A DNA stretch of 64,000 nt from Terrabacter sp. Root85. GTDB lineage: Bacteria; Actinomycetota; Actinomycetes; Actinomycetales; Dermatophilaceae. The stretch is from positions 193,418-257,417 of the forward strand of contig NZ_LMIW01000013.1 of the NCBI RefSeq assembly GCF_001429185.1, written 5' to 3'. Shown here piece after piece: positions 1 through 64,000 of the stretch. Numbering within the stretch: position 1 is the stretch's first letter; each line of letters opens with the position of its first letter. A model generated the notes under the pieces. That model had not been told where the DNA came from and did not search any database. It was given only the letters and a program-made list of their open reading frames with translations. The position numbers and the translations under genes were made by a program.

Positions 1-933
1 CGTCGTGGCGACGAGGGTGCCGTCCTGGCTGAAGATCTCACCGATCGAGAGGCCGCGACCGCTGACGGCCGACGGAGACTGCTGGGCGTAGAGCAGCCAC
101 TCGTCGACGCGCACGTCGCGATGGAACCACATCGAGTGGTCGAGGCTCGCGACCCGCAGGCGACGGTCGGTCCAGACCAGACCGTGCCGGCGCAGCACCG
201 GCTCGAGGAGCGAGTAGTCGCTCGAGTAGGCCAGGACCGCGGCGTGCAGCAGGGGGTCGTCGGGCAGGCGGTCGATGGCGCGCATCCACACGTGGTTCGT
301 CGCGACCTGCTCGGGCCCGGCGTCGAGAAACATGTTGCTCTCGACCGGCCGCAGCTCGATCGGTCGCGATTCGGCGAGGTGCCGGGCGCCGGGGTGGTCG
401 ACGCCGCGGAACGCGTCGGCCAGCGACGTGAGCCCGTCGGGTCCGGCGACCTGCGGCATCGCGTTCTGGTGGTCGAGACCCCCTGCACGCTCCTGGAACG
501 AGCACACCATCGACATGATCGGCGCGCCCTTCTGGACTGCATGGACACGGCGGGTCGAGAACGAGTTGCCGTCGCGCATCTCCTCGACGGCGAAGCGGAT
601 CGGCAGCGTGTCGTCGCCCGGCCGCATGAAGTAGCCGTGCAGCGAGTGAATCGGCCGCGCGCCGTCGCCGTCGTTGAGGTCACGCACGGTGATGCCGGCG
701 GCCATGACGCACTGGGCGAGGACCTGACCCCCGAAGACGCGCCCGTGCGGCATCTTCTGGCTGCGCCCCTCGAAGACCCGGGCGGATGATGCGCCGATCG
801 ACTCCGCGGCGTCACGTCCCTGGACGTCGGTGACGGCGATCTGCGCGGTGCCGACGTCACGGAGGGTCAGCACCTCGATGAGGTCCTCGAGTGGGGGCAG
901 CGGGCGCGGTTCGGCGGGGGCGTCGGCACTCAC
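1..933 (-). CDS. tesB: acyl-CoA thioesterase II (3' end outside window)
   Basis: The protein would hydrolyse acyl-CoA to free fatty acid and CoA in the cytoplasm. Translation from the GTG at 933 gives 311 codons without a stop up to the window edge, so the C-terminus is missing. It has the double hot-dog TesB pattern: FGGQVLAQ near residue 70, HGYFMRPGD near 105 and SLDHSMWFHR near 270, each typical of the family. The start is supported by a TAGGGT hexamer (940-945 on the complementary strand) ending 6 bases upstream, with no Shine-Dalgarno sequence, which suggests a leaderless transcript. The helicase gene lies 52 bases upstream on the same strand. The family call is firm; the substrate chain length cannot be read from the sequence. 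Confidence 0.93.
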   Translation of the reverse strand, partial: MSADAPAEPRPLPPLEDLIEVLTLRDVGTAQIAVTDVQGRDAAESIGASSARVFEGRSQKMPHGRVFGGQVLAQCVMAAGITVRDLNDGDGARPIHSLHGYFMRPGDDTLPIRFAVEEMRDGNSFSTRRVHAVQKGAPIMSMVCSFQERAGGLDHQNAMPQVAGPDGLTSLADAFRGVDHPGARHLAESRPIELRPVESNMFLDAGPEQVATNHVWMRAIDRLPDDPLLHAAVLAYSSDYSLLEPVLRRHGLVWTDRRLRVASLDHSMWFHRDVRVDEWLLYAQQSPSAVSGRGLSIGEIFSQDGTLVATT

Positions 934-985
934 AGGTCGACCCTAGTGGCCCCGGACGAGTGCTCGCTGCTGCCCGCGACGCGCG

Positions 986-3127
986 TCACCCTTCCATCGC
1001 CAGGGCCATCGGCAGGACGGCCGGCGCACCGGCCTCGCGCAGCAGCCCGGCACAGACCGTGAGCGTCCACCGTGAGTCGCTGACGTCGTCGAGCAGCAGG
1101 ACCGGACCCGGGACGCCGTTGAGCGAGGCCGCGAGCTCGGGGCCGACGGCGAGCCGACCCCACACGTTGGCGAGCCGGAAGGCGCTGTTGCCGCCGGGCT
1201 CGCCGACGGGGCCGCCCTCGACGAGGTCGAGCGCACCGAGGTAGGGGAGCCGTCCCAGCTGTCCGAGGCCGGCGGCCAGCGACTCGACGAGCAGCGGGCG
1301 CCGACGCGACGGCACGGAGACGATGGCCGCCGGCCGTTCCTGCCACCCCCACCCGGCGAGCACGTCGACACAGGCGCGGACGACCTCGGCGGGGACTTCA
1401 CGGTCCTCGCCGCGGAGCAGCTCACGGAGCCGCTGACCCCACCCGAGGTCGCTGAGGCGGGCGACGGCGCGGCCCTCCTGCATCGAGACCGACGGCGCGA
1501 TCTTGCCCTTGAGCGGGACGCCCAGACGGTCCATGCCCGACGGCCACTGCGCACGGGACTCGAGGACGACGCCGGGGCGCTCGAGGCGCGAGCGGGCGGT
1601 GTTCACGGCGGCCTCGGGGATCGTCGTGTCGAACCAGGGATCGGTGCACCGGTCGCACCGCCCACAGGGCTCGGCGGAGTCGTCGTCGAGGGTCTGCTGG
1701 AGGAAGGCCATGCGGCAGCGGTCGGTGCGTTCGTAGTCGACCATGAGCTGCTGCTCGCGCTCGCGCGCCTCGGTGACGCGTCCATAGCGCTCGGCGTCGT
1801 AGGTCCACGGCTCACCGGTGGCGGTCCATCCGCCGGGCACGCGGTGCACGGCGCCGTCGACGTCGAGGACCTTGAGGAGCAGCTCGAGACGCGTGCGGCG
1901 CACGTCGACGATGGACTCGAGGGCGACCGTCGACAGGGCCCGGGGGGACTCGGACAGGGCGCGCACGACGGCATCGGCCTGGTCCTGCTTGGGCATGGAC
2001 GCGGACGCGAAGTAGCGCCAGATGTCCTTGTCCTCGGGCCCCGGCATGAGGAGGACGTCGGCGCGCTCCGTGGCGCGGCCGGCTCGCCCGACCTGCTGGT
2101 AGTACGCGACGGGTGACGACGGTGCCCCGAGGTGCAGGACGAAGCCCAGGTCGGGCTTGTCGAAGCCCATGCCGAGGGCCGAGGTCGCGACGAGGGCCTT
2201 GACCTCGTTGTCGCGCAAGGCCTCCTCGAGGCGGATCCGCTCTGAGGGCTCGGTGCGGCCGGTGTAAGCAGCGACCTTGTGGCCGGCCTCGCGCAGCGCG
2301 ACCGCCACGTCCTCGGCAGCGGCCACGGTCAGGGCGTAGACGATGCCCGACCCCTGCAGCTCACCGAGGTGCGCGATGAGCCAGGCGAGACGCTGCTCTG
2401 GTGCGGCGAGCGGCAGCACCCCGAGCCGCAGCGACGCCCGGGCAAGGGGGCCGCGCAGGGTCAGGACGTCACGGCCACCAGCGCCGAGCTGCTCGACGAC
2501 GTCGGTCACCACGCGCGCGTTGGCCGTGGCCGTCGTCGCGAGGACCGGCGTCCGTTCGGGCAGCGTCATGAGCAGGTCGCGGATGCGGCGGTAGTCGGGG
2601 CGGAAGTCGTGACCCCAGTCGCTGATGCAGTGGGCCTCGTCGACGACGAGGAGCCCGCACGACTCGGCGAGGGCGGGCAGTTGCTCGTCGCGGAACCGGG
2701 GGTTGTTGAGGCGCTCGGGGCTGACGAGCAGGACGTCGACCTCGCCGCGGGCGAGGGCACCGGACACGGCGCCCCACTCGTCGGCGTTCGTCGAGTTGAG
2801 GGTGACGGCCTTGATGCCGGCGCGCTCGGCGGCAGCGATCTGGTCGCGCATGAGAGCGAGGAGGGGGCTGACGATGACGGTCGGCCCGGCACCCTCGGCA
2901 CGGCGCAGCGCGGTGGACACGAAGTAGACGGCGGACTTGCCCCACCCGGTCCGCTGCACGACGAGCACGCGCCGACGACCGGCGACGAGCTCGTTGACGG
3001 CCTCGAGCTGCCCGTCGCGGAAGTCGACGTCGTCGCGCCCGACGAGGCGCCGCAGCGCTGTCGTCGCCCGCTCGCGCAGGGCGGGGTCGACGTCGGCAAC
3101 GGGGGGAGCGGCGGGGGGTGACGTCAT
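986..3127 (-). CDS. RecQ-family DEAH ATP-dependent DNA helicase with PRTase-like C-terminal domain
   Basis: A superfamily 2 DNA helicase of 713 residues. Walker A (QRTGWGKS) lies near residue 60, the DEAH box (VVDEAHCISDWGHDFRP, a RecQ hallmark) near 170, and motif VI (QQVGRAGRA) near 345. A four-cysteine zinc site (C...CGRCDRC) follows near 480. The last 110 residues are unlike RecQ: they contain VPSRRRPLLVESLA and, further on, GPVLLLDDVSDSRWT, which resembles a phosphoribosyltransferase PRPP loop. I chose the ATG at 3127 because a TAGGTT hexamer ends 7 bases upstream; an in-frame GTG at 3151 is possible but would overlap that promoter. It is divergent from the thioesterase at 3250. Expected role is DNA repair or recombination; the role of the tail is unknown. 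Confidence 0.9.
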   Translation of the reverse strand: MTSPPAAPPVADVDPALRERATTALRRLVGRDDVDFRDGQLEAVNELVAGRRRVLVVQRTGWGKSAVYFVSTALRRAEGAGPTVIVSPLLALMRDQIAAAERAGIKAVTLNSTNADEWGAVSGALARGEVDVLLVSPERLNNPRFRDEQLPALAESCGLLVVDEAHCISDWGHDFRPDYRRIRDLLMTLPERTPVLATTATANARVVTDVVEQLGAGGRDVLTLRGPLARASLRLGVLPLAAPEQRLAWLIAHLGELQGSGIVYALTVAAAEDVAVALREAGHKVAAYTGRTEPSERIRLEEALRDNEVKALVATSALGMGFDKPDLGFVLHLGAPSSPVAYYQQVGRAGRATERADVLLMPGPEDKDIWRYFASASMPKQDQADAVVRALSESPRALSTVALESIVDVRRTRLELLLKVLDVDGAVHRVPGGWTATGEPWTYDAERYGRVTEAREREQQLMVDYERTDRCRMAFLQQTLDDDSAEPCGRCDRCTDPWFDTTIPEAAVNTARSRLERPGVVLESRAQWPSGMDRLGVPLKGKIAPSVSMQEGRAVARLSDLGWGQRLRELLRGEDREVPAEVVRACVDVLAGWGWQERPAAIVSVPSRRRPLLVESLAAGLGQLGRLPYLGALDLVEGGPVGEPGGNSAFRLANVWGRLAVGPELAASLNGVPGPVLLLDDVSDSRWTLTVCAGLLREAGAPAVLPMALAMEG

Positions 3128-3249
3128 GGCACCCAACCTACGGGTCCCCACCGACCGGGCCGACCGGCATACCCGGGCTGTGGAGGGGCCCGCGTCCCAC
3201 CGAGGGGATGTGGACGAGCGGCGAGACAGGCGGCTGGAAGGATGGGGGC

Positions 3250-3735
3250 ATGACGGAGACCGAACCGCAGGCCACGCCGTATGCCGCCCACGTGTCGCTG
3301 CGCTGGTCCGACATGGACGCCTACGCGCACATCAACAACGTGCAGTTCCTGCGACTGCTCGAGGATGCGCGCGTCATCGCGTTCCGCGACTGGTTCGAGG
3401 GCGGGGGAGCGGGCGACAAGACCCTGCTCGACGAGGGCGTGCTCGTGTCGCGCCACGAGATCGAGTACCGCCGCCCCCTCGGATTCCGACACGCCCCCGT
3501 CGAGATCCAGATGTGGGTCTCGCGAGTGGGTGGCGCAGGCTTCGACGTCGCCTACATCGTCACCGACCCCGACGGTGTCGGCGAGGGCGAGCGGCCGGTC
3601 TACGCCGTCGCCGAGACCGAGCTCGCGCTCTACGACTTCGCGAGCGAGGCGCCGCGGCGCATGCGCCCCGACGAGCGCGCGTCGGTGCAGGCCCACGTCG
3701 GCGGTCCCGCGCCCTTCCGGAAGCGACGCCGGTGA
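3250..3735 (+). CDS. acyl-CoA thioester hydrolase, single hot-dog (4HBT/YbgC type)
   Basis: A 161-residue single-domain hot-dog thioesterase. The hallmark motif around residues 21-30, D-x-D-x-x-A-H-I-N-N, matches the catalytic loop of 4-hydroxybenzoyl-CoA thioesterase relatives (usual form DxDxxGHVNN), and the length is normal for the family. The ATG at 3250 follows a purine-rich stretch (GGATGGGGG). The stop codon overlaps the next start (GTGA), so the two genes are probably translated together. Substrate is probably an acyl-CoA of lipid or branched-chain metabolism, which the sequence cannot resolve. One GGCATAC/GTATGCC word sits inside it at 3279-3285. Confidence 0.88.
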   Translation: MTETEPQATPYAAHVSLRWSDMDAYAHINNVQFLRLLEDARVIAFRDWFEGGGAGDKTLLDEGVLVSRHEIEYRRPLGFRHAPVEIQMWVSRVGGAGFDVAYIVTDPDGVGEGERPVYAVAETELALYDFASEAPRRMRPDERASVQAHVGGPAPFRKRRR

Positions 3736-4370
3736 CCGGCACGCCGCAGATCGACTTCGGCGACCCGCGCGGTCTCGCCGACCTCGGCACCTACCTCGCC
3801 CGGGCGAGCCGCGCCAACCCCGACGGTGCCGTGCGCCTCCAGGTGCTCGGCACTCTCCTCGTCACCACGGTGGCGGTCATCGAGGGCACGGGGCTGATGG
3901 GTGACGGCACCGTCCTCGGCATGCGCGTCGTGACGATCGCGCCCTCCGACGCCGTCGACACGACCGTGTCCTTCGCGTCGGTCGCCGACCGTCTCGCCCG
4001 CGACGGCGCGAGCGCCCTGCTGAGCGTCCCGCCGACGACCGTCCGCGCTCCGTGGAGCGGGCTCACGCCCCCGCGGGACGGCTGGGAGCCGGTTGGCCAG
4101 CTCGACGGTGGGGCCATCGACTCCATTGCGCGCCAAGGCATCTCGCAGGTCGCCGAGGGCACTCCCGAGAACGCCGGGGGTCACGCGGTCGACGCGCTCC
4201 GGCGGCGGACCTGGGGTGCCATGAGCGACACCGTGCCGCCCATCGCGGCGGGACTCGCCTTCGGTGCGCACGTGCTCGGCTTCACGGCTCCGGGCGAGCC
4301 GGCGTCGATCGCGGCCCACGGCCGGTGGACGCGCCTCAGCACGTCGCGGGGGCACGTCCTCGTCCGCTGA
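3732..4370 (+). CDS. conserved protein of unknown function downstream of thioesterase
   Basis: A 212-residue protein I do not recognise. It starts with GTG overlapping the stop of the thioesterase gene by four bases, so translational coupling is likely. The sequence is alanine- and glycine-rich with alternating hydrophobic segments (for example VLGTLLVTTVAVIEG near residue 40) but no clear transmembrane helix, signal peptide or catalytic motif. It ends with a basic, serine-rich tail. The coupling suggests a role linked to the hot-dog thioesterase. The coding call rests on codon bias, the overlap and a clean stop at 4370. Confidence 0.75.
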   Translation: MTGTPQIDFGDPRGLADLGTYLARASRANPDGAVRLQVLGTLLVTTVAVIEGTGLMGDGTVLGMRVVTIAPSDAVDTTVSFASVADRLARDGASALLSVPPTTVRAPWSGLTPPRDGWEPVGQLDGGAIDSIARQGISQVAEGTPENAGGHAVDALRRRTWGAMSDTVPPIAAGLAFGAHVLGFTAPGEPASIAAHGRWTRLSTSRGHVLVR

Positions 4371-4439
4371 CCCGATGGCGTATGCCGTCCGCCGCGGTCG
4401 GGGGTGCGGCGGGGTCGCGACGTGGCGCGGGGAGGCGGC

Positions 4440-5231
4440 TCAGGCGTGCCCGGTCCACGCGCCGCGCTGGAGGAGGACGTCCTTGAGCACGTCGATGCGG
4501 TCGCTGACCAGCCCGTCGACGCCGAGGTCGAGCAGCCGCCGCATCTCGTCGGCGTCGTCGATGGTCCAGACGTGGACCTGCTTGCCGAAGCGGTGCGCGG
4601 TGTCGACGAGGCGACGGGTGACGACGGGCACCGACCGTCCGCGCAGCGGGATCGACGGAGGCACCTGGAAGACGTCCGCCGGCGTGCGGAAGACCGAGGT
4701 CAGGACGCCGGGTCCGAAGCGGGCCAGGGCCGTGCCGACCTGGGCCGCCGCAGTCGCGACGGTGCCGCGGGACAGGCGGCGGAAGTGCGAGATGTTGCGC
4801 TGGGAGAACGAGCCGACGCAGACCTGGTCGTGCAGCCCGCGCTCCTCGATGATGCGCCAGAGCGGCTCGGCCGTGCCCGGCGCCTTGAGGTCGATGTTGA
4901 GGCTGATGTCGGGCCACGCGTCGAGGACGTCGGTGAGCAACGGCACGTGCCCGCTGTCGCCGACCTCGGCGTGCGAGACCTCGGACCAGGGCAGGTCGCG
5001 GATGCGCCCGCGAGCGTTGCTGACCCGGTCGAGCCTCGTGTCGTGGAACGCGACGAGCTCGCCGTCGCGGGTGACGTGGACGTCGGTCTCGAGGTGGGTG
5101 TATCCGAGGTCGACGGCGTTGCCGAAGGCCGTCATCGTGTTCTCGAGCCCGACGTTCGGCGCGTAGAGCGAGCCGCCTCGGTGGGCCAGCGCCACGGGCG
5201 TGTGCGCGAGGTAAGCCCGTGTCGTCACCAT
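4440..5231 (-). CDS. glycerophosphodiester phosphodiesterase
   Basis: A 263-residue GDPD-family enzyme that hydrolyses glycerophosphodiesters to glycerol-3-phosphate and an alcohol. The family motifs are intact: HRG at residues 17-19, E48-x-D50 (LETDVHVT) and His63 (AFHDTRLDR), the metal and catalytic residues of the TIM barrel. No signal peptide is visible, so it probably acts in the cytoplasm. The ATG at 5231 is preceded by a TAATGT hexamer ending 7 bases upstream, indicating its own leaderless promoter rather than read-through from the glycosyltransferase operon ending 92 bases upstream. Confidence 0.92.
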   Translation of the reverse strand: MVTTRAYLAHTPVALAHRGGSLYAPNVGLENTMTAFGNAVDLGYTHLETDVHVTRDGELVAFHDTRLDRVSNARGRIRDLPWSEVSHAEVGDSGHVPLLTDVLDAWPDISLNIDLKAPGTAEPLWRIIEERGLHDQVCVGSFSQRNISHFRRLSRGTVATAAAQVGTALARFGPGVLTSVFRTPADVFQVPPSIPLRGRSVPVVTRRLVDTAHRFGKQVHVWTIDDADEMRRLLDLGVDGLVSDRIDVLKDVLLQRGAWTGHA

Positions 5232-5323
5232 GACGCCGACATTATCGGTACCGCAACGTGCTTCCGGATCCGTCCGGTGCTGTGTTCACGCGACTCCAGC
5301 GTCGCACCAGCGGATCGGAGCGC

Positions 5324-6544
5324 TCACCCGGTCGTGCCCGTGCCGTCGCTCTTCAGGGGATCGGTGCGTGGCCGGTCAGTTGCGCGCGTGGCGGCACGCG
5401 CTCGGCGAGGCTCGTCGAGGACCTGGAGGAACCGGTTCGCGGTCGCACTCCACGTCAGGCCTGCAGCGCGCTCCGAACACGCCCTCCGCACGTCGCGGAG
5501 CCGCTCGAGGTCGCTCAGGCCGCGGATCGCTGCGGCGACCTCCTCCGGTGAGTCAGGTGCGACCATCACCCCGGCCGATCCGACGACTTCGGGCAGCCCG
5601 CCCTTCGAGGTCGCGACGACCGCGCATCCCGATGCCATTGCCTCCAGGGCTGCGAGGCCGAACGGCTCCTCCACGCGCGACAGCGCGCAGGCGATGTCGT
5701 ACGTGCGCAGCTCCACGGCGAGCTGGTCGTGGGGCATCCATCCGAGCATCCGTCCCCCTGCGAGGGCCACCGCGTCGGCGACCCGAGAGGCGTACGCGTC
5801 GGCGACGGCCTGATCGAATCCGAAGGTGCGCAGCTCGCCGATGACGGTCAACTCGACGTCGCGGCCCTCCTGACGCAACATCGCCACGCCGAGGGCGGCC
5901 GCATCCTGGCCCTTGTTCGGGTCGATCCTTCCGTGGCAGACGACGCGCAGCGGACGACCAGACGGCGGCTCGCTCGGCGGGTGGAACAGGCGCGTGTCGA
6001 CGCCGTTGTGGACCACCAGTGGCGAAACGCGGCCGTCCGAGCCGGTTGCCGTTGCCCGCGCCACTGCCTCGCTGACGGCGAGGACCAGCACCTCGTCGGG
6101 AACGTCGCGCAGCGCTTCGGTGGCTTGGCTGTCCGGGAAGTTGTGCAGCCAGAGCACGACTCGCGCCTTCCGGTCGCGACGAGCCAGCCGGGTTGCTGCG
6201 ACGGGGTCGTTCGCGATGACGACATCACCGTGCGGGGCTCGGTCGAGTCCCCGTCGGACCGCTGACCAGTAGGCGGCGTAGTCCCATCGGGGGAGGCCGC
6301 GCACGCGTGCCGCCAGGCTGGCGAGCTTGCGGGCCACGACGGGCCGTGGATGTGCCGGCCCGAAGTCCAGTCGCGTCACGGACAGGTCGGGATACACGTC
6401 CTCGCCGTCGTCGGGTGCGAGCACCACGCACTCGTGTCCCATGAGGCCCAGCTCCGTGACGAGCTGCCGGGTCACCGTCGCGACGGCTCCCGACCAGCCG
6501 GGCGTGAAGTACTCGTCGACGGGCAACACGAACGTGAAGCGCAT
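5324..6544 (-). CDS. glycosyltransferase, GT4 family (GT-B fold)
   Basis: A 406-residue retaining glycosyltransferase, last gene of a five-gene operon. The N-terminal acceptor domain opens with VLPVDEYFTPGWSGAVATV; the C-terminal donor domain carries VVCHGRIDPNKGQD near 230 and the EX7E-type segment EPFGLAALEAMASGCAVVATSKGG near 305, both standard for nucleotide-sugar binding in GT4. It starts 4 bases after the preceding stop. The N-terminal FTPxxSGAxAT pattern is shared with the operon's other GT4 (8526-9689), so the two look like paralogues. Donor and acceptor sugars are unknown. The gene lacks the GGCATAC word common elsewhere in the window. Confidence 0.88.
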   Translation of the reverse strand: MRFTFVLPVDEYFTPGWSGAVATVTRQLVTELGLMGHECVVLAPDDGEDVYPDLSVTRLDFGPAHPRPVVARKLASLAARVRGLPRWDYAAYWSAVRRGLDRAPHGDVVIANDPVAATRLARRDRKARVVLWLHNFPDSQATEALRDVPDEVLVLAVSEAVARATATGSDGRVSPLVVHNGVDTRLFHPPSEPPSGRPLRVVCHGRIDPNKGQDAAALGVAMLRQEGRDVELTVIGELRTFGFDQAVADAYASRVADAVALAGGRMLGWMPHDQLAVELRTYDIACALSRVEEPFGLAALEAMASGCAVVATSKGGLPEVVGSAGVMVAPDSPEEVAAAIRGLSDLERLRDVRRACSERAAGLTWSATANRFLQVLDEPRRARAATRATDRPRTDPLKSDGTGTTG

Positions 6545-6548
6545 GCGT

Positions 6549-7511
6549 TCAGCGCCGCATGGCGGCGCGGTCGCGTCGGATGCCGGTCATGGCTGCGGGG
6601 AAGCCCGCCGCGACCCCGGCGGCAACCGCAGCGGCCCGCGTGACGCCGCCGACCATGGTCCGAGCGGTCGCAGTGGCCCCGACACGCGGAGCGGAGCTCA
6701 GCGCGCGGACCGAGCGTCGTAGCTCATCCAGGACTTCACGTGATGCGAGTCCGAGATACCTCCCCACGATTGGCGAACCGATCCCGTACACCCTGCCTAA
6801 CAGGACCACGGTGTTCCGGTTCGCGAAGTACACGTACCGTCGGTCGAACCGCTTCCCCTTGGCGTACTCGCCGGGCAGGTGGTCGACGATCGCGTCGGGG
6901 GTGTAGACGAGGCGTCCGCCCTGCTGGCGTACGCGCAGGGCAAGGTCGCTCTCCTCACGTAGGCACGTCCCCGGGTAGCCCCCATGGATGCCGCCCACGG
7001 CTTCGATGGCCCGCCGGCGGAACGACATGTTCGCTCCCAGCAAATGGTCGACGTCGACGTCGCGGCCCGGGTCCGAGGCGAAGAAGCCGGTGAGTCGTCC
7101 GTCGGGCAGGAGCAAACCGATGGAGCCGATGCCCTCCTCGCGCTCACCGGGGTAGCCGTTGAGCGCGCTCCCGCCCACGCCGTCAACCGTGGCGTCGTCG
7201 TACCTCCGCACGAGCTCGACGAGCCAGTCCGTGCGCGCGTTGGCGTCGTCGTCCAGGAAGGCGATCACATCCTCCGAGCACAGCGAGACTCCGATGGCTC
7301 GCGACTCCGGAGTATGACCGCGACCCAATGGGTTGCGGGCGTAGACCACGTCGGGGAAGGCCCTCAGGGCATCTCTGGTCCTGTTGTCCGACGACGAGTC
7401 GACCACGACGATCCGTTCCGGACGCCGGCTTTGCTGCTCGAGGTGGCGGAGGCAGTCGACCACCCGTCCAGGTCGGTTGTACGTCGGTATGACGACCGCG
7501 ATGGTGAGCAT
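6549..7511 (-). CDS. glycosyltransferase, GT2 family
   Basis: A 320-residue inverting glycosyltransferase with a GT-A fold. It begins AVVIPTYNRPGRV, carries IVVVDSSSDN at about residue 40 and the metal-binding aspartate run AFLDDDANA near 85, followed by LLGANMSFRR and a conserved REESDLALR segment near 200. The ATG at 7511 was chosen over upstream in-frame codons because it lies one base after the stop of the preceding gene (TGACATG), typical of coupled translation. The C-terminus is basic and hydrophobic and may touch the membrane. It probably adds one sugar to a surface glycan; the sugar is unknown. Confidence 0.87.
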   Translation of the reverse strand: MLTIAVVIPTYNRPGRVVDCLRHLEQQSRRPERIVVVDSSSDNRTRDALRAFPDVVYARNPLGRGHTPESRAIGVSLCSEDVIAFLDDDANARTDWLVELVRRYDDATVDGVGGSALNGYPGEREEGIGSIGLLLPDGRLTGFFASDPGRDVDVDHLLGANMSFRRRAIEAVGGIHGGYPGTCLREESDLALRVRQQGGRLVYTPDAIVDHLPGEYAKGKRFDRRYVYFANRNTVVLLGRVYGIGSPIVGRYLGLASREVLDELRRSVRALSSAPRVGATATARTMVGGVTRAAAVAAGVAAGFPAAMTGIRRDRAAMRR

Positions 7512-7512
7512 G

Positions 7513-8529
7513 TCAGATCTCTCCAGACTGTCGGAAGCGTGTCGGACCCTCGAAGCTCGCCGCGAGGTCGTCGTCGGGCACGGGCCGACCGACCCTGCCC
7601 ACCCCGCGGAACGCGTACCGCCGGGGCTGGTCACGCAGGAGGCGCAGCTCGCGATGGAAGGCGCTCGATCGTCGCCGGTCGAGCAGAACTTCGTCGTACG
7701 GGTCGCGGCCCGCGACAACGCATCGTGCGGCGTACCTGAGTCGGTGGCTCAGTTCCCGCACCCGCGGCATCGCCAGTCGAACATGGAGCCAGTGATGGAA
7801 GTAGTAGGCGTCGCACCGCCCATAGCCTTCGGCGATGCCACGCAGCCGCCGAGCGTCGAGGCGAGACTCGTCGAAGCGGTGCTCGACCAGCGCGTCGCGC
7901 ACTCCGCGAACGCGGTAACCGGCTTCGAGCGCCTGCACGTACAGCAGGACGTCCTCCGCCCCGGGCCAGCGGGCAGTTCCCAGCAGATCATCGAACCCGA
8001 TCCGCCTCGCCACCTCGGACGTGATGCCCATGCTCGCGCCCGCAAGTCCGGGGTTGCTGAGAGGCGGGGTCGGATTGTGGGCGAAGTACCGCGCCGCCAG
8101 CGTCGGTGTCATCCACGGACGCCACAGTCCTTCCGACATGGCTATGCCGCCACTGACGACATCCGCATCACCGTCGAGCATCGCGCGAGCCATGGTGAGC
8201 ACCCACGGGCCCGGCACAATGACGTCATCGTCGGTGAAGAGAATCACCTGCGCACGCGCGATGGTGCAGCCGTGCTCGCGGGCACGGCCGATGCCGGCCT
8301 GGGCCTCCACCGTTCGGCGGACGCGGGGATCCTCGGCCGCGGCGGCGACGACGCTCGGTGTGGCGTCAGTGGATCCGTTGTCGATGATGACCAGCTCGCT
8401 GGAGATCCCGGAGGCCTGAGCCACGTCCATTGATCGCAGTACCGCTTCGATCGACGTAGCGAGACGAGCCGCACGGTTGCGAGTGCAGATGAGCACCGAC
8501 ACGTCAGGAGCAGTGGCGTCGGGCTTCAT
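7513..8529 (-). CDS. glycosyltransferase, GT2 family
   Basis: A 338-residue GT-A glycosyltransferase, third in the operon. Key motifs are VSVLICTRNRAARL at residue 10, LVIIDNGSTDATP near 45, the DxD-type run ILFTDDDVIVPGPW near 95 and the conserved ED of WPGAEDVLLYVQALEAG near 195. The start at 8529 overlaps the preceding stop by four bases (ATGA) and has a purine-rich AAGGGAA element about ten bases upstream. It is distinct from the neighbouring GT2 in its C-terminal third, so it is probably not a recent duplicate. Substrates are unknown. Confidence 0.87.
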   Translation of the reverse strand: MKPDATAPDVSVLICTRNRAARLATSIEAVLRSMDVAQASGISSELVIIDNGSTDATPSVVAAAAEDPRVRRTVEAQAGIGRAREHGCTIARAQVILFTDDDVIVPGPWVLTMARAMLDGDADVVSGGIAMSEGLWRPWMTPTLAARYFAHNPTPPLSNPGLAGASMGITSEVARRIGFDDLLGTARWPGAEDVLLYVQALEAGYRVRGVRDALVEHRFDESRLDARRLRGIAEGYGRCDAYYFHHWLHVRLAMPRVRELSHRLRYAARCVVAGRDPYDEVLLDRRRSSAFHRELRLLRDQPRRYAFRGVGRVGRPVPDDDLAASFEGPTRFRQSGEI

Positions 8530-9689
8530 CGTGAGTTCCCTTTGAGTAGTGCGTCGAGGCGCTGCCAGGTCGCCTGCCACGTCAGCTCCCGCGCGCGCAC
8601 CAGTGCGTCGACTCCGCGGCGGCGGCGTAGACCTGGATCGCGGAGCAGACGCTCGAGGTCACCGGCGAGTGCGCACGGATCCTCCCGGCTGAAGAGAGCG
8701 CCCGATCCCGCCAGGATCTCCGGCGATCCGCCCGTTGCGCTGGCGACCACGGGCTGACCGCTTGCCATTCCCTCCAGAAGCGCGAGTGCGCAGGGCTCGT
8801 CCCAACGCGACGGGAGCACGTGGATGTCGGATGCTGCGAGCGCCGCCGGGAGCTCCGCGTGAGTGACGTGACCAAGCGTGTTGACCGTGACGCCACGGGC
8901 CCTCAGCGACGTGATACGCGCTTCGATGCTGTCGAGGTAGGAGTTCCCGTGCCTCTCTCCCCAGTTGGTGTCTCCCGTCACCTGAAGCGAGAAGGCGATT
9001 CCGCGATCAGAGATCAGCGTCGCAGCATCTAAGAGGACGTCCACGCCCTTCTCCACGGCGATCCGGCCGACGAATCCGATGACGGGAACCCGTTCTGGCC
9101 GCTCAGCGCCCACGAAGCGCGCTACATCGACCCCGTTGAGGTTGACCTGGACGCGACCGGGCGTCAACCGGTACACCTGCTCAACAGCCCGCGCCAGGTA
9201 GGCGCTGACCGCCATCGAGATGATGCCGGAGTCTGCCGCATACATCCGACGAAATCGGTCCGACGAGACCTCCAAGTTGTGAAACCAGTGGACGACGCGC
9301 ACCGTCGGGAACCGGCGTCGAAGGTACACGGCCAGTTCCGGGTCGTTGCTCAGGACGACGCTGTCGAGCGCCTCGCCCTGGAGCACCCTCGCGACCTCCT
9401 TCGCGTAGGACCGTTGATCCGGCCGCGCCCAACCGGTCAGTCGACGTCCAGCACGGTCAACGTTGCCGGCCAACCCGCTGCGGGGTGGCGGAATCGCCGG
9501 CAGGACCACCGTGCTGCCCCACGGAACGGTCTGCGACACGGACGAGTGGGCTCGGGTGATGATCGTCGGTCGCACCCCATCGAGCAGAGCCCGCTCGCTG
9601 ACGGACCGTATGCACGTCGCGATCGCCCCGCTGTGCGTCGGAGTGAAGGTTTCGCGGCTGTTGTTCACGAAGACCAGTCGGCTACTCAT
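8526..9689 (-). CDS. glycosyltransferase, GT4 family (GT-B fold)
   Basis: A 387-residue GT4 enzyme, second gene of the operon. It opens RLVFVNNSRETFTPTHSGAI, similar to the FTPGWSGA opening of the 5324-6544 gene. The donor domain shows VIGFVGRIAVEKGVDVLLDA near 200 and the segment RWDEPCALALLEGMASGQPV near 300, with the two spaced glutamates that bind the nucleotide sugar. It overlaps the preceding gene by eight bases and the next by four, so the operon is transcribed and translated as a unit. It probably elongates an exported polysaccharide or glycolipid. Confidence 0.88.
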   Translation of the reverse strand: MSSRLVFVNNSRETFTPTHSGAIATCIRSVSERALLDGVRPTIITRAHSSVSQTVPWGSTVVLPAIPPPRSGLAGNVDRAGRRLTGWARPDQRSYAKEVARVLQGEALDSVVLSNDPELAVYLRRRFPTVRVVHWFHNLEVSSDRFRRMYAADSGIISMAVSAYLARAVEQVYRLTPGRVQVNLNGVDVARFVGAERPERVPVIGFVGRIAVEKGVDVLLDAATLISDRGIAFSLQVTGDTNWGERHGNSYLDSIEARITSLRARGVTVNTLGHVTHAELPAALAASDIHVLPSRWDEPCALALLEGMASGQPVVASATGGSPEILAGSGALFSREDPCALAGDLERLLRDPGLRRRRGVDALVRARELTWQATWQRLDALLKGNSR

Positions 9690-10554
9690 GCTCGCCTCTC
9701 CAGTACCGTCGGTCCGGCGACAGCCGTGTGATCCTGTGCCACTCGTGATCCGCTCGCAGCCAGCCGAGCGCGACGGCCAGCAGGGGACGGCGCGTGCGCC
9801 ATCGCCAGCTGCGGAGCATCTTCGTGTACGTGTCGCTGTGGCCCGACCAGGCGGCCTTGCGAGTCATGTAGTCGTCGTCCCTCACCCAGCTGTAGTGAAG
9901 GATCGCCTGGTCCGGACGCACCACCCGGTGAACGATTGCATTCCGCGCATGCGTGGGATCGGTGTTGACCGCCGACATGTCGACCCGCAGGATCGGCAGC
10001 GTGCCTTGGCGGCAGTGGACGAGTGTGGCGCCGGGGCGGATGACAACCGGCCCGGGGTAGCCGGCACGTCGTCGCCACAACGGGCGGGTGGCCTCCAACA
10101 TCCAGCCGGAGCGGGCCCGGGCGTACAGGTAGCGGGCCGGGTACTCCACCGCTCCGCACGCGCGGGACTCTGCCTCGTCGATGGCAGCCAAGAGAGCATG
10201 GGGGTCGAGCAGCACCTCGTCGGTGTCGAGCTGAAGCACCCAGTCCGCGCCATCGGATGCCTGGTCGAGAGCGACCTGGCGTTGCGCGGTGTCGTTCTCA
10301 AGCGCGGTTCGGTCGGAGTGCGAGAAGCGTCCCGGCCTGAAGTCGAGCTTGCCGAGGGGATCGACGGAGCGCAGCCGGTCGAGGCATTCGGCGACGGGCA
10401 GCGGGGTGCCGGTCCAGGAAAGGGAGTCCTCATCGTAGGAGACCACGATGCGATCCACGATGTCGTAGTAGCTCGAGACGCTCTCCTCGAGCCACCAGGG
10501 ATCTGCTGCGAGGACATACGCGTGGAGGCGCCGTCGACCGTCGGCTGCACTCAC
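9682..10554 (-). CDS. glycosyltransferase-like protein, GT-A fold (first gene of GT operon)
   Basis: A 290-residue protein with the features of the GT92/GT2 group: AYVLAADPWWLEESVSSYYD at residue 12, IVVSYDEDSLSWTG near 37 and the DxD motif in DWVLQLDTDEVLL near 105. A tryptophan- and arginine-rich C-terminus (WRWRTRRP, RRYWRGEHE) follows. The GTG at 10554 begins VSAADGRRRL. It is the promoter-proximal gene of the glycosyltransferase operon and overlaps the next by eight bases. No flippase, polymerase or sugar-nucleotide enzyme lies in the cluster, so these enzymes must work with export and precursor genes elsewhere. Confidence 0.8.
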   Translation of the reverse strand: MSAADGRRRLHAYVLAADPWWLEESVSSYYDIVDRIVVSYDEDSLSWTGTPLPVAECLDRLRSVDPLGKLDFRPGRFSHSDRTALENDTAQRQVALDQASDGADWVLQLDTDEVLLDPHALLAAIDEAESRACGAVEYPARYLYARARSGWMLEATRPLWRRRAGYPGPVVIRPGATLVHCRQGTLPILRVDMSAVNTDPTHARNAIVHRVVRPDQAILHYSWVRDDDYMTRKAAWSGHSDTYTKMLRSWRWRTRRPLLAVALGWLRADHEWHRITRLSPDRRYWRGEHE

Positions 10555-10931
10555 GCTCGAGCCACGCCAGACCGAGCGGTTGCTCGCACGCAGGTCACTG
10601 CGAGCCCAGCCGCTTCCGCCACGGAGCCTCGACTGGTATGAAGCGCGACTCCTCGCATCCCGCGCCGAAGACTGCTTCGATCGTGGTCGCGCAGGTCCAT
10701 CCCGCCCCCCGGAAGTCGTCTCGAACCGCTGGCCGCGCGCTGCGGCAGGCCCATGCTAGGTCAAGGACACTCGCCCCGCGTGCGTTCAGTGAACCGCCGT
10801 GGGTAGCGTGGCGAGAGCTGGTCACAGATGGGTCACCAGGTGGGTGGCGTGGAGCCATTCGGGCCGTTCAGCGCGCCAGCGGGTGCACCGATGGGCTCCC
10901 GACCCGGAGTGCCCCGCGATCCACCGGCCCG
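10555..10931. other. 377-bp non-coding gap between glycosyltransferase operon and toxin cassette
   Basis: The gap follows the immunity gene and precedes the glycosyltransferase operon, both on the minus strand. It should hold the operon's promoter. On the minus strand a TTGACC/TAGCAT pair of hexamers is visible around 10747-10758 but without good -35/-10 spacing. Short open frames exist on both strands; none has a start signal or recognisable product. I see no hairpin terminator, tRNA or insertion-sequence end. Confidence 0.5.
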
Positions 10932-11363
10932 TCAGCGGTCGGTGTCTTCGAGGATGCCGTCCCGCTTGTTCTTCAGCGGACTCCACTCGGAGGTCTCGCC
11001 GTCGTCGTCGCGGTGGATGACCCTGACCGGGGTGCGGTTCGTCGCCAGGTCCAGACCCAGCCCCTCCGGGTCGACACCTCGCCCGCTCAACAGCAAGCCG
11101 CCATCGTCCATCATCCAGATGTTCGCAGCGGTGCGGTCGACCAGAAAGTCGAAGACCACCCATCCACGTCGTTCCGTGAAGTCATAGACGCTGATGTCCG
11201 TACCTGCATCAGGGGACGCGTCCCAGATCTCGATCGAGCTCTCGTCCTCCCACACCACGGCAGCAGGTGGGGGCGTTCCACCCGCTTGGGCGCCCGGCAT
11301 CGCCTGCAGGAGGGGTACGACCTCATCGACGGCTAGGTCGATGTTGATCATCCATCCGGACAC
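10932..11363 (-). CDS. probable immunity protein of the upstream toxin
   Basis: A 143-residue acidic, soluble protein directly downstream of the toxin gene. The GTG at 11363 lies one base after the toxin stop and has AGGAG eight bases upstream; an ATG at 11351 is the alternative. The protein has the run INIDLAVDEVVPLLQ, several tryptophans (SIEIWDASPD, RGWVVFDFLV, NIWMMDDGG) and a C-terminal lysine/aspartate-rich tail. I recognise no named immunity family. The inference comes from position, small size, acidity against a basic nuclease-like toxin tip, and translational coupling to the toxin gene. An unrelated hypothetical protein cannot be excluded. Confidence 0.6.
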   Translation of the reverse strand: MSGWMINIDLAVDEVVPLLQAMPGAQAGGTPPPAAVVWEDESSIEIWDASPDAGTDISVYDFTERRGWVVFDFLVDRTAANIWMMDDGGLLLSGRGVDPEGLGLDLATNRTPVRVIHRDDDGETSEWSPLKNKRDGILEDTDR

Positions 11364-11364
11364 T

Positions 11365-14247
11365 TCACGGTCTCCTCTCGACGATGCGCTCGTCCTTGGT
11401 GATGACACGGATGGCGGTGATGCCATCGTAACGACGCAGTGTGTAGTCGACCTGGCGCAGGACTTCCTCGAGCGACAACTCTGACTCCGCCATGTCCAGG
11501 ACCATCCGTGGGGATTGCCTACGCCCCTGTCTGAGCAGGCCGACCACGGTGCTCTTGCCCTTCCCCTTCACTCCTTTGAACTCCCAGCGCTCACCGTTGA
11601 TGAGAGCATCGGCAGACTTGCCCTGCCCGGTCGCCGGCAGGAACGTGACGTCGTATCCGTGGGCCGCAAGTCGTGTAGCAGTCGCTCGTTCGTGAGGGGC
11701 GACGTCCCTGGCAAGGGTCTCGTCGACCGTGCCGAGTGGACGGGCTGGGCTCCCGACGGATGGGTCGACGACGCGGACGCGGTCGGTGGGGGCGGTGCGC
11801 TGCTTGAGGCGGTCCGCGGCCGAGGTGGCGCCGCCTCGCGAGCCGTCCTTGACGGCAGCGTCGAAGGCAGCCCGGATCTCGGCGTCACGGGCCGCCCGGA
11901 GCTCGGCGACCGTCAGGAGCAGGGGAGCGCGGGCGGCTCCGAGCTGCACGGCCGGGAGCACGTCGGCGCGACCGCCGGTGACCGCACCGATGCGCGTCAC
12001 CAGCTGGGCCCGTCGTGCGTCGTCGAGCTCGGTCTGCGCCAGCTCGACGTCGGAGCGGACCAGTGCGATGACGAGGTCGTCGTCGGCCGTGCGCGTCGTC
12101 CCGCCGTCGACGTAGGTGCGCACCGTCGACGCCAAGCCCGCCAGGCTCCCGCGACGGATCTCCTCGATGACGTGACCGGCCTCTGCAAGTCCCTGCCAGG
12201 CCGAGCGGTTCAGCACGTCCTGCCGTCGGGCGACGGCCACGAGCGCGGCGGAGGCCGCCTGGTCGAGGAAGCCCAGCCGAACGACATCGCGAGGCACGTC
12301 GCCACCACGTTCCGCGGTGTCCTGCGCCGCTCGGAGCTCTCGGTCGACGAGTCGTCTGTATGCCGCGCCGGCGTCCTTGGCGCGCAAGCCCATCCCGGTG
12401 TCGACGGCCAGGGCGCCGACCACTCCGGTCAGCTCCTCGGCGTCGAGCCACGGCTCCATGCCCCCTGAGGTCTGCCGGACGTAGCCCGTGGCAGGTGCTG
12501 CGCCCAAAAGTGGTGTCGAGAGGGCGGCGTCGACGTTCTGACGCATCGCCGAGAGCCAGTCGGCGACGAGGTGCTCGAGGGGTGCGGTGGCACCCGAGTA
12601 GAGGTGCGTGGTCGAGGCCTCGAGCATCGCGTGGGTGCTGGTGCGGGAGACCTCGAGCATCACCCGCGACCGGGTCTCGGCGGCCCCCTCGTCGGTCGCG
12701 GTCGACACGCTCGAGAGGAGTCTCGCGAGGTCGGCGTCCGTCGAGAGCCGGAGATCGGGATGACTCTCGATCCCGTTGGCCTCGTAGGCGACCCATCGAC
12801 GCACGAGGTACTCACCCAGGGTGATCCGGTCACCCCGGCTGTTGGCCAGGGCGCCGGCAGGGACCTCCGAGTCCGGAAGCGGTTCGGCCAGCAGCGCCGA
12901 CGTCTCGGCTGGATCGTCAACGACGTGCCCGAGCAGGGCGTGGACGGGGTCACCGGTGCGCGAGCCGTCGTCGAACCACGACGCGAACGTCGCTCCGGCG
13001 TCGGCATGGAGCGTCGTCCCGTGCGCCAGGGCGACGTCGTCATCGCGCGTCTCAGCGATCTCGGCGGTGGCCGCCGCGGCGGCTGCACGTCGCGCGAACC
13101 GCCCGGGTAGGCGACGGCGGTCACCCGAGGTCCGAGCGCCCGAGAGGAGCTGGCCCAACAGCCACGCCCCGGTCGCCCGGCCCCCTCCCACGGGGTCCAC
13201 CTGGACCGTGTCGACAGCGGCGACGAGGTCGTCTGCGAGCAGGGCCGCCCCGGAGGCCAGCTGGGCGCGCGTCCGCGGGTCGGTCCCGACGGGCGCTCCG
13301 TGACTCGTGCCCGTGATGACGAGCGAGCCGAACGCCCCGAGGAGCTCACGGACGGTGTCGACGTCTGCACCTGACGCGCTCCGGGTCACACCGGCGGCCA
13401 TGAGCACCCTGGCGAGTCCGTCGGCCCCGATCTCCGACAGCAGCGCCTGCGCGTAGACCGGGTCGTCCGCTCGTGCACGGACATGCGTCGCCAGCTCGGC
13501 CACCTCGGCGTCCGTGAGCCCGCCCGACGCGCGACCCCCGGCCATGACCGTGCGTGCCATCAGGCCGTCGGCGAGAGCAGCGTCGCGCGATGCCCGCGCT
13601 GCGACCACGCCGTCGGCAAACCACAGTCCGCCGGTGACAGCAGAGCGCACCCGTCCCGCACTGGCCGAGGCCCCGGACGAGAACGTCACGTCGGAAGCGC
13701 GCGCCACGAGTCTCGCGCAGCGCCGAGCCGTCGCGCGCAGGTCGTCGAGGACGCCGGCGTACGTCCGGCTCAGTCGGACCCGCCCCTCCGCCTGTTCCGA
13801 CCGAGCCCGCTCAGTGACCAGCACCCCGATGGCACCCGTCGGATCGGGGAGTGCTGCGATCCGCAAGAGAGCCAGCGCGTGCTCGGCGTCGAGAGCGTCC
13901 CACTGCCGCTGCAACGAGCGGATGCGCGCCTGGGCGTGGTCGAGCGCGGCGGCATACGTCAGCAGCGAGCGGGAGGCGTCGGGCAGCGCCTCGACGACAC
14001 GGCGTGCGCGGGCGCCCAGCTCGTCCGCCTCCGAGCGAGCCGCGGTCGCCGCGTCCCCGGTCCAGACGGCCGAGAGCCGCGGTCCCAGCGTCCCCCGCAT
14101 CGTGGCCGTCGCACGCGCCCGGGACGCAGCTCGGCCGAGCGAGCGCGCCGCAGCACGAAGACCCGCGACGTCACCCGTCGGGAGGGGAAGCGCAACGTCG
14201 CCGGGAATCGCCGCGGACGCGTGGCCGACCTCGTGGACGCGACTCAC
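11365..14247 (-). CDS. polymorphic toxin: WXG100-like N-terminus, CdiA-C-type nuclease-like C-terminus
   Basis: A 960-residue protein built like a secreted polymorphic toxin. Residues 25-125 are helical with W62-T-G64 in a WXG-like turn (SAVWTGDAATAA), as in ESX/type VII substrates; no Sec signal is present. A long alanine-rich helical middle follows. The last 125 residues (about 836-960) resemble the PD-(D/E)XK-type CdiA C-terminal nuclease: E853 in PHERATATRLAAHGYDV, D880 in KSADALING, E889-x-K891 in ERWEFKGVKG, then Q907. These fit an E...D...ExK catalytic set. The GTG start overlaps the stop of the helper gene (GTGA). The only GGCATAC word in the cassette lies in the 5' part (13951-13957). 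The target, DNA or tRNA, is unproven. Confidence 0.75.
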   Translation of the reverse strand: MSRVHEVGHASAAIPGDVALPLPTGDVAGLRAAARSLGRAASRARATATMRGTLGPRLSAVWTGDAATAARSEADELGARARRVVEALPDASRSLLTYAAALDHAQARIRSLQRQWDALDAEHALALLRIAALPDPTGAIGVLVTERARSEQAEGRVRLSRTYAGVLDDLRATARRCARLVARASDVTFSSGASASAGRVRSAVTGGLWFADGVVAARASRDAALADGLMARTVMAGGRASGGLTDAEVAELATHVRARADDPVYAQALLSEIGADGLARVLMAAGVTRSASGADVDTVRELLGAFGSLVITGTSHGAPVGTDPRTRAQLASGAALLADDLVAAVDTVQVDPVGGGRATGAWLLGQLLSGARTSGDRRRLPGRFARRAAAAAATAEIAETRDDDVALAHGTTLHADAGATFASWFDDGSRTGDPVHALLGHVVDDPAETSALLAEPLPDSEVPAGALANSRGDRITLGEYLVRRWVAYEANGIESHPDLRLSTDADLARLLSSVSTATDEGAAETRSRVMLEVSRTSTHAMLEASTTHLYSGATAPLEHLVADWLSAMRQNVDAALSTPLLGAAPATGYVRQTSGGMEPWLDAEELTGVVGALAVDTGMGLRAKDAGAAYRRLVDRELRAAQDTAERGGDVPRDVVRLGFLDQAASAALVAVARRQDVLNRSAWQGLAEAGHVIEEIRRGSLAGLASTVRTYVDGGTTRTADDDLVIALVRSDVELAQTELDDARRAQLVTRIGAVTGGRADVLPAVQLGAARAPLLLTVAELRAARDAEIRAAFDAAVKDGSRGGATSAADRLKQRTAPTDRVRVVDPSVGSPARPLGTVDETLARDVAPHERATATRLAAHGYDVTFLPATGQGKSADALINGERWEFKGVKGKGKSTVVGLLRQGRRQSPRMVLDMAESELSLEEVLRQVDYTLRRYDGITAIRVITKDERIVERRP

Positions 14248-14597
14248 GGCGCCACTGCGCTGACCGGATCACCAAGATTCACAGTGCTGCTCGCCGCTAC
14301 CCCAGCAAAACCGGCGGTCACGAAGAGCTCCACCGACCGGGCCTCGAGCGTCGACCGGTCGAGCCGGTCGGCCAGGGCGCCGGCAGCATCGGCGACGGCG
14401 TCGAGTGCGTGGGCATGGACCACCCGGAAGCGGTCGAGCTCGACCCTCAGCACGTCGCCCTCGTCGCCGGTCGAGGCCATCGCGCCGGCGGTCGCCGTGG
14501 CCACGTGCGACGCGCACTCGCGCAGCTCCGCCGGGTCGTGCGCCAGCGCGAGCCGCTCCCGGGACACCCCGTCGGAGTCGATGGCGTAGCGCGTCAT
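14244..14597 (-). CDS. small ESX/WXG-like helper protein of the toxin cassette
   Basis: A 117-residue helical protein encoded first in the cassette, overlapping the toxin start by four bases. It is rich in alanine and aspartate, with a heptad-like central helix pair (AELRECASHVATATAGAM, then FRVVHAHALDAVADAAGALADRL) and no signal peptide or enzymatic motif. Size, helix-turn-helix-pair architecture and position fit the small ESX-like partners that pair with large type VII toxins for export. No WXG tripeptide is seen, so the assignment is by architecture and context. A TACGGT hexamer (14604-14609, minus strand) ends 6 bases before the ATG, making this the leaderless head of the operon. Confidence 0.6.
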   Translation of the reverse strand: MTRYAIDSDGVSRERLALAHDPAELRECASHVATATAGAMASTGDEGDVLRVELDRFRVVHAHALDAVADAAGALADRLDRSTLEARSVELFVTAGFAGVAASSTVNLGDPVSAVAP

Positions 14598-14603
14598 GCC
14601 CCG

Positions 14604-14609
14604 ACCGTA
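14604..14609 (-). promoter_or_regulatory. -10 hexamer of toxin cassette, leaderless type
   Basis: Reading the minus strand, TACGGT is followed by six bases and then the ATG at 14597. No Shine-Dalgarno sequence is present in those six bases. This matches the TANNNT plus 6-7 base pattern seen before 13 other genes here. Confidence 0.55.
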
Positions 14610-14659
14610 GGAGAGCCCGCGACGCCGTCTCCGCCGTCATCCACAGGCCCGGGTATGCC

Positions 14660-14691
14660 GTGAGGCCCCGTCCAGCAGGACGGGGCCTCAC
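14660..14691 (-). terminator. hairpin terminator after alpha-glucosidase gene
   Basis: A perfect 14-bp stem (GTGAGGCCCCGTCC with its complement) closes a four-base loop. It starts 34 bases downstream of the alpha-glucosidase stop and separates that gene from the toxin cassette on the same strand. There is no strong T-run, as is usual in high-GC actinobacteria. Confidence 0.8.
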
Positions 14692-14724
14692 GTGCGGGCG
14701 GGTCGTGGACCCGTCGTCAGGACA

Positions 14725-16533
14725 TCAGGACCAGCGGGCCCAGACCGTCGTGTCGGTCGGGACGAGGCCGTCCTCGAGCGGCCCGGAGGCCACGATGAGC
14801 TCCGCGCCCTCAGGGAGGGCGATGGGCTCGGCTCCGAGGTTGGCGACGACGAGCACCCGGTCACGCCGGGACGAGCCGTTGGTCAGCGCGATCACGTCGC
14901 CGGCATACCCCTCGACCCACGTGAGCGAGCCGGTCCCGAGGGACAGCTCGCGGCGCGCGGCGAGGAGCGAGCGGTAGAGCTCGAGGGTCGAGCCGGCCAC
15001 GCCCTCCTGGCGGTCGACGGCGTAGTCGGCGTAGACGGAGGGCTGCGGCAGCCACGTGCTGTCGCTCGGGCCGAAGCCGAGCGAGGGGCCGTGGACCGAC
15101 CAGGGGATCGGGACGCGGCAGCCGTCGCGGCCGGTCTCGGCGCCGTGGGTGCGGGCGAAGGTCGGGTCCTGGCGGAACTCGGCCGGCATGTCGGTGGAGT
15201 CGGGCAGGCCGAGCTCCTCGCCCTGGTAGATGTAGGCGCCACCGGGCAGCGCGAGCATGAGCGAGGTGGCCGCGCGGGCACGGCGCAGGCCGAGCGCGCG
15301 GTCCGGCTGCGGGTCGGTCGCCGAGATGCCGTTCATGCGGGGCGTGCCCGGTGCGAAGCCGAGACGCGAGGCGTGGCGCACGACGTCGTGGTTGGACAGC
15401 ACCCACGTCGACGGGGCGCCGACGGAGTCCGCGGCGTGCAGCGACGAGGTGATGACGGCGCGCAGGTCCTCGGCCGTCCAGGAGGCGGTGAGGAAGTCGA
15501 AGTTGAACGCCTGGTGCATCTCGTCGGGACGGACGTAGGCGACGGCGCGCTCCTGCGGCTCGACCCACGCCTCCGCGCAGAGGATGCGGTCGGGCGTGCC
15601 GTAGGACTCGAGGATCTGGCGCCAGGCGCGGTAGATCTCGTGGACGCCGTCCTGGTCCCACATCGGGCTGCGCTTCGTGTGGTCGATCCGCGGCGCCTCC
15701 TCGACGGGGGCGGCCTCGTGCAGCCCCTCGAGGCCGTGCTCGTGCTCGGAGTGGCCGAGCATCGTCGTGCGCTCCTCCTCGGTGTCGGGCAGGCCCTGCT
15801 CCTTGATGAGGCCGTGGGCGACGTCGACGCGGAAGCCGTCGACGCCGCGGTCGAGCCAGAAGCGCAGGATCGACTCGAACTCGGCGCGCACCTCGGGGTG
15901 CTCCCAGTTGAAGTCGGGCTGCTTCGTGTCGAAGATGTGGAGGTACCACTGGCCGGGCTTGCCGTCGGCCTCGGTGACCCGGGTCCACGCGGCTCCGCCG
16001 AAGACGGACTCCCAGTTGTTCGGGGGCAGCTCGCCGTGCTCACCGCGTCCCTCACGGAACATGTAGCGCTCGCGCTCGGCCGAGCCGGGGCCGGCGGCCA
16101 GGGCGGCCTGGAACCACACGTGCTCGTCGGAGGAGTGGTTGGGCACCATGTCGACGATGACCTTGAGGTCGAGCTCGTGGGCGCGCGCGATCATCGCGTC
16201 GGCATCGGCGAGCGTGCCGAAGATCGGGTCGATGTCGCGGTAGTCGGCGACGTCGTAGCCCGCGTCGGCCTGCGGCGAGGTGTAGAACGGCGAGAGCCAG
16301 ATGGCGTCGACGCCGAGCGCGCGCAGGTGGGGCAGGCGCGAGGTGATGCCGGGGAGGTCACCGATGCCGTCGCCGTCGCTGTCGGCCCACGAGCGCGGGT
16401 AGATCTGGTAGATCACCGCTTGGCGCCACCAGGCGGCGTCCGGCCGGTCCGCGGCGTGCACGGGGGTGGCGTCCTCGCGCACCTCGAGGTCGCGCGCCGG
16501 GTGGTTCAGGGTCTGGGTTGCTGATCGCGTCAC
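14725..16533 (-). CDS. alpha-glucosidase / oligo-1,6-glucosidase, GH13
   Basis: A 602-residue glycoside hydrolase of family 13 that cleaves alpha-glucosidic bonds in malto- or isomalto-oligosaccharides. The (beta/alpha)8 barrel starts with WWRQAVIYQIYPRSWAD; the nucleophile aspartate is in GVDGFRVDVAHG, the acid/base glutamate in ILCAEAWVEP, and the third carboxylate in VLSNHDVVRH. No signal peptide is seen, so it is cytoplasmic. I chose the GTG at 16533 because homologous sequence begins soon after; a TTG at 16593 would run through the operator. A palindromic operator 46 bases upstream suggests sugar-responsive control by a LacI-family repressor. Confidence 0.9.
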   Translation of the reverse strand: MTRSATQTLNHPARDLEVREDATPVHAADRPDAAWWRQAVIYQIYPRSWADSDGDGIGDLPGITSRLPHLRALGVDAIWLSPFYTSPQADAGYDVADYRDIDPIFGTLADADAMIARAHELDLKVIVDMVPNHSSDEHVWFQAALAAGPGSAERERYMFREGRGEHGELPPNNWESVFGGAAWTRVTEADGKPGQWYLHIFDTKQPDFNWEHPEVRAEFESILRFWLDRGVDGFRVDVAHGLIKEQGLPDTEEERTTMLGHSEHEHGLEGLHEAAPVEEAPRIDHTKRSPMWDQDGVHEIYRAWRQILESYGTPDRILCAEAWVEPQERAVAYVRPDEMHQAFNFDFLTASWTAEDLRAVITSSLHAADSVGAPSTWVLSNHDVVRHASRLGFAPGTPRMNGISATDPQPDRALGLRRARAATSLMLALPGGAYIYQGEELGLPDSTDMPAEFRQDPTFARTHGAETGRDGCRVPIPWSVHGPSLGFGPSDSTWLPQPSVYADYAVDRQEGVAGSTLELYRSLLAARRELSLGTGSLTWVEGYAGDVIALTNGSSRRDRVLVVANLGAEPIALPEGAELIVASGPLEDGLVPTDTTVWARWS

Positions 16534-16578
16534 GGGCCACCATCGTTCCGCATCACGCCGAAAACTCAAAGAAAGTTC

Positions 16579-16592
16579 TGCAACATCTTGCA
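16579..16592. promoter_or_regulatory. TGCAA-N4-TTGCA palindrome, probable MalR/LacI-family operator
   Basis: The half-sites TGCAA and TTGCA are exact inverted repeats with a four-base spacer, centred in an A/T-rich patch between the alpha-glucosidase (minus) and LLM (plus) genes. TTGCAA-type palindromes are the known operator class of actinobacterial maltose regulators. The repressor gene is not in the window. Confidence 0.6.
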
Positions 16593-16640
16593 ACGCGTCG
16601 CCAGTGCCCGGCTGTCACCGCCCCTTGGTAGGAACGGAGG

Positions 16641-17495
16641 ATGAAGAGCGGCTTCGTCGTCCCGTATGCCACTGAGCGTGAGTTCGCCGATCTGGCGCGG
16701 CTCGGCGAGGAGCGGGGATGGGACGCCGTCCTCGGCTGGGAGGCGCTCTACGGCGTCGACGCGTGGGTGCAGCTCGGCGCGGCCGCCATGGTCACCGAGC
16801 GCATCCGGCTCGGCACCCTGCTGACGCCGGCCTCCCGTCACCGCCCGTGGGACCTCGCCTCCCGCGTCGGCTCGGTCGACCGGATCAGCGGCGGACGGGC
16901 GTTCATGTCGGTCGGTCTCGGCGCTCTCCACCCCGGGTGGACGGCCTTCGAGGCCGACGAGGGTCGTGCGGTGCGCGCCCGCAAGCTCGACGAGTGCCTG
17001 GCGATCTACGCCGGCCTGCTCGGCGACGCCTCGACCTTCACGTACGCCGGTGAGCACTACAGCGCCGGGCCCAACGACTTCATGCTCCCGCCTCCGACGC
17101 CGCAGCGTCCCCACCCGCCCGTCTGGGTCGTCGGGGCACCGACGCCCGGGCGTGGGCGTCAGCGTTCGCTCGAGCGGGCGGCGCGCTGGCAGGGCCTCAT
17201 CCCCGCGATCCATCCGCCCGACGGGCAGCCGAAGACCGTCGAGGCGTTCGCGGCCGTGGTCGATGCGGTGCACCGGCTCCGTGCGGAGGCGGGTCTGGCC
17301 CCGGAGCCCTACGACGTCGTCATCGAGGCCGACTCGTGGGGCTCGTTCACCGCGCTCGAGCCCGCCCAGCCGGCCGCCTGGGAGCAGGCCGGCGCCACGT
17401 GGTGGATCGAGAGCTGGTGGGACCTCGAGCCGGGGCCGCGCGGTCTTGCCGAGGTGCGCCGCCGCGTCGAGGCGGGTCCGCCCACGACCCGGTGA
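16641..17495 (+). CDS. LLM-class flavin-dependent oxidoreductase
   Basis: A 284-residue luciferase-like monooxygenase. It shows the family's TIM-barrel pattern: GFVVPYATEREFADLARLGEERGWDAV at the N-terminus, then RIRLGTLLTPASRHRPW near 55 and the central SVDRISGGRAFMSVGLG near 80, with the expected FMN/F420-binding barrel strands after it. The length is slightly short for the family but complete. A GGAGG run lies directly before the ATG. It is divergent from the alpha-glucosidase gene and shares the intergenic operator region. Cofactor (FMN or F420) and substrate cannot be decided from the sequence. Confidence 0.85.
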   Translation: MKSGFVVPYATEREFADLARLGEERGWDAVLGWEALYGVDAWVQLGAAAMVTERIRLGTLLTPASRHRPWDLASRVGSVDRISGGRAFMSVGLGALHPGWTAFEADEGRAVRARKLDECLAIYAGLLGDASTFTYAGEHYSAGPNDFMLPPPTPQRPHPPVWVVGAPTPGRGRQRSLERAARWQGLIPAIHPPDGQPKTVEAFAAVVDAVHRLRAEAGLAPEPYDVVIEADSWGSFTALEPAQPAAWEQAGATWWIESWWDLEPGPRGLAEVRRRVEAGPPTTR

Positions 17496-17522
17496 GCCCG
17501 CCACGTCGTGCGCGCGAACCAG

Positions 17523-17536
17523 ACGGCGTATGCCGT
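17523..17536. repeat. representative copy of dispersed GGCATAC/GTATGCC word, here an extended palindrome
   Basis: ACGGC-GTAT-GCCGT sits between the convergent LLM and MarR genes. Twenty-eight copies of the seven-base core were found by eye in the window, 16 as GGCATAC and 12 as GTATGCC on the plus strand. Seven lie between genes (3166, 4380, 14653, 17528, 29187, 31717, 47210 and 53396 region starts include these), the rest in coding frames. See findings for details. Confidence 0.6.
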
Positions 17537-17549
17537 GGGGTGGCGTCGG

Positions 17550-18047
17550 TCAGGCGGGCTCGGGTGCGTGCCGAGCGAGCAGCGTCCGGTGCTCGTCGGT
17601 CAGCGCCGTGATCCGGCGGAGGTAGTCGCCCATGAACTCCAGCTGCTCGGTGTCCAGCTCGTCGAGCATCGGCTGGCCGGCCCGGACCAGCGGGCCGTAG
17701 GCCTCCCACGTCCGCGTCTGGCCCAGCTCGGTCATCTCGACGAGCACGGTGCGGCGATCGGCCTCAGAGCGCGTCCGCCGCACGAGGCCCCGCTTGGCGA
17801 GCCGGTCGATGAGGGCTGTCGTCGCGGCCGGACGCAGGCCCGTCGCAGTGCTCAGCTGGCCGGCGGACTTCGGGCCGTCGACGAGCCAGTCGAGGCACCG
17901 CAGATCGGCCGGTCCGAGGCCGAGGGCCCGCCCGACGGTGTCGTCGAAGGCCTGCACCGAGCGCTGGTACTGCTGCATCGCGTCCCCGAGCGCGTGGACG
18001 AGCTGCTCGCGCCTGCCGGGGTCAGGGGGTTGACGGACGGACGACAT
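17550..18047 (-). CDS. MarR-family transcriptional regulator
   Basis: A 165-residue winged-helix repressor. The DNA-binding region runs from LGLGPADLRCLDWL (residue 40) through KSAGQLSTATGLRPAATTALIDRL to the wing RRTRSEADRRTVLVEMTELG. The ATG at 18047 is closest to the operator and gives a normal MarR length; longer in-frame upstream extensions would cross the operator. It is divergent from the FAD monooxygenase at 18103, and a palindromic site fills the gap. It probably represses itself and the monooxygenase-Nudix pair until an aromatic or phenolic ligand is bound. Confidence 0.9.
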   Translation of the reverse strand: MSSVRQPPDPGRREQLVHALGDAMQQYQRSVQAFDDTVGRALGLGPADLRCLDWLVDGPKSAGQLSTATGLRPAATTALIDRLAKRGLVRRTRSEADRRTVLVEMTELGQTRTWEAYGPLVRAGQPMLDELDTEQLEFMGDYLRRITALTDEHRTLLARHAPEPA

Positions 18048-18050
18048 CGG

Positions 18051-18090
18051 CCTTACCTTTCGAATCTCGAAACATTCGATTCTCGTAAGG
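18051..18090. promoter_or_regulatory. nested inverted repeats, probable MarR operator
   Basis: The 40-bp segment is bounded by CCTTAC and its complement GTAAGG. Inside, TCGAAT (18060-18065) pairs with ATTCGA (18074-18079). It is clearly richer in A/T than its surroundings and lies between the start codons of the regulator and the monooxygenase, so one bound dimer could block both promoters. A GGAAGGA ribosome-binding site for the monooxygenase overlaps its right edge. Confidence 0.75.
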
Positions 18091-18102
18091 AAGGATATCA
18101 AG

Positions 18103-19326
18103 ATGAAGGCTCTCGTCGTGGGAGGTGGCATCGCCGGTCCGGCCGCCGCGCTCGCCCTCCAGCAGGCCGGGATCGAGCCCGTCGTCCTCGAGGCCTGGCC
18201 ACGGTCCGACGGCGAGGCCGGGTCGTGGTTCACGCTCGCCTCGAACGGGTTGCACGCCCTCGACCTGCTCGGCGCACGGCACCTCGTCGCACCGATCGGC
18301 TTCCCGAGCGAGCGCAATGTCATGGTCGGCGCCACCGGTCGCGTGCTCGGCACGATGAGCCTCGGCGTGCCGCTCGACGACGGCACCGTCGCGGTGACCA
18401 TGAAGCGCTCCCGCCTCGCCGCGGCTCTCCTCGACGAGGCCGGGCGACGCGGGATCGACGTGCGTCACGACAGCCGGGTCGTGCACGTGGCGAGCCGCCC
18501 CGACGGGGTCACGGTGACACTCGAGGACGGGTCGACGCTCGAGGGCGACCTGCTCGTCGGCGCCGACGGTGTCCGCTCGTTGGTCCGTCGCACCATCGAT
18601 CCCGAAGCCGCTCCGGCGCGCTACGTCGGGCTGACGAACTTCGGAGGCATCACCGAGGCGACGTCGATCGCCGGCGCCCTCCCAGCCCGGGAGTGGCACT
18701 TCGTCTTCGGGTCGCGCGCCTTCTTCGGAGCCCACCCGACGCCAGACGGCGACGTCGTGTGGTTCGTCAACGTCCCCGGCCCGGCGATCACCCCGGCCGA
18801 ACGCGCGGCGCGCACCCCGGAACAGTGGCGCGACCACCTCGAGGGGCTGCTCGCCGCCGACGCCGGGCCTGCCGCCGACCTCGTGCGGAGCGGCCGGCTC
18901 GAGCTCTGGGCCGACAACACCCAGGACCTGCCGCGTGTCGCCCGCTGGCACCGCGACCGGATGGTCGTCATCGGCGACGCCGCGCACGCGCCGTCCCCGA
19001 GCTCGGGTCAGGGAGCCGCCCTGGCGCTCGAAGACGCCGTCGTCCTCGCCACGTGCCTGCGCGATGCAGGCACCGTGGAGGAGGCCCTGACGGCATACGA
19101 CACCGCGCGACGGGCGCGCGTCGAGCGCATCGTCGCCGCCGGTGCGCGCAGCAGCAGCTCGAAGATCCCGGGACGGGCGGGCCGCGCGGTCCGCGACGCT
19201 ATGATGCGGCTCGTCTTCCGCTTCGTCGTCACCGAGCGCTCGAGCGCCTGGATCACGGGTCACCGGGTGCGTTGGGAGCCCGGGGAGCAGACCGCCGAGG
19301 AGTCGGCACTACCGTCGGGGGCATGA
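18103..19326 (+). CDS. FAD-dependent monooxygenase (aromatic hydroxylase type)
   Basis: A 407-residue class A flavoprotein monooxygenase. The N-terminal Rossmann motif is VVGGGIAGPAAALALQQAG (residues 5-23); GADGVRSLVRR near 155 is the DG motif that contacts NADPH and FAD; and GDAAHAPSPSSGQGAALALEDA near 295 is the second FAD motif. It oxidises an unknown, probably aromatic, compound using NAD(P)H and oxygen. It is controlled by the divergent MarR gene through the operator at 18051-18090, and its stop overlaps the start of the Nudix gene (ATGA), so the two are co-translated. Confidence 0.92.
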   Translation: MKALVVGGGIAGPAAALALQQAGIEPVVLEAWPRSDGEAGSWFTLASNGLHALDLLGARHLVAPIGFPSERNVMVGATGRVLGTMSLGVPLDDGTVAVTMKRSRLAAALLDEAGRRGIDVRHDSRVVHVASRPDGVTVTLEDGSTLEGDLLVGADGVRSLVRRTIDPEAAPARYVGLTNFGGITEATSIAGALPAREWHFVFGSRAFFGAHPTPDGDVVWFVNVPGPAITPAERAARTPEQWRDHLEGLLAADAGPAADLVRSGRLELWADNTQDLPRVARWHRDRMVVIGDAAHAPSPSSGQGAALALEDAVVLATCLRDAGTVEEALTAYDTARRARVERIVAAGARSSSSKIPGRAGRAVRDAMMRLVFRFVVTERSSAWITGHRVRWEPGEQTAEESALPSGA

Positions 19327-19730
19327 CGACCTTTGTCACCGCGGCGTTCTGCCTCGTGAGGGACGGCCACCTGCTCACCGTCCGCAAGGCCGGCTCGACG
19401 CGGTTCATGCTGCCCGGCGGCAAGATCGACCCGGGCGAGTCCGCGCGCGAGGCGGCCGTCCGCGAGGTGATGGAGGAGGTCGGACTCGACGTGTCGGGTG
19501 TCGGGGAGCCGCTGGGTCGGTTCCACGACGTCGCGGCGAACGAGCCGGGTGCCTGGGTCGACGCAACGGTCTACGTCACCCACCTGCTCCCCGAGGACTC
19601 CCCGGCGCCGCTCGCCGAGATCGCCGAGCAGCGCTGGCTGGGTCTCGAGGACGAGCTGCCGGCCGACCTCGCGCCGCTCCTGCGCAACCACGTCGTGCCC
19701 TCCCTGCGGGCGCACCTCGCGACACGCTGA
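19323..19730 (+). CDS. Nudix hydrolase
   Basis: A 135-residue Nudix enzyme. The Nudix box is intact: GGKIDPGESAREAAVREVM followed by EEVG, fitting GX5EX7REUXEEXGU with the metal-binding glutamates. It hydrolyses a nucleoside diphosphate linked to another moiety. Coupling to the monooxygenase by a four-base overlap suggests a detoxifying or repair role during oxidation of the same compound, but this is inference. A hairpin terminator begins at its stop codon. Confidence 0.9.
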   Translation: MTTFVTAAFCLVRDGHLLTVRKAGSTRFMLPGGKIDPGESAREAAVREVMEEVGLDVSGVGEPLGRFHDVAANEPGAWVDATVYVTHLLPEDSPAPLAEIAEQRWLGLEDELPADLAPLLRNHVVPSLRAHLATR

Positions 19731-19760
19731 GGGCGTCACCCGGGACCCGTGTGACGCCCT
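19730..19760. terminator. bidirectional hairpin terminator
   Basis: A perfect 10-bp stem (AGGGCGTCAC with its complement) and an 11-base loop, placed between the convergent Nudix gene and the secreted-protein gene. It can serve both directions. Confidence 0.75.
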
Positions 19761-19783
19761 GCGTCGGCGCAGTCAGCCCACCG

Positions 19784-20410
19784 TCAGTGGGGTCCGTCGT
19801 GCATGTCGATGACGCCGGCCTTGGCGGCCTTCTTGACCGCGTCGGCCTCCGCCTGGGTCAGCGTGCCGTCCTTGACGGCCTGCGCGAGGCGGTCGTCGAA
19901 CGCCTTCTGCTCATCGGCCTCGTGCGCAGCGCGAAGGTCGGCGAACGCCGCCTTGACCTTGGCGGCATCGATGCCCAGCTCGCTCGCGAGCTTCGTCGCC
20001 AGCTCGTCCTGCATCGTCGCGGGGTCGGGCTTCGTCGCCGTGCCCTGGCCGGGAGTGGGTTTGGCCTTGAGGTCCTGTCGCACGGCCTTGAGGGCATCCT
20101 CGAGCTTGGTCTGGTCGACGCCGAGCTTCGTTGCGAGCGCCGCGAGGTCCACGCCCTTGCCCATGCCGGGTCCCATGCCGCCGTGGCGGCCACCGGGGCC
20201 CCAGCCGCGCCCGTTACCCGGCGTGCTGTCGGTCGTGCCCTGGTTGGGGTCTCCCTGGGTCGAGGTCGAGGTCGAGGTCGCCGTCGGGGTGGGGGTCGTC
20301 GTCGTCGTGGCGTCGTCGGCGCGGGCCCCCTGTGAGACACCGAGTCCGATGGCGGCTGCCGCGGCACCCACCACGGCGACGCCTGCCACCTTCTTGTTGA
20401 TCGACACCAT
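19784..20410 (-). CDS. secreted protein with Thr/Pro linker and helical C-terminal repeats
   Basis: A 208-residue protein of unknown function. Residues 1-32 form a signal peptide (lysines, then VAGVAVVGAAAAAIGLG, then an ARA-like cleavage site). A low-complexity Thr/Ser/Pro/Gly linker follows, encoded in part by GTCGAG hexanucleotide repeats near 20259-20282, then a Gly/Met-rich stretch. The C-terminal 120 residues hold two related helical units (LATKLGVDQTKLEDALK and LASELGIDAAKVKAAF) and end LTQAEADAVKKAAKAG, resembling DUF2680-like helical repeats. GGAGGGA lies before the ATG. It is probably exported and cell-wall associated. Confidence 0.8.
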   Translation of the reverse strand: MVSINKKVAGVAVVGAAAAAIGLGVSQGARADDATTTTTPTPTATSTSTSTQGDPNQGTTDSTPGNGRGWGPGGRHGGMGPGMGKGVDLAALATKLGVDQTKLEDALKAVRQDLKAKPTPGQGTATKPDPATMQDELATKLASELGIDAAKVKAAFADLRAAHEADEQKAFDDRLAQAVKDGTLTQAEADAVKKAAKAGVIDMHDGPH

Positions 20411-20546
20411 GCCGCATCCCTCCGTCGTCGTCGGACGCGTGGTCCGACCGTGGAAACACCTGACTCCAGAGAACACCCGGCTCGAGGACCCTGACCCGTG
20501 AATGTGCTGTGAGTTGCTGTGAGTCCTCGGGAGTGTGAGGCCGTGC

Positions 20547-20933
20547 TCAGAAGGTGCCGTCGGGTCCCGGCGCGTTGACGAGGGAGTATGCCGCCCGGGT
20601 GAGGTAGTCACGCAGCCGGTCGTCGTTCTCGGGGGAGAGCTCGAGCGTGTCGACGGCGTTCATCATGTGCAGCAGCCAGCGGTCACGCATGTCGGGCGTC
20701 ACGGCATACGGCACGTGGCGCATCCGCAGCCGCGGGTGTCCACGCTGCTCGGAGTAGGTCGTGGGTCCGCCCCAGTACTGCTCGAAGAACATCCGCAGGC
20801 GCTCCTGCGCCGGTCCGAGGTCCTCCTCGGGATAGAGAGCACGCAGCGGAGGGTCCTCCGCGACGCCGCGGTAGAACTCGCGCACGAGCCGGTCGAAGGT
20901 CTCGTGGCCACCGAAGTCGTCGTAGAACGTCAC
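20547..20933 (-). CDS. truncated haemoglobin, group II (trHbO type)
   Basis: A 128-residue globin with the short 2-over-2 fold. It begins FYDDFGGHETFDRLVREFY (Tyr at the B10 position), has the proximal histidine in RLRMRHVPYAV and the group II tryptophan in MRDRWLLHMM. Such proteins bind O2, CO or NO and serve in NO or peroxide detoxification or oxygen supply. The GTG at 20933 gives the normal N-terminus for the family. It follows the MscS gene by 31 bases on the same strand and may be co-transcribed with it. Confidence 0.92.
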   Translation of the reverse strand: MTFYDDFGGHETFDRLVREFYRGVAEDPPLRALYPEEDLGPAQERLRMFFEQYWGGPTTYSEQRGHPRLRMRHVPYAVTPDMRDRWLLHMMNAVDTLELSPENDDRLRDYLTRAAYSLVNAPGPDGTF

Positions 20934-20964
20934 GTCGGCCAGTCTCCCAGAGCGGTGCCGGCGG

Positions 20965-21969
20965 TCACTGCGGGGCCGCCCCGCCGTAGGGCGGCATGAC
21001 GGGCTGGGGGCTGCGCACGCCGGCACGGTCGAAGGCCGCCTTGACCCGCTCGCGCATCTCGCGCTGCACGCCGAACTGCTCGTTGGCGATCGTCTTGGCG
21101 ATGATGCGGATCGTGATGACGCCGTTCGCGATCGACTCGACGCCGACGACGTTCGGCTCCTCGAGGAGGATGTTCTTGAAGGCGTCGTCGTCGTCCATGA
21201 CGCCGACGACGTCGCGGATCACGGTGATCGCCTTCTCGACGTCCTGGTCGTAGGCTATCGGTACGTCGACGATCGCCGTCGACCAGCCCTGCGTCTTGTT
21301 GCCGATGCGGATGATCTCGCCGTTGCGGACGTACCACGTCATGCCGCCCGCGTCGCGCAGCTGGGTGACGCGCAGCGACACGTTCTCGACCGTGCCGACG
21401 ACCTCACCCGTGTCGATGACGTCGCCGACGCCGTACTGGTCCTCGACGATCATGAAGACGCCTGAGAGGAAGTCCTTGACGAGGCTCTGGGCTCCGAACG
21501 CCAGGGCCACGCCGCCGACGCTGGCGGAGGCGAGCATCGGCCCGAGGGGGATGCCCACGAGCGACATCACCGTGAGCGCGGTGATCCCGAAGACGACGAA
21601 CGTCGTGATGCTCTTGAGCAGGGCTCCGACGGTCTCGGTGCGCTGCACGTGGCGGGCGTTGGCGACGCCGCCCACCGCCTGTAGCGCCCGCCCGGCGCCG
21701 GGGATCCTCGCGAGGTGCTCCGCCCGCCGGGACGTCGCCGTCGCGACCACCCGGTCGATGAGCCGGTGCAGCACCCAGCGCGCGACGACACCGAGGACGA
21801 CGGTCGTCAGGATCAGCAACGGCGCACCGGCGAGCCAGTCGCCGACCCCGGCCCACGTCAGGGTCGACAGGTCGGGCATGGAAAGCGTCATGGCTGGGTC
21901 CTGGGCGGGTGGCGGGCTGGGTGTCGGGGTGGAGCCGAAAGCGGTCAGGTTCGTGAAGGCGTCGATCAC
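20965..21969 (-). CDS. mechanosensitive ion channel, MscS family
   Basis: A 334-residue small-conductance mechanosensitive channel. It has two N-terminal membrane helices (near residues 47-63 and 118-140), then the pore-lining helix with the glycine/alanine pattern ASASVGGVALAFGAQSLVKDFLSG, followed by the beta domain (EDQYGVGDVIDTGEVVGTVE) and the C-terminal alpha/beta domain. It releases solutes on hypo-osmotic shock. The start may be further in (MTLSMPDLST at residue 27), since the first 26 residues are a Ser/Thr/Pro-rich stretch. Confidence 0.92.
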   Translation of the reverse strand: MIDAFTNLTAFGSTPTPSPPPAQDPAMTLSMPDLSTLTWAGVGDWLAGAPLLILTTVVLGVVARWVLHRLIDRVVATATSRRAEHLARIPGAGRALQAVGGVANARHVQRTETVGALLKSITTFVVFGITALTVMSLVGIPLGPMLASASVGGVALAFGAQSLVKDFLSGVFMIVEDQYGVGDVIDTGEVVGTVENVSLRVTQLRDAGGMTWYVRNGEIIRIGNKTQGWSTAIVDVPIAYDQDVEKAITVIRDVVGVMDDDDAFKNILLEEPNVVGVESIANGVITIRIIAKTIANEQFGVQREMRERVKAAFDRAGVRSPQPVMPPYGGAAPQ

Positions 21970-21973
21970 AGGA

Positions 21974-22020
21974 GTCTCGGTCAGGGTCTCGTCAAGGGTC
22001 TCGGTCAGGGTCGGTCAGGA
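21974..22020. repeat. imperfect short tandem repeat (TCTCGGTCAGGG-like)
   Basis: Four degenerate copies of a 10-12-base unit (TCTCGGTCAGGG, TCTCGTCAAGGG, TCTCGGTCAGGG, TCGGTCAGG) lie just upstream of the MscS start on its coding strand complement. They may reflect slippage or a regulator site; nothing more can be said. Confidence 0.6.
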
Positions 22021-22049
22021 AGGCTCGGAGTCGGGCTCGGCGGAGCCTG

Positions 22050-22083
22050 GGTGCGGGGCGGCCCGTCCGGACGGCCCCGCACC
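22050..22083 (-). terminator. hairpin terminator after pepN
   Basis: A 10-bp outer stem (GGTGCGGGGC with its complement) encloses the perfect palindrome CCGTCCGGACGG. It lies immediately downstream of the aminopeptidase stop codon on the minus strand. Confidence 0.75.
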
Positions 22084-22089
22084 ACGGGC

Positions 22090-24663
22090 TCAGCCGCGGC
22101 GGTCGCGCTCCTGCGCCACGAGGGCGCGCGCGATGGTGTCGCGGTTCTCGGCGACCGTGCGCACGAGGCCGGGCGCCGCGTCGGCGTTGGCCGCGAGCCA
22201 CGCGTCCGAGGCGTCCTTGAGCTCCTGGCTGGCGAGCGAGAACGGGTAGAAGCCGCCGACGACCCGCTCACCGATGGCGACGCTGCGCTCGGCCCACGCG
22301 TCGACGAGCATCGCGTGGTAGCTCTCGACGTACGGCTCGAGCAGCGTCAGGTCGCGGCTGCGTCGGAAGCCGGCGCTGACCGCCTCGACCATCTGGTTGG
22401 ACAGGTCGTTGCGCTCGACGGCCTTGGCCCAGGCGTCGGCCTTGGCCTCGGCGGTCGGTCGCGCGGCGAGCGCCTCGGCGGCGCGCTCCTTGCCGGTGGC
22501 CGTCGGGTCACGGTCGAGCTCGGTCTCGATCTCGATGTCGTCGGCCACCCCGAGGGCCGCGAGGGCCTTGAGGAAGGTCCACCGCAGCTCCGTGTCGGTG
22601 GTGAGGCCCGGCAGCGTCTCGGTCCCGGTCAGCAGCGCGCGCAGGCGAGCCTCGTCGGCCGGGTCGGACGTCGAGCCCGCCCAGGCCTCGACGAGCTGGA
22701 ACTGGGCGTCGCTGCCGGCCTCGGCCGTCTCGGCGAGCGAGCGCAGGGACGACGACAGCAGAGCCGACACCTCGGACCGGTGCTCCGGAGCCGTGTAGAG
22801 CCGGGCCGCCGTCGACACCTGGCCGAGCAGGACCCGCAGCAGCGTGGAGTCCGTCTCGCCCGGCATCGACTCGAGGACGAAGCGGACGAAGTCACGAGCC
22901 GGCATCTCGCCGTCGCGCGTCATGTCCCACGTCGCGCCGAGCACGAGCGAGCGCGGCAGCGAGTCGGTGAAACCGCGGGGGAGGGAGAGCGCCGTCGCGA
23001 GCGACCGCTCGTCGAGGCGGATCTTGCCGTAGGCGAGGTCGTCGTCGTTGAGCAGCAGCAGGTCCGGCTGCTCCTGGCCGACGAGCTCGGCCAGGTCGGT
23101 GCGCTCTCCCGCGATGTCGACCTCGTCGTAGCCGATGCGCTCGAGCACGTCGCCGCCCTGACCCGGACGGACGGCATACCGCCCGATGCCGATGCGGTGG
23201 GGGCGGAGCGTCGGGTACTCCTCGGTCGCGGTCTGCGTGACCGCGAACGAGCTGTAGCGGCCGTCGGCGTCGACCTCGAAGACGGGGCGCAGCGTGTTGA
23301 CGCCGGCCGTCTCGAGCCACAGCTTGCTCCACTCGGTCAGCTCGCGGCCCGAGGCCTTCTCGAGCTCGCCGAGCAGGTCGGCCAGCGTCGTGTTGCCCCA
23401 CGCGTGCTTGCGGAAGTACTCGCGCAGCGCGGCCACGAAGGGCTCGCGCCCGACATACGCGACGAGCTGCTTGAGCACGGACGCACCCTTGGCGTACGTG
23501 ATGCCGTCGAAGTTGACCTCGACGTCCTCGAGGTGGCGCATGTCGGCCGCGATCGGGTGCGTCGAGGAGAGCTGGTCCTGGGTGTAGGCCCACGCCTTCT
23601 CCGACGTCCCGAAGGTCGTCCACGCGCTCGTCCACTCGGTGGCCTCGGCCTGGCACGTCGTCGACGCCCACTCGGCGAACGACTCGTTGAGCCAGAGGTC
23701 GTCCCACCACTTCATCGTCACGAGGTTGCCGAACCACATGTGGGCCAGCTCGTGCAGGATCGTCAGGGCGCGGCGCTCGATCTTCGCCTCGGACACCTTG
23801 GACCGGAAGATGTAGACCTCGACGAAGGTCACCGCGCCGGCGTTCTCCATCGCGCCCATGTTGTACTCGGGCGTGAAGATCTGGTCGTACTTCTCGAACG
23901 GGTACGGCTGGTCGAACTCCTCCTCGAAGAACGCGAAGCCCTTTTTGGTGCAGTCGAAGATGTTGTCGGCGTCGAGGTACTGCGTCAGCGACTTGCGGCA
24001 GAAGACGCCGAGCGGCACGACACCCTTGCGGGTCTCGACCTCGTCACGGACCTCGTCGTAGGGGCCGGCGATGAGTGCCGTGATGTACGAGGAGATGCGC
24101 TGCGTCGGCTCGAACGACCACGTCGCGCGCTCGACGCCGTCGGCCACGCCGGCGGCCTGCGGGGCGGGCGTGGGGGAGTTGCTGATCACCTTCCAGTGCG
24201 CCGGGGCGGTCACCGTGAAGCGGAAGGACGCCTTGAGGTCGGGCTGCTCGAAGACGGCATACATCCGCCGGGAGTCCGGGACCTCGAACTGCGTGTAGAG
24301 GTAGACCTCGTTGTCGACCGGGTCGACGAAGCGGTGCAGCCCCTCGCCGGTATTGGTGTAGCGGCCGGTGGCGTCGACGGTGAGCTCGTTCTCGGCGGCC
24401 AGGCCGGCGAGGGCGATGCGGGAGTCCGCGAAGACCTCGGCGGGGTCGAGGTCCACGCCGTTGAGCGTGACCTTCTCGACGGAGTCGGCGATGAGGTCGA
24501 TGAACGAGTCGGCGCCGGGCTCGGAGCAGCTGAACGTGACCGTGGTGACGGTGTGGAAGTTGTCCGGACCCGTCGTCAGGTCGAGACGGACGTCGTAGGA
24601 GTCGACGCGCAGGATGCTGGCGCGGCTCGCCGCCTCGTCGCGGGTCAGGTTCTTGCCGGGCAC
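22090..24663 (-). CDS. pepN: aminopeptidase N, M1 family
   Basis: An 857-residue zinc aminopeptidase that removes N-terminal residues from peptides in the cytoplasm. The exopeptidase motif GAMENAG lies near residue 270 and the zinc site HELAH...NESFAEW (HExxH-x18-E) near 300, both intact. The C-terminal helical ERAP1-like domain is complete. The GTG at 24663 is chosen because AGGAGG lies seven bases upstream; in-frame codons further upstream lack such a site. Length is normal for actinobacterial PepN. It is divergent from the DsbA-like gene at 24803. Confidence 0.95.
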   Translation of the reverse strand: MPGKNLTRDEAASRASILRVDSYDVRLDLTTGPDNFHTVTTVTFSCSEPGADSFIDLIADSVEKVTLNGVDLDPAEVFADSRIALAGLAAENELTVDATGRYTNTGEGLHRFVDPVDNEVYLYTQFEVPDSRRMYAVFEQPDLKASFRFTVTAPAHWKVISNSPTPAPQAAGVADGVERATWSFEPTQRISSYITALIAGPYDEVRDEVETRKGVVPLGVFCRKSLTQYLDADNIFDCTKKGFAFFEEEFDQPYPFEKYDQIFTPEYNMGAMENAGAVTFVEVYIFRSKVSEAKIERRALTILHELAHMWFGNLVTMKWWDDLWLNESFAEWASTTCQAEATEWTSAWTTFGTSEKAWAYTQDQLSSTHPIAADMRHLEDVEVNFDGITYAKGASVLKQLVAYVGREPFVAALREYFRKHAWGNTTLADLLGELEKASGRELTEWSKLWLETAGVNTLRPVFEVDADGRYSSFAVTQTATEEYPTLRPHRIGIGRYAVRPGQGGDVLERIGYDEVDIAGERTDLAELVGQEQPDLLLLNDDDLAYGKIRLDERSLATALSLPRGFTDSLPRSLVLGATWDMTRDGEMPARDFVRFVLESMPGETDSTLLRVLLGQVSTAARLYTAPEHRSEVSALLSSSLRSLAETAEAGSDAQFQLVEAWAGSTSDPADEARLRALLTGTETLPGLTTDTELRWTFLKALAALGVADDIEIETELDRDPTATGKERAAEALAARPTAEAKADAWAKAVERNDLSNQMVEAVSAGFRRSRDLTLLEPYVESYHAMLVDAWAERSVAIGERVVGGFYPFSLASQELKDASDAWLAANADAAPGLVRTVAENRDTIARALVAQERDRRG

Positions 24664-24802
24664 GTAGGGACCTCCTGGGAAGGGTGCTGGGGGCGCGACG
24701 GATCGTCGGTCGGACGCCGTCGTCGCGGGCCATCCTCGCACGGAACCCCGACCCGTCCACCACCGCGATGGGCGGGCAGGTGGCAGTGCCATGATGGGCC
24801 GC

Positions 24803-25438
24803 ATGGCCGATGTGAAGGACAGCCCGAAGACGAGCCGCGACGCCGTCGAGATGTGGTTCGACCCGATCTGCCCGTGGGCCTGGATGACCTCCCGCTGGCT
24901 CATGGAGGTCGAGACGCTGCGCGACATCGAGGTGACCTGGTCGGTCATGAGCCTCGCGGTCCTCAACGAGCACCGTCACGACCTCGACGCCGCCTACCGG
25001 GCACGGATGGACGAGGCGTGGGGCCCGGTCCGGGTCATCATCGCCGCCGTCGAGGCGCACGGTGACTCCGTCATCAAGCCGCTCTACGACGCCATGGGCA
25101 CCCGCATCCACCTGCGCAAGATGAACGACTTCGACGAGGTCATCCGCGAGTCGCTCGAGGAGGTGGGCCTGCCCGTCGACCTGGCCAAGGAGGCCCACCA
25201 CAAGAAGCACGACGCGGCCCTGCACCGCAGCCACAAGCGCGGGATCAGCCTCGTCGGCACCGACGTCGGCACGCCGATCATCGCCGTCGACGGCGTCGCC
25301 TTCTTCGGCCCCGTCGTGACGCCCGCGCCCAAGGGCGAGGACGCCGCCCGGCTCTGGGACGGCTGCGTGCTCGTCGCGAGCACGCCCGGCTTCTTCGAGC
25401 TCAAGCGCACCCGCACTCTCGGTCCCATCTTCACCTGA
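24803..25438 (+). CDS. DsbA-family protein, Rv2466c-like (mycothiol-dependent nitroreductase type)
   Basis: A 211-residue thioredoxin-fold protein closely resembling mycobacterial Rv2466c, with the family sequence EMWFDPICPWAWMTSRWLMEV near residue 17. Rv2466c is described with a CPWC active site; here the second position is alanine (CPWA), so the resolving cysteine is missing and a monothiol mechanism with mycothiol is likely. The conserved VGTDVGTPIIAVDG segment (cis-Pro loop) is present near 155. The start at 24803 follows a CATGAT hexamer by seven bases; an ATG at 24791 is the alternative. It is 32 bases upstream of rpiB. Confidence 0.85.
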   Translation: MADVKDSPKTSRDAVEMWFDPICPWAWMTSRWLMEVETLRDIEVTWSVMSLAVLNEHRHDLDAAYRARMDEAWGPVRVIIAAVEAHGDSVIKPLYDAMGTRIHLRKMNDFDEVIRESLEEVGLPVDLAKEAHHKKHDAALHRSHKRGISLVGTDVGTPIIAVDGVAFFGPVVTPAPKGEDAARLWDGCVLVASTPGFFELKRTRTLGPIFT

Positions 25439-25470
25439 CCCTTCCTCACTCGACGCACCCAAGGACGGAC

Positions 25471-25953
25471 ATGCGCATCCACATCGGCGGCGACCACGCG
25501 GCCTACGAGCTCCACCAGTCCCTCGCCACGCACCTGCGCGACGCGGGCCACGAGGTCGTCGACCACGGCCCGTTCACGTACGACGCCCAGGACGACTACC
25601 CGGTGTTCGTGCTCCGTGCGGCCGAGGCCGTCGCGGCCGACGAGGGCTCGCTCGGCGTCGTGCTCGGGGGGTCGGGCAACGGCGAGCAGATGGCGGCCAA
25701 CAAGGTCAGCGGCATCCGGGCGGCGCTCGCCTACAACGCCGAGCTCGCGAGCCTCGCGCGCGAGCACAACAACGCGCAGGTCGTCTCCATCGGGGCGCGG
25801 TTCACGGCCGACGACGTCGCCAAGGAGATCGTCGACACCTTCGTGGCGACGAAGTTCACGGATGAGGCGCGCCACAGCCGTCGTCTGGGTATGGTTTCCG
25901 CGTACGAGACCACGGGGGACTTGCCGGCTTTGCCGGACTCGGACGCACGCTGA
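25471..25953 (+). CDS. rpiB: ribose-5-phosphate isomerase B
   Basis: A 160-residue isomerase of the pentose phosphate pathway, interconverting ribose-5-phosphate and ribulose-5-phosphate. It begins MRIHIGGDHAAYELH and carries VVLGGSGNGEQMAANK, the phosphate-binding loop, plus EHNNAQVVSIGARF and the C-terminal EARHSRRLGMV arginines. In the RpiB family an active-site cysteine is often in a GSGxGxxxxANK context; the actinobacterial form uses serine, as here. It is probably co-transcribed with the DsbA-like gene upstream. Confidence 0.94.
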   Translation: MRIHIGGDHAAYELHQSLATHLRDAGHEVVDHGPFTYDAQDDYPVFVLRAAEAVAADEGSLGVVLGGSGNGEQMAANKVSGIRAALAYNAELASLAREHNNAQVVSIGARFTADDVAKEIVDTFVATKFTDEARHSRRLGMVSAYETTGDLPALPDSDAR

Positions 25954-25998
25954 CGTCGCGACGTCCGCCGTCCCCCTTCATCGCCGCAAGGGAGGCAC

Positions 25999-27114
25999 GT
26001 GGCCCACAACGAGAGCTCCGTCTCTCGACGCCCGCGCTACGCTGCCGGACCGATGCGACGACTCCGACTCCTGGGCCCGTGGCTCAGCCGTGCCCCCTGG
26101 GTCGTCGTCACGGCGTTCCTGCTCCTCAGCATCCTCGCGACGGCGGCCGTCTTCGTGTGGCCGACGGTGGTCCCGTGGGGCGTCTACGGCCTCATCGTCG
26201 TGGCCGCCGGCCTGTTCCTCGAGCCGCGCTACCTGCTCGTCGTCTACATCGGCCTCTTCCTAGCCATGGCGATCCTCGGGGCCTACCTCGGTCCGGTGAA
26301 GCCGACCACCACGGGGGCGCAGATCGTCACCGTCGTCACGATGCTGCTCATGATCTGGCTCTCGCACGCCAGGGCCCAGGTCGGCGTCGTCGGGGTCACG
26401 GGTGAGTCGATGCTCGTCGACATGCGCGACCGGCTCCGCGCCCAGGGCGAGCTGCCGCCGCTGCCCGCGCAGTGGGGGGCCGAGGTCGCGCTCGAGTCGG
26501 CGTACGGCGACAGCTTCGCCGGCGACTTCGTCGTCGCGAGTCGCTCCACCGACGGCTGCACCCTCGAGATCGCCCTCGTCGACGTCTCCGGCAAGGGTCG
26601 CGAGGTCGGGGCCCGGTCGCTGCTCCTCTCCGGCGCGCTGGGGGGCCTGCTCGGCGAGATGAGCGAGCGGGGCTTCCTCCAGTCCGCCAACAACCACCTG
26701 CTGCGACTGCGCTGGCCCGAGGGCTTCGCGACGGCCGTGCACGTCGCCGTCAACCTCGAGACCGGCAACTTCACCATCGGCTACGCCGGCCACCCCGCCG
26801 CCGCGCAGTTCGCGGCCGGGTCGGGCCGCTGGCGGATGCTCTCCGGTGGTCGCGGGCCGCTGCTCGGCGTCATCGACCACGCCGAGTACCCCCGCGAGAC
26901 CGGCACGATCCGTCGCGGCGACGCCCTCGTGCTCTACAGCGACGGGGTCATCGAGGCCCGCGACAAGGCCCTCGTCGACGGCATCGACCGCATGCTCGGC
27001 CGCGCCGAGTCGTTCATCCGCACCGGCTTCGAGGGGCTCGCCCAGCGGCTCTGCGACCAGGCCGCGGCCGGTCTCGGCGACGACCGCGCCGTCGTGACGA
27101 TCTGGCGCACCTGA
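25999..27114 (+). CDS. membrane-anchored SpoIIE-type PP2C phosphatase
   Basis: A 371-residue protein with about four N-terminal membrane helices (residues 30-125, e.g. VVVTAFLLLSILATAAVFVW) and a cytoplasmic PP2C/SpoIIE domain. The domain shows DSFAGDFV, EIALVDVSGKG (the metal aspartate) and GDALVLYSDGVIEARD near 310, plus the C-terminal DDRAVVTIWR. It dephosphorylates serine/threonine on a partner, typically an anti-sigma-factor antagonist, in stress signalling; no such partner is nearby. GTG start with GGGAGG six bases upstream. Confidence 0.9.
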   Translation: MAHNESSVSRRPRYAAGPMRRLRLLGPWLSRAPWVVVTAFLLLSILATAAVFVWPTVVPWGVYGLIVVAAGLFLEPRYLLVVYIGLFLAMAILGAYLGPVKPTTTGAQIVTVVTMLLMIWLSHARAQVGVVGVTGESMLVDMRDRLRAQGELPPLPAQWGAEVALESAYGDSFAGDFVVASRSTDGCTLEIALVDVSGKGREVGARSLLLSGALGGLLGEMSERGFLQSANNHLLRLRWPEGFATAVHVAVNLETGNFTIGYAGHPAAAQFAAGSGRWRMLSGGRGPLLGVIDHAEYPRETGTIRRGDALVLYSDGVIEARDKALVDGIDRMLGRAESFIRTGFEGLAQRLCDQAAAGLGDDRAVVTIWRT

Positions 27115-27155
27115 CGGGTCGCGACCCTCCGGGGGCCCGGACGGTGCACGACGAA

Positions 27156-27181
27156 GGCGGTGACCCGGCCGGGTCACCGCC
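27156..27181. terminator. bidirectional hairpin terminator
   Basis: A perfect 11-bp stem (GGCGGTGACCC with its complement) around a GGCC loop, between the convergent phosphatase and MT0933-like genes. Confidence 0.8.
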
Positions 27182-27212
27182 TCTCGCGTCCCGGCGCGCG
27201 GGGCCGTGACGA

Positions 27213-27416
27213 TCAGTTGATGTCGTCGTCCTGGCCGTCGAGGCCGTCGAGCGCGTTCTTCAGGCCGTCCTGACCCTGGTCGACCTTGTCGGCGTACTGG
27301 CCGCCCGTCTTCTCGTCGACGAGGTCGCCGGCCTTGTCGACGCCGTCGCCCACCTGGTCGCCGTGCTGGTCGACGAGCCCGCTGACCTTGTCCTTCATGT
27401 TGTCGAAGACGCCCAT
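27213..27416 (-). CDS. MT0933/Rv0909-like antitoxin-family small protein
   Basis: A 67-residue hydrophilic, highly charged protein beginning MGVFDNMKDKVSGL and containing DKAGDLVDEKTGGQYADKVDQ, the signature of the MT0933 (Rv0909) family. Members were named antitoxins because some pair with a toxin, but here no toxin gene lies next to it, so a solo stress-related role is as likely. An AAGG element lies seven bases before the ATG. It is convergent with the phosphatase gene. Confidence 0.85.
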   Translation of the reverse strand: MGVFDNMKDKVSGLVDQHGDQVGDGVDKAGDLVDEKTGGQYADKVDQGQDGLKNALDGLDGQDDDIN

Positions 27417-27548
27417 GACTAGCCTTTCCGTCGTCGAGGACCGTCTCGTGGCCCCCGTGCACCTGTCACCGTAGCCCCGCGGGCCTCCTCGGAGCAGGCG
27501 TGCCGCCGCGAACTTCGGGTGGACGCCGCCCGTCACTACGATGCCTGC

Positions 27549-28295
27549 GTGAGCGAGCACCCCACCGAAGCGACGACGCCGACCCGCGAGGCCGGCCCCG
27601 ACCGGCGCAAGGAGCACGTCGTGCCCGACCTGCCGCCCGGCGTCGCGCCCGCGCGCGTCCGCACCTTCGTGCGCCGGGGCCGGCTGTCGTCCCTGACCAA
27701 GGACCGCGTCGAGCGGCTCGCGCCCGCGCGCTCCGTGCCAGACGGGCCCTTCGAGCCCGCTGCCGCGTTCGGGCGCACCGCCCCCGTCGTGCTCGAGATC
27801 GGCTGCGGCCACGGCCACGCCGCGATCGCGTATGCCGCCGCGTTCCCCGAGCGCGACATCCTCGCCATGGACGTCCACACCCCGGGACTCGCCCGGATGC
27901 TCGCCGATGCCGACGAGGCGGGGGTGCCGAACCTGCGTGTCGAGATCGGCGACGCCGTGCTCTTCCTCGAGGAGCGGGTCACCGATGCCACGTTCGACGC
28001 CGTCCACCTCTTCTTCCCCGACCCGTGGCGCAAGCAGAAGCACACGAAGCGGCGCTTCGTCAGCCCCGCCAACCTCGACCTGCTCGCGCGCGTGCTCAAG
28101 CCGCGCGGCCACGTGCTCATCGCCACCGACCAGGACTTCTACGCCGAGCACGCGCTCGCCGAGGTCGCGGCACACCCGCGCTTCGAGGCCCATCGCATCG
28201 ACCGGCCGCAGTGGCGGCCACGGGACGGCTTCGAGGCCAAGGGGATCGCGGCCGGGCGCACGATCAATGAGCTGCGCCTGGACCTCTTGCCCTAG
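27549..28295 (+). CDS. trmB: tRNA (guanine-N7-)-methyltransferase
   Basis: A 248-residue SAM-dependent methyltransferase that forms m7G46 in tRNA. It has the SAM-binding motif VLEIGCGHGHAAIAYA near residue 80 and the TrmB motif HLFFPDPWRKQKHTKRR near 150, followed by VLKPRGHVLIATDQ. I chose the GTG at 27549 because TACGAT (27537-27542) ends six bases before it, a leaderless promoter; a GTG at 27519 is in frame but lies upstream of that promoter. A palindromic repeat mosaic and tRNA-Pro follow. Confidence 0.93.
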   Translation: MSEHPTEATTPTREAGPDRRKEHVVPDLPPGVAPARVRTFVRRGRLSSLTKDRVERLAPARSVPDGPFEPAAAFGRTAPVVLEIGCGHGHAAIAYAAAFPERDILAMDVHTPGLARMLADADEAGVPNLRVEIGDAVLFLEERVTDATFDAVHLFFPDPWRKQKHTKRRFVSPANLDLLARVLKPRGHVLIATDQDFYAEHALAEVAAHPRFEAHRIDRPQWRPRDGFEAKGIAAGRTINELRLDLLP

Positions 28296-28390
28296 CCGTG
28301 CGACCGTCAGCCGGGCAGGTCGAGGAGTTCCTTCGGCGCCTGGTGCCGGATGATCTCCACGACCTTCGGACCGAGCCGCGTCGCTGCCTC

Positions 28391-28473
28391 TCGGGGAGAC
28401 AGGACGCCGGCCTCGCTGCCGCGGCTCGTTCCTCGCCGCGCCTGCTCGGCCTCCCGGCATCCTGTCTCCCCGA
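28391..28473. repeat. large inverted repeat, 20-bp arms
   Basis: Arms at 28391-28410 and 28454-28473 are inverted copies with 19 of 20 bases paired, around a GC-rich spacer. The arm TCGGGGAGACAGGA differs by one base from the 3' end of tRNA-Pro just downstream (28535-28548). It is one part of a three-copy mosaic; see the adjacent entry and findings. Confidence 0.85.
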
Positions 28474-28549
28474 CGCAGCGAAGCGGGGAAGGAGGGCCGA
28501 CTGCGTCGGCTGCTTCCTTCCCCGCTTCGCGAAGTCGGGGTGACAGGAT
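28459..28549. repeat. 91-bp palindrome with 35-bp arms that includes the tRNA-Pro 3' end
   Basis: The arms 28459-28493 (plus) and 28549-28515 (minus) match at 31 of 35 positions, and the 21-base centre itself contains GCCGAC/GTCGGC. The right arm covers the last 15 bases of tRNA-Pro, so the hairpin and the tRNA acceptor/T-arm are mutually exclusive foldings of the same RNA. It may act as the tRNA terminator or be the trace of an element that targeted the tRNA. Confidence 0.85.
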
Positions 28550-28608
28550 TTGAACCTGCGGCCCTTGCGTCCCAAACGCAATGCGCTACCAAGCTGCGCC
28601 ACACCCCG
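28535..28608 (-). tRNA. tRNA-Pro (anticodon TGG)
   Basis: A 74-base cloverleaf. The acceptor CGGGGTG pairs with CACCCCG, the anticodon stem TGCGT/ACGCA encloses TTTGGGA with anticodon TGG, and the T-arm carries GGTTCAAATCC. No CCA is encoded. A TACGAT hexamer (28619-28624, minus strand) precedes it. The 3' end is part of a long palindrome. Confidence 0.93.
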
Positions 28609-28741
28609 TGGCGTCGGAATCGTAGCCGACAACCGGCGGGCGAACCGACCTCTTCCCACGCGGCGCGGGCGGGTCGATTTCTGTGCATCGGGCGCGAACC
28701 AGTAGGCTGACGCCTCGGATCGCCGGCAAGACCGGTGCCCC

Positions 28742-28812
28742 GCGGGCGTAGCTCAATGGTAGAGCCTCAGTCTTCCAAACTGATCACGCGAGTTCGATTC
28801 TCGTCGCCCGCT
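28742..28812 (+). tRNA. tRNA-Gly (anticodon TCC)
   Basis: A 71-base cloverleaf with acceptor GCGGGCG/CGCCCGC, D-arm GTAGCTCAATGGTAGAGC, anticodon loop CTTCCAA (TCC) and T-arm AGTTCGATTCT. The next three bases are CCA, so the 3' CCA is encoded. A TAGGCT hexamer at 28703-28708 is a candidate -10. Confidence 0.95.
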
Positions 28813-28860
28813 CCAAAACTCCCTTGGCGTCGGCACGCCCCGCTTCCTAGCGTGGGTCGC

Positions 28861-29157
28861 ATGTTCCGCCCAGACCTGCAAGACGCCCTCCGCGACCGCG
28901 ACGCCGTCCTCCGCTCGTTCCTCGCCGCCGACGGCACCCTGACGAGCATCCCCACGAAGATCCGCAAGCGCCTCGTCGTCCTCGACCTGCTGTCGCAGGA
29001 GTTCGAGCCCGGCGAGCGCTACGACGAGAGCCAGGTCAACAACCGCCTGCGCGCCTTCCACCCCGACGTCGCGGCCCTGCGCCGCTACCTCGTCGAGGAG
29101 GGCTTCCTCGACCGGGCCGACGGGTTCTACTGGCGCAGCGGCGGGACCGTCGACTGA
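28861..29157 (+). CDS. DUF2087 domain protein
   Basis: A 98-residue protein that is essentially one DUF2087 domain: KIRKRLVVLDLLSQEFEPGERY, then SQVNNRLRAFHPDVAALRRYL and a C-terminal FYWRSGG. The domain is often fused to or found beside ArsR/MarR-type regulators and may bind DNA or protein, but its function is not established. TAGCGT ends seven bases before the ATG, so the message is probably leaderless. Confidence 0.88.
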   Translation: MFRPDLQDALRDRDAVLRSFLAADGTLTSIPTKIRKRLVVLDLLSQEFEPGERYDESQVNNRLRAFHPDVAALRRYLVEEGFLDRADGFYWRSGGTVD

Positions 29158-29205
29158 CTGCGCCGGTCCCTCAGCCCGCGCCACACGGCATACGTCAGTT
29201 CGGGC

Positions 29206-29721
29206 TCAGCGGAAGCCGAGCGCCTCGCTGAGCCAGCTCTCGGCGCCGTCGGCCTCGAGACCGGCCTCGACGGCGGCAGCCGTGCGCGGCGACGGCCACC
29301 CGTGCACCCAGAAGAGCGCGAGCCCGCCCGGCAGCGCGATGAGCAGGGTCAGCCACGAGTGCGGGGTGAAGACGAACGAGCACGCGAACGCCACGAGCAC
29401 GGGGGCCTCGGCCAGCGCGGTGCGCAGGGTCGTCGTCGACGTGAAGTAGCGCAGGCTCGTCGTCTCCGCGTTCTCGCGCGGCAGGCCGTGCGGGAGCGCC
29501 GGAACGGCATACCCGACGTAGCGGATCAGGGTGGCCGACCCGACGAGCGTGGCAAGCACGATGCCGACGGCCCACGGTGACGGCAGGGGCGCCGACGGGT
29601 CGACGAGGATCCGCACGGCACTGAGCATCAGGGCTCCCATGCCGACCGCGACCGACACCATCTGGATCGGGCGCAGGGCGGCGCTCTCGGGGGAGGCGAA
29701 GGGGCCGGGAGGGGTGCTCAT
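29206..29721 (-). CDS. small membrane protein of unknown function
   Basis: A 171-residue protein with four predicted membrane helices (approximately residues 20-40, 50-70, 105-122 and 125-143, for example LVAFACSFVFTPHSW) and an acidic cytosolic tail ending in ALGFR. I recognise no domain. The ATG at 29721 is preceded by GGGAG. It is divergent from the trigger-factor gene, and its short upstream region is shared with the tig promoter. Confidence 0.75.
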   Translation of the reverse strand: MSTPPGPFASPESAALRPIQMVSVAVGMGALMLSAVRILVDPSAPLPSPWAVGIVLATLVGSATLIRYVGYAVPALPHGLPRENAETTSLRYFTSTTTLRTALAEAPVLVAFACSFVFTPHSWLTLLIALPGGLALFWVHGWPSPRTAAAVEAGLEADGAESWLSEALGFR

Positions 29722-29765
29722 GGCTCCCGAGCATAGGCGCGGGGGCCCGGCGGACGATCCGCGCA

Positions 29766-29795
29766 TTTAGCCATCCGCCGCGCGGCCTATAGCAT
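29766..29795 (+). promoter_or_regulatory. probable tig promoter
   Basis: TTTAGC (29766-29771) and TAGCAT (29790-29795) with an 18-base spacer, or overlapping TATAGC with 16. They sit in an unusually A/T-rich stretch about 70 bases before the trigger-factor start. Confidence 0.5.
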
Positions 29796-29862
29796 GGTGC
29801 GCTGGCCCGTCCGTTCACCGTCGACGACCACGTCGGCACCAGCCCCTATGGAGTACCCCGCA

Positions 29863-31206
29863 GTGAAGAGTGCGCTCGAGACCCTCAGCCCGACCCGGGT
29901 CAAGATGACCGTCGAGGTCCCGTTCGAGGAGCTCAAGCCGAGCCTCGACGCGGCCATCAAGCACATCGGTGAGCACATCCAGGTGCCCGGCTTCCGCAAG
30001 GGCAAGGTGCCGGCCCGCATCATCGAGCAGCGCGTCGGCCGTGCGGCCGTCCTCGAGGAGGCCGTCAACAACGCCCTTCCGACGTTCTACGGCCAGGCCC
30101 TCGAGGAGAACGAGGTTCGCCCGCTCGGCCAGCCCGAGATCACCGACCTCCAGGTGCCCGCGACCGACGGCGAGGACTTCGTCTTCACGGCCGAGGTCGA
30201 CAAGCGTCCCGAGATCGACCTGCCCGACTTCAGCGACATCGAGCTGACCGTCGACGAGGCCAAGGTCGAGGACGAGGCCGTCGAGCAGCGCCTCACCGAC
30301 CTCCGTGCCCGCTTCGGCACGCTCAAGGGCGTCGACCGCGCCGTCCAGGACGGCGACTTCGTCTCCATCGACCTGTCCGCCGAGATCGACGGCGAGCAGA
30401 TCGACGAGGTCACCGGTGTCTCCTACGAGGTCGGCAGCAAGAACATGCTCGAGGGCCTCGACGAGGCGCTCGTCGGCATGACGGCCGACGAGACCAAGCA
30501 GTTCACCGCCCCCCTCGCCGGTGGCGACCAGGAGGGCCAGGACGCCAGCTGCACCGTGACCGTCACCGCGGTCAAGGAGCGCGAGCTGCCCGAGCTCGAC
30601 GACGAGTTCGCCCAGCTGGCCTCGGAGTTCGACACGCTCGACGAGCTCAAGGCCGACCTCACGGCCAAGGCCGAGGTCGACGCCAAGTTCGCCCAGGGCG
30701 TCGCGGCCCGCGACCAGCTCCTCGAGGCCATCCTCGAGAAGATCGAGGTCCCGATCCCCGAGAGCATCGTCGAGGCCGAGGTGCACAGCCACCTCGAGGG
30801 CGAGGGTCGCCTCGAGGACGACGAGCACCGTGCCGAGGTCGGCGAGAGCACCCGCAAGGGCCTCAAGACCCAGCTCGTCCTCGACGCCATCGCCGAGAAG
30901 GAAGAGGTCAAGGTCGAGCAGCAGGAGCTCATCGAGTTCCTCGTCATGAGCTCGCAGCAGTACGGCATGGACCCCAACCAGTTCGCCCAGTCGCTCGACC
31001 AGGAGGGTCAGATCCCCGCCATGGTCGCCGAGGTCGCCCGCCGCAAGGCGCTCGCCACGGTCCTCGAGAAGGTCTCCGTCAAGGACACCGCCGGCAACGT
31101 CATCGACCTCAACGAGGCCGTTCCCGGCACCGAGGGCGACGAGGACGAGGCTGTCGACGCCGCCGAGGGCACCGACGAGGCGAAGGCCGAGAAGGCCGAC
31201 GCCTGA
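29863..31206 (+). CDS. tig: trigger factor, ribosome-associated chaperone
   Basis: A 447-residue chaperone and peptidyl-prolyl isomerase acting on nascent chains at the ribosome exit. The N-terminal ribosome-binding domain has VPGFRKGKVPARIIEQ (residues 43-58, the GFRxGxxP signature); the FKBP-like domain begins GDFVSIDLSAEIDG near 165; a long helical C-terminal domain and an acidic tail (about 35 residues, largely D/E/A) complete it. The GTG at 29863 gives the usual MKSALETLSPTRV start. It heads the tig-clpP1-clpP2-clpX locus and ends at a strong terminator. Confidence 0.96.
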   Translation: MKSALETLSPTRVKMTVEVPFEELKPSLDAAIKHIGEHIQVPGFRKGKVPARIIEQRVGRAAVLEEAVNNALPTFYGQALEENEVRPLGQPEITDLQVPATDGEDFVFTAEVDKRPEIDLPDFSDIELTVDEAKVEDEAVEQRLTDLRARFGTLKGVDRAVQDGDFVSIDLSAEIDGEQIDEVTGVSYEVGSKNMLEGLDEALVGMTADETKQFTAPLAGGDQEGQDASCTVTVTAVKERELPELDDEFAQLASEFDTLDELKADLTAKAEVDAKFAQGVAARDQLLEAILEKIEVPIPESIVEAEVHSHLEGEGRLEDDEHRAEVGESTRKGLKTQLVLDAIAEKEEVKVEQQELIEFLVMSSQQYGMDPNQFAQSLDQEGQIPAMVAEVARRKALATVLEKVSVKDTAGNVIDLNEAVPGTEGDEDEAVDAAEGTDEAKAEKADA

Positions 31207-31226
31207 CCGTCACCACCACGAACGCC

Positions 31227-31260
31227 GTGAGGCCGGCTCCCGCTCGGGAGCCGGCCTCAC
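31227..31260 (+). terminator. hairpin terminator after tig
   Basis: A perfect 15-bp stem (GTGAGGCCGGCTCCC with its complement) and a four-base loop, 20 bases after the stop codon. It shares the GTGAGGCC base with the 14660-14691 terminator. Confidence 0.88.
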
Positions 31261-31384
31261 GCCGTGTCCGGGTCCCACCTACGGGGTGGCCCCGCTGGTG
31301 TCCCCGCGGTTGTCCACCCGGTGGCCCGGGTACGTGGCCTACGGTCGCCGTCCGGCGGCACGCACCTCGACGAGGGAGCCAGAG

Positions 31385-31687
31385 ATGAGCAGCACCGACG
31401 AGTCGGCCGCAGGCATGGCGGACACCGACATCAACAGCACCGACGCCGACGGCACCAACGTCCCCGGGCACGACGACGGCAGCGACGGGCCCGCGCCGCA
31501 GGGCCAGGGCGACGACGCCGACCGCGGCAACCTCGACGGCAGCAACGCCGTCGACGAGCCGCGGGACCGCTCGCTCGACCAGGCCGGCGGCAACGGCTCC
31601 TTCGACGACGCGTCCGAGCAGACCGGCCCCGAGAGCGACGCCTCCGACCTCGGCGACTCGGGCCAGGACAACGGCCTGACCGACTGA
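31385..31687 (+). CDS. small acidic, disordered protein of unknown function
   Basis: A 100-residue protein composed largely of D, S, G, N and E with no hydrophobic core, for example STDADGTNVPGHDDGSDGP. It has a GAGGGAG element seven bases before the ATG and consistent codon bias, so it is probably translated. No domain is recognised; it could be a hydration- or stress-related disordered protein. It lies between the tig terminator and the clpP1 promoter. Confidence 0.55.
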   Translation: MSSTDESAAGMADTDINSTDADGTNVPGHDDGSDGPAPQGQGDDADRGNLDGSNAVDEPRDRSLDQAGGNGSFDDASEQTGPESDASDLGDSGQDNGLTD

Positions 31688-31769
31688 CCGCGCTCGACCC
31701 ACCGACCCCGCCGGACGGCATACGACCGGTGGGGTCCGTGCGTGTGGTTGCGCCCCTCCCGCTCAGGTT

Positions 31770-31787
31770 TGTGCGCTCACGGCGAAC
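31770..31787 (+). promoter_or_regulatory. ClgR-type box upstream of clpP1
   Basis: CGC-T-CAC-G-GCG flanked on the right by AAC fits the actinobacterial ClgR consensus (CGCYNANRGCGWWS) at every specified position; the left flank deviates by one base. It lies about 40 bases upstream of a TAGGGT hexamer (31827-31832), the normal place for an activator. ClgR is the known activator of clp genes in this phylum. Confidence 0.8.
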
Positions 31788-31900
31788 ACGGCGCGGTTCG
31801 GGAAATCTGGCCGAGGGGTCGGGCGTTAGGGTCAGTGACGAGCCAGCCAGGCGCCACATCCCGTGGCGAGAGGCTGGACCACTTCGACGATGGAGACACG

Positions 31901-32536
31901 GTGATTTCGGAGACCTCCGCCAACGGCAACGGCATGCCGGGTGGTCTGGACGACCACATCTACAACCGCCTGCTCAAGGAGCGGATCATCTTCCTCGGGT
32001 CCGACGTGCGCGACGACAACGCGAACGCCATCGCCGCGCAGCTGCTGCTGCTCTCGGCCGAGGACCCTGAGAAGGACATCTGGCTCTACATCAACAGCCC
32101 CGGCGGTTCGATCTCCGCCGGCATGGCCATCTTCGACACGATGAACTGGATCCCCAACGACGTCGCCACCGTCGCGATGGGCATGGCCGCCTCGATGGGC
32201 CAGTTCCTGCTGTCGGCCGGCACGCAGGGCAAGCGCTATGCCACGCCCCACGCCCGCGTCATGATGCACCAGCCCTCGGGCGGCATCGGCGGCACCGCCA
32301 CCGACATCAAGATCCAGGCCGAGCAGATGCTCTACGTCAAGAAGCAGATGGCGCAGCTCATCGCCGAGCACACCGGGCAGACCGTCGAGCAGATCGAGAA
32401 GGACTCCGACCGCGACCGCTGGTTCAGCGCGGAGGAGGCCAAGGAGTACGGCTTCGTCGACCACGTGTTCAGCCGCTCCGACCAGGCGGTCGAGGGCAAG
32501 GGTGTCGGCCAGGCCGACGCCAAGGCCGAGAACTGA
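31901..32536 (+). CDS. clpP1: ATP-dependent Clp protease proteolytic subunit ClpP1
   Basis: A 211-residue serine protease subunit. The catalytic triad is complete: S98 in GMAASMGQ, H123 in MMHQPSGG and D172 in DRDRWFSA; the oxyanion strand [12 protein letters not shown] precedes it. With ClpP2 it forms the mixed 14-mer typical of actinobacteria, docking to ClpX or ClpC. GTG start with GGAGA upstream. Same ribosome-binding context (TGGAGACACG) as clpP2, suggesting matched translation. Regulated through the ClgR box. Confidence 0.96.
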
Positions 32537-32566
32537 CCGCGGCCTGACCAGGACTTGGAGACACGC

Positions 32567-33220
32567 ATGAACATCGAACCCACCAACCGCCTCGCGGTGG
32601 CCCAGCCCTCGAGCCGCTACATCCTGCCGCAGTTCGAGGAGCGCACCTCCTACGGCATGAAGCGGTCCGACCCCTACAACAAGCTCTTCGAGGACCGCAT
32701 CATCTTCCTCGGCGTGCAGGTCGACGACGCGTCGGCCGACGACATCATCGCCCAGCTGCTCGTGCTGGAGTCGCTCGATCCCGACCGCGACATCCTCATG
32801 TACATCAACAGCCCGGGTGGCTCGTTCACGGCCATGACGGCCATCTACGACACGATGCAGTTCGTCCGGCCCGACATCCAGACGTTCGTCATCGGACAGG
32901 CCGCCTCGGCCGCCGCCGTGCTCCTCGGCGCCGGTGCACCGGGCAAGCGCTTCGCCCTGCCGAACGCCCGCATCCTCATCCACCAGCCGGCGCTCTCGGG
33001 CGGCGACTACGGCCAGGCCTCGGACATCGAGATCCAGGCCAACGAGGTGCTGCGCATGCGGACGTGGCTCGAGGACACCCTCGCGCACCACACGGGGCGC
33101 ACGTCCGAGCAGGTCCGCAGCGACATCGAGCGCGACAAGATCCTGTCGTCCGAGGACGCCAAGACCTACGGCCTCATCGACGAGGTCCTCGCCTCGCGCA
33201 AGGCCTCGCTCGAGGACTGA
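32567..33220 (+). CDS. clpP2: ATP-dependent Clp protease proteolytic subunit ClpP2
   Basis: A 217-residue second ClpP subunit, 30 bases after clpP1 and in the same operon. The triad is S114 (GQAASAAA), H139 ([10 protein letters not shown]) and D190 (ERDKILS). The N-terminus is longer than ClpP1 and carries [15 protein letters not shown], usual for ClpP2. The ATG at 32567 is preceded by TTGGAGACACG, near-identical to the clpP1 site; a TTG twelve bases earlier is less likely. Essential with ClpP1 in related genera. Confidence 0.96.
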
Positions 33221-33334
33221 CCTCCCGCTCGTCACGAGCACGTGTGCCGCTGGGCCGGGCTCCGCCGGGACCCGGCCCTCGGCGTACCTGCTTGGATGTT
33301 CGGTGAACCTGGTGTCGAGCGTGGAGGTGCGGTC

Positions 33335-33589
33335 ATGGCGAGTGCGGAGTTCGAGCAGGCTGTCGAGTCGGTCAAGGGCCTGACGACCGACCCCGGCAAC
33401 GAGGTCAAGCTGCGGCTCTACGGCCTCTTCAAGCAGGCGACGGCCGGCGACGTGAGCGGGTCGCGTCCCGGCTTCACCAACCCGGTCGGGCGCGCGAAGT
33501 ACGACGCGTGGGCCAAGCTCTCGGGCACGGCCCCGGAGGCGGCGCAGGAGCAGTACGTCGCGATCGTCCGCGACCTCACGTCCGCCTGA
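33335..33589 (+). CDS. acyl-CoA-binding protein
   Basis: An 84-residue four-helix acyl-CoA-binding protein. The signature LRLYGLFKQATAGDVSGSRPG (residues 28-48) and AKYDAWAKLSG match the ACBP ligand-binding motif, including the KQAT and W/K acyl-CoA contacts. ACBPs bind and buffer long-chain acyl-CoA; they are much commoner in eukaryotes but occur in some actinobacteria. GGAGGTG lies before the ATG. It follows clpP2 and precedes the palindromic repeat pair. Confidence 0.93.
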   Translation: MASAEFEQAVESVKGLTTDPGNEVKLRLYGLFKQATAGDVSGSRPGFTNPVGRAKYDAWAKLSGTAPEAAQEQYVAIVRDLTSA

Positions 33590-33598
33590 CCCGCCCTC

Positions 33599-33662
33599 GT
33601 CCCGCCGTGGCTGGATCTCTGCGGCGGACCGGGCGCTGCGGCCGCGATCATCCCACCACGGC
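33599..33662. repeat. 64-bp palindromic element, left copy
   Basis: The element begins GTCCCGCCGTGG and ends with CCACGGC; outer stem CCGTGG/CCACGG, inner stem GCGGC/GCCGC. The right copy at 34649-34712 has exactly the same length and lies exactly 1050 bp away. Aligned without gaps, 43 of 64 bases agree; the first 12 are identical and the ends are better conserved than the middle. See findings. Confidence 0.8.
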
Positions 33663-33724
33663 TGGGGTCTGGAGGCCTGTGGACGACTTCTGCGAACGCC
33701 GTCCGGACCGCGCAACGATCGGGC

Positions 33725-34642
33725 ATGCCGACTGCACAGCCGTTCCGCCGAGGTCAGCGGCCTCCTGGCGTCACCGACTGGCACTTGCGCACGTCACGGT
33801 TTCGACGGCTCTTCCACGACGTCTACGTCGACCGAGAGGCCGAGCTCACGCCGCTCCTGCTGGCGAGGGGAGCCCTCCTCGTCGCGCCGGACGCAACGGT
33901 CTCGCACCACAGCGCAGCGCGCCTGTGGGGAGCGGTCGTTCCGGACGACGGCTTCGTGCACCTGACCTGTCCTACTCGCCGTCCGCAGGTCGAGGGCATC
34001 CGCACCCATCGGTGCGGCCGCCCGAAGCGGGCGACGAGGTGGCGTGGCCTACCCGTCACGACCCCGGTCCAGACGTTCCTCGACCTCGCCGCTGTGCTCA
34101 GCCTCGTCGACCTGGTCGTGCTCGGCGACTCGCTCGTGCGGCGGAAGCGAGTGACGGTCGACCTGCTCGTCGAGGCAGCGACCGCCCATCGAGGGACGGG
34201 TGGGCGGCTGGCTCGCAAGGCTGCACGGTTGGTGCGCGCCGATGTCGACTCGGCCATGGAGTCGCGCCTTCGCATGCTCATGGTGCTGTCGGGCCTGCCC
34301 GAACCCGTGGTCAACCACAAGATCCACTGGCCCCACGGTGAGGTGCGGTTCCGTCTCGACCTCAGCTATCCGGACGACGGCCTCGTCATCGAGTACGACG
34401 GGTGGCAGCAGGTGGACTCGCAGACGCAGTGGGGCTCCGACCGCGACCGGCGCGAGTGGCTCGACGGCAACGACTGGCGCATCGTCGTCGTCATCGCCAA
34501 GGACCTCCACCGCACACCGGCAGCGACCCTGTCCAGGATTCGCGCGGCGATGCGGGGCCGTGGCATGCCGGTCCCGCCGGTCGACGACGAGTGGCGGCGG
34601 CACTTCCCGAGCACGTCGGAGGACCTGCGGGAGCCGGCATGA
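33725..34642 (+). CDS. DUF559/AbiEi-like protein with PD-(D/E)XK endonuclease-type domain
   Basis: A 305-residue protein. Residues 1-150 look like the AbiEi-type antitoxin/winged-helix region (SHHSAARLWGA near 61). The C-terminal half matches the DUF559/Vsr-like endonuclease fold: E180 (MESRLRML), D212 (RLDLSYPD) and the E223-x-D225 pair (VIEYDGWQQ), then DRDRREWLDGNDWR. It is therefore likely to be a DNA-cleaving or nicking enzyme. No partner AbiEii toxin lies nearby. It is the only gene between the two 64-bp palindromic elements, and its start sits in a sequence resembling the right element's inner part. Codon use is slightly more mixed than in the clp genes. Confidence 0.8.
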   Translation: MPTAQPFRRGQRPPGVTDWHLRTSRFRRLFHDVYVDREAELTPLLLARGALLVAPDATVSHHSAARLWGAVVPDDGFVHLTCPTRRPQVEGIRTHRCGRPKRATRWRGLPVTTPVQTFLDLAAVLSLVDLVVLGDSLVRRKRVTVDLLVEAATAHRGTGGRLARKAARLVRADVDSAMESRLRMLMVLSGLPEPVVNHKIHWPHGEVRFRLDLSYPDDGLVIEYDGWQQVDSQTQWGSDRDRREWLDGNDWRIVVVIAKDLHRTPAATLSRIRAAMRGRGMPVPPVDDEWRRHFPSTSEDLREPA

Positions 34643-34648
34643 GCGTGG

Positions 34649-34712
34649 GTCCCGCCGTGGCGGGATGTTTGCGGTCGGGGCGTCCGCTTGACCGCAACGA
34701 TCCAGCCACGGC
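34649..34712. repeat. 64-bp palindromic element, right copy
   Basis: Starts 7 bases after the DUF559 stop. Stronger hairpin than the left copy: outer stem CCGTGGC/GCCACGG and inner stem TGCGGTC/GACCGCA around a 13-base loop. It could also act as a terminator for the gene, though the matching left copy lies upstream of it, where a terminator for this gene would serve no purpose. Confidence 0.8.
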
Positions 34713-34761
34713 GCGACCGGCGAGGCGGCACGTCGGGAGCTCGCGCCCTACGCTGCGCGTC

Positions 34762-35412
34762 ATGAGGACGTATGTCGTGCGGCTGGTCGCGCTCGTCGGT
34801 CTCGTGGTCGTCGGGTTGGTGGCGACCCCCTCGTCCGCGCTCGCCTCGTGCGCGGGCCGCGAGCCCGCCCAGGTGGTCGCGGACTCGGACGTCGTGCTCA
34901 CCGGGCGCGTCACCGCGGTGGACGACTCGGGTGGTGACCACAACCCGCGTCCGGTCGCCTGGACCATTGCGGTCAGCGCGGTCCACCGGGGCAGTGCGCC
35001 GCAGACCACGCACGTCCGGGCCTTGACCGAGAGTCCCGACCTCGTGAGCTCGGGCGGGAGCTACGTCTTCGCCCTCGTCGAGTCCGGCGGCGAGCTCACG
35101 GGCACCGGCTGCCAGGACGTCGTCGCCACCGGCACCGATGCTGCCGGAGCCCTCATGGCTGCCGCCGGTCCGGCCCGGGCGCCGGCTGCGGACGGCGCCG
35201 TGCTCCCCGGTGCTGCGGCTGTCGACGTGGGAGGCGGAGGGATGTCGCTGACGACGATGCTCGTCATCGCGCTCGTGGGGCTGCTCGTCGTGACGTTCGG
35301 GGGTCTCGCGCTGGCGATCGGTCTCGGGCTCCTCACCCGTCGGCGGCGTGGCCGGACCGATGGCAGCGACGATGCGCCACAGCGCGATTCGAATGGAACG
35401 CCGTTCAAGTGA
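34762..35412 (+). CDS. exported, membrane-anchored protein with TIMP/NTR-like N-terminal segment
   Basis: A 216-residue protein. It has a signal peptide (VVRLVALVGLVVVGLVATPSSALAS), then a CAGREPAQVVADSDVVLTGRV segment similar to the NTR/TIMP-type fold, with a second cysteine (TGCQDVV) about 95 residues later likely forming a disulfide. A Pro/Ala-rich stretch leads to a C-terminal membrane helix (TMLVIALVGLLVVTFGGLALAIG) and a basic tail, so the domain faces outside. Function unknown. TACGCT ends seven bases before the ATG. Confidence 0.75.
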   Translation: MRTYVVRLVALVGLVVVGLVATPSSALASCAGREPAQVVADSDVVLTGRVTAVDDSGGDHNPRPVAWTIAVSAVHRGSAPQTTHVRALTESPDLVSSGGSYVFALVESGGELTGTGCQDVVATGTDAAGALMAAAGPARAPAADGAVLPGAAAVDVGGGGMSLTTMLVIALVGLLVVTFGGLALAIGLGLLTRRRRGRTDGSDDAPQRDSNGTPFK

Positions 35413-35424
35413 CAGCCTCGTCGT

Positions 35425-35445
35425 TTGTCCGCCATCAGCGGACAA
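35425..35445 (+). terminator. hairpin terminator before clpX
   Basis: Perfect 8-bp stem TTGTCCGC/GCGGACAA with a five-base loop, 12 bases after the preceding stop. It separates clpX from the upstream membrane-protein gene. Confidence 0.7.
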
Positions 35446-35560
35446 GCGGCGTTGCGCGAGCGGGAGGGGGCCACCTCGTCGTCTAATAGGAGTCGGCCCC
35501 TAGGTTGGGGCCTGCCGGGTGCACCCCAGCGTTCGGCGCCGACGAACCAGGAGCGAATCG

Positions 35561-36838
<1,278 letters not shown>

Positions 36839-36884
36839 CCCTCATGACCGCCCGCGCCGCGTCCGCGTGAACGGAGGCTGACCC

Positions 36885-37523
36885 GTGGTCGCTCCCTTCC
36901 GGCTCGTGGCCGGGGACCACGCGCCCGTGCAGCAGACGAGCACGACGTGCGGGTCGGCCTCGTTGACCGTCGCCCGCATGCTCGCCAACCCGATGTTCGC
37001 GCAGTGGATCCGGGACGGCATACGCAAGGATGCGCGTGACGGGGACGTGCCGGACGGTGGCACCGAGGCCCAGCGCTTCGCCGCCTACGAGCAGGTCGTC
37101 GCGTCCCGCACCAATGCCGTGGTCGGCGCGGGACGCCGGCTGCAGCTGCCGTGGCCGCGGGCGCTCGGCACGCCCCCGTGGGGCGCGCTGAACGAGCTCG
37201 AGTACGGCGCCGCCGATCCCGAGGCCGACTACGACCTCGCGTGGTTCCGCCAGCGCGGACGCGTCGGGCTCCGGCACACGTATGCCGCCCTCCGCGCCCG
37301 GGTGCGTCCCGGCCGTCCAGCGCTCCTCTACGTCGGCAACGCCTGGGCGCCGCGGCACGTCGTGCTCGTCCTGCCGCCGACGGGGGAGCAGGAGCTCGAC
37401 GTCTACGAGCCGTCGGTCGGGCGCGTCGTCGACCTCCCGGAGCACGCCTTCGTCGAGCGCCGTCTCGCCATCGCCGGCTGGGACGTGCCCTGGGCCGCCG
37501 TCTGGGCCGATCCCCACCCCTGA
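36885..37523 (+). CDS. papain-like (C39-like) cysteine protease-fold protein, function unknown
   Basis: A 212-residue protein with the layout of a C39-like cysteine peptidase: QQTSTTCGSASLTVARML with C22 and an upstream glutamine, then RHVVLVLPP near 160 (candidate His) and the following VYEPSVGRV (candidate Asn/Asp position). The cysteine-histidine spacing is plausible, but I cannot confirm the full triad. No signal peptide is present, so it is cytoplasmic or exported by another route. GTG start with GGAGG upstream. It may be co-transcribed with clpX (46-base gap) and ends at the expanded terminator. Confidence 0.6.
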   Translation: MVAPFRLVAGDHAPVQQTSTTCGSASLTVARMLANPMFAQWIRDGIRKDARDGDVPDGGTEAQRFAAYEQVVASRTNAVVGAGRRLQLPWPRALGTPPWGALNELEYGAADPEADYDLAWFRQRGRVGLRHTYAALRARVRPGRPALLYVGNAWAPRHVVLVLPPTGEQELDVYEPSVGRVVDLPEHAFVERRLAIAGWDVPWAAVWADPHP

Positions 37524-37528
37524 CACGG

Positions 37529-37564
37529 CGAGAGGCCACCGTTCGCATGAACGGTGGCCTCTCG
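37529..37564 (+). terminator. perfect 16-bp hairpin terminator, descending arm repeated downstream
   Basis: Stem CGAGAGGCCACCGTTC with its exact complement and a GCAT loop, beginning five bases after the stop codon. The last nine bases of the descending arm belong to the first unit of the six-fold 11-bp repeat at 37556-37621. Confidence 0.88.
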
Positions 37565-37621
37565 ATGGCCTCTCGATGGCCTCTCGATGGCCTCTCGATG
37601 GCCTCTCGATGGCCTCTCGAT
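37556..37621. repeat. six perfect 11-bp tandem repeats (GGCCTCTCGAT)
   Basis: Six identical, uninterrupted 11-bp units. The first is the descending arm of the terminator at 37529-37564, so five further copies of that arm follow it. Each extra copy can pair with the CGAGAGGCC part of the ascending arm. The array lies between two convergent genes and looks like slippage of a terminator arm. Confidence 0.97.
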
Positions 37622-37633
37622 GGGTCGAGCAGG

Positions 37634-39181
37634 TCAGCCCATGTGGGCCGGGGCCGCGCCGTCGGTCGCGAGCTCCTCGTGTCGCACGTGGAGCGCGACG
37701 AGGGTGACGACGCCCGCGACGGCGATCATGATCGCCGCGACGAGGTAGGCGCGGCTGGCGCCGTAGGTGAACGCCTCGTCGGCGATCATCTTCTGGGCCG
37801 CGGCCAGCTGCTCCTTGGAGGGAGCCGGGCCACCCTGCGGCAGCTTCGCGGTCAGCTCGGCGACCTTGTCGCCCATGTTGTTGACGAAGATCGTGCTCAG
37901 CGTCGCGAGGCCGAGCGTGCCGCCGACCTGCTGCATCGTGTTGAGCACGGCCGAGGCCACCGAGGAGTCCTCGTGCGCGACGCCGTGGACGGCCGTCAGG
38001 GTGAGCGGCACGAAGATCAGGCCCAGGCCGAAGGCGAGGACGACGATCCACGGCAGCAGGTCGGCGGCATACGTGCTCTGCGGCGTCAGGTGGGTGAAGC
38101 CCCACATGCCGAGCGCAGCGAAGCCCGCGCCCGCGCCGGAGATCCAGCGGGGGTCGACCTTGGCGATGAGGAACGACGCGAGCTGCGCGGCGACGACGAT
38201 GCCGACCGAGAAGGGCAGGAACGCGAGGCCCGTCTTGAGCGGCGAGTAGCCGAGGATCGTCTGGATGTAGATGCCGAGGAAGTAGAACATCGCGAACATG
38301 CCGGCGCCAACGATGAGCATGACGAAGTAGGACGTGCCGCGGGTCCGGTCGCCGGGGATGCGCATCGGCAGGAGCGGGTGCTTGACCCGCGTCTCGATGA
38401 CGACGAAGGCGACGAGCAGGACGACACCGATGGCGAGGTAGGTGACCGTCGTGGCGTCACTCCACGAGGTGCTCGCGGCGTGGGTCAGGCCGTAGACGAG
38501 CGAGGAGAGGCCGGCGATCGAGGTGATGGCGCCGGGGATGTCGAGCGTGCCGCCGCCGTCCTCGGACTCGGTGAGGATGCGGAGGGCGAGGATCGCGACG
38601 ACGATGCCGATCGGCAGGTTGATGAAGAAGTTCCAGCGCCAGTCGATCTCGGTCAGCGCACCGCCGAGGATGAGGCCGATGGCGGCGCCGGCACCGGACA
38701 TGGCGGCGAAGACGCCCATGGCGCGGTTGCGCTCCTTGCCGGCCGGGAAGGTCGTCGTGATGAGCGCCAGCGCGTTGGGGGCGGCGAGGGCGCCACCGAG
38801 GCCCTGGACGGCGCGGGCGGCGAGCATCATCGCCTCGTTCTGGGCCACGCCGGCGACGAGCGAGGCCAGCGTGAACAGCACGATGCCCCAGAAGAAGAGC
38901 CGACGCCGGCCGTAGAGGTCACCGAGGCGACCGCCGAGCAGCAGCACGCCACCGAAGGCGAGCGTGTAGATGGTGATGACCCACTGGAGGTTCGCCTGGC
39001 TGAAGCCGAGGTCGGTCTCGATGTGGGGCAGCGCGATGTTCACGATGGTGCCGTCGAGCACGATCATGAGCTGGGCGGCGCAGATGACGAAGAGCGCCAG
39101 GCCGAGGCGCTTCGGCGGGGTGTCGTGGGAGGTGAAGTCGCTCTGGGGCTCGTCCACCTGATCGACCGTGGTCGAAGACAT
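37634..39181 (-). CDS. MFS multidrug efflux transporter, DHA2 (EmrB/QacA) family
   Basis: A 515-residue 14-helix drug/proton antiporter. It begins with helix 1 containing ICAAQLMIVLDGTIVNIALP (the DHA2 motif with the helix-1 aspartate) and carries motif A GGRLGDLYGRRRLF after helix 2 and the motif C region in helix 5. ATG at 39181 with AGAGGAA upstream. It lies 58 bases after the TetR gene on the same strand, and the TetR operator probably controls the pair. Substrates are unknown but typically include lipophilic drugs and dyes. Confidence 0.92.
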   Translation of the reverse strand: MSSTTVDQVDEPQSDFTSHDTPPKRLGLALFVICAAQLMIVLDGTIVNIALPHIETDLGFSQANLQWVITIYTLAFGGVLLLGGRLGDLYGRRRLFFWGIVLFTLASLVAGVAQNEAMMLAARAVQGLGGALAAPNALALITTTFPAGKERNRAMGVFAAMSGAGAAIGLILGGALTEIDWRWNFFINLPIGIVVAILALRILTESEDGGGTLDIPGAITSIAGLSSLVYGLTHAASTSWSDATTVTYLAIGVVLLVAFVVIETRVKHPLLPMRIPGDRTRGTSYFVMLIVGAGMFAMFYFLGIYIQTILGYSPLKTGLAFLPFSVGIVVAAQLASFLIAKVDPRWISGAGAGFAALGMWGFTHLTPQSTYAADLLPWIVVLAFGLGLIFVPLTLTAVHGVAHEDSSVASAVLNTMQQVGGTLGLATLSTIFVNNMGDKVAELTAKLPQGGPAPSKEQLAAAQKMIADEAFTYGASRAYLVAAIMIAVAGVVTLVALHVRHEELATDGAAPAHMG

Positions 39182-39239
39182 GGGTGTTCCTCTCGAAGGC
39201 ATGCAGGTGTGGTGGTGGGTCGCCCCGACGCAGGCCGGC

Positions 39240-39884
39240 TCAGCGAGTGCTGGGCGCGGGCGCGAGGGTGGCGGCGCAGGCCGGGAGGACGACGCTGTCC
39301 ACGAACTCGGCGATGCGGTCCGGCCCGGGTCGACGTCCGGAGAGCAGTGCCTCATGGATCGACAGGGACGGGAGGATCATCAGCAGGGTGTCGAGGTCGG
39401 CGTCGGCGCCGACCTCACCGCGCTCTCGGGCGTGCTCGAAGATGGTGCGGGTGGCCTCGATCTTCGGGGCCAGGAACCGCTCGTGGATGCCGCGCGCCAG
39501 CTCTGGCTCGCGGTGGATGACGGGGAGCAGCGCCCCCCACGTGCCGATGACGACCTCGTCGTCGAGGCCTCCGTCGGCGCAGGCCTGGGCGAGCAGGTCG
39601 CCGCGCAGGCTCCCGGTGTGGGGGTCCTGCTCGGCGGGGCAGTCGATGAAGAGCCCGACGGCGTCGATGACGAGGTCGCGCTTGTGCGGCCAGCGTCGGT
39701 AGAGCGTCGCCTTGGACGCTCGTGCGGCCGTGGCTACGGCGTCGAACGTGAGCCGGTCGTAGCCGCTCTCGCGCAGGACGTCGATCGCGGCCTCGAGGAT
39801 CTCGACCTCGCGGTCGCCGGCGACACGCGGACGGCTCGCGTGTGCGGCGTCCGTCGTGCTCGCGCTGGTCGTGCTCATGCTCAC
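39240..39884 (-). CDS. TetR-family repressor
   Basis: A 214-residue regulator with an N-terminal helix-turn-helix (ILEAAIDVLRESGYDRLTF, then VATAARASKATLYRRWPHKRDL) and a ligand-binding helical domain. It is the first gene of an operon with the DHA2 transporter, the typical arrangement for induced efflux. The GTG at 39884 and the ATG at 39878 are both possible. A perfect palindrome 17 bases upstream is the likely site of autorepression. Confidence 0.9.
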   Translation of the reverse strand: MSMSTTSASTTDAAHASRPRVAGDREVEILEAAIDVLRESGYDRLTFDAVATAARASKATLYRRWPHKRDLVIDAVGLFIDCPAEQDPHTGSLRGDLLAQACADGGLDDEVVIGTWGALLPVIHREPELARGIHERFLAPKIEATRTIFEHARERGEVGADADLDTLLMILPSLSIHEALLSGRRPGPDRIAEFVDSVVLPACAATLAPAPSTR

Positions 39885-39901
39885 CCCGGTCCCACCCCGA
39901 C

Positions 39902-39922
39902 GAAACGAAACTGTTTCGTTTC
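39902..39922. promoter_or_regulatory. perfect 21-bp palindrome, TetR operator
   Basis: GAAACGAAAC, one base, then GTTTCGTTTC: a perfect 10-1-10 inverted repeat, strikingly A/T-rich for this genome. It overlaps an A/T-rich candidate -10 region on the minus strand just upstream of the TetR start, so binding would block transcription of repressor and pump. Confidence 0.85.
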
Positions 39923-40020
39923 ATCATAGAGTAGATCGGGACGGGCCTGTTGGCAAACCACGTGTCGAGCCTTCGGTGCGTCGACCTGGCCGGCCGTCCC
40001 GCCCCGACGGACGGAACGGC

Positions 40021-40647
40021 TCAGACCCGCTCGACGGGCGGGCTCGTGCGCACGAACCACAGGCCGGCGGCCACCCCGCCGAGCCCGATGACGTATGCCG
40101 CCGGGACGAGTCCCGGCGAACGTCCGGCGAGCAGCCCCGCGAGGATGGCGACGGGCACGGCCGCCGCGAAGGCGAGGGCCGTGTGGCGTACCCAGCGACG
40201 GCTGGTGGCGGCCGTGAACGACCCGGCCGGTGGTGACGACGCAGAGAGCGCGGTCGCCGCATGGCCGACGACGCAGCCGGCGGCGGCCGGCAGCGACCAC
40301 CACGAGAAGCTCCCCGCCGGGGTCAGCGTGAACCACCCGTAGAGCAGCAGGGTCCAGTAGACGGCAGGAGCCGCCGAGCCGGCCCAGGCCATCGTGACCA
40401 GCGGCAGCAGCACGAGCGCCCACCAGAGGGAGTCGAACCCGCCGACCGCGAGGGAGAGGCTCGCGAGGTAGACGGCGACACCGCCCATCGCCGCGCCGGT
40501 CGCGCCGAGCTGGCTCAGCGACCACTCGGGTCCGGCGCCGAACCGCACGGTCCGGCGCAGCCGGACGCGGCGGGCCACCGACGGCGGACGCGTCGACCGC
40601 AGCAGCTCCTGGGGCAGCGGGTCCTCAGCAGGTGCGCGCACGGTCAC
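40021..40647 (-). CDS. membrane protein, last gene of MoxR/DUF58 operon
   Basis: A 208-residue protein with about five to six membrane helices (for example GGVAVYLASLSLAVGGF and VPVAILAGLLAG) and a basic N-terminal tail. No domain is recognised. The GTG at 40647 overlaps the DUF58 stop (GTGA). Position suggests a membrane component working with the DUF58 and MoxR proteins. Confidence 0.75.
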   Translation of the reverse strand: MTVRAPAEDPLPQELLRSTRPPSVARRVRLRRTVRFGAGPEWSLSQLGATGAAMGGVAVYLASLSLAVGGFDSLWWALVLLPLVTMAWAGSAAPAVYWTLLLYGWFTLTPAGSFSWWSLPAAAGCVVGHAATALSASSPPAGSFTAATSRRWVRHTALAFAAAVPVAILAGLLAGRSPGLVPAAYVIGLGGVAAGLWFVRTSPPVERV

Positions 40648-41957
40648 CGCCTCGCCATCCGTGGTGCCGACGCCCGGCGCGCGATGTCGCGGAGGACCTG
40701 GTCGAGGGAGCCGGCGCCCCGCCAGGGCACGACCGGGACACCGCGCAGCCGGAGGTTGTGCACCTCGGCGTCGCGCGACAGCAGCCGGATCCGCCAGGCC
40801 AACGCCTGGTAGATGCTCGACGGGTCGGCGACGAGGTGGTCGGGGAACGTGTCGACGACGACGACGGTCATGCCGCGCGCCGCCAGCGTGTGGGCCAGCG
40901 TCACCATCGTCGGGTCGATGAGCGGTGAGAGGACGAGGCACAGGGCGTTGGGGTCGACGCCGCGGATCGCGTGCTCGCCGGTGTCGCGTCGCTCGGTGGC
41001 CGGCGAGATCGCGGCGAGCGTGTCGAGCACGCGCCGGAGGTGGTTCGTGCCGGAGCCGACGCCGAGGGTCGGGACCTCGGCCGCGCCGACGGTGCGCAGG
41101 GTCAGCCGGTCGTTGCTCCGGAGGAAGTGCTCGCTGATCGCGCCGGCGGCCCGCACCGTGACGTCGAGGCTCGTCGGGCGTCCGTCGATGCCCTCGCGAG
41201 GGCCGACGTCGCTGAAGCAGTCGACGAGCAGGAAGACGTGGGCGTCCTCGTCGGTGAACGTCGACGTGACGTGCAGGGCCCCCGTCCGCATCGAGACGGG
41301 CCAGTGGATCCGCCGCAGCCGGTCACCCGGGTGGAAGCGGCGGATCGTGTTGAACTCCGAGCCGGACCCGGGCCGGTTCGACCGGTTCAGCCCGACGATG
41401 CCGCGGGGGTGCGGTGTCGGGGCGCTCGCGTCGAAGGAGGCCGGCACGGGGAGGGTGGCGGAGTCGAGGTCCGGCAGGTCGACGGGGCCGGCGCGGAAGG
41501 CTCCCCACGTGCTGACGAGCGCGACGCTGACGGTGCCGACGCGACGTCGTCCCCAGCGCGTGGACCGCAGCCCGAGCGTCGCGGCCCCGTCCTCGAGCTC
41601 GGCGATCCCGCTCGACGGCTTGCGCTCGACCCACGGGGCCTGGGCCAGGGTGACGACGCCGTGGACGTCGTGCAGGGCTGGCTCGGTGGTCACGTAGACC
41701 CCGGTCGCCGACCCCTCGCGCAGCGTCGAGTCGCCGAGTCGCGCCGTCGCGGTCACCTCGGTGCGTGGCCGTGCGAGGTGGCCCCACAGCGCGGCGACGA
41801 CGAGCGGCGCCACGATGACGAGCAGGTCGGCCCGGCGACCGACGACGGCGACGATCGCGCCGCCGGCGGCGAGGAGGATCGCCCGCTGGTGGGCAGCGGT
41901 CGGCTCCCACCCGCCGAGTCGGCGCGTGGCTGTCCGGTGGGGGCGCCAGGGCTGCAC
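40644..41957 (-). CDS. DUF58 domain protein (vWA-like)
   Basis: A 437-residue protein with two N-terminal membrane segments and a DUF58 domain whose signature GSEFNTIRRFHPGDRLRRIHWPVSMR lies near residue 190, followed by HVFLLVDCFSDV, the MIDAS-like start of the vWA fold. DUF58 proteins pair with MoxR ATPases, which are thought to load or activate a metal- or partner-binding site. The GTG at 41957 is six bases from the MoxR stop. In the operon order DUF4129, membrane protein, MoxR, DUF58, membrane protein. Confidence 0.88.
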   Translation of the reverse strand: MQPWRPHRTATRRLGGWEPTAAHQRAILLAAGGAIVAVVGRRADLLVIVAPLVVAALWGHLARPRTEVTATARLGDSTLREGSATGVYVTTEPALHDVHGVVTLAQAPWVERKPSSGIAELEDGAATLGLRSTRWGRRRVGTVSVALVSTWGAFRAGPVDLPDLDSATLPVPASFDASAPTPHPRGIVGLNRSNRPGSGSEFNTIRRFHPGDRLRRIHWPVSMRTGALHVTSTFTDEDAHVFLLVDCFSDVGPREGIDGRPTSLDVTVRAAGAISEHFLRSNDRLTLRTVGAAEVPTLGVGSGTNHLRRVLDTLAAISPATERRDTGEHAIRGVDPNALCLVLSPLIDPTMVTLAHTLAARGMTVVVVDTFPDHLVADPSSIYQALAWRIRLLSRDAEVHNLRLRGVPVVPWRGAGSLDQVLRDIARRASAPRMARR

Positions 41958-41963
41958 GGGCTC

Positions 41964-42980
41964 TCAGCCGCCAGCCGCCGGGCCCGCTGACGAGTCGGCG
42001 ACCGGTCCCGGTGCCAGGTGCTCCCGGGCCGACGGGGTCGCGACCGTCCGAAGGAGGCTCTCGACGATGCTGCGCCCCGACGCGTTGCTCATCCACAGCT
42101 CGGGCTTGACGGTGATGCGGTGCGCGAGGACCGGCACGGCCACGGCCTTGACGTCCTCGGGGGTCACGTAGTCGCGACCGTCGACGACGGCATACGCCCG
42201 GGCGCACAGGAGCAGGCCGAGCGCGCCACGGGGAGAGGCGCCCATGAGGACGTCGGCGTGGGTGCGGCTGGCTGCGGTCAGTGCGACGCAGTAGCGCCCG
42301 ACCGACTCGTCGACGGCCGTCGCCTCGATGGCCGCCTGCATGGCGAGCAGCTGCTCCGCGTCGACGATGCGGCGCAGCTCCTGCTCCTCGCGCTGGCGGG
42401 CCATCCGGTTCGAGAGGATCTCCCACTCCTCGTCGAGGGTCGGGTAGCCGAACGAGATGCGCATGAGGAAGCGGTCGAGCTGCGCCTCCGGGAGCGGGTA
42501 GGTCCCTTCGTACTCAACGGGATTCGCGGTCGCGAGGACGTGGAAGGGTCGGGGCAGCTGGAAGGTGCGGCCCTCGACCGTCACCTGCTTCTCCTGCATC
42601 GCCTCGAGGAGCGCCGCCTGGGTCTTCGGCGGCGTCCGGTTGATCTCGTCGGCGAGGAGCAGTCCGGCGAAGAGGGGCCCCGCGCGGAACTCGAACTCGC
42701 CCGACCGCTGGTCGTAGATGAACGAGCCGGTGATGTCTCCGGGCAGCAGGTCGGGCGTGAACTGGGCCCGCTTGAAGTCGAGCCCCAGGGTCTGGGCGAA
42801 GCTGCGTGCCGCCAGCGTCTTGCCGAGGCCGGGGAAGTCCTCCATGAGGACGTGCCCGCCGGCGAGGATGCCGGACAGGACGAGCCGCAGCGACTCGCGC
42901 TTGCCGACGACCGCCCGGTCGACCTCGTCGAGGACGGCACCGCTCAGCTCACTGACCCGGGTCAGGTTCATCTCGGTCAT
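41964..42980 (-). CDS. MoxR-family AAA+ ATPase
   Basis: A 338-residue AAA+ protein. Walker A is in EDFPGLGKTLAARSF (residues 40-54); Walker B in LLLADEINRTPPKTQ near 110; sensor and arginine-finger segments follow (PLPEAQLDRFLMRISFG). It probably acts as a chaperone that assembles or activates the DUF58 partner. The ATG at 42980 follows the preceding stop by three bases. Confidence 0.93.
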   Translation of the reverse strand: MTEMNLTRVSELSGAVLDEVDRAVVGKRESLRLVLSGILAGGHVLMEDFPGLGKTLAARSFAQTLGLDFKRAQFTPDLLPGDITGSFIYDQRSGEFEFRAGPLFAGLLLADEINRTPPKTQAALLEAMQEKQVTVEGRTFQLPRPFHVLATANPVEYEGTYPLPEAQLDRFLMRISFGYPTLDEEWEILSNRMARQREEQELRRIVDAEQLLAMQAAIEATAVDESVGRYCVALTAASRTHADVLMGASPRGALGLLLCARAYAVVDGRDYVTPEDVKAVAVPVLAHRITVKPELWMSNASGRSIVESLLRTVATPSAREHLAPGPVADSSAGPAAGG

Positions 42981-42983
42981 GCG

Positions 42984-43628
42984 CTACCACTGCTCGATTC
43001 GTCGGAGGATGGGGTCGAGGCGCTGGGGACGGTACAGGTCGGCTGGGGGCAGGCCGACGAGCAGGTCCCACAGCTCGGGTGGCGTCACACCCTGGGCCCA
43101 CTTCGGCTCCTCCTCGGCGACGATGCCGTGCCGGGCGTAGAGCCGTTCGCGGATGAGCACCTGCAGCTGCAGGTGCAGGTCGTGCACGACGCTCTCGCGC
43201 CCCTCGCGGCGGGTGTTGGCCGCCTCGAGCCGTCCCGCCAGGTTGGTGACGCGGAAGTCGTTGCCGCGCGAGTGCCCGCCGAGGTCGCCGTCGACGAGGG
43301 GCCAGACCGTCAGGTGCTGCGGCGCGGTGTGGTCGATGAGGTGCCAGACGAGCAGCGCGGCGGCGAGCAGGATCACGAGGAGCACCGGCACGTCCGGTGC
43401 GAGACCGAGCCCCGCCGTGAGTGCCGCCAGGACCACCCACGTCAGGAACAGGCCGACGAGTCGACGACGCCACGGGCGCAGCGCCAGGGCGATCTCCCGG
43501 GTCCGCGAGGGCGCCCGGCGGACCGCGCCGCGGGGGAGTGGCCGTCCGGCCGACGCCGCTGCCCGCTGGCGCGCCTCGCGCGCCTCGCGCCGGGTCCGAG
43601 GAGGTATGCCGTCCGGCTGGCTGCTCAC
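42984..43628 (-). CDS. conserved membrane protein of MoxR operon
   Basis: A 214-residue protein with a basic, Arg-rich N-terminus, two membrane helices (near residues 58-95, LVGLFLTWVVLAALTAGLGLAP and VLLVILLAAALLVWHL) and a cytoplasmic domain ending in WDLLVGLPPADLYRPQRLDP. I recognise no named domain. It overlaps the DUF4129 stop by four bases (ATGA), so it belongs to the operon. Confidence 0.8.
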   Translation of the reverse strand: MSSQPDGIPPRTRREAREARQRAAASAGRPLPRGAVRRAPSRTREIALALRPWRRRLVGLFLTWVVLAALTAGLGLAPDVPVLLVILLAAALLVWHLIDHTAPQHLTVWPLVDGDLGGHSRGNDFRVTNLAGRLEAANTRREGRESVVHDLHLQLQVLIRERLYARHGIVAEEEPKWAQGVTPPELWDLLVGLPPADLYRPQRLDPILRRIEQW

Positions 43629-44359
43629 GACGACTCCTCCCGCGCGGCCGCCGACGCGCCACGCTCGGCAGCCTGCCGCGAAGCCACCTGCTCGAGGTCG
43701 GCGATGAGGACCCGGAGGTCAGCGATCGCCCGGTCACGGTGGCTCTCGCCGAGGTCGTGGACCGAGAAGCGCGCCTCGCGGTAGAGGGCGGCGAGGTCGC
43801 CCAGCCGGGCGGAGTCGACCGGCCACACGCCGATGACGCGCTCGGTGTACTCCGTCGACGTCTCGGCGGTCAGTCGCGGCAGTCCGGTCGCGGCGGCGGA
43901 GGTCTCGAGTCCGAGCCAGGCCGCGACGATGGCGTTGCGGGGCTCGCCGCTCTCCAGGTCCCGCAGCCGGTCCCGCGCCTCCTCGAGGAGCTCGGTGGGC
44001 ACGAGCGGGATCGCGAAGTCGGGCTCCTCGTGCAGCTCGAGGTGCGGGCGCCGGCGCAGCAGCGACCGGACCAGCTGTGCGAGGACGACGAGCACCACGA
44101 GGGCTGCCAGCACGAGCACGATCTGGACGAGGGTGACGAGCACGGGAGACGGGTCGAAGGGCGTCGACGTCGACGTCGACGTCGGCCGGGGCGGCGTCGC
44201 GGAGGGAGGCAGGGACGTCAGGGTCGGCAGCGGCGTGAACGTCTGCGCGTCGAGCGGGCGGGACAGCAACGGCACGGGTTGGCCCAGCGCGGCCACGACC
44301 AGAGCGGCCATGACGACGGCGCCACCCACGATGGTGACCTGAGCCCCCCGCCTCGACAT
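43625..44359 (-). CDS. DUF4129 domain protein, first gene of MoxR operon
   Basis: A 244-residue protein with an N-terminal membrane segment, a Thr/Ser/Pro linker encoded partly by GTCGAC repeats, a second membrane helix (VLVTLVQIVLVLAALVVLVVL), and a cytoplasmic DUF4129 domain (EPRNAIVAAWLGLETSAAATGL and ETSTEYTERVIG). DUF4129 commonly occurs with MoxR/DUF58 and transglutaminase-like proteins in cell-envelope loci. TAGGGT ends seven bases before the ATG, so this is the promoter-proximal, leaderless head of the operon. Confidence 0.88.
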   Translation of the reverse strand: MSRRGAQVTIVGGAVVMAALVVAALGQPVPLLSRPLDAQTFTPLPTLTSLPPSATPPRPTSTSTSTPFDPSPVLVTLVQIVLVLAALVVLVVLAQLVRSLLRRRPHLELHEEPDFAIPLVPTELLEEARDRLRDLESGEPRNAIVAAWLGLETSAAATGLPRLTAETSTEYTERVIGVWPVDSARLGDLAALYREARFSVHDLGESHRDRAIADLRVLIADLEQVASRQAAERGASAAAREESS

Positions 44360-44464
44360 GCGAGTGACCCTATGCCAGCGGGCTCGTCGACGGTCGCCGA
44401 GCCGGCCGATCGTTGCCGTCCCGATAGGTCCGGGCGGCAGACGACCGACGGGTCGCTCGGTGGG

Positions 44465-47131
44465 TCAGCCCTGGGCGGGCTTCTTCTCGACGGGGACGAG
44501 CTCGGCGTCACGCACCTCGACGACCTCGCCCTCGGCATACGCCAGCTCGCTGATGCGGCCGCTGGCCCGCAGGTCGGACTCGGCCGCCCGCACGTGGGCG
44601 ACCGAGGCGGCGGGGGCGACGAGGGTCATGGTGCGCACCTCGGCGCGCATGCCGACCTTGGCCTCCGACTTGACCTTGCGCACGCCCGCCAGCGCCGACC
44701 CCACCGATGCGAGGAGCGCGGGCTCGCCACCGGAGGGCAGCTCGTCACGGGTCGGCCAGGACTGGCGGTGGACGGAGCCCTCGCCGAACCACGACCAGAC
44801 CTCGGCCGTGGCGTAGGGGAGGAACGGTGCGAGCAGGCGCAGCAGCGTCTCGAGGGCGAGGCGCAGCGCGGCACGGGCGCTCGCGGCGGCCTCGTCGCCC
44901 TGACCGCCGTAGGCGCGGTCCTTGACGAGCTCGAGGTAGTCGTCGCAGAACGTCCAGAAGAAGGTCTCCGTGGCCTCGAGCGAGCGGGTGTAGTCCCAGC
45001 CCTCGAAACCCTGGGTCGCCTTGTCGACGACGTCGGCGAGGGCCGCGAGCATCGAGAGGTCGAGGGGGTGGGTCACGGCGGCACGAAGGTCGCCGTCGAC
45101 GTCACCGAAGCCGAGGGCGAACTTGCTCGCGTTGAGCACCTTGATGGCGAGCCGGCGCCCGACCTTCATCTGGCCGGTGTCGTAGGCGGCGTCGGTGCCG
45201 AGGCGACCCGAGGCCGCCCAGTAGCGCACCGCGTCGGCGCCGTTGGCCTTGACGACGTCCTCGGGCGTCTCGGCGTTGCCCTTGGACTTGCTCATCTTCT
45301 TGCGGTCGGGGTCGAGTATCCAGCCGCTGATCGCGGCGTGCCTCCACGGCGCCACGCCGTGCTCGAAGTACGAGCGCGTCACCGTGGCGAAGAGCCAGGT
45401 GCGGATGATGTCGTGCCCCTGGGGACGCAGGTCGTAGGGGAAGATGCTCGCGAAGAGCGCCTCGTCCGACCCGAGCCGGTCGCCGTCGGCGGCGCCCTCG
45501 CGGACCGGCCAGCCGGCGGCGATCTGCGGCGTCAGCGACGACGTCGCCCACGTGTCCATGATGTCGGGGTCGGCGACGAAGCCACCCGCTTGGCCGCGCT
45601 GGGACTCCTCGTAGCCCTCGGGCACGTCGATCTGCGGGTCGACGGGAAGCGCCGAGGCGGGCGGTGTCAGCGGGTGGTCGTGGTCGACCTCACCCGCGAC
45701 GTCGACGGGGTACCAGACCGGGAACGGCACGCCGAAGAAGCGCTGGCGCGAGATGAGCCAGTCGCCGTTGAGGCCCTCGACCCAGTTCTTGTAGCGCGAG
45801 CGCATGAAGGCGGGGTGGAAGTCGACCTCGTCACCCATGCCGACGAGCTTGGAGCGCAGCGCCTCCTCGCGGCCGCCGTTGCGGATGTACCACTGGCGCG
45901 AGGTGACGATCTCGAGCGGCTTGTCGCCCTTCTCGTAGAAGTTCGCCTTGCGCTGGGTCTTCTGCGGCTCGCCGTCGAGGTCGCCGGACTCGCGCAGCGC
46001 GGCCACGATGGCCTCGCGGGCGCTGAACGTCGTCTTCGTCGCGAGCGACTCGGCGTAGAGGGCCTCGCCCGGGCCGCCGGCGAGCCACTCGGGCGTCTCG
46101 GCCTGGAGGCGGCCGTTGCGGGTGATGAGCGACCGGATCGGCAGCTGCAGCTCGCGCCACCACATGACGTCGGTGAGGTCGCCGAAGGTGCAGCACATGG
46201 CGATGCCGGCGCCCTTGTCCATCTCGGCGGCGCGGTGCGCGACCACCGGCACCTCGACGCCGAAGAGCGGCGAGGTGACCGTCGTGCCGAAGAGCGACTG
46301 GTAGCGCTCGTCGTCGGGGTGCGCGATGAGGGCCACGACCGACGGAATGAGCTCGGGTCGGGTCGTCTCGATGAAGACCGGCTCGCCGCCGTCCCGGTGG
46401 AAGGCGACCCGGTGGTACGCGCCGGGGTAGTCGCGCGCCTCGAGCTCGGCCTGCGCCACGGCGGTCTGGAACGTCACGTCCCAGAGGCCCGGGGCCTCGC
46501 TCTGGTAGGCCTCGCCGCGCTCGAGGTTGTGCAGGAAGGCCTGCTGCGCCACGGCGCGCGAGCGCTCGTCGATGGTGCGGTAGGAGATGTCCCAGTCGAG
46601 GCTGAAGCCGAGGCGACGGAAGAGCGACTCGAAGGTCACCTCGTCCTTGACGGTGAGGACGTCACACAGCTCGATGAAGTTCTTGCGGCTGATCGGGTGC
46701 TGGTCGGCGGCCTTGATGGCCTTGCCCTTGGCGTCGACGCCCTCCTCGAAGGGCGGCATGAAGCCCTCCTCGTAGGGCAGGCTCGCGTCGCCGCGCACGC
46801 CGTAGTAGTTCTGCACCCGGCGCTCGGTCGGCAGGCCGTTGTCGTCCCAGCCGATGGGGTAGAAGACCTCGAGGCCCTGCATCCGCTTGTAGCGGGCCAT
46901 GCAGTCGGTGTGGGTGTAGCTGAAGACGTGGCCGACGTGCAGGCTGCCGCTCGCCGTGGGCGGCGGGGTGTCGATGGCGAAGACCTGGTCGCGGGGGAGC
47001 GCGAGGGCCTTCTCGCGGTCGAAGGCGTAGGTGCCCTCGTCGGCCCATACCTGCATCCACTTCTCCTCGAGCCCGTCGAGCGTGGGTCGCTCGGGGATCC
47101 GCGAGGTCGTGGGTGCAGGTGTGTCAGTCAT
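44465..47131 (-). CDS. valS: valyl-tRNA synthetase
   Basis: An 888-residue class I aminoacyl-tRNA synthetase charging tRNA-Val. The HIGH-type motif is GSLHVGHV (residues 62-69) and the KMSKS motif (KMSKSKGN) lies near 613; the editing domain between them is present, and the C-terminal anticodon-binding and helical region is complete. The ATG at 47131 gives the expected N-terminus MTDTPAPTTSRIPERP. It is divergent from the acyltransferase; the 253-base gap has no T-box-like structure that I can see. Confidence 0.97.
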   Translation of the reverse strand: MTDTPAPTTSRIPERPTLDGLEEKWMQVWADEGTYAFDREKALALPRDQVFAIDTPPPTASGSLHVGHVFSYTHTDCMARYKRMQGLEVFYPIGWDDNGLPTERRVQNYYGVRGDASLPYEEGFMPPFEEGVDAKGKAIKAADQHPISRKNFIELCDVLTVKDEVTFESLFRRLGFSLDWDISYRTIDERSRAVAQQAFLHNLERGEAYQSEAPGLWDVTFQTAVAQAELEARDYPGAYHRVAFHRDGGEPVFIETTRPELIPSVVALIAHPDDERYQSLFGTTVTSPLFGVEVPVVAHRAAEMDKGAGIAMCCTFGDLTDVMWWRELQLPIRSLITRNGRLQAETPEWLAGGPGEALYAESLATKTTFSAREAIVAALRESGDLDGEPQKTQRKANFYEKGDKPLEIVTSRQWYIRNGGREEALRSKLVGMGDEVDFHPAFMRSRYKNWVEGLNGDWLISRQRFFGVPFPVWYPVDVAGEVDHDHPLTPPASALPVDPQIDVPEGYEESQRGQAGGFVADPDIMDTWATSSLTPQIAAGWPVREGAADGDRLGSDEALFASIFPYDLRPQGHDIIRTWLFATVTRSYFEHGVAPWRHAAISGWILDPDRKKMSKSKGNAETPEDVVKANGADAVRYWAASGRLGTDAAYDTGQMKVGRRLAIKVLNASKFALGFGDVDGDLRAAVTHPLDLSMLAALADVVDKATQGFEGWDYTRSLEATETFFWTFCDDYLELVKDRAYGGQGDEAAASARAALRLALETLLRLLAPFLPYATAEVWSWFGEGSVHRQSWPTRDELPSGGEPALLASVGSALAGVRKVKSEAKVGMRAEVRTMTLVAPAASVAHVRAAESDLRASGRISELAYAEGEVVEVRDAELVPVEKKPAQG

Positions 47132-47384
47132 GCGCCCAATCCTTCCATGCGCGCCGGGGTGCCCTCGACCGGCTTTCCCCCGGCCGACCGGCACGGTCGG
47201 ACCACGCGCGTATGCCGTCCGGCGCGGTCCGCGCGCCACCGCAGCGGGTCGGCACGTCTCGAGCCGCGACCGGCGTGGCGTGCGTCACGGCCGCGCTCGC
47301 GATCACGGTCATCCCGTGTTCGTCGGCAGGGGCGATCGGCCCATCGGCGTGCCGAAGCGGAGCGGCGCAGGGCAGAGTGTCCCC

Positions 47385-48158
47385 ATGGAGCCCGTCTACT
47401 CGTCCGTCATCGGTTTCGCCCGCGGGGTGTTCGCGATGCAGGGGCTGAAGTTCACCGTCCTCGGCGACGACAACGTCCCGCGCACCGGGGGAGCGGTGAT
47501 GACGATCAACCACACCGGCTACATGGATTTCGCCTACGCCGGGCTCGCCGCCCAGAAGTCCGACCGCCTCGTGCGGTTCATGGCCAAGGACGGTGTCTTC
47601 TCGCACGCCGTCAGCGGTCCGCTGATGCGCGGCATGAAGCACATCCCGGTCGACCGGACCGCGGGGGCGGCGTCGTACGCCACCGCCGTCGACGCGCTCC
47701 GATCCGGAGAGATCGTCGGCGTCTTCCCGGAGGCGACGATCTCGCGCTCGTTCGAGCTCAAGGAGTTCAAGACCGGTGCGGCCCGGATGGCGGTCGAGGC
47801 CGGTGTCCCGATCCTGCCCGTCGTGATCTGGGGCTCGCAGCGGGTCTGGACCAAGGGCCACCCGAAGCGGCTCGGCCGCACCAACGTCCCGATCCTCATC
47901 AACGTCGGGGAGCCGATCGCCGTCGCGCCCGACGCCGACCCCGTGGCCGTCACCGAGCAGTACAAGGCCGTCATGGCCGACCTGCTCGCGGTCGCCCGGG
48001 CGGCCTACGAGCCCCTGACGGGCCCCGACCTCAAGTTCCTCCCCGCGAGCATGGGCGGCACCGCGCCGACGCTCGCCGAGGCGACCCGCCTCGACGAGGC
48101 CGACACGCTGGAGCGGCAGCGACGCGCCGACGAGCAGCGGGGGTTCCCGACCGAGTGA
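47385..48158 (+). CDS. 1-acyl-sn-glycerol-3-phosphate acyltransferase (PlsC family)
   Basis: A 257-residue lysophosphatidate acyltransferase-type protein of phospholipid synthesis. The catalytic NHTGYMD (H43-x4-D48) and the FPEATIS element near residue 112 (PlsC blocks I and III) are intact. An N-terminal hydrophobic region probably binds the membrane face. The C-terminal tail (about 50 residues, acidic and Thr/Arg-rich) is extra compared with short PlsC proteins. CAGAGT ends six bases before the ATG, indicating a leaderless message. Confidence 0.9.
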   Translation: MEPVYSSVIGFARGVFAMQGLKFTVLGDDNVPRTGGAVMTINHTGYMDFAYAGLAAQKSDRLVRFMAKDGVFSHAVSGPLMRGMKHIPVDRTAGAASYATAVDALRSGEIVGVFPEATISRSFELKEFKTGAARMAVEAGVPILPVVIWGSQRVWTKGHPKRLGRTNVPILINVGEPIAVAPDADPVAVTEQYKAVMADLLAVARAAYEPLTGPDLKFLPASMGGTAPTLAEATRLDEADTLERQRRADEQRGFPTE

Positions 48159-48214
48159 GCCGGTCCGGGGTGAGGACGTTCGGGGCGACGACCCGACGCC
48201 GGTAGCCTTCCGGC

Positions 48215-48988
48215 ATGGCTCGTCAGGCACGTCAGCGCGTCCCCGAGGGTCCGGCTCCGGACCCCGCGGTCCAGAAGCTCCGGATCCGCTACACGAAGCG
48301 GGGGCGGCTGCGGTTCACCTCGAGCCGCGACTTCCAGCGCGCGCTCGAGCGCGCGCTGCGCCGGGCGGACGTGCCGATGGCGTTCTCGGCCGGCTTCCAC
48401 CCGCACCCGAAGATCAGCTACGCCAACGCCGCGGCCACCGGCACCGGCAGCGAGGCGGAGTACTTCGAGATCTCGGTGACCCAGCGCGTCGAGCCCGAGT
48501 CGGTCCGCGCCGCGCTCGACGAGGCCCTGCCCGAGGGGATCGACATCCTCCAGGTCGTCGAGGCCACCCCCGGGGCGCTCGCCGACCGTCTCGAGGCGAG
48601 CGACTGGCTGCTCGAGTTCGCCGGGGTGCCGCTCGAGGTCCTCGAGGCTGCCGTCGAGGCTCTCATGGAGCGCGACACGGCCGAGGTGACCCGGCTGACG
48701 AAGTCCGGTCCGCGCACCTTCGACGTGCGCGGCGCGATCGTGGCCGCACGCGTCCTGAGCCCGGGCGACGCGCTCGGCGACACGGTCACGACTCACGAAG
48801 TCGGGACCGACTGTGCGATACTGCGCATGGTCGTACGGCACACCACACCGGCTGTACGCCCCGACGACATTCTGACCGCGCTGCGTGAGATCGCCGACCT
48901 GCAGCCTCCGCGCCCCCCACTGGTGACGCGACTGGCGCAGGGACCGCTCGACACCGCAAACGTGCGGGTGACCGACCCGCTGGAATGA
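48215..48988 (+). CDS. DUF2344/TIGR03936 radical-SAM-associated protein
   Basis: A 257-residue protein of the family that normally sits beside a radical SAM enzyme. The hallmark LRIRYTKRGRLRFTSSRDFQ is near residue 22 and the FHPHPKISYANAA segment near 60. The function is unknown; in actinobacteria it is usually found just upstream of rne. The radical SAM partner is not adjacent here: an acyltransferase gene occupies that place. TAGCCT ends six bases before the ATG (48203-48208). Confidence 0.9.
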   Translation: MARQARQRVPEGPAPDPAVQKLRIRYTKRGRLRFTSSRDFQRALERALRRADVPMAFSAGFHPHPKISYANAAATGTGSEAEYFEISVTQRVEPESVRAALDEALPEGIDILQVVEATPGALADRLEASDWLLEFAGVPLEVLEAAVEALMERDTAEVTRLTKSGPRTFDVRGAIVAARVLSPGDALGDTVTTHEVGTDCAILRMVVRHTTPAVRPDDILTALREIADLQPPRPPLVTRLAQGPLDTANVRVTDPLE

Positions 48989-49197
48989 CCTGCCAGGTCA
49001 TGACGACGAAATGGTTGCCGACCAGGACGCCGACGGCATTCGATCACGGGGCCGCGCCCAGCGCGAACCGTTTTCGGGTGTAGCGAGACGACTTCCGTCC
49101 CGTCGCAGACGCGGCGCGACGACTGCAACCGCACTCGTGCGGTGTCGACGGCCCCGGCCGCGTGTGGGTCACACCGCACCTGACGGGAGGCTGCCTG

Positions 49198-52100
49198 ATG
49201 GCACCCAACGACACCACCACCGGCGACGAAGCCACGCTGTTCCCCTCCGAGCAGGGCAACGAGCAGAGCACGGACGCGCCGGCGCCGCGTCGCCGCGCCA
49301 CGCGTCGCACCACGAAGAAGGCCACGACGATCGTGCCCTCCGCCGAGGCTCCGGCCGAAGCTCCGGCCGACCCGACCGCTGAGGCCTCCACCGACGAGCC
49401 CGCGGTCGCCGCAGCACCCGAGGGAGTCTCCGTCGGCGACGCCCCGGCTGAGGCCGTCCCTGAGACCAAGCGTCCGGCCCGCAAGCGCGCGACGCGCAAG
49501 AAGGCGACGGTCGCCGCGCCGGTCGAGCCGGCCCCCGACACCGACGGGCCGAGCCCGGTCGCCGAGGTCTCCGAGGTCTCCGAGGAGTCCGCCGAGGCCG
49601 CGCCGGCCGAGAAGGCCCCCAGGGCCGAGAGGGCACCGCGAGCCGCCCGGGCCACGAAGCGTGGATCGCGCACCAAGGCCGACCGGGCCAACGCTGCCGT
49701 CGAGGAGCTCGTCGCCGGCGCGCTCTCGGGTGACGACGCGACCACGGAGAGCCCCGCAGACGCGAGCACGGCGACCTCCACGGCCGCCGACCCCGGGGCG
49801 ATCGACCTCTCCGACCTCATCGACGTCGACGCCCTCGACGAGTCCGAGGACCTCGACGACGCTGCCTCCGGCGTTGACGCCGACGACGACCGCCAGGGAG
49901 CCGTCGTCCCCAGCTTCAGCGTGCTCTTCCAGGCCCCGGACGCGAGCCAGGCCGTGCCGACGCGTCGACGCCGTGGCACGCCCCCGCCCGAGGCGGAGGA
50001 GCCGACCCCCGACGTCGAGGACGACGAGCCCACCGTCGCCGACGAGGACCAGACCGACGTCGACGAGCAGACCGACGAGCAGACCGACGAGGAGAGCAGC
50101 CCGCGTCGCTCGCGCCGCCGCCGCGGCGGCAAGGGGCGCCGGGGCCGCGCCGCCGACGACGACGACGCGCAGGACCAGCAGTCCGAGACCGACGAGCGCG
50201 ACTCCCGCGACTCCCGGCGCTCGGCCGACGCTCGCGGCGAGTCCGCCGAGGGCGCGGACGACGCCGAGTCCGACGCCGACGCCGACTCCGAGGGCGACTC
50301 CGACGACGAGGGCGGCTCGAGCCGTCGTCGCCGTCGCCGCCGCCGTGCCGGCTCCGCCCCGGAGTCCGGTGACGACACCCCCAACGTCTCGACCCGCGTG
50401 CGCCAGCCGCGCAGCCAGAGCGACGAGCCGGTCGCCGTCAAGGGCTCGACCCGTCTCGAGGCCAAGAAGCAGCGCCGTCGCGAAGGGCGCGAGGCCGGGC
50501 GCCGCCGCACGATCATCACCGAGGCCGAGTTCCTCGCCCGCCGTGAGGCCGTCGACCGGGTCATGGTCGTGCGCAACAAGGAGGGGCGCACCCAGATGGG
50601 CGTGCTCGAGGACGGCGTCCTCGTCGAGCACTACATCGACCAGGCCACGAACGTCTCGATGGCCGGCAACATCTACCTCGGCCGCGTGCAGAACGTCCTG
50701 CCCTCGATGGAGGCCGCCTTCGTCGACATCGGCAAGGGCCGCAACGCCGTGCTCTACGCCGGTGAGGTCAACTGGGACGCCGCCGGCCTCGAGGCCAACC
50801 AGCCCAAGCGCATCGAGAACGCCCTCGGCTCGGGCCAGACGGTGCTCGTCCAGGTCACCAAGGACCCGATCGGCCACAAGGGCGCCCGCCTCACCTCGCA
50901 GATCTCGCTGCCGGGTCGCTACCTCGTCTACGTCCCCAACAGCTCGATGACCGGGATCAGCCGCAAGCTGCCGGACACCGAACGCGCGCGCCTCAAGAAG
51001 ATCCTGCGCGACGTCGTGCCGGACTCGGCCGGCGTCATCGTGCGCACCGCGGCCGAGGGGGCCAGCGAGGAGGAGCTGCGTGCCGACGTCGAGCGACTGA
51101 CGCGCACGTGGGAGGACATCCAGGCCAAGGCCGAGGCTGCGTCCACCCCCCGCGCCGGCAAGAGCAAGGGCAAGAAGAAGAACGGTGCGGCCGGGTCGGT
51201 CACCGGCGGACAGGCCCCGATGCTCCTGCACGGTGAGCCCGACCTCACGGTCCGGGTCATCCGCGACGTCTTCAACGAGGACTTCAAGCAGCTGGTCGTG
51301 GCCGGCGACCAGGCGTGGAACGAGATCCACCCGTACATCTCCTCCGTCGCGCCCGACCTCGCCGACCGCGTCACGAAGTGGACCGCCGAGGAGGATCTCT
51401 TCACGCACCACCGGGTCGACGAGCAGCTCTCCAAGGCGATGGACCGCAAGGTCTGGCTGCCGAGCGGCGGCTCCCTCGTCATCGACCGCACCGAGGCGAT
51501 GACGGTCGTCGACGTCAACACCGGCAAGTTCGTCGGCTCGGGCGGCAACCTCGAGGAGACGGTCACCAAGAACAACATCGAGGCGGCCGAGGAGATCGTG
51601 CGCCAGCTCCGGCTGCGCGACATCGGCGGCATCATCGTCATCGACTTCATCGACATGGTCCTCGAGAGCAACCGCGACCTCGTCGTGCGTCGCCTGCTCG
51701 AGTGCCTCGGTCGGGACCGCACCAAGCACCAGGTCGCCGAGGTCACCTCGCTCGGCCTTGTCCAGATGACCCGCAAGCGCGTCGGGTCGGGCCTCATCGA
51801 GGTCTTCTCCGAGACGTGCGACCACTGCAACGGCCGCGGCTTCATCATCCACACCGACCCCGTCGACAAGGGCGCCCACGCGCACGAGCAGAGCCAGGGC
51901 GACAACGGCGGAGGTGGTGGCACCAGCCGTCGTCGTGGCCGCGGCCAGGGCGCCGGCCAGGCCTCGAGCCAGGGCGGCGCCCAGGGCAACGGCGGGCAGC
52001 AGGCGAGCCAGCAGTCGCAGCAGGCACCGCAGGCGGAGTCCAAGAGCAACGGCCCCACGGCCGCCCAGATCGCGGCAGCGGCCCACGCGGCCGCGCTCAA

Positions 52101-52506
52101 GAGCGCCTCCGGCCAGCCCGCGGGGGAGGCGGCCGCCGAGGCCGTCGCCGAGATGAGCGCCGAGGTCCACGGCGGGAAGGCCTTCCCCGAGGACGACGGC
52201 CCGTGGTCGGGAGACGACGCTCACGACGTCGACCCCGCCGACGAGCAGGCGACCCAGGGTGGCACGCACGTCGAGCTCGAGTCCGACGTCGCCGACACCA
52301 CGACCGGCACCACGACCGTCTCCGACCACACCACGGACGACTCGGCGCCCGAGGCGCCCGAGGCGCCCGAGGCGCCCGAGGCGGCTGCCGCGGCGGCGCC
52401 CGCGACCCGAGGACGCCGTCGTCGGGGCCGCGTGGTCGCCCCGGCCGGCCCGCCGCGGGCGAGCAACGAGTCCGGCGGCGAGTCGGGCAGCACCGGCGGG
52501 GCCTGA
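49198..52506 (+). CDS. rne: ribonuclease E/G
   Basis: An 1102-residue endoribonuclease that processes rRNA, tRNA and decays mRNA. The catalytic core runs from about residue 440 to 900: S1 domain (residues 475-560), the metal-binding aspartates in VVDVNTGKF (near 770) and [11 protein letters not shown] (near 807), and the Zn-link CDHCNGRG near 874. It is framed by long disordered extensions: about 430 residues of acidic, Arg- and Ala-rich sequence at the N-terminus and about 220 at the C-terminus. GGGAGG lies eight bases before the ATG. The 209-base upstream gap contains small hairpins and may hold an autoregulatory leader. Confidence 0.95.
52345..52380 (+). repeat. four 9-bp coding repeats (Ala-Pro-Glu)
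   Basis: Perfect GCGCCCGAG units in frame within the rne C-terminal tail, encoding [12 protein letters not shown], a probable slippage hotspot in the disordered region. Confidence 0.9.
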
Positions 52507-52513
52507 CCTCGGT

Positions 52514-52543
52514 TTGGAGGTGGGACCTCCCAGCCGGTAATCT
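52514..52543 (+). promoter_or_regulatory. probable rplU-rpmA promoter
   Basis: TTGGAG and TAATCT are separated by 18 bases, a good -35/-10 pair for this genome. A small hairpin (GGAGGT/ACCTCC) overlaps the -35 and a larger one (around 52564-52581) lies in the leader before rplU. Either may regulate the ribosomal operon. Confidence 0.6.
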
Positions 52544-52631
52544 TTTCCCTTGGTGCGCCCACCGGGCCCGTGTTGACGGGCCGGTGCCGAAAGCGGCGAT
52601 ACCAACCCTTGATGAGAGAGTGAGTTTCACT

Positions 52632-52940
52632 GTGTACGCGATTGTTCGCGCTGGCGGTCGCCAGGAGAAGGTGTCGGTGGGCGATGTCCTGCTCGTCGAC
52701 AAGGTGACGGGTCAGCCCGGCGATGCCATCGAGCTCACGCCGCTGCTCCTCGTGGACGGGACCACGGTCACGTCCGACGCCGACAAGCTGTCCAAGGTGT
52801 CGGTGAAGGCCGAGGTCGTCAAGGCCGCCAAGGGCCCCAAGATCGTCATCATGAAGTACAAGAACAAGACCGGCTACCGCAAGCGTCAGGGCCACCGTCA
52901 GCCGCTGACCCAGGTCAAGATCACCGCCATCAACGCGTGA
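52632..52940 (+). CDS. rplU: 50S ribosomal protein L21
   Basis: A 102-residue ribosomal protein of the large subunit, with the family pattern [23 protein letters not shown] at the N-terminus and [16 protein letters not shown] near residue 75. The GTG at 52632 gives the standard start; an in-frame GTG twelve bases earlier would add VSFT. It is the first gene of rplU-rpmA. Confidence 0.97.
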
Positions 52941-52979
52941 TCCACCCGGAACCCAGAGACTCACGAGAGAAGGACTGAC

Positions 52980-53249
52980 ATGGCACACAAGAAGGGTGCG
53001 TCCTCGACCCGCAACGGTCGCGACTCGAACGCACAGTTCCTCGGCGTCAAGCGTTTCGGTGGCCAGAAGGTCAACGCGGGCGAGATCCTCGTCCGTCAGC
53101 GCGGCACGCACTTCCACCCGGGTGAGGGAGTCGGTCGCGGTGGCGACGACACGCTCTTCGCCCTCGTCGCCGGCGCCGTGAAGTTCGGCTCCAAGCGCGG
53201 CCGCAAGACGGTCAACATCGAGCAGCCGGAGACGGCCGCTGCTGAGTGA
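52980..53249 (+). CDS. rpmA: 50S ribosomal protein L27
   Basis: An 89-residue ribosomal protein with the canonical start [19 protein letters not shown] and [17 protein letters not shown]. It lines the peptidyl-transferase centre. AGAAGGA lies before the ATG, and a 13-bp terminator hairpin follows 28 bases after the stop. The N-terminus has no extension needing cleavage. Confidence 0.97.
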
Positions 53250-53277
53250 TCACCTGATCACCCACTGAGTGTGTACC

Positions 53278-53308
53278 GGAAGGGCGGGCCCGCGTGGCCC
53301 GCCCTTCC
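53278..53308 (+). terminator. hairpin terminator after rpmA
   Basis: Perfect 13-bp stem GGAAGGGCGGGCC with its complement and a five-base loop, closing the rplU-rpmA transcript. Confidence 0.88.
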
Positions 53309-53325
53309 GCCTTTCCCGGGCACGC

Positions 53326-53375
53326 GGCACTCGCTCCGGAATGATGTGGCAGTCACTCGCAAGCTCGCGAGTGCC
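53326..53375. promoter_or_regulatory. three GGCACTCGC-type half-sites upstream of obg
   Basis: GGCACTCGC (53326-53334), GTCACTCGC (53352-53360) and the inverse GCGAGTGCC (53367-53375) share nine-base similarity; the last two form a 7-bp hairpin. They lie 60-110 bases upstream of the obg start and could be operator sites for an unknown regulator. Confidence 0.4.
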
Positions 53376-53435
53376 ACCTCCCCGGCACCACCTGCGTATG
53401 CCGTCCGCCCACCCTGATCTGGAAGAGTGACCCCC

Positions 53436-54968
53436 ATGGCTGTGACCTTCGTCGACCGCGTCGTGCTGCACCTCAGCGCCGGCGCCGGGGGGCACGGCGT
53501 CGCCTCCGTCAAGCGCGAGAAGTTCAAGCCGCTGGGCGGTCCTGACGGCGGCAACGGCGGGCACGGCGGCTCCGTGATCCTGCGCGTCGACCCCCAGGCG
53601 ACGACCCTGCTCGACTACCACCGCCACCCGCACCGCAAGGCGGTCAACGGCCTGCCCGGTGCCGGCGACGAGAAGAACGGCGCCGACGGCGACGACCTCG
53701 TGCTGTCGGTTCCGGAAGGCACGGTCGTCAAGGACGGCGAGGGGCGCATCGTCATGGACCTCGTCGGCATGGGCACCGAGCACGTCATCGCCCGTGGCGG
53801 CCGCGGCGGTCTCGGCAACAAGGCGCTGTCGTCGGCCCGCCGCAGGGCGCCCGGCTTCGCGCTCCTCGGCGAGCCCGGTGAGGAGGTCGACGTCGTGCTC
53901 GAGCTCAAGACCCTCGCCGACGTCGCGCTCATCGGCTTCCCGAGCGCCGGCAAGTCCTCGCTCGTCTCGGTGCTGTCGGCCGCCAAGCCGAAGATCGCCG
54001 ACTACCCCTTCACGACGCTCGTGCCCAACCTCGGCGTCGTCACCGCTGGCTCGGCCCGATTCACCGTCGCCGACGTCCCGGGCCTCATCCCCGGCGCGCA
54101 CGAGGGCAAGGGCCTGGGCCTCGAGTTCCTGCGCCACGTCGAGCGCTGCTCGGTCCTCGTCCACGTCATCGACTGCGCGACCCTCGAGCCCGGCCGTGAC
54201 CCGATGAGCGACCTCGACGTCATCGAGAACGAGCTGTCGCTCTACGTGCCCGACGCCGACCTCGGCGGCAAGCCGCTCGCCGACCGCACCCGGATCGTCG
54301 TGCTCAACAAGGCCGACGTGCCCGAGGCCCGCGAGCTGGCCGAGATGGTCAAGCCGGACCTCGAGGCGCGCGGCATCGAGGTCTTCATCGTCTCCGCGGT
54401 GGCCCACCAGGGCCTGCGCGAGCTGAGCTTCGCGATGGCCCGCCACGTCGATGCCGCCCGCGCCGAGATCGAGGCCGAGGCCGCCGTGCCGAAGCGCGTC
54501 GTGCTGCGCCCCAAGTCCGTCGACGACAAGGGCTTCAGCATCGTCAAGGAGAACGGTCCGGACGGGCCGATCTTCCGGGTCGCCGGCGAGCGCCCCTATC
54601 GCTGGGTGCGCCAGACCGACTTCTCCAACGACGAGGCCGTCGGCTACCTCGCCGACCGGCTCGGCCGTCTCGGTGTCGAGGAGGAGCTCTACAAGGTCGG
54701 CGCCGTGGCCGGCGACACCGTCGTCATCGGTACCGCTGAGGACGCCGTCGTCTTCGACTGGGAGCCGACCCTGCAGGCCGGCGCCGAGCTGCTCGGCACC
54801 CGTGGCACCGACCTGCGGCTCGCGGAGTCCTCGCGGCCCACCCGTGACGAGAAGCGCGAGGCCCAGAAGGACCGCTACGCCGCCCGCGCGGCCACGCAGG
54901 AGGAGCTCGAGGCCGAGCGTCGCTCGGGCCTCTGGCACGTCGCCGCCGACGAGGGCGACGACGCCTGA
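53436..54968 (+). CDS. obg: GTPase Obg (CgtA)
   Basis: A 510-residue GTPase acting in 50S ribosome assembly and stress response. The glycine-rich Obg fold is at the N-terminus ([16 protein letters not shown]); the G1 motif is GFPSAGKSS near residue 168, G3 is DVPGL and G4 is NKAD; the C-terminal OCT domain ([12 protein letters not shown]...EEEL) is complete, and a charged C-terminal tail follows. The ATG at 53436 gives the usual start. In relatives obg is often followed by proB-proA; here a 6-kb signalling/transport block lies between. Confidence 0.96.
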
Positions 54969-55076
54969 GTCCACTCTCGCCCCGTCGCGGGGTGTCTTCC
55001 GCCGGGCGGTCGGGGTCGGTCCCGCGGGTCGCGAGGACGGCGCCCCCGGCGCGGGGTGACCGCCTACAGTGTCGGC

Positions 55077-56201
55077 ATGAGCTCGTGGGGCGCGTTGCTG
55101 CGTCGCGGTCACCTCGGCACCGAGGCCGACCGGGCGACGTACCGCACCCTGCACACGGCTCTGCTGGCCTCGCCCCCGCTGCGGATGGGCCTGACGCCGG
55201 CGGCCGCCGAGCGCTCGCTCAAGCACCTCCGGTCGCTCCTCGGAGCACCGGCGGTCGCCATGACCGACACGAGCGCGTTGCTCGCATGGGAGGGCGGTCG
55301 CTCGCACCACGCCCACCAGCCCGTCGTCATCTCCACGGGGACGCTCGGCCACGGCCGGACGACCGTCGTCGACGGTGCGGACGTCGCGTGCGCCGAGCCC
55401 TCGTGCATCGTGCGCCAGGCGATCGTCGCGCCCCTCGACGTCGACGAGAAGGTCGTCGGGACGCTGCAGGTCTTCACCGGCCGTGCCTCGGCGGGTCTCG
55501 TCCGGGCCACGAACGAGGTGGCGCGCTGGGTCTCCGGACAGCTCGAGCTGGCCGAGCTCGACGCCTCGCGGACCCGGCTCATGGAGGCCGAGGTGCGCGC
55601 CCTCCGGGCGCAGATCAGCCCGCACTTCATCTACAACTCGCTGACCGCGATCGCGTCGTTCACGCGCACCGACCCCGAGCGGGCCCGGGAGCTGCTCGTC
55701 GACCTCGCCGAGTTCACCCGCTACTCCTTCCGGCGGCACGGCGAGTTCACGACCCTGGCAGAGGAGCTGCGGTCCATCGAGGCCTACCTCGTCATCGAGA
55801 AGGCCCGTTTCGGTGACCGGCTCACCGTGACGGTCCGCGTCGCGCCCGAGGTGCTCCCCGTCGTCGTGCCGTTCCTCTGTCTCCAGCCACTCGTCGAGAA
55901 CGCCGTGCAGCACGGCATCGAGGGCCGGGCAGGCAGCGGTGAGATCAGCATCCTCGCGCAGGACGCCGACCACGAGTGCGTCGTGACGATCGAGGACAAC
56001 GGCGTCGGCGAGGACCCAGAGCGGGTGCGCCGGGTCCTCGCGGGCGACCCGGGCAGCGACTCCGTGGGCCTCGCCAACGTCGACGAGCGCCTGCGCACCG
56101 CCTTCGGCGACGACTACGGTCTCGTCGTCGAGACGGCGCCCGGCGCCGGCACCAAGGTCGTCGTCCGGCTGCCGAAGTTTCGTCCGGGGGTGCACGTGTG
56201 A
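55077..56201 (+). CDS. sensor histidine kinase, LytS/YehU type
   Basis: A 374-residue kinase. The N-terminal half looks like a GAF sensor domain (residues 60-150, with two cysteines in VACAEPSCIVRQAI), then the His_kinase domain with the H-box QISPHFIYNSLTAIASF near 180 and HATPase_c with PLVENAVQHGIEGR and EDNGVGEDPERV. No membrane helices are seen, so it senses a cytoplasmic or soluble signal. TACAGT ends six bases before the ATG. It overlaps the response regulator by four bases, so the two form a unit. Confidence 0.92.
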   Translation: MSSWGALLRRGHLGTEADRATYRTLHTALLASPPLRMGLTPAAAERSLKHLRSLLGAPAVAMTDTSALLAWEGGRSHHAHQPVVISTGTLGHGRTTVVDGADVACAEPSCIVRQAIVAPLDVDEKVVGTLQVFTGRASAGLVRATNEVARWVSGQLELAELDASRTRLMEAEVRALRAQISPHFIYNSLTAIASFTRTDPERARELLVDLAEFTRYSFRRHGEFTTLAEELRSIEAYLVIEKARFGDRLTVTVRVAPEVLPVVVPFLCLQPLVENAVQHGIEGRAGSGEISILAQDADHECVVTIEDNGVGEDPERVRRVLAGDPGSDSVGLANVDERLRTAFGDDYGLVVETAPGAGTKVVVRLPKFRPGVHV

Positions 56202-56971
56202 CCACGACCCCGGACACCGAGCTCGCGCCCCTGCTGCGGGTGCTGGCCGTCGACGACGAGGCACCCGCCCTCGACGAGCTCACGTGGATGCTCGGCCGCC
56301 ACGAGTGCGTGCGCCAAGTCGTGCCGGCCGGGTCGGGGGAGGCGGCGCTGCGCGTGCTCCACGAAGGGCAGGTCGACGCGATCTTCATGGACGTGCAGAT
56401 GCCGGGCCTCAACGGCCTCGACCTCGCGCGGGTGCTGTCGCGCTTCACGACCCAGCCCCCGATCGTCTTCGTCACCGCCCACGAGCAGCATGCGGTCGAC
56501 GCGTTCGAGCTCAACGTCGTCGACTACGTCCTCAAGCCGGTGCGCGACGAGAGGCTCGACCAGGCGGTGCGCCGCGTCGTCCGGCAGATCCACGGGCGTG
56601 AGACGTCCGCGGCGACGGGCGACGAGACCATCGTCGTCGAGCTGGCCGGGGTGAGCCGGCTCGTGGCGCGTTCCGACGTCCTCTACGTCGAGGCGCAGGG
56701 CGACTACGCCCGCCTGCACACGGCGAGCGAGAGCCACCTCGTCCGGGTGCCGCTCACCACCCTCGCCGACCAGTGGCGCGAGGCGGGGTTCGTCCGCATC
56801 CACCGGTCCTCGCTCGTCGCGCTCGGCCACATCACCGAGTGGCGCACCGAGGGCGGGCGCACGACCGTCGTCGTCGGTGGCCACGAGCTCGTCGTGAGCC
56901 GGCGCCACACGCGTGCGCTGCGCGACCTGCTCGTGCGACGTGCCCAGCCGCTCGGGCGCGGTGGGTCATGA
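56198..56971 (+). CDS. LytTR-type DNA-binding response regulator
   Basis: A 257-residue regulator: receiver domain with D19-D20, phospho-acceptor D65 (IFMDVQMPG) and VLKPV lysine, then a LytTR DNA-binding domain from about 145 (LVARSDVLYVEAQGDYARLHT and FVRIHRSSLVAL). It pairs with the LytS-type kinase and probably switches on the downstream transport genes, whose small first gene overlaps its stop (ATGA). Confidence 0.93.
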   Translation: MTTTPDTELAPLLRVLAVDDEAPALDELTWMLGRHECVRQVVPAGSGEAALRVLHEGQVDAIFMDVQMPGLNGLDLARVLSRFTTQPPIVFVTAHEQHAVDAFELNVVDYVLKPVRDERLDQAVRRVVRQIHGRETSAATGDETIVVELAGVSRLVARSDVLYVEAQGDYARLHTASESHLVRVPLTTLADQWREAGFVRIHRSSLVALGHITEWRTEGGRTTVVVGGHELVVSRRHTRALRDLLVRRAQPLGRGGS

Positions 56972-57345
56972 CGCCCGAGGCCCCCCGAGCGCGGGTCCGC
57001 GTCACGAGCCCCCGCACGTCGGCCGCGCGCACCCGCAACGTCTCGATCGCATCCGAGATCGACGAGCAGACCCGGCTCGGCGAGGTCTACATCACCTCGC
57101 TCATGCGCAGCCAGCTCCGCCTCGCCCTCGGCGTCCTGCTCGTGCTCGCCTTGACGCTCGGGTTGCTGCCCCTGCTCTTCACGGCCGTCCCCGGCCTTGC
57201 CGGGATCGACCTGCTCGGGGTGCCGCTGCCGTGGATCCTGCTCACGGTCGTCGCGTTCGCCGAGATCATCGGCCTCGGCGCGTTCTACGTGCGGCGGTCC
57301 GAGCGCAACGAGGCCACGTTCAGCGACCTGCTCGACGGCCGGTGA
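56968..57345 (+). CDS. small two-helix membrane protein (DUF485-like), symporter partner
   Basis: A 125-residue protein with two membrane helices (residues about 55-75 and 88-107) and a conserved-looking tail FYVRRSERNEATFSDLL. It resembles the small DUF485-like partners of acetate permeases and precedes a sodium:solute symporter by 16 bases. Coupled to the response regulator by an ATGA overlap. Not a named family with certainty. Confidence 0.7.
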   Translation: MTPEAPRARVRVTSPRTSAARTRNVSIASEIDEQTRLGEVYITSLMRSQLRLALGVLLVLALTLGLLPLLFTAVPGLAGIDLLGVPLPWILLTVVAFAEIIGLGAFYVRRSERNEATFSDLLDGR

Positions 57346-57361
57346 CCCGGGTGCGTCACCG

Positions 57362-58993
57362 GTGAACAACGCCGCGAGCATCGTCGCCGTCGTCCTCGTC
57401 TCGATCGCGTCCCTCGCGGTCGGCGCGTTCGGGCTGCGGCTCTCGCGGACCATGAGCGACTTCTACGTCGCCTCCCGCGGCGTCAGCCCGGTGCTCAACG
57501 CCTCGGCCATCAGCGGTGAGTACCTCTCTGCCGCATCGTTCCTCGGGGTCGCCGGGCTCATCCTCGCGCGTGGCGTCGACATGCTCTGGCTGCCGATCGG
57601 CTGGACCGCGGGCTACCTCCTGCTGCTCGTGTTCGTCGCGGCGCCCCTGCGCCGGTCGGGGGCCTACACGCTGCCCGACTTCGCCCAGCTGCGCCTCGAG
57701 TCCGTCGTCGCCCGCCGGGCGTCGAGCCTGCTCGTCGTCGCGATCGGCCTGCTCTACCTCATCCCTCAGTTCCAGGGCGCGGGCCTGACGCTGCGCACCC
57801 TGACCGGGGCGCCGTCGTGGGTCGGGCAGCTCGCCGTCGCCGTCGTCGTCTGTCTCAACGTCCTCCCCGGCGGCATGCGGAGCGTCACCCTCGTGCAGGC
57901 CTTCCACTACTGGCTCAAGCTGCTCGCCCTGCTGACGCCCCTCTTCCTCCTGCTCGGCGCGGTCGGCGAACGCAGCGACGACCCCGCCGCCGGCGCGGTG
58001 TTCGTCACCGACTGGGTCGAGCCGCTCCAGGGTGACCACGCCCTCTACCTGACGTACTCCCTCGTCCTGGCGACCTTCTTCGGGACGATGGGCCTTCCCC
58101 ACGTCGTCGTCCGCTTCTACACCAACCCCGACGGCCGGGCCGCGCGGCGGACGACGCTCGCGGTCCTCGTGCTCCTCTCCGGCTTCTACCTGCTGCCCGT
58201 CGTCTACGGCGTCATCGGGCGCTACGTCGCCTCCGACCTCGTCGCCGCGGGCCGCGCCGACTCGGTCGTGCTCGAGCTGCCGAGCCGGCTCTTCGACGGC
58301 CCGGTCGCAGAGGGCCTCACCGCCGTCCTCGCCGCGGGGGCGTTCGCCGCGTTCCTGTCGACGTCGACCGGCCTCGTCGTGTCGGTCGCCGGCGTCGTGA
58401 GCCAGGACCTCGTGCGCTGGGGCGCCGGGCACCGCCAGGGCATCCGCACCTTCCGCCTGACGACGGTCGCGGTCGTGGCCGGCGCGCTCGTGCTCACCGT
58501 CGTCTCGGCCGGCGTCCCCGTGGCCCACGCGGTCGAGCTGACCTTCGCGGTGGCCGCGTCGACGTTCTGCCCGATGCTCCTCCTCGGGATCTGGTGGCGG
58601 GGGCTCACCTCGCGTGGGGCGATCTCGGGCCTCGTCGTCGGGGGCGCTCTCTCGATGGGAGCCGTCGTCACGACGACGTTCGGCATCGCCACCGGTGGCT
58701 GGTTCGGCGTCGTCCTCACCCAGCCCGCGGCCGTCAGCGTGCCGTTGGCCTTCGCGACGATGGTGCTCGTGTCGCTGGCCACCCGATCAAGCACCCCGGA
58801 GCACGTCGCGCAGACGATGGTCCGGCTGCACGCCCCCGAGAACGTCGACCTCAACCGGGGCTCGTTCCACCCCGAGCGCTGGTACCGGCGGCCGCCGACC
58901 GCGGAGGGGGCGTCCGACGGGACGCAGCACCCGGCATACGGCAGCACGGGGGAGACCGTTCGTCGCCCCGGGACGACCGCTCGTCGCAGCTGA
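57362..58993 (+). CDS. sodium:solute symporter (SSS family, ActP-like)
   Basis: A 543-residue SSS transporter with 13 or so membrane helices. The GEYLSAASFLGVAGLIL segment (helix 2), LIPQFQGAGLTL (helix 3 region) and GTMGLPHVVVRFY near 235 match the acetate/pyruvate-type ActP branch. It probably imports a monocarboxylate with sodium. The GTG at 57362 is preceded by a short GGTGAC context; the C-terminus has a cytoplasmic tail ending in a Ser/Thr/Arg-rich stretch. It is controlled by the upstream two-component pair if co-transcribed. Confidence 0.88.
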   Translation: MNNAASIVAVVLVSIASLAVGAFGLRLSRTMSDFYVASRGVSPVLNASAISGEYLSAASFLGVAGLILARGVDMLWLPIGWTAGYLLLLVFVAAPLRRSGAYTLPDFAQLRLESVVARRASSLLVVAIGLLYLIPQFQGAGLTLRTLTGAPSWVGQLAVAVVVCLNVLPGGMRSVTLVQAFHYWLKLLALLTPLFLLLGAVGERSDDPAAGAVFVTDWVEPLQGDHALYLTYSLVLATFFGTMGLPHVVVRFYTNPDGRAARRTTLAVLVLLSGFYLLPVVYGVIGRYVASDLVAAGRADSVVLELPSRLFDGPVAEGLTAVLAAGAFAAFLSTSTGLVVSVAGVVSQDLVRWGAGHRQGIRTFRLTTVAVVAGALVLTVVSAGVPVAHAVELTFAVAASTFCPMLLLGIWWRGLTSRGAISGLVVGGALSMGAVVTTTFGIATGGWFGVVLTQPAAVSVPLAFATMVLVSLATRSSTPEHVAQTMVRLHAPENVDLNRGSFHPERWYRRPPTAEGASDGTQHPAYGSTGETVRRPGTTARRS

Positions 58994-59219
58994 TCCCGCG
59001 CACGGCGAGCCGTCTGCGCCGCTGGGCGATGCCGCCCACGCTGCGCCTGCCGGGGCACGGCGCGGGCTCCTACCTTGGCTCTCGCCGGCCCTGTGCCGGC
59101 AGCGCGGAGCGACAGGGGCGTCGACGTCACCACGGGACCGTCCGGGGGGAGCGGCGGCGGCAGGACCGCGCTGAACGCCCAGCACCCAGGCACGACCCAA
59201 CCGCCCCGGAGGTGGCCAA

Positions 59220-59555
59220 GTGAGCAAAGAGGCTCCAGAGCGCGTGGTCGACGATCCCAACGTCGCCATGCAGAACTCGCCCGAGTTCGACCAGCTGCGC
59301 AGCAAGTTCCGCAGGTTCGTCTTCCCGCTGACCGCGTTGTTCCTCGCGTGGTACTTCCTCTACGTCCTGCTGTCCGTCTTCGCGAAGGACTTCATGGGGA
59401 CGCGGGTCCTCGGCAACATCACGTGGGGCCTGATCCTCGGCCTCCTCCAGTTCGTCTCGACCTTCACGATCACGATGGTCTACGCCCGCTGGGCCGACCG
59501 CGTCTTCGATCCCGAGGCCGAAGCCCTCGCCCAGAAGATGGGAGTGCAGCAGTGA
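59220..59555 (+). CDS. DUF485 membrane protein, partner of ActP
   Basis: A 111-residue protein with two membrane helices and the DUF485 pattern (FDQLRSKFRRFVFPLTALFLAWYFLYVLL, then WGLILGLLQFVSTFTITMVYARWADR). YjcH-type proteins are encoded next to actP in many bacteria. GTG start with GGAGGTG upstream. Its stop overlaps the actP start (GTGA). The 226-base gap before it holds TACCTT (59080-59085), a candidate -10 of a separate promoter. Confidence 0.92.
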   Translation: MSKEAPERVVDDPNVAMQNSPEFDQLRSKFRRFVFPLTALFLAWYFLYVLLSVFAKDFMGTRVLGNITWGLILGLLQFVSTFTITMVYARWADRVFDPEAEALAQKMGVQQ

Positions 59556-61198
59556 GCGCGCTCCTCACCTCCGCCCCGTCCCTCGTCCCCGCGGCGACGA
59601 CGGTCGGCAACCCGGCGATCAACATCGGCATCTTCGCCCTCTTCGTCGTCGTCACCCTCGCCATCGTCATCCGGGCGTCGCGCAACAACCGCAGCGCCGC
59701 GGAGTACTACGCGGGTGGACGTGCCTTCACCGGCCGTCAGAACGGCATCGCCATCGCCGGTGACTACCTGTCGGCGGCCTCGTTCCTCGGCATCGCCGGC
59801 GCCATCGCCATCAACGGCTACGACGGGTTCCTCTACTCCATCGGCTTCCTCGTGGCGTGGCTCGTCGCCCTGCTGCTCGTGGCCGAGCTGCTCCGCAACG
59901 TCGGCAAGTACACGATGGCCGACGTGCTCAGCTTCCGGCTGCGCCAGCGCCCGGTCCGCATCGCCGCGGCCATCTCGACGCTCGTCGTGTCGTTCTTCTA
60001 CCTGCTCGCCCAGATGGCGGGGGCCGGTGGCCTCGTGGCCCTCCTGCTCGGCATCGAAGGGGCGGTCGGCCAGCGGCTCGTCATCGTCGTCGTCGGCATC
60101 CTCATGATCTTCTACGTCATCTTCGGCGGCATGAAGGGCACGACCTGGGTGCAGATCATCAAGGCCGTGCTGCTCATCATCGGCGCGGCGATCATGACGT
60201 TCTGGGTCCTCGCCAAGTTCGGCCTCAGCCTGTCGAACCTGCTCGGCGAGGCGACGGCCACGTCGCAGGAGGCCGGCGGCAAGGACCTGCTCCAGCCGGG
60301 TCTGCAGTACAAGAACCCCGTCGACTTCATCTCCCTGTCGATGGCGCTCGTCCTCGGCACGGCCGGCCTGCCGCACGTCCTCATGCGCTTCTACACGGTC
60401 CCGACCTCACGTGAGGCCCGTCGCTCCGTCGTCTGGGCGATCTGGCTCATCGGCATCTTCTACATCTTCACGCTCATCCTCGGCTTCGGGGCGGCCGACC
60501 TCGTCGGCGCCGCTGCCATCAAGGCCGCACCCGGTGGCGTCAACTCCGCCGCCCCGCTGCTCGCCTTCGAGCTCGGCGGCGAGATCCTGCTCGGGATCAT
60601 CTCGGCGGTCGCCTTCGCGACGATCCTCGCGGTCGTCGCCGGCCTGACCATCACCGCGAGCGCCTCCCTCTCGCACGACATCTACAACACGGTCGTCAAG
60701 AAGGGCACCGCCACCCCCGAGGAGGAGGTCAAGGTCGCGCGCATCGCAGCGCTCGTCCTCGGCGCCATCGCCATCATCGGCGGCATCTTCGCCCTCGGCC
60801 AGAACATCGCCTTCCTCGTGGCGCTGGCCTTCGCCATCGCCGCGAGCGCGAACCTGCCGACGATCCTCTACTCGCTCTTCTGGAAGCGGTTCAACACCAG
60901 GGGTGCGCTGTGGAGCATCTACGGCGGCCTCATCAGCGCCATCACGCTGATCATCTTCAGCCCGGTCGTCTCCGGCAAGCCGATCGACCCGCTGACGAAG
61001 AAGAGCCCGTCGATGCTCCAGGGGGTCGACTTCCACTGGTTCCCGCTCGACAACCCGGGCATCATCTCGATCCCGCTCGGCTTCGTCCTCGGCTACATCG
61101 GGACCGTCACGAGCCGTGAGTACAACGCGGCGAAGTACGCCGAGATGGAGGTGCGCTCGCTCACCGGTCACGGCGCCGAGACCGCGACCCACCACTGA
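59552..61198 (+). CDS. actP: cation/acetate symporter ActP
   Basis: A 548-residue SSS transporter most like ActP. Helix-1 region ARSNNRSAAEYYAGGR-like motif (SRNNRSAAEYYAGGRAF) at 50, then GDYLSAASFLGIAGAIA and GTAGLPHVLMRFYTVP. It imports acetate or a related monocarboxylate with a cation. It is the second SSS transporter of the block, with its own DUF485 partner, and ends at a 17-bp terminator. Confidence 0.9.
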   Translation: MSALLTSAPSLVPAATTVGNPAINIGIFALFVVVTLAIVIRASRNNRSAAEYYAGGRAFTGRQNGIAIAGDYLSAASFLGIAGAIAINGYDGFLYSIGFLVAWLVALLLVAELLRNVGKYTMADVLSFRLRQRPVRIAAAISTLVVSFFYLLAQMAGAGGLVALLLGIEGAVGQRLVIVVVGILMIFYVIFGGMKGTTWVQIIKAVLLIIGAAIMTFWVLAKFGLSLSNLLGEATATSQEAGGKDLLQPGLQYKNPVDFISLSMALVLGTAGLPHVLMRFYTVPTSREARRSVVWAIWLIGIFYIFTLILGFGAADLVGAAAIKAAPGGVNSAAPLLAFELGGEILLGIISAVAFATILAVVAGLTITASASLSHDIYNTVVKKGTATPEEEVKVARIAALVLGAIAIIGGIFALGQNIAFLVALAFAIAASANLPTILYSLFWKRFNTRGALWSIYGGLISAITLIIFSPVVSGKPIDPLTKKSPSMLQGVDFHWFPLDNPGIISIPLGFVLGYIGTVTSREYNAAKYAEMEVRSLTGHGAETATHH

Positions 61199-61233
61199 GC
61201 CGACCGTCCCTCCGCGAGCTCGCGGGAGACGGG

Positions 61234-61270
61234 GAGTGGCCGCGCACGCCAGGGGCGTGCGCGGCCACTC
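61234..61270 (+). terminator. 17-bp hairpin terminator after actP
   Basis: Perfect stem GAGTGGCCGCGCACGCC with its complement and a three-base loop, 35 bases after the stop codon. One of the strongest hairpins in the window. It lies between the convergent actP and proB genes. Confidence 0.9.
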
Positions 61271-61447
61271 GCGCGTCCGGGGTGCGGCCACGGACAGGAG
61301 GGTTCGATGCCGCGCACGAGCGGACGCCTGCGCCACCGCGCGGATGGGCAGCCGACGGGTGGGGGCGTCCCCGGACCGTCGGCCGCGCCTGCACCGGCCG
61401 GCGCTACCGCTCGGGCGGACCGTGACGGAGCGCCTTGGTGCTCGTCG

Positions 61448-62560
61448 TCAGATGACGACGAGGTCGTCGCGGTGGATGACCTCCCGCTCGTACTCCGGGC
61501 CGAGCTCGCGGGCGAGCTCCCTCGTCGACCGTCCCAGCAAGGACGGGAGCTCGGACGAGCTGTAGTTGACGAGACCGCGGGCGATCGCGGTGCCGTCGGG
61601 AGAGCACACGTCGACGGGGTCTCCGTCGTGGAAGGTGCCCTCGACGGCCGTGATGCCGGCGGGGAGCAGCGACTTCTTGCGCTGGACCAAGGCCGTGACG
61701 GCGCCGTCGTCGATGATGAGCCGCCCGCGCGCGGTCGTCGCGTGCTCGAGCCAGAGCCGTCTCGACCGTCCGCGGACTCCGATCGGCAGGAACAAGGTGC
61801 CGACGTCCTCGCCGGCGAGCACCTGGGTGACCCGGTCCGCGGCCGTGACCGTGGTGATCACGCCCGCGGCGGTCGCGATCCGGGCCGCCTCGATCTTCGT
61901 CGTCATGCCACCCGTCCCCACCTTCGAGCCGCTGCCCCCGATCTCGACGCCGACGAGGTCCTGCGGGCCGCGGACGACCGGGATGCGCTGGGCCCCGGGG
62001 CGGCTCGGGGGCCCGTCGTAGAGGGCGTCGACGTCGGAGAGGAGCACGAGCGCGTCGGCGTCGATGAGATGGGCGACGAGGGCGGCGAGCCGGTCGTTGT
62101 CGCCGAAGCGGATCTCGCTCGTGGCGACGGTGTCGTTCTCGTTGACGATCGGCAGCACGCCGAGGTCGAGGAGCCGCTCGAGCGTGCGTCGGGCGTTCGC
62201 GTAGTGCGTACGTCGCGTGACGTCGTCGGCGGTGAGCAGCACCTGACCGACGGTGATGTCGTGTCCGGCGAACGCCTGCGTGTAGCCGGCGAGCAGGGCG
62301 CCCTGGCCGACCGAGGCGGCTGCCTGCTGGGTCGCGAGGTCACGGGGTCGGGCGCTCAGGCCGAGCGGGTGGATGCCGGCGGCGATGGCACCGGAGCTGA
62401 CGAGGACGATCTGGGTGCCGTCGAGGTGCTTGTGCGCCAAGGCGTTCGCCAGAGCCACGAGCCGGCCGTGGTCGATGCCGCCGTCGACGCCGGTCAGCGA
62501 GCTGGAGCCGACCTTGACGACGAGCCGTCGAGCGGTGCTGATGACGGAGTGGGGCGACAC
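61448..62560 (-). CDS. proB: glutamate 5-kinase
   Basis: A 370-residue enzyme catalysing the first step of proline synthesis, phosphorylating glutamate. The kinase domain starts ARRLVVKVGSSSLT and carries SSGAIAAG, NENDTVA and GTGGMTTKIEAA (ATP/glutamate sites); the C-terminal PUA domain (about 275-370) is present. The GTG at 62560 follows TAGAGT by seven bases. It is transcribed away from proA, whereas the two usually form an operon. The 248-base gap to actP holds the terminator and no other gene. Confidence 0.95.
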   Translation of the reverse strand: MSPHSVISTARRLVVKVGSSSLTGVDGGIDHGRLVALANALAHKHLDGTQIVLVSSGAIAAGIHPLGLSARPRDLATQQAAASVGQGALLAGYTQAFAGHDITVGQVLLTADDVTRRTHYANARRTLERLLDLGVLPIVNENDTVATSEIRFGDNDRLAALVAHLIDADALVLLSDVDALYDGPPSRPGAQRIPVVRGPQDLVGVEIGGSGSKVGTGGMTTKIEAARIATAAGVITTVTAADRVTQVLAGEDVGTLFLPIGVRGRSRRLWLEHATTARGRLIIDDGAVTALVQRKKSLLPAGITAVEGTFHDGDPVDVCSPDGTAIARGLVNYSSSELPSLLGRSTRELARELGPEYEREVIHRDDLVVI

Positions 62561-62675
62561 ACCTCGAACTCTAGTGACGGGCCGTGGGACCACGCAGGGC
62601 TGTCCGTCGCGGACCTCCGGTCCAGCCCCCGGAGACGGTCGGTCGTCCGGGTGCGCGACGACCTACGCTTGAGGC

Positions 62676-63959
62676 ATGTCCCAGACGATCGACCCCGCCG
62701 TCGTCGAGCACGTGACGGCCCTGGCGGAGCGCGCCCGCACCGCCTCACGACGGCTCGCCCTCATGTCCCGTGCCGAGAAGGACGCGGCCCTGCTGCTGCT
62801 CGCGGACGCCGTCGACGCCGCCGCACCCGCGGTCATCGAGGCCAACGCCGAGGACATCGAGCGTGGTCGAGCCACGGGGATGAGCGAGAGCCTCCAGGAC
62901 CGGCTGCGCCTCGACGAGACCCGCGTGGCTGCCGTTGCCCAGGCACTGCGCGACGTCGCGGCCCTGCCCGACCCCGTCGGAGAGATCGTCCGTGGGTCGA
63001 CCCTCGCCAACGGGCTGCAGATCCGCCAGGTGCGCGTGCCGATGGGCGTCATCGGGATGATCTACGAGGCGCGGCCCAACGTCACCGTCGACGCGGCCGG
63101 CCTCGCCCTCAAGTCCGGCAACGCGGTCCTCCTGCGCGGCGGGTCGGCCGCGGCGAGCAGCAACCACGCGCTCGTCGAGGCGATGCGCGGATCGCTCGCC
63201 GAGCAGGGCCTCCCGGTCGACGCCGTGACCCTGCTCGAGGAGGGAGGCCGCGACGCGGCGCGGGCCCTCATGACGGCGCGCGGCCACGTCGACCTCGTCA
63301 TCCCGCGCGGCGGGGCCGACCTCATCGAGACGGTGGTCCGCGAGTCGACGGTCCCCGTCATCGAGACCGGCGTCGGGGTGTGCCACGTCTACGTCGATCG
63401 GGCCGCCGACCTCGACAAGGCCCGGGCCATCACGCTCAACGCCAAGACCCACCGCCCCAGCGTCTGCAACGCGGCCGAGTCGCTCCTCGTCCACCGTGAC
63501 GTCGCCGACGACTTCCTGCCCAAGGCGCTCACCGACCTCGCGGGGGCCGGCGTGCGACTGCACGTGGCACCCGAGGTCACGCCGTACGCCGAGGCGGCCG
63601 GGGCGGCATACGCCATCGCGAGCGAGGCCGACTTCGGCACCGAGTGGCACGGCCTCGAGATGAGCGTGGCCGTCGTCGACGACCTCGACGAGGCGATGGA
63701 CCGGATCCGTCGGTTCGGCACCGGACACACCGAGGCGATCGTCACGGAAGACCGGGCGGCGGCCCGGCGCTTCACCGCGGAGGTCGACGCGGCGGCGGTC
63801 ATGGTCAACGCCAGTACCCGTTTCACCGACGGCGGGGAGTTCGGTTTCGGCGCCGAAATCGGCATCTCGACGCAGAAGCTGCACGCCCGCGGGCCGATGG
63901 CCCTGCCCGAGCTGACGACGACGAAGTGGATCGTCGAGGGCGACGGCCACACGCGCTGA
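62676..63959 (+). CDS. proA: gamma-glutamyl phosphate reductase
   Basis: A 427-residue NADPH-dependent dehydrogenase that makes glutamate semialdehyde, second step of proline synthesis. The ALDH-like active-site cysteine is in [14 protein letters not shown] near residue 255; [12 protein letters not shown] near 135 is the cofactor region and [19 protein letters not shown] near the C-terminus is typical. TACGCT ends six bases before the ATG. Divergent from proB with a 115-base gap, so each has its own leaderless promoter. Confidence 0.96.
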
Positions 63960-64000
63960 CGGGTGCCGGCGCAGCCCCCGACCCCGGGTGGCATGATGGC

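Follow-up and report, generated by a model that had tools for sequence, protein, structure and literature searches.

An AbiEi-like/Vsr-like nuclease gene of Terrabacter and the short repeats that flank it, a candidate enzyme-and-repeat partnership

The window analyzed here is a stretch of 64,000 nucleotides from Terrabacter sp. Root85, and its clp locus raises the question of why a gene for a nuclease-like protein should lie between two 64-bp palindromic elements, and whether gene and elements belong together. An initial annotation had proposed that they form a palindrome-recognizing cassette inserted in the clp locus. The features concerned are as follows (positions in the window).

33335-33589, plus strand: acyl-CoA-binding-protein gene, the neighbor 5' of the block, which marks the conserved site
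33599-33662, no strand assigned: left element, an inverted pair of a short unit (plus unit 33604-33624, minus unit 33642-33662)
33725-34642, plus strand: 305-residue nuclease gene, with residues ~1-175 AbiEi-like and ~176-305 Vsr/EDxHD-like nuclease (limits approximate)
34259-34399, plus strand: codons of the conserved acidic residues from E179 to D225, with D212 and E223 between them (from the alignment)
34649-34712, no strand assigned: right element, an inverted pair of the same unit (plus unit 34654-34674, minus unit 34692-34712)
34762-35412, plus strand: secreted-protein-like gene before clpX, without a Pfam or NCBIfam match

The two 64-bp elements, 1050 bp apart, were re-measured at exactly the coordinates first assigned to them, and the 43 of 64 identical bases initially counted between them were obtained again on recomputation. 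For comparison, 20,000 random pairs of 64-mers from the window had a mean identity of 18.9 bases (sd 4.1) and a maximum of 35. The leading block described as 12 identical bases is indeed identical, but is 13 bases long. Each element is built from a unit of approximately 21-25 bp, arranged as an inverted pair, whose clean form is GCCGTGGCNGGATNNTTGCGG. The half-unit pattern had six matches in the window with up to three mismatches, versus 0.43 expected, and with up to two mismatches its matches were exactly the four half-units of both elements. Within the window, the sequence most like the left element was the reverse complement of the right element (50 of 64 bases).

The elements had also been described as hairpin-forming with a conserved stem plan. 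This description suited the right element, whose fold z against shuffles was -5.5 on the plus and -5.0 on the minus strand, but hardly the left element, which at -1.5 and -1.9 folded just slightly better than its shuffles; the right element is therefore the only clearly unusual hairpin (the folded 64-base stretches, from 33601 and 34651, begin two bases after the element starts). Across loci, the mean fold z of the units was -0.75 versus -0.17 in controls, and values below -1.5 were found at 7 of 49 loci versus 1 of 49 controls, so that a conserved hairpin structure is not a general feature. A hairpin as the general function of the units was rejected because folding was hardly better than in shuffles. 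The terminator scan of positions 28000-40000 found three sites versus 2.7 expected, and a terminator reading of the 64-bp elements was rejected as none of these sites fell on them. Rfam models at gathering scores identified two tRNAs in the window and nothing else.

The protein encoded between the elements scored 25.0 bits with the MTES_1575 model, below the Pfam cut-off of 38.2, and its score of 12 bits with DUF559 was likewise too low (cut-off 20.6). However, of the 50 aligned members including the window protein, 49 matched MTES_1575 at E ≤ 0.01, 38 matched DUF559, five AbiEi_1 and two AbiEi_4. The Vsr, DUF559 and EDxHD folds are akin to one another. AbiEi-type models of a defense library matched residues 21-125 of the window protein (E 1.4e-10). 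An AlphaFold2 model made with the 50 sequences as input had a mean pLDDT of 94.8, and its top Foldseek match was the AbiEi antitoxin 6y8q (probability 1.00, with a weak E of 5.6e-3), followed as second distinct match by the homing endonuclease I-Bth0305I domain 3r3p (probability 0.98, E 0.06); the DUF559 structure 3hrl ranked lower (E 2.0). There were no fold matches to solved structures at E ≤ 0.001, and searching the solved structures by sequence gave no match either. In an alignment of 23 sequences E179, D212, E223 and D225 were invariant, and in the alignment of 50 sequences E179 and E223 were still invariant while D212 and D225 were each present in at least 90%. The last three of these residues had been named correctly in the initial annotation, but the first is E179 and not E180. 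Relatives at E ≤ 1e-30 were identified in 100 of the 186 genomes of the family that were searched.

Most relatives of the gene were flanked by repeats of their own. The flanks were compared by the best local match score between the upstream and the downstream flank of a gene, in a first set of 60 loci, mostly the best-scoring of the relatives listed together with same-genus loci, to which the window was added. With 600-bp flanks, the 56 loci for which both flanks were available had a median score of 54.5, versus 26 for 600 cross-locus pairs, and 24 of the 56 exceeded the 99% level of the cross-locus pairs. Control flanks taken 1.8-2.4 kb away had a median of 27 (55 loci), and none exceeded that level. 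With 500-bp flanks, the controls were 122 ORFs taken from the loci themselves; 48 of 57 loci scored above the 95% level of these controls and 33 of the 57 above their maximum. The result was comparable in a second set, drawn from a named genome collection as the best 80 of 288 relatives, 70 of which had both flanks and 33 of which were new: 27 of these 33 fresh loci beat the 95% level of 337 control ORFs and 19 beat their maximum. The repeat sequence varied from gene to gene, and the arrays lay downstream of the gene as well, not upstream alone. A check suggested at the outset, whether relatives carry the same gene without the palindromes, gave a divided answer. Most relatives were flanked, but 9 of 57 and 6 of 33 did not reach the 95% control level and lacked clear two-sided repeats, and flanking repeats are thus frequent and not universal.

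Repeats were also found around more distant genes. Same-genus DUF559-type genes only ~30% identical to the window gene often had arrays of their own (6 of 10 scored above 31 with 500-bp flanks, and 9 of 10 scored at least 36 with 600-bp flanks after the gene limits were roughly adjusted). Among classical DUF559 genes from several phyla, 12 of 23 beat the maximum of 84 control ORFs, where the 12 include one locus (L233) that is a coding duplication and one (L223) that depends on the start codon chosen. These loci came from a plasmid collection, from which 24 of 41 records were retrieved and one fusion was set aside, and we regard their repeats as a lead to a wider reach beyond the window family. 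The records H6, H7, H12 and H13 of that collection are chromosome-sized (E. coli, 4.8-4.9 Mb; N. gonorrhoeae, 2.2 Mb). The classical genes at L226, L230, L228, L234, L300 and L302 are single and lie amid metabolic operons (suf, pnt, hpa, paa), and the gene at L233 has a diverged partial copy on one side and the end of a carboxyl-transferase gene on the other, an arrangement like a long target duplication. A motif of the CGTC type was found only ~2 kb from one gene among 14 classical DUF559 loci, and a direct link of these genes to CGTC-tagged REPs was rejected since the motif was absent beside the 14 genes. Within the window itself, positions 37555-37623 hold a perfect tandem array of TGGCCTCTCGA (11 bp, 6.3 copies) beside a short palindrome, between the gene at 36885-37523 and an opposite-strand MFS-transporter-like gene; the array is similar to a portion of the GTCGAGAGGCC units found with distant DUF559 paralogues.

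The unit followed the protein. A convincing unit could be defined at 48 of 94 loci, excluding the window, whose own unit was under the score limit, and two loci were taken to share a unit when at least 20 of 24 bases agreed. The unit was common to all 16 ordered pairs with at least 75% protein identity, to 6 of 22 at 65-75%, to 2 of 36 at 60-65% and to none of 2182 below 60%. The 16 pairs represent three gene groups, 12 of them coming from L096, L101, L105 and L202, and both genomic flanks were also common to 27 of 30 pairs at 70% identity or above and to 36 of 121 at 60-70%. Since the gene groups are few and the genomic flanks mostly common, the sharing of units is partly plain common descent. 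The genes at L076 and L098 (76% identical), however, have no flanking gene in common and yet have units that are similar by eye, which suggests that this gene relocated together with its repeats.

The spacing of the units was near-constant. Among neighboring units of the same orientation up to 130 bp apart, 129 of 174 were spaced at 51-52 bp (72 at 51 and 57 at 52), a count that also contains ten spacings of 16 bp, all from L081 and L166, where the consensus is without letters and masked N runs are the apparent cause. Spacings of 50-53 bp were seen in only 49 of 100 loci. The same distance emerged independently of any unit definition: of at most 200 flanks, 108 had a strong direct repeat, and in about 69 of these the lag was 51 or 52, as it was in none of 20 control segments. 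The distant relatives had mostly 32-bp spacings; L006 had 22 bp, the upstream flanks of L016 and L023 had 42 bp, and 31, 34 or 50 bp was seen a few times. A third unit type, of genome G149, had same-strand spacings of 41-43, 50-53 and 62-63 bp, with two of 29 at 36 bp. Opposed units also lay at fixed distances: window-type head-to-head pairs measured 59 bp across their 21-mers in 10 of 10 cases, a unit type from Flexivirga had 66 bp between arm ends in 21 of 21 two-armed elements (with a further arm pairing at 99), and opposite-strand neighbors in G149 were 41-43 bp apart, start to start, in 20 of 21 cases and head to head in all 21. Steps near 10.5 bp suggest that the units may be sites on one face of duplex DNA. 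Among the 29 G149 spacings no helical period was singled out, with R of 0.68-0.79 for each of the eight trial periods between 9.5 and 11.5.

Copies of the units also occurred away from the gene, and mostly where a cognate gene was present (the counts for all three unit types include the copies flanking the genes). With up to two mismatches, the window unit had 6 matches in its own genome, 10 in G003, 8 in G006 and 16 in G047 (Humibacillus), versus 0-2 in 16 other genomes searched. With up to one mismatch, at least four matches were found in 4 of 186 genomes, the same four of the gene lineage, which carry a gene 72-100% identical or, in G006, decayed; eight further genomes had one match each, and a reversed-pattern control had one match over all 186. 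The Flexivirga unit (up to one mismatch) was confined to 2 of 186 genomes, with 19 and 16 matches. The nuclease genes of these two genomes are 90% identical to each other. From each of the other three Flexivirga species one gene was compared; these genes are 38-53% identical to that pair, and the two whose flanks were inspected (G039 and G041) have repeats other than the Flexivirga unit. The third unit (up to three mismatches) was present in 94 copies at 44 places in G149, together with its cognate gene L099, and was absent from 19 other genomes, including ten from the same genus. Palindromes occurring genome-wide and unlinked to such genes had been named as evidence against a cassette; dispersed copies do exist, but mostly in genomes with the cognate gene, as is the case for REPs.

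In its own genome the window unit had only one place besides the gene. A third full 57-bp palindrome (L002 1501-1557; C15:116835) has no nuclease gene adjoining and lies between the ends of luciferase-like and ABC-permease-like genes, as named from their translations. No polymorphic or clean new insertion was seen. Of the dispersed Flexivirga places in one species, 9 of 9 recurred in its sister species, one of these through a match on a single flank. A Flexivirga element present in one genome and absent from another was compared in one case, and there the flanks differed, by eye, over about 40 bp.

The history of the gene at the clp locus was less mobile than the idea of an inserted cassette implied. 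The gene order is clpP2, acyl-CoA-binding-protein gene, left element, nuclease gene, right element, secreted-protein-like gene and clpX; the interval between clpP2 and clpX was given correctly in the initial annotation, but the direct neighbors of the block are the acyl-CoA-binding and secreted-protein-like genes. Seven relatives of 59-81% identity occupy the same site, two of them inverted, and two relatives at 58% identity are located away from it (G050:C82 and G051:C134). Among the 16 of 23 searched genomes in which the neighboring acyl-CoA-binding gene allowed a survey of the site, the nuclease gene was co-directional in G000, G002, G003, G047, G049 and G051 and inverted in G048 and G107, remained as a C-terminal piece in G050 and as a decayed gene in G006, and was not seen at the site in G001, G004, G005, G007, G008 and G178. 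As the site is occupied, inverted, decayed or lost across relatives, the sequence comparisons indicate that the window gene is an old resident of the clp site, with turnover and inversion. Recent mobility of the gene at this site was rejected in view of the same-site relatives of 59-81% identity, and a recent insertion there is not supported; the comparison with empty sites that had been recommended was run and did not find a clean empty site with a target duplication. The clp-site units of G000-type genomes are unlike those of G002-type genomes, and the gene-less G007 and G004 seemingly keep, by eye, one unit of the G002 type. The gene-less interval of G178 (L249) seemingly has, again by eye, another small repeat family that is GTTCGAGG-like, and Serinicoccus-type relatives (L096, L101, L105, L106, L202; ~47% identity) lie near clpP-clpX in another interval.

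The repeats are thus gene-specific and two-sided, have a fixed geometry, co-vary with the protein and are dispersed in a gene-tied manner. Based on these observations, we somewhat favor the reading that the nuclease and its private family of short sites are a two-part element, in which the units are bound by their own enzyme, which would help in copying or retaining them. The binding, cutting and copying or mobilization of units by the nuclease would proceed as follows. The AbiEi-like N-terminal half would bind a cognate unit of ~25 bp in duplex DNA, with two molecules occupying either an inverted pair (here 57-59 bp) or units set approximately whole helical turns apart. The Vsr/EDxHD-like C-terminal nuclease might then nick or cut at bound units, and repair of the cuts could copy units beside existing ones and, more rarely, into new intergenic places. 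Such repair-driven copying would keep the array matched to its enzyme. The two top distinct fold matches suit the proposal, AbiEi (6y8q) being a protein that binds inverted repeats and bends DNA (PMC7319586) and I-Bth0305I (3r3p) one that dimerizes on a target of nearly 60 bp (PMC3943268).

The main rival to this proposal is pure autoregulation, in which the arrays are operators only and the AbiEi-like half represses its own gene and a few others, the nuclease half serving, for example, in phage defense and the units spreading by ordinary duplication and drift. We consider this unlikely, but several observations suit it. AbiEi binds co-operatively to inverted repeats of its own promoter and bends the DNA, according to the available part of the source (PMC7319586), the N-terminal half matches AbiEi in sequence (residues 21-125) and has 6y8q as top fold match, the gene is a long resident of one site, and spacings near whole helical turns (51-52; 32, 22 and 42; 41-43, 50-53 and 62-63 bp) suit a duplex-bound protein. 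However, arrays lie downstream of the gene as well, a total of up to 94 copies dispersed over 44 places is large for autoregulation, and the two 36-bp spacings among the 29 same-strand G149 spacings are off the series. The N-terminal match to AbiEi-type models of a defense library would also suit a defense nuclease held on the arrays, which would be its self-label or decoy, and released to cut invading DNA, and Vsr-like REase domains are present in conflict systems (PMC3710099, in the portion available). This we regard as improbable, as the two scanned neighbors of the window gene include no partner toxin or modification gene and the dispersed copies are left unexplained.

The units might instead belong to another mobile element, such as a RAYT, with the nuclease gene as a passenger. 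Their layout is like that of REP/REPIN populations, which consist of short repeats in inverted pairs or direct clusters (PMC3116915, as far as its available text describes them), but the unit type tracks the identity of the nuclease protein, and searched same-genus genomes with other versions of the gene are without the unit, which makes a passenger role very improbable. The weak folding of the left element, just slightly better than shuffles, is what chance terminators or common base composition could produce; the controls for element pattern, flanks, dispersal and spacing, and the lack of a terminator-like site at the elements, leave this explanation next to no credit, in agreement with the initial view that the elements are not chance terminators.

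The two-part element remains our preferred reading, and the initial idea of a palindrome-recognizing cassette with a REP/RAYT outline has been strengthened because relatives are flanked, the repeat follows the gene and dispersal is mostly with the cognate gene, but neither a general hairpin structure nor a recent insertion at the clp locus is supported. What is of significance is a gene family with its own repeat types, near-constant spacing and gene-bound dispersal. If the reading is correct, each enzyme and its site form a pair for direct tests, the family offers DNA specificities already matched to their proteins in nature, and repeat families left unexplained by RAYT gain a possible source. 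A broader proposal, which we put forward tentatively and think rather doubtful, is that these genes constitute a REP system of a second kind, independent of the first. Solo nucleases of the AbiEi/Vsr/DUF559 type would then be a very large superfamily in Actinobacteria, and perhaps also in Proteobacteria, Deinococcus and Cyanobacteria, with each member generating and maintaining a population of short spaced repeats of its own. If true, this would account for many of the intergenic palindromes in bacteria for which a mobilizer is not known.

Each half of the window protein resembles a known system in part. Like the antitoxin of AbiE type IV toxin-antitoxin systems, its N-terminal half has an AbiEi fold. 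Unlike AbiEi, it is fused to a nuclease, its repeats lie on both sides of the gene and elsewhere, and no AbiEii (DUF1814) toxin gene was present in the two scanned neighbors. The nuclease half resembles, weakly, the fold of EDxHD I-Bth0305I and Vsr, and I-Bth0305I is described as a dimer on a target of nearly 60 bp in the part of PMC3943268 available. In contrast to a homing endonuclease, the gene here is free-standing and flanked by putative targets, none of which it interrupts. Most aligned members match DUF559 and REase_MTES_1575, whereas the window protein itself falls under both Pfam cut-offs, and a link of this nuclease family to REP-like repeats was not found in the literature listed, which covers few subscription journals.

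The closest likeness is to REP/REPIN sequences and their RAYT (TnpA_REP, "REPtrons"), which are likewise short, mostly intergenic repeats in inverted pairs or clusters, dispersed in the genome. In those systems the cognate gene is flanked by the same type of repeat, and repeat and enzyme co-vary, as stated in the available parts of PMC3116915 and PMC3733652. The gene described here is similarly flanked by its own repeat type in the window and in most relatives, and its repeats are dispersed in the genome, with three unit types here. The differences are that the enzyme, by Pfam and fold, is an AbiEi-like/Vsr-like fusion and not an HUH Y1 tyrosine transposase, that the window unit is without a GTAG or CGTC tag, that spacing is near-constant and that hairpin stability is not general. 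By analogy, a mechanism like that of REP/RAYT, run by an unrelated enzyme, appears the best reading of this locus, and it suggests that partnerships of this sort between an enzyme and its repeat have been overlooked as a class.
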